Assembly (NCBI RefSeq): GCF_020740795.1
Contig: NC_067284.1
Location: 103,159,440-103,223,439, forward strand
DNA from: Apus apus
Taxonomy: Eukaryota; Chordata; Aves; Apodiformes; Apodidae
Length of the DNA stretch: 64,000 bases
Reading direction: 5' to 3'
Position numbers and translations under genes: made by a program. Below the pieces are notes generated by a model. The model was not told the origin of the DNA. It saw nothing but the letters and a program-made list of their open reading frames with translations, and made no database searches. Within the stretch, counting starts at the first letter, position 1; every line of letters starts with the position of its first letter. This document shows, one piece after another, positions 1-64,000 of this stretch.

Positions 1-1652
1 TTGCTACTCTAACTGTGGTTGTTGGTAGTGTTTACAGTTGTCTTCTTTTCATGTTCTCAGGTACCCTCCGGGGCTCTTTCTCTGTCTGTGTAAATCATAG
101 CATTGAACTTGTGCTACACCAGCAGCTTGTAGAAGGACATTGTCTTGTTTACAGAGAGAGAGGACATACGAACAGCAGCCTCAGTGTCTTTCTTCATGAG
201 CTCCTGGGTCTAGCTTCCAGACAAAATTTGGCTTTGTATGCAGGATGTGTACCTGTGTAGAATCCTGCCATGCTCTAAGTGCTGTGAAATCTCAAACTGG
301 TGATGGTGCAGACCCATGGGTCCTTTCTGAAGAATAGCAACGGCTGAGTGCTGCTGCCAGCCTGGCAGCTGATGGGATTGCACTGCTGGGAGAGTCAGCT
401 CTGCCTCCCGCAGTGGGTTTTCCTCCCCACTCTAGAGCAGGGAGCAGTGCCAGGCAGAGAAGATGGCCAGATTGAGTTGCATAGTGTGTTTATTCCACAA
501 GCTGCCCCATTTTTCTGTCACAGTTGATATATAAATACTGTGTCTGGGCTGCTTCCTACGCAGTTCTGGGTGATGTGCCAGCATTCGTGATGTGCGCATC
601 CACGGGGCAGCACCAGAGCTTAGAGGAGCCTGATTTTACCATCACAATCTTGGTTGAAGAATTGCATTAGTATAGGATTTGTTTGGACTTTCTGGACCCT
701 GTAGAAGCACCAGAGTTCCCTGCCAAGAATCTACTGTGTGCCCAGGCTGAGCAGAAGGAGCAGGTCATGCCAAGCAGCCCTGTTTCTGATAGTGCTGGAG
801 CTGAATGAAGTAAACTTTCCAACAGATGAAAATTTGAGCAGCAGTGAAGGTACTTCAGATCTGCAAGCAGCTGCCCTTGTGAGAAGCTGATGTGAATGTC
901 ATTCTCCTCTGTGACAGCAGGGTCCCTGCAGTGCTCTGAGACAGGCTGCAGAGACTTTTCTTGTGATGTTGAGCTGCAGGATCTGGTTAAATTGCCATGT
1001 GACAGTCTCTTAAACTCTGTAATTCCTTTTTGCTCAGGACAGGTCTTCATGCGTTTCCCATTTTGGTGTCTGCAAGGTGGAAGGACCCTACTGGGGGCCC
1101 TTTGTGTGTTTAGCTGGGTCTGGCATCATGGGCACATGGGCAGCACTGCTAATCCCTTTTATGTGGAACGTGTATCATGAGCACTGGGCTCTGTCTGCCA
1201 CTGCAAGCAAGCCCTATAGAGCATATCTGGTCTGGTGCCTGCAAGCTCGTTCTCCTTCCCACCGCAGGACACTGCCAAGGGCAAGGTGTGCAGTTAGCGT
1301 GTTTCTCACCAACAGCTGAGCAGGGAGGAGTCCTGGCCAGCAAGCAAAGGCCACCAAAGCCAGTGGGTACCACAGAGGGGGGTAGCTACACACACAGGGA
1401 GCAGTTCTGTGCCTGCTAGCCCACCATGTGGTGCTGCCAGGGGGGCTCAGCCCTGTGCACCTGATGTCCCACTCCTCTCCTGGGGACAGATTCATCAGAG
1501 AAGCTGCTCCCTGTAGCCCTGGCCAGTGTGCTGCCATGGGTAGATGTTGGAGAGGCTCCCTGTGGTGGTGTGCAGGAGTGAGTACCTGTTCTGAGACATC
1601 TTCTTTTGCTTCTTTCCTGTGCCTTGCCTCGGTCTATGCCTGGCTTACCCAG
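1..1652. other. FNDC4 5' flank or intron, no exon identified
   Basis: This stretch precedes the first recognisable FNDC4 exon. That exon begins in phase 1 of an aspartate codon, so an upstream exon encoding the signal peptide must exist. I searched here for a start codon followed by a hydrophobic leader and a phase-1 donor and found none convincing. A pyrimidine tract ending in AG at about position 60 and a GTGAGT at about 1576 look splice-like but give no leader in the right frame. The missing exon probably lies before the window. Confidence 0.5.
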
Positions 1653-4600
1653 ACAGGCCACCATCCCCTGTCAACGTGACTGTGACACAGCTGAAGGCAA
1701 ACTCTGCCACTGTTTCCTGGGACGTCCCAGAAGGAGATGTGGTCATCGGCTATGCCATCTTACAGCAGGTATCCAGGCTCTGTCCCCAGGGGTTGGGGCC
1801 CCTCTCCCTGATTACCAGCATGCTCCTGTGGCAGCCTTTTCACTACAGTTTGGAGCTCCTCTGGCATCTGCCTAAGGACACCTATGCTGTTGAGCAGCCC
1901 TTGCCATGGTGCTCTGTCTGAGCCATTCCTCCTGGTGGGAGGTAGTAGACTGTGGGCTGCGCTGGGGGTAGCTGTCCCTCCAGTGGCTTCCCTGCAATTT
2001 CTCTGGATAAAGATGGTGCTTCAGCCATGACTTAAACCTTCTTTGCTTCCCTTGCTCCACCTCCCCAGATGATGGTGGCTTCTCCAGGGAGGCTCCTGGC
2101 TCTCCGGCCAGGGGATGCTGGCAGCATCCACACAGGGATGCTGCATAGCAAAGAGCTGGCCAGCCTGGCCCACCCCAGGGGTGGCTGGTTGCCCGGGAAG
2201 GGAGGAGTGAGGGCAGTGTGCCCAGCACAGCCCTGCAGCCGGGGGCCTGTGCCTGGTGGAGCCTCCTGGGGATGACAGCTCTTCCCTCTGGCAGCGGCAA
2301 GATGGGCAGATGCAGCGCTTCATCCGGGAGGTGAACACCACCAACCGCGCCTGCGTGCTGTGGGACCTGGCGGAGGATGCAGACTACATCATCCAGGTGC
2401 AGAGCATCGGGCTCTACGGGGAGAGCCAGGCCAGCAAGCGCGTCCACTTCCGCACCTTGAAGGAGACCGACCGCCTCCCTTCCAACAGCTCCAACCAAGG
2501 TGAGGCTGCTCCTTCCAGCTCACCCCAGGGGGTTCTGCTGATGGGTCCACACCTGAAGGTCTCCACAGCACATGAGCAGGGATCCAGCAGCCAGCGAGGA
2601 AGGTGCTGTCCTGATCAGCAAGTCTGCCTGGGACACACAGGGTCATAATGAGTAGCAGGGTTGTATAGGCTGCTGTTGTGTCCACTGTGGCCATGATAAC
2701 ATCCCCAAGCCCTGGTTTACAGTCCTCCTATCCCATGTCTTGGCACCCTATTCAGCTGAACAGGCTGTGGCCAGGACAACTTGTGGCTTCTTCAGCTGCT
2801 GTCCATAGGAAGCAAATACTGAAGGGGCTCTCAGATCTCCCAGCCTGCAAGCTAGCCTACATGCTGGTCATGAATCCCAGAGGGATGATGCCCAGAGGGG
2901 GTCCTCTGGGCACAGGAGACTGTCTCCAGCACTAGCCCTAAGAGAGGGATTTGAGAACTGTATAACAGGGCAAGCAGATGGCTTACTTCTGTGTTCAACT
3001 CAGGGTTTTCCTAACCTGCCCTGGACCCTACTATGTAGGGAGTAACCTTAGAGATTACTCCCCTGCATTGTGCAGTCCCTACTTGCACCTAAACAAGCTG
3101 TTAGAATCCCTGGCTGCATTTGGTGGCCAGGATGATTTATCTGACACAGGAAAGCCACAGGATACATGTGTAGACATCATTCCACACCCATCTTCGATTG
3201 GGGGAGGTGGGCTTCTCTCCTGTAGAGCTCCTTTTCAGATCCTCAAGTGTTTCTGGTCCTGCAGTAGGTTCTGGTGGGAAGTATCTGCTGCCAGCCCTCC
3301 ATGGGTTCTCTTCTCTGCAGGTGACATCACCATGGAAGGGCTGGACAAAGACAGGCAGCTGCAAACAGGCGAGATTATCATCATCGTTGCTGTGCTGCTC
3401 ATGTGGGCAGGTAAGTGTCACAAGCAACGTTCTGGCAGGCTGGGACAGAGGCAATACAGGGCCCACAAAGAAGATGGGGCTCAGGAGAGCACAGAGGCGT
3501 ATTGTTGTGGGTCTGGCATCCTTCCCTGTAAGTCTTTTGAGTCTCTGTAGAGGCTCAAGCCAGTGGGGTAAAGAGGAGCAACCACAGCCACTGCTCAGCA
3601 GTGGTGGCCTGGAGCAATTGGGCTGGCTGGCCTGACTGCTGTGCTGGAAGAGCAGGAGGTGCTGTTGGACCTCAGCAATACAGAATTACATAGTTGGAGC
3701 ATCCCAACTGACATGAACTATCATGTCACTTGACCCTTAGCTGGCTTGTCTGACATGGGAGAACATTGCTGCACTGGCTGGTAGTGGCTGTGCCTCAGTC
3801 TGCTAGAACTGCAAGATGTGCAATTTGCTCCTGGTTAATGCCAGTGCTTTAGCAAACAGTAGGTTGCCCTGGGAGCAAGGAACCCTAGGAGATGACAGTC
3901 AGCTCCTGCGTGGTCACAGGCAGCTGCTGGGAATGGGATGTAATTTGTCCCCTACTTCCAGTAAATATGGATTTTCTAGGGGCATCTTGCAGGAATCTCT
4001 CCTTGTCCTGGCCTTGAACACTTTCCTAGTGCACTGGAAGAAAATACCAGATGGCTGCTGGTATCTTACACCTCAGGCAGGTCGGTGTATCAAGAGGGCC
4101 AACAGGGAGAAATCTGGTCCAGTCTGCGGGCGGCTGTGGTAACACTTCATAGTTTGAATGGGTCCAACATCTGTAGTGGTTGCAGTTCAAAGCATTGCTC
4201 CAGAGTCCTGCATCCAGGGTCCCCAGGTGTGGGGTGTGTTCTGTGTGGGATGAGTGCAGTGAAACCATGACAGTGTGACTGACCTGACAGTCAGTTTGCA
4301 AGGCAGGACAAAGCCAAGGGCTGGCTTTTGTGAGGCTCACAAGCACTGGACCAGTGGCTTTAGTGCCTTGCTGGCATTATCCGGCGACCCACTCACTGCT
4401 CACTGACCTCCAGGGCTGTCCCTGTCCGCATGCCTCAGTATCTGCCTTTGGCCTCAGAGTCCTGAGCCATAGGCACCTCACACCTCACATGTGCCCTGGT
4501 GGCTTTAGCCATGTCCATGCCTCATCTGTCCAGCAAGTCTGGCCTGTCCAGACATGCAGAGGTGCCTGGGGTGGTTCAGGCTAACGCAGGTTGGACATGT

Positions 4601-6897
4601 ATGTGACCAGCATCCGGGGTGCCCAGGGCCTTACTGCTCTCCAGCTGGGATGCTGCAGGGAGGGGAGAGAAGGAGCAGCCAGGGTGGGAGAGTCCTTCAT
4701 CCCCTGTCTTTTGGCAGCGGTGATAGCCCTCTTCTGCAGACAGTATGACATCATCAAGGACAATGACTCCAACAACAACAAGGAAAAGACGAAGCCATCC
4801 TCAGAGCACAGCACGCCAGAGCGGCCGAGCGGAGGGCTGCTGCGGAGCAAGGTGAGTGGGGAGGGCTGCAGGAGGGATGGCACGTGGCATCTGCTCTGTC
4901 TTACTGCCTGGACAAGTTCTGGCTCTCTCCAGAAATAGAAACAGCCCAGCTCATGTTCTCACCCTAAAAACTGAGGGTTTTTAGGGTGCAGTGAGCCCTG
5001 GTTTCCTCGGGCACTGTGTGTGCCCCATGGGTGATTGCAGGAGAAGTAATAGAAGAGATAGCAGGATCCTGTCACCTGGGATGGCTCCCATGTTGCAGGG
5101 TGGTACCTGTCCTCTTGCTGTAATAGCCCTGTCACCATGCCCCTCCAAGGCTGCATCCCATAGACAGGGCTGACTCCTGCCAGTTCAGGCAGGAGCCAGA
5201 CATGCTGGGCAGCTGTTCTTATGGCTCCCGCACTAGCCTGTTGCTGCTCACTTTCTGCCTTCACTGTGGCCTGCTCCAGGCCATCACCACGCAAGTTGTT
5301 TTAATGGGAAAGACTCCAGAGCCTCTTCCCCACCCAAATGGAGGTACTGTGCTTGGCTATGGATGTGAGGGAGCAGAATTTTCATCTGGCTGTTCCCACA
5401 ACACCTGAGACTTTTCCCTTTGTTACTTGACAGGGACAATGATTTATAACCCTACTGTACATACTCTAACAGGACCTGGCATTAGATTTTCCCTTGTGTC
5501 TCATCTGCTGCCTCTATTGATGGTGGGGATGCTACTCACTGTGTTGGCTTAGTGCTCCTCTGCCTCCACATCTTGGTTTCCAGCTGATGTCAGGAGCAGA
5601 AACTTCCTATTTGGTCTTCAAGACCCCAATTCTCCCCCTCCAGATTTTCCAGCTTCGTGATTATGCCTTGCCAAAAAGATCCCTCTTCTTGGATCCTTGC
5701 TCCAAACTGACCCTGCTCATATAGGATTGCAAAGGCACGTGCAGAAGCCTATTACTGCTTTTGCAAAATTCACCTGAACAAGGCTGATGCGTCTCAGTTT
5801 GTTTTTTTGAATTCTCCATATTCTTGGCATCCTTGCAGGTGACAACACTGCAAGGTTTTTCTTGTAGTCCTTAATTACGAAGCTGGGAACAAGGTATAGG
5901 GAAAAAAAAAAGCTCTGCATTTGCTTCTCCTCTTTGCTCCAGGGCCAAGCTGCTGTAGTTGACAAAGGTGCAGCTTTTGATCTGAGCCATTAGAAAGCGT
6001 GGTCATGGGGACACTTATCTCCTGCACCCAGCTTCAGCGTACAAGGGGTGAGCTACAAAACCTGTGCAGAAACCAGGACCCCTTTCCACCCCTTCCTTTG
6101 AACTCGCATATCTGCTGTGCCCTTCAGTGAACACATTCCTTTTACTTTAAAGGAAGGTGCCTGCTTGTTCTTGCAACAGTTTTTGAGAAAATCCACTTTT
6201 CCAACTGCAGCCTTTAGTTCCCCTGGTACATGCCAGAGCTGTTGTGAGGGGCATGGCAGTGAGACATACCTGCCTCTCAGCAGTCCTCATCTGTCACTCC
6301 ATGCCTGTCATCCCATGCTTTGTGGATTCTCTGCACCATGGTAGACATCCTCCTACCCTCATCACTTAACTTTTCTGCTCTGACCTCCTGTCCAAGGACA
6401 TCAGGTGTAGTGTGGCTACCACTAGGGACCAAGATAGAAGTCACCAGACATCTGCAGGCCCCAGAGGCTGAAGAGTGTGGGGCAGGGAGGCTGGTTCATC
6501 CAGGAGTACTGGGACACAGCAGTGGGCAGAAAGCCACCTTGAAGGGGCAAGTGTGTGGCTGAGGGGACTCACCTGGAGGCAGGCACCAGGCGATGCAGCT
6601 GAGCTGCCTGAACTGTTCTGCCAGGAGAGCACATCAGTGCAAAAGGCTGAGGCGCCAGGGTTAGCTCTCTTGGTCTGCTAAAGCCAACTCTGTGCTGCCC
6701 ACACCCAGCTCGGGGCAGGGGGCTCAGCTGCAGCCAGCAGCCCTTGTACAGGGGAGGCTGCTAGTGCTAGTGCCTGCTGCGGGAGGCGGGGGCTGTGCCC
6801 TGCGGTCTGCATCCCGGGGCCTTAGCAAAGCAGGGCCTTAAAGTGGATTTTTCTCTCATAGAAGAAGTCTCCCTCGGTCAATATAATCGAGGTGTAA
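1653..6897 (+). CDS. FNDC4: FNDC4, fibronectin type III domain protein 4 (5' partial)
   Basis: Coding exons are 1653-1768, 2295-2499, 3321-3410, 4718-4851 and 6862-6897 (stop TAA); phases join cleanly to 192 residues. The order is a single FNIII domain (starting RPPSPVNVTVTQL), a short stalk, one transmembrane helix (about TGEIIIIVAVLLMWA, then VIALFCRQYDIIKDN) and a cytoplasmic tail ending KKSPSVNIIEV. Sequons NVT, NTT and NSS lie in the ectodomain. In mammals FNDC4 is a type I membrane protein, paralogue of the irisin precursor FNDC5, and its shed ectodomain has anti-inflammatory and metabolic activity. Residues VHFRTLK, DRLPSNSS, GDIT.EGLD and LQTGE, together with the neighbouring IFT172, point to FNDC4 rather than FNDC5. 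The tail after IIKDNDSNNN keeps a KEKTK...GGLLRSK stretch like FNDC5. The signal-peptide exon is missing. The last exon holds only 11 codons and lies 2 kb downstream. Confidence 0.93.
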
Positions 6898-8540
6898 GTG
6901 CAGCACCAGCTCTACATCTGGGGTCCTGGGCATCCTGCCAGAGCCAAAGCAGGCCTTGGAAGAGGAGGCAGCACCAGGCGCCCTGCCTGGAACTCTGCAT
7001 GTGAAGATCCGCGTATCAGAACTTACGCTTTCCCGAGGGCGCCTGTCCAGGGACGTGCATGGCGCCGGCTCCCAGCCCTGCATGCAGCGCGGGGCCCTGC
7101 CCGCACCACATGCTCGGCCCCGCTCCCCTGCCGCCGCGGAGCGTGGAGCTGAGCCAGGGCAGGGGCCACACCGCCCGCCCGGGGTCGAGCCCCGGGGGCA
7201 GAGGGGCTGGGCGCGGGCCTGGGGGAGGCACCACGGGGTGCAGTGGTGCAGCACTGCCCGCCTGCCTTGCCCTGCCCGCCGTGTCTGGGCTCGGGGGGGC
7301 AGCAGCTGCTCCCCTTTTGGCCCCGAGGCCGAGGGGATGGGGCAGTGCAGGCGTTCACCCCAGGGACAGCAGGGAAGTTGTGGCTGGGTGGCAGGGGGTT
7401 TGTCCATGGGGCTGGACCCAGCGAGCACAGCTGGAGAGTGGGTCCCTGCTGGAGAATGGGGCTCCACTGCACCCCACCATGGCCATGCAGCCGCTTCAGG
7501 GCCTTTCCCTGCTGCTAGGGACAAAGACACAAAGGAGCACAAGGAGCTGGTGCTGCCACAGTGCCTGGCTGCCTTGCAGAGCATGTGGCCAGGGCAGGAA
7601 CTGCTGACAGGATTGGTTCTGTGGGATGAGGTGAGCCCCCCAGAGCTGTGGGAGTAATGCCAGGGCACGGCTGTGGCTTCAACTTTCCCCTAGCAGGAAT
7701 CCATCTGGACACATTCACACTGTTTTGGGGGAGCTGCTGAGCACCCTGTGAGCGATGTGGTGGTGCCTTGTGCTGCCTGGAGCAGATGATGCAATGAGGC
7801 CCAGCAAGGTCTCAGCAGGCTGGGCAGGATGTGTGCTGCAGAGCTTGTCACCGTTCTGAGGACAGCCCTAGCTTCAACAGCATCACAGCCTGCTCCTGGC
7901 CCTTTCTGTCTTCCAAGTTACGGTCACAGCTGATGCTCCTGCACCTGGAGCTGATCCCATGCAGCAGATTGGCTGATGTGAGACGGAGCTGTGGGAAAGG
8001 GCTGACCCTGAATACCCTGAGCTGGTGGACCTCTGGCTGACTGTTAGCTGCCCACTCTGCTTGCTCATGTGAGGACAACAGGAACCATCAACCATCCTGG
8101 GGCTGGTGAATAGGTGGTGTCAGATCAGTGCTTGCTTGCTCCCCAGAGCCTGCAGGCAGAAGTCTGTCCCTGGGTGTCTACACTGCTTTGTGTCCAAGGC
8201 AGGCCAGGCCCAGGCATGCCTCCTTGCCAGCCGTGGGAGGGAACAGGGTGATGCCAGGAGGCTGGCTGCTGCAGAGCTGGCAGCTGGTGGCCCTGGCTGC
8301 TGCTCTCCCTCTGTGCTCTGCTCTGTGGCCTGTCACTGAGCTGGGGTGCTGGCTCTGCAGTCCTGGACTCAAGCATCACAGGATCCAGCGTCTTCCAGGA
8401 ATAAACCTCCTAGTCAAGCACTTTCAGGACTCTTCCTTCCAGATGCTGCTCAGCTCCTGCTGCAGAACTGGGCAAGGAGGGGACAGGATAAGCAACTCCC
8501 TGTGGCAGGGTCTTTTCAATAAAAGCATCCTGGCTCAAAC
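6898..8540 (+). other. FNDC4: FNDC4 3' UTR (inferred)
   Basis: No convincing coding exon was seen between the FNDC4 stop codon and two plus-strand AATAAA signals at 8400 and 8518. The first part (about 7000-7330) is unusually CpG-rich, which leaves long open frames in several frames by chance. The extent is inferred from the poly(A) signals only. Confidence 0.5.
8518..8523 (+). terminator. FNDC4 polyadenylation signal (candidate)
   Basis: AATAAA in the context TTTTCAATAAAAGC, with a second AATAAA at 8400-8405. These are the first good plus-strand signals downstream of the FNDC4 stop codon, so either could end the transcript. Confidence 0.5.
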
Positions 8541-8544
8541 ACAT

Positions 8545-9585
8545 CCTTGTTCATGCAGAGCTGCAGGTCTGTATGTGTGTTTGCATGTATAACAGCACTC
8601 CTTGAACTTGTGTGTATGGCCTTTAGAAGGAGACCTGTTCTTGCATGCTGTGCAAGAGCTGCAGGTCCTCTAAGGTCATCTTGCACTCGAGGGAGTGCTG
8701 GTGCTGCATGCTGGGCAAGTTGCAGTTGCAGACTGTCGCATTGAGGATGGCTTTCTCTGCACAAACAAACCAGGCTGCAGAGAGCAAAAGAATTTGGCAG
8801 CAGGGCCAGGAAGGAGGATGAGGCCAGATCCCACCAGGGGCTGTGCTGCTCCCTGGTCAGGTAAGGAGGGGTGTACCTGAGGAGCAGAAGTACAGTGGTG
8901 GGGTCTGAGTGCTGCTGAGCTGTAACTTCAGCTGCTGGGAGCATGGCCATAGCTCCAGGGAGACAAACCACCTTGTTTTGCCAGCTAACTTGGCTTTTAG
9001 AGTGGTCAGGGAAACACAAGTTTTTAAAAAACCTATGGCACCCTGGAAAATGTTTAGCAATGCTGTCCTGGAGGATCAGAGCAAACACATGCCTACTGTC
9101 ACAAGTTCTTTAACTGACCAGAGGCACAGGTTGTCTATGTCTCCAGACCTCAGCCAGGCATGCAGCAGGGAAAAGGCACCCCAGAGCAGAGCAGGCACAC
9201 AGGACTTCTGTCCTTCCTGGCCTCAGTTGTTGGTGCAGATGACATTTACAGGTGCTCAAGGCATACCAGTCCAGCACAGCCTGGACCAGCTCCCTCCAGA
9301 TAACAAGGGCCCCAGCAGTCCTTGACACAGGGGGAGAGCAGCTCCCTCAGGGCCAGCAGCAGGGGAAAGACGTGGGAGTTCCAGGGCAGCTGCAGGGGGT
9401 TGAGGAATAGGTGACCTTTAAAGGTCCCATCCCACCCAACACATTCTATGATTCTACAATTCCATGAGCTTGGGACAAAGCCCAAGCCCTCGTGGTAGGT
9501 AGGGAAGTAGCATGGCAGGCAGTACAGCAGGCACAGTACCTTGCACCTGTGGGCATGGACCCCCACCCAGCAATCAAAACCAAAT
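8545..9585. other. intergenic spacer between FNDC4 and the LDLRAP1-like gene
   Basis: This spacer lies between the tail-to-tail ends of FNDC4 (+) and the LDLRAP1-like gene (-). Apart from a CR1 3'-end fragment at about 9391-9463 I see no gene, exon or regulatory motif in it. Confidence 0.5.
9391..9463 (+). repeat. CR1 LINE 3'-end fragment
   Basis: Contains the typical CR1 terminus: GGTGACCTTTAAAGGTCCCATCC-like sequence followed by ATTCTATGATTCTA. It is 5'-truncated, as most CR1 copies are. Confidence 0.85.
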
Positions 9586-9602
9586 AACAGTAAAAAACTC
9601 AG

Positions 9603-9608
9603 TTTATT
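9603..9608 (-). terminator. polyadenylation signal of the minus-strand LDLRAP1-like gene
   Basis: TTTATT on the plus strand reads AATAAA on the minus strand (as AAATAAA). It is the first good signal downstream of the minus-strand exons and would set the transcript end near 9585. Confidence 0.55.
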
Positions 9609-9697
9609 TCCTTACAAAGGCAGGGCTTTCCTTTAAAAAACAGCACATTTCACTCATGAGAGGGTGTGGGGGCTGCACTGCAGGAGTGAGGCCTTCC

Positions 9698-10054
9698 TCA
9701 CTCCTCCAGGCACAGAGCTATTGCTCCCTGAGGGTCACGCGTGCTGAGCAAGTCCTCCACCATCTCCAGGAGGCAGCTCAGCCTCGGCTGGTCCCCAGCT
9801 GCCAGCATAAGGAGCAAGGTGGAAGAAACAAGCGAGGTCAGGCTGGGTGCAGTCCTGAGCACACTGGCTGCATCTGCAGGCTCAGAGCACCAGGATGGCT
9901 CTGGGGTGGCTCCAAGGGCGCGGGCAGAGCGAGAAGCACTGTCCCCTTGAGCGGGGAGCGGCTGCGGCTTGAGGCGGTTCATGCAGGCGGAGAGCAGGAC
10001 AAGGAGTGGGTGTCGCAGCCTGTGCACTGCGTGGCAACGGTGCCAGCAGACCCC
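9698..10054 (-). other. candidate 3'-terminal coding exon of the minus-strand gene (unconfirmed)
   Basis: On the minus strand a strong pyrimidine tract and AG (acceptor at 10056-10055) open a 118-codon frame that ends in TGA at 9700-9698, only about 90 bp before the AATAAA at 9608. Local CpG density is higher than in the flanks. The peptide has helical-looking leucine-rich stretches (for example SCLLEMVEDLLSTRD) but matches no family I recognise and lacks the AP-2-binding motif of LDLRAP1. It could be a divergent C-terminal exon, the end of a separate small gene, or chance open frame inside a 3' UTR. Confidence 0.25.
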
Positions 10055-11439
10055 CTGCCAGGTGGGCAGTGAGAGGGCAAGGGCAGGCACTGTCTGGCCC
10101 GAGTGCAGGCACAGGGTGAACCCTGAGTGGCTGGTCCACGGCTGTGGAGATTCGGCTTAGCCCAGGGGAGTCTTGGAGCCAGGAGCTCTGGGGCCAGCTG
10201 TGGGGAGGTCTCCAACCCCTCTAAGCCCCTTCCAGCTGTCTGGGGGTTGCCCCAAGCGGTAGCACAGGAGCTGGGCAGTAGCAGAGCTTGCTCTGGGCAC
10301 AAGATGTGTTGACTCTGAAAAGCAAGAGGGAGCAAGACCCAGTCCATGAGGCATGCGGTTGGGAACCCAGCACAGCCTGGGAGAGGAAGCAGACCTTCCT
10401 AGGCCAGCCATTAGGCCCCCTCCTCCTGCAGAGAACATGTAGCACTGAAGGAACCTACCTGCTGGGCCGTGGGCTCCCCTCTCCAGCTCCTCCATGCTGC
10501 TTTGTAAGAGAACAGAGCACCCATCATCACACCCCACACAAGGCTCAAACCACACAGTGTGCTCAGGATGCTGATAGCACAGGCACAGCACATGGCACAG
10601 CAGTTCCAGGCACTCGGAGTGCAGGTGGCCCCAATCTGCTTGCTACCAAACCCTCTCCCCAGATCAGCCTATCTTGAGGCTGCACGGCTACTTCTCCTTC
10701 CCATCAGGAGTCCCCACATACAAAGAGCTGCCATTTCATATGGTCACACACACAGCTCCAGTCTGTGCAAGCACTGGTTCCTGGCTGGCTCCAGTTCAGA
10801 CCATGCTCAGCCCTGTGGCACTGACAGTCCCCAGCCAGGCACCAACTACCAGGCACGTGGAGAACAGCCAAGATGAAGCAGACCTCTCACACCCGCCACC
10901 ACAGGCACTTTTCTGCAAAGACCTACAGATTACTCCACTGCCACACTGGTACCATCAGCTCCTCCCAAGCACAGCACAGACACCCACAAGCTCAGCTCCA
11001 AGCCCTCATCCACACAGAAGTCATCCTGACCAGGCCTCCACCCTGGCTCAAACCCCAGGGATATCAGTGGAAGGAGAAGGCCAGCTCTGGGTCCCACCTA
11101 AGAAGCATGTCTGGATAGGCTGGCCTCTACAAAGAGTGGCAGAAACAGAACAAGGAACATCTCTGGGTACATCCCGAGGGCCAGCATCTGTACCCCCTGC
11201 TTCTCTGCAAAAGCTGAACTTCAAAATCTGCCCTTCCCCAGCTCAGCTCCTTGCTCACTTGACCCTAAACTCACAGAAGCAGAGAAAGCAGCAGGATGCT
11301 CCCCCTTACTCCCATGCAGATCTCCTCCATGCTCCCACCATGCCCATAGCCCCAGCAGCTCCCCTTCCACGAGGCACAGAGAAGGAAACATGACAGGGCT
11401 CACCAGAGAGACCCCTAAACACAAGCAGCAGCTTACCAC

Positions 11440-11493
11440 CTACCCAGACAAGGTTTCTCCGATGTTATCATCTTCCTCCTCCTCTTCCTCCTC
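11440..11493 (-). other. candidate acidic exon of the LDLRAP1-like gene (tentative)
   Basis: A minus-strand acceptor (TTTGTTTCTTTGCCAG) opens a phase-0 frame of seven Glu and two Asp, then NIGETLSG and TAG. It is phase-compatible with the candidate exon 12268-12389. If used as the last coding exon, a 3' UTR of about 1.85 kb would run to the AATAAA at 9603-9608. GTAGGT and GTAAGC donor-like sites overlap or follow the stop, so the exon might instead splice onward. Confidence 0.35.
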
Positions 11494-12267
11494 CTGGCAA
11501 AGAAACAAAACAAACCCACCATGACACCTTGCTACCTGGTCAGGTCTCTGCCAGGAGCACGGCTGGGCTGCCCAGAGCCTGTTCTGGAGCAGCAGGGCAG
11601 TCCCCAGGCCCTTCACAAGACACAGTCATCCACTAGGCATGGCACAGATGGAGGGTGCCTACAGGCTGCAGGGGAAATATGGCACCTGCAGTGCTGAGCT
11701 GCTGAAATCCTCAGGGCTCAGGCAAACAGCCACACAAGGGGAGAGGCAGATCACTGCTCTTCTCACATCCACCCCAGCCAGCAGAGCACCAAACACAGGC
11801 TGTGAGCAGGGAAAAAGCTGAGACAGCTGCTGCACACAGCATGCCTTTGCCCAGAGGCAAGAGTGGGGTCAGCACACCTTGCAGTTGGAGGCCAGGCAGA
11901 GAGCAGCTCAGAGCCAGCTGTATCCAGGTGTGACCCCCAGCACTGCCAGGCTGGGCCAGCACTGGGAATGTGAGAACCAAGGACCAAGTGTCCAGAGGCT
12001 CCTGGGCAGGAACACAGCAAGACTGGCAACACTGGGTCTGGACATGCAGCAGTTGTAGTGCAGATGGGCAGGGCTGAGCCTTAGCCCAGGCTGGCAAGAT
12101 GGGTCCTGAAGGGCCAGGAGGAGGGAGTTGCGTAAGGGTGACCCTTCTCCTGCCCTGCTGTGGGACAGCCCTGGGCATGGGCCAGACTTGCACATACTGT
12201 ACCCCAAACTGGTGTCTGAAGGGAGGGCTTCCCGGGGGGGCTGGCTCACTTGGTCTGCCGGGCTCAC

Positions 12268-12389
12268 TGCTCTCCAAGACACATGAAGGGTGAAGGGGCT
12301 GTTCCTGCCTAGAGCCTGGGACAGGGCAAAAGCAGCAGAGTTAGTGCCTGCAACCTGGAGAAGGTCCAGCAGGGGATGGACAGGCAGGA
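12268..12389 (-). other. candidate exon 6 of the LDLRAP1-like gene with clathrin-box-like LLDLL (tentative)
   Basis: A minus-strand acceptor (CTGTCCCTTGTCCACAG) and donor (GCA|GTGAGC) bound 122 bp. It accepts the phase-1 end of exon 5 and leaves phase 0. It encodes VLPVHPLLDLLQVAG followed by SAAFALSQALGR. LLDLL fits the clathrin-box consensus, the role played by LLDLE in LDLRAP1, but the surrounding residues do not align with LDLRAP1. The same frame stays open beyond both splice sites, which weakens the case. Confidence 0.35.
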
Positions 12390-12748
12390 CTGTGGACAAG
12401 GGACAGCCCCCTGCTGTGCTCGGGGGCGGATGCACACAAGGGTGGGAGATGACTGCTCCGGGCAGGTACCACAGGGCCTGGAGCTGCACTACAGCTCAGC
12501 AATGCAGAAGAGTTCAGCAGCAATAGCAGGGACTCCCCCATCCCCCATCCCAAACAGAGATGGAGCAGGTCCCCCAGCTGGGCAGTAGCAGAGAGCACAA
12601 CAGCAGGGACAATGCGCTCCCTGCTTGGTGTGTTGCACCAGCCAGGCAGCGAGCCACCTCTCCTGCACACAGCCCAAGACAGAGTCCCACACTGCAGACC
12701 CTGATCCCAGGGCTAGGCAGAGGAACATGTTTGAGAAATTCCTCCTAC

Positions 12749-15700
12749 CTGCATGTGCTGCTTCCCAGAGATCCAGTGCCATCTGGAAGGCCTGGGCCAC
12801 GGTCAGAGTCACAGCCTGGGCCTGTGTACAAGAAATAAGGGGAATGTCTGCTTCCATCTGGACCCTTAAGCAAAGACAATCCCATTGCTGTGTGGTCTGA
12901 GGGCCCCTATCCTCCTTCACTTCCTCTCCCTGCAGAGCACACACTGGGAAGAACAAGGGCTCAGTACTTGTCTGTCTGCCCACACAGGCCAGCCACCCCT
13001 AAGAGGAGATCCCAGAGGAACTGGGACAATGGAACCTCCTCTTGCTCACCACCTTCCTCTGCAGTGTGTGAGCATACATGTGCTCCCTGGCTCCATTTCC
13101 AGCTGAGGTTCAGAGGTGAGGGCCTTCTCTCTCTGAAGGGGGAGAAGGAAGGCCCTTGCTCCCACCCTTACCTGATGGAGCCAAGAGCAGAAGGGAAATG
13201 CTTACAATCTTTTTCTTGGGTGAGAGGAAGGCATGGCACTCCAGTGCCCCACTCTGCTGGCTCTGGGCAACGTAAGCAAAGACTTTGTTCTGCAGCTTGT
13301 CTGTTGTGCAGTAGGAGATCCTGCAGGTAGAGAGGAGCTGCTCAGGGCAATAAGGGACCCCAGCACAGATCTTCTGCTGTGCTCCCACCACACCAACAAG
13401 CCATGCCAACAGCCTCAGGCTTTCATCTGCCCCAGATGATCTGGTGGCCCAACCCCACAGCAAGGGCCAGAGGCACCTACAGCTGATAAGAGACTACTGC
13501 ATCCACAGGCATTCCCTCTTGCATTGCCCTAGTGTGCTCCTCAGCCCTCTGCTGCCCACTTTAACCCAATGTAGGAACCCAAACACTAGACAAAAGGAGA
13601 ACAGAAGGGTGGGTGGTTGCCTCTGAGGACACAAGTGGAGGCCAGGCAGCAGGATGGTCTGCCTTGGCACATCAGCTCTGGTGCTAAGACTCAAATTTTG
13701 CACCAAGGAGATGTCCTGTCTCTCCTTCCCATCTAGTCACCAGCCTGCAGCCATGCTCCCCTCATACCCAGCACCCACAAACACCCAACCCAGCCAAAGC
13801 ACAGCTGGCAGCAGTAAAAACACCCCACATCAGCTCTCACATCAACTGCCTTTAGCCAGCCTGACTAGCCTGCAGTCCTTGGCACCCTCATCCCAGTGCA
13901 GCCAGGTTGGTCCTGTGGGTCTTGTGTCAGTGGAAAAAGGCAGACATGCACTCCTGCCCCAACTGTGGGGCTTTCGAACCATCAGCCTCAACATCATGCT
14001 TGAATGCCAGCAGAGACAACCAGGGCTCAGCGAAAAGACAGATGGGCTGACCCAGAACTCAAGAACACCCAGGTCCCTCCCTGCGTTCAGCCCCAGGCAG
14101 CACTGCAGGGCACAGCAGGGAGCGGGCACAGACCTCAGGGAGCCAAAGGAAGACCTAAGCTGGAAAGTACCACTGACAGAAGGCCCAGCCCTCCCTGGCT
14201 TCTGAAGATCCCATCAGCCTCCAGCTGGCTTCTTGGGAGTACCGAGCCGCCATGCCCACCTGTAAATGGAGATGTTCTCAACCATCTCCTTTGTGTCCGC
14301 ATCCTGCAGCGAGATTCCCCTCGGAGACACCGTCAGAATCACTTTCTGGAACTTGCGAGCTCCTACCCGTGCCTGGCAGTAGGGAGACCAGACACCTCTG
14401 CAAATCTGGCACGGATCTTCATCCTGCCTTGCTGACAGGAATTCCCCCAGACTCTGTACAGAGTGCCACCTACTTGGGCCCTTGCTGCAAAGGACCCTTA
14501 TGTGGAGATGGGAAAGCAGAGCCTGGAGATCAGGTGCACGTTCCACAGAACACCCCTGGAATCCACTCACCTGACTGCCACCCTCCTCTCCCTGCTGTGA
14601 CAGGCACAGCTCTGCTCCTAGTCGTGGTGCAGGAGCAGGCAGTGGTCCTGCAGGAAGGCAGCTGCCCCCACAGCACACAGGCTGAGAGACCTGCCAACCC
14701 CCTGCATGCCACCCTCCTTTTGTGAACAGCACGGTCCCTGGGTGCAGGGCTGGGACATGGACACTTCCAGAGGCCTGGGCTCCCTCTCCACCCTAGCACA
14801 GCAAAGCCCTGGGGCCAGCTCTCACCGTGGCCACAATCCTGCGGATGGCAGCAGCCGCCATGTCTTCTCCTTTGGGTTTCTCTACCAGTGTCATCCCTAG
14901 ATACTTGAGTGTGAAGCACATCCCCTCAAGCAGCGGCTCCTGCATATCAGCCCAGCTCTCAGGAAGCTCTGCAAAGACAAAACCCCGTGGCAGCAAAACC
15001 CACGTGCTGCTCCCCCAGCAGAGCCACCCCACCTTGCTGCAGCCTCACTGCTCCCAGTAATAGCTAGCCTCCCTGCTAGCTGCACACAGCAGGGCAGTCT
15101 CCGGGCTCTGTGACATTCTTGGAAGAGGAACAGAACCAGAGGACGGTTCACTCTCAAAGCTTTTAGTCCTCCATCCCTGGAGCTACAGGCTCTGTCAGCA
15201 CAGACTGTAAGCTCCTGCAGATCTGCAGCTCCTCAGATGCTGCAGTGTTCAGTGCTATCTGCCTTGTGTTTCCAGGTCTCATCTGTTTCCCTAAAAGCAG
15301 GATGTGCTCTGTACTGCATTCATCTCACCCACCTAAGCCGCTGCCACTCCTCAGGAACAGCAGCATTTGCTCTCACACTCGGTCAGATCAGAACCTGCAA
15401 GCTGTCCCAGTATAGCCAAAGCCAAACCCTCTGGTAGCTGTCATTTGCAGCAGCAGGCTGCCAGGGAAGGGGCAGCTTGTCCAGCACTCACGATCCAAGC
15501 TGGAGTGACTGGGAAGCAACTGCACCACAAAGATTCTGGGTTAAGGAAGAGATCAGACTGGCATTTCGGGGATGCAAACCAGCTGCCAGGAGAACACACT
15601 GTATGGATGAGCTCCAGTGCACAGAGGGAGGAGAATCATTGGTTGGACTCAATGATCTTAAGGGTCTTTTCCAACCTAAATGATTCTGAGAGCTCCCACA

Positions 15701-17365
15701 AGCATTACTTTGCAGGTCACAGAATTAAAGGGGCACTGGCTTCTGTTTCCTGTACCCTCTCTTTTCAAACCCCATTGCTGCAGTCAAGAAAAAGAAAAGA
15801 AAAAAAAAACCCAAACAAAAAATGGGCAGAGTTCCTGCTCACTCAAGGAAGATTCCCTAGGGATAGTTCTCAGCATCTCCAGCTTCCTTCAGAAACCAGT
15901 GTGTCTCACCAGCTTGTTCTGTCACACAGCAAATGTGCTGGCAGAAGGAGCCCTTGCTCTACAGTCAGTCCCAACACCGGTGCCACTGGCAGAGAACACA
16001 AAACAAGCACTGTAAAGTTTAAGGAGAACTGAAGCAGGTGTTAGCGCACCTTTGCTTTCCTCAAATATAAGGAAAAGGTTTTTCACCCAGAGGCTGGTCA
16101 AGCAGTGGAACAAGCTCCCCAGGGAAGTGGTCACAGCACCAAGCCTGCAGTTCAAGTGCCCTACACAGGGACAGAAGTTGGACTCCATGATCCTGATGGG
16201 TCCCTTCTAACTCAGCATATTCTATAATTTTATGAAATCCCAAAGGGCACAAGGATGGTAACAGGAGATATGCAGAAAGGTTAAGACACAGGGAGTCACA
16301 GTCTCTCTCTTCTCAGGGATTCATCCAACAGAGGAGGGAAGGAACAAGAACTCAGAGTGACATGCTCTCCTGCAAACACCATGGTTGTACACTTCCCTGG
16401 TAATTGCCTAGGTAGCTACTGGTCACACTAAGCTATTACTTTTTAGGGTTATTTTTCACCTCTTCCCTGGGATTAGCTCCCTGAACATTACTGGCACACT
16501 TGCAGATACCTGGAATAACCTGAACCCACAGGGAAATTCGGGAGACCTTACTTGCACAGCATATCCTTGCACAAACCACAATGCCAGGGAACCCACCGAG
16601 TGCAGTGCAGGGTACAGCTCCCCAGGGTACAGCGCCTTCTCCCTCCGAACTGTGTGCACAGCCCACACGTGCAGGGGCTGCCAGAGTGAGCTCTGCTGCC
16701 CCAATGAAGCCTTTGGGCGGCCGTGACTGAGAGAGCCCCGGCACAGCCCTGCTCCTGAGCCCGGGGGTCACCCCGGGAGCTGGCTGTGCCACAGACAGCA
16801 CGGCAGTCAGCCCGCGCTGAGGCCTGACACGCTTGCTGCACGCATGTCCATACCAGCAGAGAACCAGGCACAGAAGGCAGGGCAGCGCCCGACACCCCCC
16901 GGCACCGCCGCCCCGGGCCCCTCGCCCTCCCGCACGGGCGGCCTCAATTCAAAAGTGGGTCAAGAGGCCGGCACGCAGGGGACCGAGGGGCCCAGGGCAG
17001 CAGCCCCAAGCGCTGCCGGCTGCCCCAGCCCGCAGCCCCACGCCCTGCCCCCAGGGACCTCCAAAACCTGCCCCGCAGCCCCCGCGCTGCCCCGCAGCGC
17101 CGCCAGCCCGCCTCAGCCTGCTCCCGGATCCCGCACCGCACCCCGCAGCGCGGCCAGCCCACCGCGGCCCCGCACCGCTCCGCACCGCGGCCAGCGGCAC
17201 GTCCCGGGCCCGGCCGGCCCCAGGTGCGGGCTCCCCGCCCGGCCCGCCGCCCGCTCCCCGGCCCCGCCGCCCGCACTCACTGCGCCGCCGGCGGAGCCCC
17301 AGGCTGTGCCGGGCGAGGCGCGGGCTCCGCAGCACGGCGCGCCCCGCCGCCCGCAGCGCCTCCAT
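12749..17365 (-). CDS. LDLRAP1 (ARH)-like PTB-domain clathrin adaptor, five N-terminal exons
   Basis: Minus-strand exons are 17365-17281, 14968-14826, 14372-14260, 13320-13206 and 12821-12749, with matching phases and GT-AG sites. They encode about 176 residues: a basic N-terminus [21 protein letters not shown], then a phosphotyrosine-binding domain with family landmarks [71 protein letters not shown] and [12 protein letters not shown]. In LDLRAP1 this domain binds FxNPxY tails of LDL-receptor family proteins, while the C-terminal half binds clathrin and AP-2. Human LDLRAP1 is on chromosome 1p36, so a copy beside IFT172 is best read as a paralogue; I could not compare it with the bird LDLRAP1 itself. 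The clathrin- and AP-2-binding half of LDLRAP1 is not recognisable downstream, so the C-terminus is either diverged or missed. The gene starts head to head with IFT172. Confidence 0.88.
15640..15690 (+). repeat. CR1 LINE 3'-end fragment
   Basis: GGTTGGACTCAATGATCTTAAGGGTCTTTTCCAACCTAAATGATTCTG-like end of CR1. It lies in intron 1 of the LDLRAP1-like gene, antisense to it. Confidence 0.85.
15782..15824 (+). repeat. A-rich low-complexity tract
   Basis: An adenine-rich run with interspersed G and C. It lies in intron 1 of the minus-strand gene, about 90 bp after the CR1 fragment. Confidence 0.7.
16060..16240 (+). repeat. CR1 LINE fragment
   Basis: Has the CR1 landmarks TTCACCCAGAGGCTGGTCAAGCAGTGGAACAAGC-like, CTCCCCAGGGAAGTGG, GTTGGACTCCATGATCC and a degenerate TATTCTATAATTTTATG tail. 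Confidence 0.85.
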
Positions 17366-17430
17366 GCCCGAGCCGAGCCGAGCCGGTACCGGGGCGGGGG
17401 ACGGTCCGTCCGCCGCGGGGCCCGGCGCGC

Positions 17431-17438
17431 TCACGTCA
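17431..17438 (-). promoter_or_regulatory. CRE-like site (TGACGTGA)
   Basis: TCACGTCA on the plus strand, TGACGTGA on the minus strand, is one mismatch from the CREB/ATF palindrome TGACGTCA. It lies 66 bp upstream of the LDLRAP1-like start codon and 20 bp from the X-box. Function is inferred from the motif and position only. Confidence 0.45.
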
Positions 17439-17458
17439 GCAACGGCGGAGGCGCCGGG

Positions 17459-17472
17459 GTTGCCGGGGCAAC
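17459..17472. promoter_or_regulatory. RFX X-box in the divergent promoter
   Basis: GTTGCCGGGGCAAC has both half-sites of the RFX consensus GTTGCC-N2-GGCAAC intact as an inverted repeat. RFX factors bind X-boxes in promoters of ciliary genes, including IFT subunits. It lies 78 bp before the IFT172 ATG and 94 bp before the LDLRAP1-like ATG, so it could serve both genes. Confidence 0.8.
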
Positions 17473-17549
17473 GGGGGGCGGAGCCCGGCGCGGCGGCGAG
17501 GCCTGTGGCGGCCCCGGGCCCGGGGGTGCCGCGCTCGGCGTTCGGCGCG

Positions 17550-50800
<33,251 letters not shown>

Positions 50801-50855
50801 GCTGGACCATGGCAGCTTTCAGTCCTGTTCTTCAGCATCCTCCACTTCCACCCCC

Positions 50856-50861
50856 AATAAA
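50856..50861 (+). terminator. IFT172 polyadenylation signal
   Basis: AATAAA 56 bp after the IFT172 stop codon, followed by a GT-rich stretch (TTGCTGTGCTCTTGTTGG). The 3' UTR would be only about 80 bp. Confidence 0.85.
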
Positions 50862-51159
50862 CGTTTCTCAACCTTGCTGTGCTCTTGTTGGTCAAGGGAG
50901 GCCAAGGCCAGGAACACGTGTATCTCCCAGGGGCAGGTCCATAATCCTGTACACATGCATCTCCTGACCTCAGCCAAGCTATGCTCAGTGTGCACCCTCC
51001 ACCCTTCTGGGGGATTGTCACTGGAACCATGGAGCTGCCTACCTCCCTGTGCCTGGCCGAGCGCAAGCATGGAGATGGCCTGACACCCCAGCTGCACTGT
51101 CATTCCACCAGTGGGCCCAGCTCCCAGAGAAGCCACTTAGAGCCACCAGTGTGAAAAAG

Positions 51160-51165
51160 TTTATT
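51160..51165 (-). terminator. KRTCAP3 polyadenylation signal
   Basis: AATAAA on the minus strand about 0.6 kb after the KRTCAP3 stop. Another copy at 51345-51350 (minus) could give a shorter 3' UTR. The IFT172 signal points toward it from about 300 bp away. Confidence 0.65.
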
Positions 51166-51758
51166 TACTCAGGAAAAACAGATGCTTATGACAAAGGGGC
51201 ACTTCACCTGCCGCTCCCCAGCCTGCCTGAGGACAGGCACAGCGAGCTGACCCACCAGGCCAGCCCTGGCCCTTGCCGGGTCCCAGCACCTCTGTCTGCC
51301 CCCACCACTGTGTGTATAAGGCAGATGCAGCCAGCAAGGCTCCATTTATTGTGCCAGCAACAGCCTTGCAGCTTGGAGAGAGGGGAGAGCATCCGAGGCT
51401 AAGGCTGCCTGGTGACTCAGGGCTGCTTGTGTCAGGCACCTGCAGGGTTTGTCCCAGGTGGGGCTGGAGGAAGCGAGGGGGAGAGGCACACCCTGTAGCC
51501 CCCCTGCAGCCCACCCTATCGTGGGGCAGGAGCATGCTGCAGGTGCAACATCCTCTGGCTCAATGGCAGCACTCCTGCAGCAGCACCTGGGAGTGAAAGA
51601 GCACACCTGAGTGCTGGCCCAGGAGCAGGGCCAGGATGCCTCTGCCCAGGATCTGCAATGTGCTTGGAGATGTTTCAGGGGGCTGGTGTCTGTGGGGGCC
51701 CCAGTGTAGCCCCTCCTGTCCCCCAGACACAGCCCAGGCACTGCGTTCACCTGTCCAG

Positions 51759-53672
51759 CTAGGTGCAAGTCTCAGCCAATACCCCAAGGAGTTGCTGCAT
51801 CTCACGTGGTGGCCTCTCCTTCACTGTATCTGTCCCAGCCAGCTAAAAAGAGGGGGAAAAAAAGGGTGGAGGGTCACAGGGATATGAGAAGGGCTGGGCT
51901 AGGTTTAGGAGTGGGGACTTGGGGGTGGATAAGGGCAGCATTTGCTCAGGACGTAATAGGCTTGGGCATCAGAGGGATGAGAGTCCCTCTGCAACTACCC
52001 AAGATGAAGGGGTGCCAGTCTGTCACCAAGGATGGCTAAAAGGTTCAAATTTGACATTCACCCTGCACCCCCAGCCCCTTGCTGCTCAGCCTGCTTGTAT
52101 GGGAACAAGGGCCCAGCAGCACCCAGCACTGCCAGAATGCAGCAAAAGGGCAAGCAGTGGTGGGGCAGAGGCAGGGAGACCCAACAGGCCAATGGGACAT
52201 ACCTGCTCTTTGCTGTATCTGTGTGCACAGGGCCCAATGCCCCGGAAGATCAGAGCCACCAAAAAGCACCTGCCAGACAGCACAGCTTCCGCAGCCACCA
52301 GCACCATGGAGGGGAACCAGAGCGCCAGGGCTGTGTCCTGCAGAGCAGAGGGCTAGAGGTCCCACTGCACCCAGCCTGCACCAGCAGAGGGGCTGGGTAG
52401 GCGGTGGGGGGGGAGAAAGAAAGGGAACGCAGTGAGAGGAGAAGAGGAAGAGTGAGCAGAGAGAGGGAAAGAAGGAAAATAAAGACGAGAGGAAGCAGAG
52501 ACAGAAGGAGGACGGGTGGGAGGGGGTGGCCCTGCAGACTCACATAGATGCGCGTGGTGTTGAAGGGACAATCGTTGGTGGCAATGGCGGCCCGGGCGTC
52601 GCTGGGCAGCGCGGGGCTGTGGCAGCCCTGCAGCAGGTGCCTGCCCCGGCTGTGCACGGTCAGCGCGATGGCCAGGGCCAGGCCCACGCTGCAGGCTGCG
52701 GACAGCAGGCAGCTCAGCAGGGACACGCTCAGCAGGGTCCAGTGCTGCAGGCAGCGAGAGCACGAGAGCAGAGCTGGCCAGAGCCCGGGGACACGGCAGG
52801 GCTGGCACTGCCGCTCTGCAGGGAGCAGGGGTGCTGGGAGCCCCGCGGACATTCGCATCCCGCGAGCACATGCAGCCCCCTGCCCCTGCTAGCACGGCTC
52901 AGCCCTGCATGAGGCTTCCGCACCTTTTGCATCCTTTGCCCCCGCCCCCCCACCCCGGGACCCCCAAGCCCCCGCCCAGCCCCCTCCCACAGGCTCCTGC
53001 CCCGGAGAGCCCCGGCACTGCCTCAGCCCCACCGAGACCCCAGCCCCGCAGCAGCTCTGCCCCACGCACGGCCCACCCTGAGCCCGCACGGGGATGCGTG
53101 ACCCCGGCTGCAGCTTCACCCACCAACCGAAGCGTCTCTGCCCCGAGCCGATGCCCACGGCCCCGCCGCTGCCGCCCCTCACGGCGCTGCCGACGGGCCC
53201 GGGCCGGGGCAGCCGGCGGCATCCAGAGCCCGCCAGCCAGCGAGGCGGAAGGAGCCGCCGGGGCAAGGTCCGAGGGAGCGGCGGGGGGCTGGGCCGCGCC
53301 GGTGCCCCCGGCCCGCACTCACCAGGGCGACCCGGGACAGGTTGTGCGACACCAGGATGGCTACGATGCCCACGGCGATGCTCTGCGGGGAAAAGATCCG
53401 CGTCGGGGGCCGGGCCGCCAAGCCCCCTCTCCCGCCGCCCGCCCCGGCCCCGCCGCGCTCACCAGCAGCCCGGCGCTCACCGACACCACGTTGGCCGCCG
53501 CGTACTCGGGGGTGACGGCGCGGCCGGCGCCGGCCACATGCCGCAGGACGGAGCCGTGCACGATGGCGCCCAGCGCCAGGCTGCCGTGCCCCAGCACGAT
53601 CAGCCCCAGCCCCGAGCGCATCAGCCGCTGCGGGTCCGTCAGCGCCGTCGGGCCCCGCCGCCCCACGGCCAT
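51759..53672 (-). CDS. KRTCAP3: KRTCAP3, keratinocyte-associated protein 3
   Basis: Minus-strand exons are 53672-53463, 53382-53323, 52744-52544, 52337-52203 and 51842-51759 (stop TAG), 229 aa against about 240 in human. Every exon boundary is phase 0. Four hydrophobic segments are visible, at about residues 20-43, 61-88, 92-122 and 158-185. Family landmarks are [32 protein letters not shown], a loop with CH and DCPF.TTRIY, and DTALALW.PS. A sequon NTT lies in the second loop. KRTCAP3 is a poorly characterised four-pass epithelial membrane protein. The start MAVGRRG was chosen for its good Kozak context (GCGGCCATGG); an in-frame ATG 27 codons upstream falls next to the NRBP1 poly(A) signal and is unlikely to be in the mRNA. 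The last exon ([12 protein letters not shown]...) matches human only loosely. Confidence 0.93.
52396..52512 (+). repeat. purine-rich tract in a KRTCAP3 intron
   Basis: A G/A-dominated low-complexity run (GGGGGGGAGAAAGAAAGGG to GACAGAAGGAGGACGGG). On the KRTCAP3 sense strand it is a long pyrimidine tract in intron 3. Confidence 0.75.
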
Positions 53673-53766
53673 GGCCGCTGCCGCCCCGCCCGCCCCCGGC
53701 ACCGCCCCGGCTCCCTCCCCCGCCCCCGCCCCGGAAAGAGGCAGCACTCGCATATGTACAAAACAG
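53673..53766 (-). promoter_or_regulatory. KRTCAP3 proximal promoter, abutting the NRBP1 3' end
   Basis: The 94 bp between the KRTCAP3 ATG and the NRBP1 AATAAA contain several GC boxes (GGGGCGGGGGCGGGG, GGGCGGGGCGG in sense). No TATA box is seen. The CpG-rich block continues through KRTCAP3 exon 1 and back into the NRBP1 3' UTR. Confidence 0.55.
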
Positions 53767-53772
53767 TTTATT
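53767..53772 (-). terminator. NRBP1 polyadenylation signal
   Basis: TTTATT on plus, AATAAA on minus, 0.8 kb after the NRBP1 stop codon. It is followed in sense by CTGTTTTGT-like U/GU-rich sequence. Confidence 0.8.
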
Positions 53773-54583
53773 AAAAATAGGAAATGATAGAAATGAGATG
53801 CAGGAGCGGAGCCGCGGGCTCAGCCCCGCCGAACACCCCGGGCCGGGGAGGGGAAGCGGGGAGCAGGTCCCGGCACTGCTGCCACCCCCGCTCTCCCCCA
53901 CCCCGGCCCGGGGCACCGTGCCTGGGGCTACCCGCAGCGGCCCACAGGCCCCGTGTGGGCACAGCCGCAGCCCCAGGGCACGGCGCAGCGCGGGGCGGCC
54001 GCGGGGAACTAGTAAACAAGGAGCAGCCCCGGAGCAGAGCGGGCAGCAAAGCGCCAGGTGGGGGCTGCAGGACCCCGGCCCCCCCCGGCCGGGAGGGAGG
54101 GAAGTGACTGGTGCCAGAGGCAGCTGCAGAGTTGGGGGCAGAGAGGGGGCAGGGCTTAGGGGCTCCCCCTGCTTACCTTTAAATTAAAAAAAAACAAAAA
54201 CAAAAAACAACCCCCCAAAAAATAATAATAAAAAAAAAGAAAAAACAAAACATTTCTGTGCTGTGCAAAAGACACTTTGTACAATTCAAACAGAACAAAC
54301 TCCATGCACATGAATGGGGCTACAGAACTCCCCAAGCCAGGACCCGGCTTCCCGGCACCACCTGGCAAAATCCCAACAAAAACAGGGCTGGAAATAATAC
54401 TGATGCGCAAAGTCCCCTTTAATAGGCGGGCAGGGAGGATTGTCGCTGAGCCCAGCCACGGCACATGCAGGACAAGCTTCCAAGCACTGCAGCTGGGGTC
54501 TCGCTGATGCCCTACAGTGATGGACAGACACAGAAGGGGTCACAGGCAACAAGGCCGCGCTGGCCGCCCGGGAGCCGGGAGTG
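53773..54583 (-). other. NRBP1: NRBP1 3' UTR
   Basis: Sequence between the NRBP1 stop and its poly(A) signal. Its distal part is CpG-rich and its middle carries a very U-rich block in the mRNA sense (see 54181-54252). No other gene is seen. Confidence 0.8.
54181..54252 (+). repeat. A-rich low-complexity block in NRBP1 3' UTR
   Basis: About 70 bp, almost all A with short C and AAT interruptions; in NRBP1 mRNA it is a U-rich block with UUAUUAUU. It could bind U-rich or AU-rich-element proteins, but that is inference. Confidence 0.75.
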
Positions 54584-57500
54584 CTACGAGGACACAGTCA
54601 CTGCCGTCAGGGCTCCGTTCCGGGTGTAGTAGAACTTGCTGAATGCCTCTTCAAGTAAACAGGTAAGTCTGCTCTGGTCAGCCTGGGAAGAAGAAGCTGC
54701 AGTGAGGGGCAGCTCAGCCCCTGCCAAGCCAGAGCTTGGCACGAGGGCAGGGACATGTCCTGTTGCCTCCCCAGCTGGAGGAGTGATCTGGCATAAACCA
54801 CTGAACTTGAGACAGGAATGCAGACCTGCATCCCTGCATGAGCCCCCGGCCAGCTTACCTCACTGATGAACCCAAGCTGGACCAGTTCAGCTGCCAGCTC
54901 CTGGATGTTGTCATCTGCAATACAGGGACGGGTGTCAGCCCCAGGGACGGGTGTCAGCCCCAGGGACGGGTGTCAGCCCCAGGGACGGGTGTGCTGCTGG
55001 CCCCAGTGCAGCAGAGCAGGGAAGGAGAGGTACTTACTGGGTTGCAGGTCACAGCTCAAGTGTCGATTTAACTTGTCTTCCAGTTTCAGCAGCAGTGTTA
55101 ACTGCAAGGTAAAGAAGTTCGCATGAGGGGACTGCATGGTAGCCACAGACAGCCAGGAGCACCCCCCAAAATCCCCAGCAGGATAGGAACCAACCTCCAG
55201 CAGAGCCCCACATGAGTCAAACAGAACCACCCCAACCCACAGCCAGCAGCACCATCCTGAGGAGAGAGCCTGAATCTGGGCATGGGCCAAAAACATCTGC
55301 TGGGTGCCAGGTCAGCCACAGGCACAGGCCTGGGTCTGGCTTTGGGCCCCAAAGATGGCAGCTGGGGCACAGAGGGTGGCACCAGGCACCAGCAGCACAT
55401 CCATGCTGGAGCCAGGCACTCCGAACAGCTGCCCTGGTACCCCCCTGCCCCCACAAGTGCAGCCAGGGGATAGGAACATACATGGTGCTTCACCCCCTCC
55501 TCGACTGACTCGATGTTGCACTGCATCAGCACCACCTGGAAGGCAGAGACAGGCTGTGAGTGCGTGCTAGGGCACCGCAGGGCTGCCCGGGGTGGGGAGG
55601 AACCGAGCCCCCCTGCTCACCTTGCGGGTCTCCACCTCAGCAGGCTCTGGAGTCGGGGTCTTCACAGATGGTGGAGCAATGGGAGACTTCACCACCACCT
55701 GCTGGGGCTGCTGGGGCCGTGGCATCCCAAAAGCTGTGAGTGGGTAGATACCATTCCTACAGGAAAGGAGCATGGTCTGAGGTTATGCCTCTGTAATTTT
55801 TCCCATTTTACACAGAGTTAAAGCTGCCTTTTTTAAAAAAAAACAACTCTTACCTTACATCCTCCAGGAACTTGTCCAGCTCCAATGCTGGAGACTGTGA
55901 GAAACTGGGAGAAAAAAAAAAAGGTAAAAAAAAAAAGGTACTGAGCTGTCAAGTGATCTAACAGAACCATCCACTCAAGTCTCTTTAGATGCCATTTCAA
56001 GTCCCCATGTCCTAAACTACAGCTGTGTCAGTGGGCAGGAGGAGTAGGGACAGAGGCAGTCAGCCAAGGTGAGACAGACTCCAGCCCTTCTGTACACAAA
56101 GCAACTGTTCAGAGAAGCTAAGGATGAGGCAAATCATTATGGTAGGACAGACATCCCCTCCCTGTAGAGTTGTCCAATACAGAGAGTTATTTGGGAGCTA
56201 TCCCAATAGCCTCAGAGTCCTAGAAAGGCTTTTTAGAGACATTTGTTACACCAGAGCCATGAAGCCTGTGTCCCACTTCCAGAAGAACAAGGGACTCAGC
56301 ACTGCAAAGGCACAATACAACCAACTGTATCACTCCCAAGCAGAAACTACACATTGGATTTAATGTCCTGCCCAAATATTTCTCACTAGAGTTCAGGATA
56401 CTTTTGTCTGTAATTTCTTTCTCAGGTTGCTTGTTCAGCTTGATGCCTCCCCAATGTAGTGTCTCAGAGGAAGACTCCCTACCAATTAATTTTCAATTCC
56501 CCAGCCTCTAATTCCACTGAACATCTTCCTTGCTGGTGGCTGAGGGAGGACAACAAGCACTAACAACCCGTCCCCTTTCTGCCATAACTTGTTGTATGTC
56601 TGTTTGCTGCTCTTCCTCTTTCTTACCCTCAAGAACATACAGTTCCTCCATGTGGTGGCAATGATTTCCAGCCCCCTGGTGGGGGGCCCCTTCTCTGATC
56701 TGCTGCAGGACCATTCACAGAGGCACAGGTGTGTACAGGCACACTGTACAGGTAACATCTTCAGACATTTCACTCGACTACCACAACCTTCCCTCCCATT
56801 ATCTGGCACCCTGGTATCATGTCTGCTCTTGTCTGCAGCACAGCAGTGCATTTTCAACAAGCTGGAAATGGTCTTTTCCTGTGCCATTGCTTCACAGCCT
56901 CCTCAGACAGAGAAGCAGGTTTTTTTCTCCAAAGCAAGTGACTGTTGCCTTTGCATGGTCCGGGGAGTTAGCAACACCAGAAGTCCACAGCCAGTCCTGT
57001 GTTCCTCTCTGGTTCTGACTAACCAGGCAACACAAGCCAAAAGGAATTCAATACTATTATCTATTAGTGCTATAAAGACCAGAATGTCCATTTTTAGGAA
57101 GGTCTATATGGCTCAGAGAGCTTCTCAAATGAACAGCACTTTTTTCCCTTGTCCTCTTGATGGCTTTTGTTCAGTGCCTAAGCATCCCAGAATGCCAGGC
57201 TGCCCTGCAAGCACCCTGGCCTTCCCTGGAAATACAGTGTCTTCTAGTCTCTTCCCCTGACGCCTCAACTAGCTGAGTTTCATTATCCAAAATTTAACAT
57301 CACTTTTTGGCACTCAACTCTCTGCATACATGCTCTCTTACTTAGGGACCCACCTCTGCAGTTTAAGTGTTGCCAAGTGCTGCCCCAACCAGCCTCCCCC
57401 TTTGCATACTGCAGGATGAGCTGCTCCATTACCAACATTGAGGAACATTTCTCCAACATGTTGGACTCCATTTCACAAGCCTCTGACTGGTCTGAGTCAC

Positions 57501-60064
57501 TTCCCCAAACTGTTCAACCAGGCTTTGCCAAGGACTGTCCCAACAACAGTGTGTTAACTTCCTGCCCATCTCCGCTGTCTGGAATCTGCTCACAGAACAT
57601 GGGGCAAGGTTTCCTCCCATCCAGGAGCTACCCTCCACAGAATTTTCTGTGCCTTGGAGAAGAATGGGATGCTCCTGCATCAGCAGCACAACCAGCTCCC
57701 CTGTGTTTCCCAGCTGGTGGTGAAATGCCAACACTAACTCCAAGGGAAGAGTCCCAGGCAGGTCCCAGGCTCACCCCTGTGCCCTGGCACCTATCCCACC
57801 CGCACCCGAGCAGCCCCTCCCTCCAAGCACACCACGGGTCACTCACATCATCTTGACTCCTTCCCTGTCTTCGTGATTAATCTCTGCCAACACTGCACTC
57901 ATGTCAAGGTTTTTGGTCATTTCTTCTAAAGCGTTTTCAGGAATCATATCTGTGAAAAACAAACGAAGTTAGACCTGAACAAATGCAATTCCTCCCCAGC
58001 TTCTGAAAAGCAGTAAAACCCCAGGGGCTCCAGGCTGTGAAGCTCCCGTGCTGCTGAGAGCAGACAGGGCACCACACACCTCTGGGCTCTGCGGGGACCA
58101 CAGCTCTGTCCCACTAGGCCCTGCCTGTTAAGAGCAGCACAAAGGCCTTGGCTTCCAGGAAGAAAACTGTCCTGGCAACTCAGTGAAGCTTTCCACAGCA
58201 CAGGAGGTGGCATCTGGGGCTCCATACTCACGCTGATGCCCAACGATGCAGTGAGCAGCCAGTAGCTTCAGGGATGGCACCTCAAATAATGCCTGGTGGA
58301 AAAGGAGCTCCCGGGCAGTGGGACGCTTGCTGGGGTCCTGCTCTAGACACTTCTGAATGAACTCCTGAAAGACAAGACCTGCATGAGAACATGGGCAACG
58401 CCAACACGGCATCAGGGGCGCTGCTCCCTCCTCACTCACCCTCTGCAAGGGGTCCTCCAGCAGCTGAATGGCACTGTTGATGGCCTCCTGGGGCACGTAA
58501 GAGGACTCCCCATTACCCTGTATTTCCAGCACCGCCATCTGCAAGCACAAAGCAGCGCATCAGATCCCTCTGGGAATTCCTGACTGCACTGCCCCAAGCT
58601 CAAGGGGACCACAGTCAAGCGCGAGATCACAGTGGCCAAACTGTTTGATGCTATTTAAGGTCACCGCTGGGGGAGGCAGAGAACGACTGCCTCATCACAG
58701 CCTGCCAGGGAGCCCAGAGCACCGTGCCAGCACCACTCTAGACAGTATCTTCATTCTGAATCTCATGATGCATTGGCTTGTACTTCTGCTTGATAATTCC
58801 CATCCTCTAATGAAGCAGTAACTGGATCACTGCCAGAATCTGGCAGTGTCCCTCCTGGCGGTACAAACAGCTCTGTATTGCAAGAAGGAAAGCAGCACAC
58901 AATGCCACCCAGAACTGGCTCCAGCCACCACATACACCAATTCCCAGCTAGGAAAGGCTGACAAAATATGTCAGGGGACATCTTCAGATTCAGCTCAAGT
59001 TTTGCCTCCTAAGAGCTGTGTTTACACAGTTCTCTTCACTCACAAGATGTCCAGCATAGGTTCAGAAATCTTCATGTTCGCTCTTTCTGACAATTCTTCC
59101 CAGAAAACACTCCTACCAACAATTCCCATTTCCCAAACTTTGGCCTACTGATTGCAAGGACAGAAGAACCACTAAGCTCCTAACATCAGGTATGTCTGAC
59201 TGGCCCCTAACTGTAACCAGCACATGTATCAGGTAGGGAGAGGCTGGCCTGGAAAAGTTAGGGACTACACCTGTCCTCTCCTCCAGATACCACAGGAAGA
59301 AAAGGGACTCCCCAGAAGGGGGATTTTGCTCTCCATGTCCGTTCAGTACAGCTTGCAGCAGAGACTGTTCCCACCAGACAGTGGGTCAGACTCCAGAACT
59401 GGCCAAGACCCACAGAGTAATGAGTTGCACGTTAGGAACTGCAGACAGAACTACACATTGCCGAACTATTTACTTCTGAGTAAGGCATCAGGAGAGCCCC
59501 GACAGGGATCCCTCAAAGATCAAGTGCATTTGGCTTAAAGAACAGAACACACTGCTTACCAAGCTCCCCCACCTGTAGCCAAAGCATCACCACAGAGCCA
59601 CCTCCTTCCCTCAAATCCACCCTCCCTTTGCCCCACAGCCAAAGTGTTCCACGCTCACCTCCAGTGCACACATCCCAAAGGAGTAAATGTCCACAGCGGT
59701 GGTGACGTTGGCAACTTCTGTAACAAAGAAATAACACTGCTATCAGTCCCTCCCTGCACCCAGCAGTGCCAGCAGGACCACCTCTGTACCAGGCTGTGAT
59801 AGTCCCACAGCCTTCTCTCCCTCCTCTATCAGAAGACAGAGGAGTTGGAGCATTTAAGCAGACAAATAACTCAAAGCTGTAAATCTGTCATGAGTCCATA
59901 GCTGAAAACAAGTCAGAGAACAGCTTGGAAGCACTAGTAAGGCCAAAACACCCAGGCACACAGCTACAGCCACACCATACCTCCATATTCCGGGGCAAAG
60001 AAGTGCAGGTTCTTCTGTTCCTCACGACAGGTCTTCACGTGGTTGTTAATCGTGTCCGGTGCCA
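54584..60064 (-). CDS. NRBP1: NRBP1, nuclear receptor-binding protein 1 pseudokinase (C-terminal 311 residues)
   Basis: Minus-strand exons are 60064-59981, 59717-59659, 58538-58440, 58364-58232, 57949-57847, 55904-55854, 55756-55621, 55535-55482, 55101-55038, 54914-54859 and 54682-54584 (stop TAG). Phases join to 311 residues of a roughly 535-aa protein. The first exons give the C-lobe of the kinase-like domain ([65 protein letters not shown]). The tail has [31 protein letters not shown] and [27 protein letters not shown], ending AVTVSS. NRBP1 is a pseudokinase linked to ubiquitin-ligase and TSC22D complexes. A short segment, [17 protein letters not shown], differs from the human counterpart while its flanks are nearly identical. 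The N-terminal exons lie beyond the window. Confidence 0.96.
54923..54992 (-). repeat. 19-bp minisatellite abutting an NRBP1 splice acceptor
   Basis: Unit CAGGGACGGGTGTCAGCCC is repeated about 3.7 times with no mismatch. It ends 7 bp before the acceptor AG of the NRBP1 exon 54914-54859. In the mRNA sense each full unit contains CTGAC, a branch-point-like pentamer, and a C-rich run. Confidence 0.9.
55905..57846 (-). other. NRBP1 intron, no recognised element
   Basis: A 1.9-kb intron between exons 57949-57847 and 55904-55854. It has A-runs near 55910-55937. I found no CR1, exon or RNA gene. Confidence 0.5.
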
Positions 60065-60978
60065 CTAGAAGAAAGTCATCAATGTTCAGGACACAGGAAC
60101 CCATAGCCCATATCCCTGAAGTAGAGAATACGTGCAACCCCAGGGCCCTCTGGTGCCCGCAGGGGCAGCACAGTGGAGCTAAGCTGGTGCCTCACCAGTC
60201 CCTCACTTCAGCTCACCTGCCCTGAGACATTTCTGCATTGTCTTCTGGGCTGCAGATTGACTATGTGGCTCAGCACTACTCCCCAAGAGCAAAACTGGAG
60301 ACCCAGTTTCTGCTGAATGGGAAGACAAGTTGGGAAGGGTTCCCACTCCTTGCAGTGCAAGTTCTGGAAGCACTGAACTGAAACCAGGTCCGTAGCACTT
60401 GTCACGAGCAACTCAGCTACGACAGAAGCCCAGGAACAGCCAGAGATGCCAAGACCACTGCCATCAGTCACCACCTCAGGACTCTAGGAGAGGGGCAGAC
60501 CTATGAAGCAAGTCTTGTACATCTCAGCAGGGCACTGGTCCCAAGGTGCCTCCAGACAAAAGTCAAGCAAAGCTGCTGAACGAGCAGAGGTGACCAGCCT
60601 GACAGAAGCCACCCAGCACCTCCAGAGCAACCACCACAAACCACTCAGAGCTGCAGGAAGGGAACAACTCTCAGCCACAAGAACAATGAGCAGAACACAG
60701 GTATGGACCCCATAAAAGACAAGCTTTCAAACAGCCACCTCTGACACTGCAGCAAACAACTAGTGCCCAGCCCCTGCGATGTTCTTTGGGCCCTACTCAG
60801 ACAAGAAGGACCTGACTTGGTTACTCAGCTCAGCCTTGCTGTGTGGCACACACCAAACCACATTCTCTTACCCAAGCACTGGAAATGGAGTTTGCTCCAG
60901 TGGCCAGTGGCCATTTTCCCAACCATACTCATGAGTAGTTTATTGCTTTGGGTCTCGTGCTAGCTCTTATCTTGAGAG

Positions 60979-61272
60979 TCTTGGTCAGGCTCCTCTCCCA
61001 GGTGACTAGCAACAGGACAAGAGGGCATGGCCTGAAGCTTCACCAGGGCAGGTTTACGTTGGATATTAGGAAGCATTTCCTCACAGAAAGGGTGATTAGA
61101 TATTGAAATGGACTGCCCAGGAAGTGGCAGAGTCACCATCCCTGGAGGTGTTTAAGGAAAGACTGGATGTGTCACTCAGTGCCATGGTCTAGATGATGCG
61201 GTGGTGTTAGGTCACATGCTAGACTTGATTATCTCAGAGGTCTTTTCCAGCCCCAAAAAGTCTGTGAGTCCA
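60979..61272 (+). repeat. CR1 LINE 3'-end fragment
   Basis: CCCAGGTGACTAGCAACAGGACAAGAGGGCATGGCCT, GGTTTACGTTGGATATTAGGAAG, GAGTCACCATCCCTGGAGGTGTTTAA and TCTCAGAGGTCTTTTCCAGCC are CR1 landmarks in order. It lies antisense in an NRBP1 intron. Confidence 0.92.
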
Positions 61273-62414
61273 ATAAGATTACTGCATTCCCAGTGCTGAC
61301 CTGTTTACAGCCACCACCAGGTCCCCTCAGCATGGTAAGCTAAATTCTTTGTCTTCCTCTCAAGACCTGCTCTGTGTCTTCCCAGTGACACTGAATGCTG
61401 TAGCTGAAGCTCTGGCCAGGACCATGATCACACCAATTCTCTCTTCTGGTGACTCTGCCCCAATGAATTTTAACATTGCACACTCGGTGGGTCAAATTCC
61501 TCTCTTGAGCCACTAGAAGACACCAGATCCTCCTCAGATCCCAAATAATGACCTCTGGACTTTTGTGCAGCTTCCTATTTTGAACTACTGAGTAACTTAC
61601 AACTGGAACTTGTCCAGTCCTCTCACATATTCCTGCACTTCTGGAGGACATCCTGACCTACCTCAACACCACATATTGCCCACATCACTACTAACAGCAT
61701 CAACATTGGTGAGAACAGAGCCCAGGGTTCTCCAGGCTCAGGTGGGACAGCCCTTTTTCAGCCTCTGCCCTGTTACCCTGCCTTTAGCCAGGGCCTGACT
61801 GCACACCAGATGAATCACCCAAGGTGCATCCAGCACAACAGGTTCTCACACTAGGCCTTCTGCAGGGGTTCCCAGACATCCACAACAGAAAAGTCTTTTA
61901 AACTTTCTCTGCAGGCATTATCTGCCTTTAGTAGCCCACTGTATATGCCTGGTCCATAGGTGGCTACTGAGAGGAGGGGCTATGTCAGATCATCCCCAGC
62001 AGCTGGATTTCCTTGTCATTGCTGCTTTTTCCTATTTTCCTTTCTGTAGATGTTTTGGCCAAGGAATCAAGATGCAGTATTGCTGCAGATGCACAGCCAC
62101 CTGAATACTCTAAAGTTTTTGATCAAGATCAATTTTTTTCCTCAGAGCAACCAACACCATTAAAATTTGGGCATTCCCCTGAGGTCTTGGCTGTAACGCA
62201 AGCATAGAATCTCATTGATCACAAACAAGTTTGTTCCGTGCCCACAAGAACTATTACTTTGTCCCAGTTTTTGCAGAACAGGGTATTTAAGACTTCAGAA
62301 ACCCTTCTGCTCTCAAGCCTGATTTTTTTTTTTTAATGGAAGGCTGGAGGTCTTCGTGCAGCACAAACTATCACACAGGTGTTTTTGTGAATGCTGCTAG
62401 ACCTCACATCCACT

Positions 62415-63003
62415 GCAGGCAGCAGCCAACCGTATCCTGGGCTGCATCCCCTGCAGTGTGACCAGCAGGTCAAGGGAGGGGATTCTCTGCAGTGCTGTGT
62501 ACAAATCTGGGATCCCCAAAGCAAGAAGGACACAGAGCTGCTGGAGTGAGTCCAGAGGAGGCCACAGAGATGATGCGAGGGCTGGAACAGCTCTGCTCTG
62601 GAGACAGGCTAAGAGAGTTGAGATTTTCCAGTCTGGAGAAGAGAAGACTCTGGGGAAACCTCAGAGCACCTTCCAGGACCTGAAGGGGCTACAGGAAAGC
62701 TGGGGAGGGACTTTTGACATGGGCAGGGAGTGACAGGACAAGGGGGAACAATTTCAAGCTGAAAAAGAGGGGACTGAGATGAGATCTGAGGAAGAAAGTC
62801 TTTGCTGTGAGGGTGGTGAGACCCTGGCCTGGGCTGCTCAGAGAAGCTGTGGAAGCCCCATCCTTGGCAGCATTGAAGGCCAGGCTGGATGGGGCTTGGA
62901 GCAACCTGGTCTGGTGGGAGATGTCCCTGCCCATGCAGGGGGATTTGAATTAGATTATTTTTAAGGTGCCTTCCAACTCAAACCAGTCTGTGGTTCTATG
63001 ACA
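62415..63003 (+). repeat. CR1 LINE fragment, about 590 bp
   Basis: Runs from GCAGCCAACCGTATCCTGGGCTGCATC through GAGTCCAGAGGAGGCCACAGAGATGAT, GAAGCTGTGGAAGCCCCATCC, GGAGCAACCTGGTCTGGTGGGAG to GGTGCCTTCCAACTCAAACC and a GGTTCTATGAC tail. It covers the 3' end of CR1 ORF2 and the 3' UTR. It is antisense within an NRBP1 intron. Confidence 0.95.
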
Positions 63004-64000
63004 ACACTACCCTGCTGAACACAAAGCAGAAACACCTAAGTATGAAGTCATTTTCCAAGCAACATTTTGATTAGCTTCAATGTCCCAATGTGTCTGTAAT
63101 TACCACACGTTGGATGGCAAGGGCCAGTTCACTATCCAGCCATCCTGCCCTTTGCTCCTGGGCCATAGCTAAGGACAGGCAAGAGGCAGCAATCAGTCAC
63201 AGGTATTATCAATAGAAACCTTAGCCAGAGATGTCACACGTGCTCCAGTATCAGAAAAGCAAGGACAACGGAATCCTAACCCAACCTCTATCTACAGTGG
63301 CTGCCTGTGCCTCGTTAAGTACTTGACTGTGAACTTCTCTGCATCCAGGTCCTATGGATATTTTACACCTCTGGAAAGAGCTGGGCTCACACTGTGCATG
63401 GGCAGTTCCAACCCAGACATATGGAAATGCAGTTCTGAATTTGCTGTTGTGGGTCACCCAGGGACCTGTCCCCTGTGATACACTGGTCCTTGTGCAGTCC
63501 CACTGGAATTCCTCAGTGTGTTTCTCTGTTGCTGGTGCAGGGCCTGCCTCTGCAGCTAGTTTGACTAGACACACCTGGTAAACCTTCCTCCTGCTTTATC
63601 ACAGCTCATGTGCTCCTTGGCTGAAGTCACAGGCATAAACCTTGCTGTGACTATAAAGACGAAGCCAGGCAACCACAGTGCAATGATGCAGGATCACCAG
63701 ATGCATCCTCATGTCCTTCAGCACTGAGAGAGATGGCCTGGCCAGACAGCTGGCTGTGCCACTCATCACTGTGACAGCAGCAGCTCTGAAAATCTCTCTG
63801 CCAGAAGGCTAAACAAGGCCAACAAAAGTGCTGTTACACCTCGTGATGTTATTTTAGAAGCTGGGACAACAGCTTTGCTTTTAGTCTGGCCTTGTCACTG
63901 CTGGAGGCCCATCACCTCACTGTGCAAGACACTTAGCACAGATGGAGGCTTGAGAGGGGCTTCACAAGGACGTACATTTCAGAACCAACTCTTAACTGTA

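Follow-up and report, generated by a model that had tools for sequence, protein, structure and literature searches.

A perfect RFX X-box between the head-to-head start codons of IFT172 and an ARH-like PTB gene in Apus apus

The region upstream of IFT172 in Apus apus raises the question of which gene its RFX site controls, and whether the neighbor that shares the region belongs to the ciliary program. In the 64-kb stretch of DNA analyzed here (the window), the start codon of IFT172 lies at 17550 on the plus strand, that of an ARH-like gene lies at 17365 on the minus strand, and a perfect palindromic X-box stands between them. A preliminary description had taken this layout for an RFX- and FOXJ1-driven ciliary promoter that might also serve a clathrin-type adaptor. 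Our analysis supports an RFX X-box in the promoter of IFT172 and the sharing of this promoter, head to head, with an ARH-like PTB gene; it supports neither FOXJ1 as a direct partner nor the clathrin-type adaptor.

The gap between the head-to-head start codons is 184 bp long, and the intact inverted repeat GTTGCCGGGGCAAC occupies positions 17459-17472, exactly as first described. The distances of 78 and 94 bp originally given to the two genes are coordinate differences; 77 bp lie between the motif and the IFT172 ATG, and hence the start of a ciliary gene, and 93 bp between the motif and the ARH-like start codon. The elements of the gap are as follows.

17366..17549, no strand: gap between the divergent start codons, 184 bp, in a CpG island
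17459..17472, no strand: RFX X-box GTTGCC-GG-GGCAAC, full inverted repeat with a 2-bp spacer, fitting GTNRCC(0-3N)RGYAAC
17431..17438, no strand: CRE-type site TCACGTCA (TGACGTGA on the minus strand), closer to the ARH-like gene
17438..17443, minus strand: half X-box GTTGCT, with one base in common with the CRE-type site

The 500 bp around the X-box have a GC content of 0.86 and a CpG observed/expected ratio (o/e) of 0.94. Simple patterns find two GC boxes in the gap and no TATA, CCAAT, Ets, NRF1 or forkhead motif, and the CRE-type site TCACGTCA lies 65 bp from the ARH-like ATG. MHC class II promoters carry an arrangement of X1 and X2 boxes, which the CRE-type site together with the half X-box (17431-17443, GTTGCTGACGTGA on the minus strand) loosely resembles. 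Bases 49-174 of the gap have a 72% match near 16.230 Mb on contig C9 (E 5.4e-8), perhaps mere GC-rich similarity. Elsewhere in the window, positions 52501-54000 form another GC-rich stretch (GC 0.71-0.78), probably a CpG-island promoter.

As a motif, GTTGCCGGGGCAAC agrees with the RFX consensus GTNRCC(0-3N)RGYAAC given in a passage of PMC5752003. The pattern GTTGCCNNGGCAAC is matched without mismatch at a single site in the 64-kb window, 17459-17472; when up to three mismatches are allowed, 48 sites appear in the window against a mean of 41 by chance, which is no clear excess. The looser consensus also fits three other window positions, 38799 (+), 43917 (+) and 25641 (-).

The plus-strand gene is IFT172, as had been proposed: exons 1-3 and the first part of exon 4, joined as a query, hit IFT172 of PDB 8bd7, with query residues 1-111 aligned (E 2e-31).

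17550..17588, plus strand: IFT172 coding exon 1, PDB 8bd7 match
17745..17888, plus strand: IFT172 exon 2, PDB 8bd7 match
17981..18093, plus strand: IFT172 exon 3, PDB 8bd7 match

Control of this gene by RFX factors has been published. Passages of PMC3889689 present ift172 as a direct Rfx2 target in Xenopus, said to agree with flies, worms and mice. In passages of PMC5752003, the X-box region of mouse Ift172 shows RFX4 ChIP enrichment and reporter trans-activation, with a weaker reporter response than that of Dync2li1; Ift172 mRNA is unchanged in the Rfx4 knockout mouse, for which the authors suggest compensation. A putative NRF2 site is reported for IFT172 in part of PMC6761261, and passages of PMC2873420 do no more than name IFT172 among the genes examined. 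The swift element resembles the vertebrate IFT172 X-box (RFX2 in Xenopus, RFX4 in mouse) in the RFX consensus and in the gene whose promoter it occupies. It differs from the frog and mouse sites, known here by report rather than by sequence or position, in that it also lies 93 bp from a divergent ARH-like ATG. Since RFX factors are known to act directly on IFT172, the motif is best read as the X-box of swift IFT172, an expected element. A direct part for FOXJ1 in this promoter, by contrast, is not supported: positions 17366-17549 contain no forkhead motif (RYAAAYA or TGTTT), and the passages of PMC3889689 report ift172 as a target of Rfx2 only, not of FoxJ1.

From the sequence and the published control, we put at about 85% the probability that this is a core-promoter X-box of IFT172, next to a neighbor that probably starts in the same island, likely depends partly on general elements and may be an RFX bystander. 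RFX dimers of the RFX1-4 type would bind the inverted repeat in the CpG-island promoter, and their binding would raise IFT172 transcription in ciliated cells. The unchanged Ift172 mRNA in the Rfx4 knockout mouse and the weaker reporter response tell against this. With the transcription start sites of both genes as predicted from this layout, the ARH-like gene on the opposite strand would probably be transcribed from the same island. General island elements, namely the GC boxes and the CRE-type site, likely drive it at least in part, and we infer the independence of this gene; it may also receive some RFX-dependent activity as a bystander, for which a ciliary job would not be needed. The locus resembles CpG-island bidirectional promoters in its head-to-head start codons 184 bp apart, its GC richness and its lack of a TATA pattern, and we found no feature that differs from them. 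It would add a bird-type promoter to the RFX-type IFT promoters.

What the neighbor encodes bears on whether the X-box could matter to it. The minus-strand gene has an ARH-type PTB domain, in keeping with the original description: residues 42-173 of its protein match the ARH PTB domain 3so6 without a gap (E 5.6e-57), and the domain is unbroken, with 87 of 132 residues identical. We take the 3so6 chain to be rat ARH.

17281..17365, minus strand: ARH-like coding exon 1
14826..14968, minus strand: ARH-like exon 2, PTB domain
14260..14372, minus strand: ARH-like exon 3, PTB domain
13206..13320, minus strand: ARH-like exon 4, PTB domain
12749..12821, minus strand: ARH-like exon 5, end of PTB domain
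10157..12315, minus strand: tentative ARH-like 3' exons 12203-12315, 11444-11493, 10459-10499 and 10157-10314, from splice signals and open frame only

All introns between 17365 and 12749 are of the GT...AG type. An earlier exon model, in which the frame was broken, was replaced by this one with one more exon. The frame stays open past the tentative stop to 9698 (9698-10157, minus strand), with a polyadenylation signal just beyond.

This gene is a paralogue of LDLRAP1. We searched the genome (1.10 Gb, 110 contigs), in which the window lies on contig C4, with the PTB region of the ARH-like protein and obtained 10 matches: five window exons, three exons of a second gene on contig C22 (7.6 Mb), and two weak single matches of 30% identity on contigs C21 and C9. 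Over the PTB core the C22 gene has 115 of 132 residues identical to 3so6 and the window gene 87 of 132, and the two genes share 109 of 176 residues (62%); therefore the C22 gene is LDLRAP1 and the window gene its paralogue. The closest match to mammalian LDLRAP1 in this genome is thus not the window gene, and we rejected it as the LDLRAP1 orthologue, which is on C22. The two are alike in the ARH-type PTB domain, in a similar protein start (MDALKSAGRALLRSP in LDLRAP1) and in matching exon borders as judged from tblastn pieces, whereas the paralogue differs from C22 LDLRAP1, which has LLDLE, in carrying no detected clathrin box. All three minus-strand frames of 9600-17365 lack a clathrin-box pattern in a scan that an intron-split motif or one before 9600 would escape, and the same scan recovered LLDLE from the C22 LDLRAP1 control. 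This speaks against the term clathrin-type adaptor used in the preliminary description. Patterns for AP-2 appendage motifs gave no match in the window gene; the helix patterns are uninformative because they missed the C22 LDLRAP1 control as well.

The two ARH-type promoters, set side by side, lend some support to our main reading. In 1.5 kb of the C22 LDLRAP1 promoter there is no loose-consensus X-box and one GTTGCC half-site ~523 bp up, and a CRE, TGACGTCA, lies 111 bp above the ATG. A CRE common to both ARH-type promoters is suggestive, no more, and may be chance, because one of 13 other X-box islands also has a CRE within 250 bp.

A single X-box could drive both genes and bring the ARH-like PTB protein into the ciliary program, where it might be a bystander or contribute modestly to trafficking. 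We consider this possible but rather unlikely. The 184-bp gap and the symmetric, near-central motif speak for it, as does co-regulation, a prominent feature of medaka divergent pairs according to passages of PMC11676430. Against this, divergent neighbors are common at 8-13% of genes, with 13% in medaka and ~8-9.4% in mammals in the same passages, and the LDLRAP1 promoter on C22 is without an X-box. Given the published RFX control and these frequencies, an X-box at IFT172 is expected and its nearness to a divergent neighbor unremarkable. Classical ARH, for its part, interacts with centrosomal proteins, and centrosomes change when it is lost, according to passages of the review PMC6912373; a link between ARH and the centrosome also appears in part of PMC13198606, and the original study cited is Lehtonen 2008. 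However, these two papers contain no word starting with cilia or cilium, and literature naming LDLRAP1 with cilia or FOXJ1 gives, by titles and abstract starts, no ciliary ARH role. As for precedents, we found no literature on bidirectional promoters of divergent ciliary genes; a supplement legend of PMC5245798 mentions a probable bidirectional promoter at Cep290. Co-expression of the ARH-like neighbor with the ciliary program is possible on sequence grounds, and the locus is a clean natural experiment for asking if a single X-box activates an unrelated gene on the opposite strand.

The surrounding gene order touches on the same point. A fibronectin type III domain of FNDC4/FNDC5 type lies at ~1640-2500 on the plus strand, where two joined exon pieces match FNDC5, PDB 4lsd (E 3.8e-29). 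The order is then FNDC4/5-like (+), ARH-like (-) and IFT172 (+), and further genes may lie between the first two. In human, FNDC4 and IFT172 are presumably direct neighbors on one strand, with FNDC4 as the upstream gene and no ARH gene separating them; in that case the mammalian X-box serves IFT172 without an ARH partner. To our knowledge, the second ARH gene seems to be missing in mammals.

A bolder reading is that this second ARH gene, once under the IFT172 X-box, joined the ciliary program as a PTB protein that lacks a clathrin box and ferries membrane cargo of NPxY type toward or away from the ciliary base. We think this very unlikely, with the published centrosome links of ARH (passages of PMC6912373 and PMC13198606) leaving it a small chance. 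We found no literature on 'LDLRAP1-like'; that on ldlrap1l/1a/1b has, by titles and abstract starts, nothing on cilia, and the ldlrap1 passages in PMC8278012 concern endocytosis. Should the ARH paralogue prove to be cilium-enriched, which is conjecture, it would hint at an adaptor role overlooked by work in mammals.

That the ARH-like protein serves birds as a dedicated clathrin/AP-2 adaptor for ciliary membrane traffic, as the preliminary description suggested, is highly improbable. Its unbroken PTB domain, gap-free against 3so6, would suit such a function, whereas a paralogue in which no clathrin box is detectable, when the control LDLRAP1 yields one, would not. Proximity to IFT172 was the sole link to cilia that we found, so the case for any ciliary role of this gene is a weak one, made from position.

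Finally, the idea that the X-box is functionless, a palindrome thrown up by chance in GC-rich DNA, can practically be dismissed and was rejected on the gap shuffles: dinucleotide-preserving shuffling of the 184-bp gap did not produce the exact motif in 20,000 trials, and shuffling of the 1.1-kb island gave one match in 5,000. The promoter that the site occupies also belongs to a published RFX target (passages of PMC5752003 and PMC3889689), although the genomic copy number and a cut-off-dependent island excess would suit chance. The looser GTNRCC-N0-3-RGYAAC appeared in 34 of the 20,000 gap shuffles.

Genome-wide, perfect palindromic X-boxes number 216 in 1.10 Gb, compared to 254 sites for a single control palindrome of like composition, TGTGCCNNGGCACA, and therefore the raw count gives no enrichment. 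Fifty X-box places listed of the 216 (contigs C1 and C3) were compared with the first 20 of 50 listed control places (C1), a place being called CpG-island-like at a GC content of at least 0.55 and an o/e of at least 0.6 in 500 bp. By this definition 15 of the 50 listed X-box places are island-like and none of the 20 listed control places (p 0.004); with close pairs counted once, the X-box figure is 13 of 48 (p 0.007). Raising the GC cut-off to 0.7 at an o/e of 0.6 leaves 13 X-box places of the 50 listed and no control place of the 20 (p 0.014). Lowering the o/e cut-off removes the difference, with 15 of 50 against 4 of 20 at 0.5 (p 0.55) and 15 of 50 against 9 of 20 at 0.4 (p 0.27).

The spacer creates a CpG in 14 of the 15 island X-box sites listed. 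A CpG made in this way survives mainly in unmethylated islands, and CpG decay outside islands therefore explains part of any excess. Being both cut-off-dependent and confounded, the island excess of X-boxes is weak, and we give it little weight. The GG/CC spacer seen in the window recurs at 3 of the 15 island sites and at none of the 35 other X-box sites listed. On contig C1, two CpG islands each contain a pair of perfect palindromic X-boxes, whose starts lie 33 bp apart in the island near 2.239 Mb and 51 bp apart in that near 7.651 Mb.
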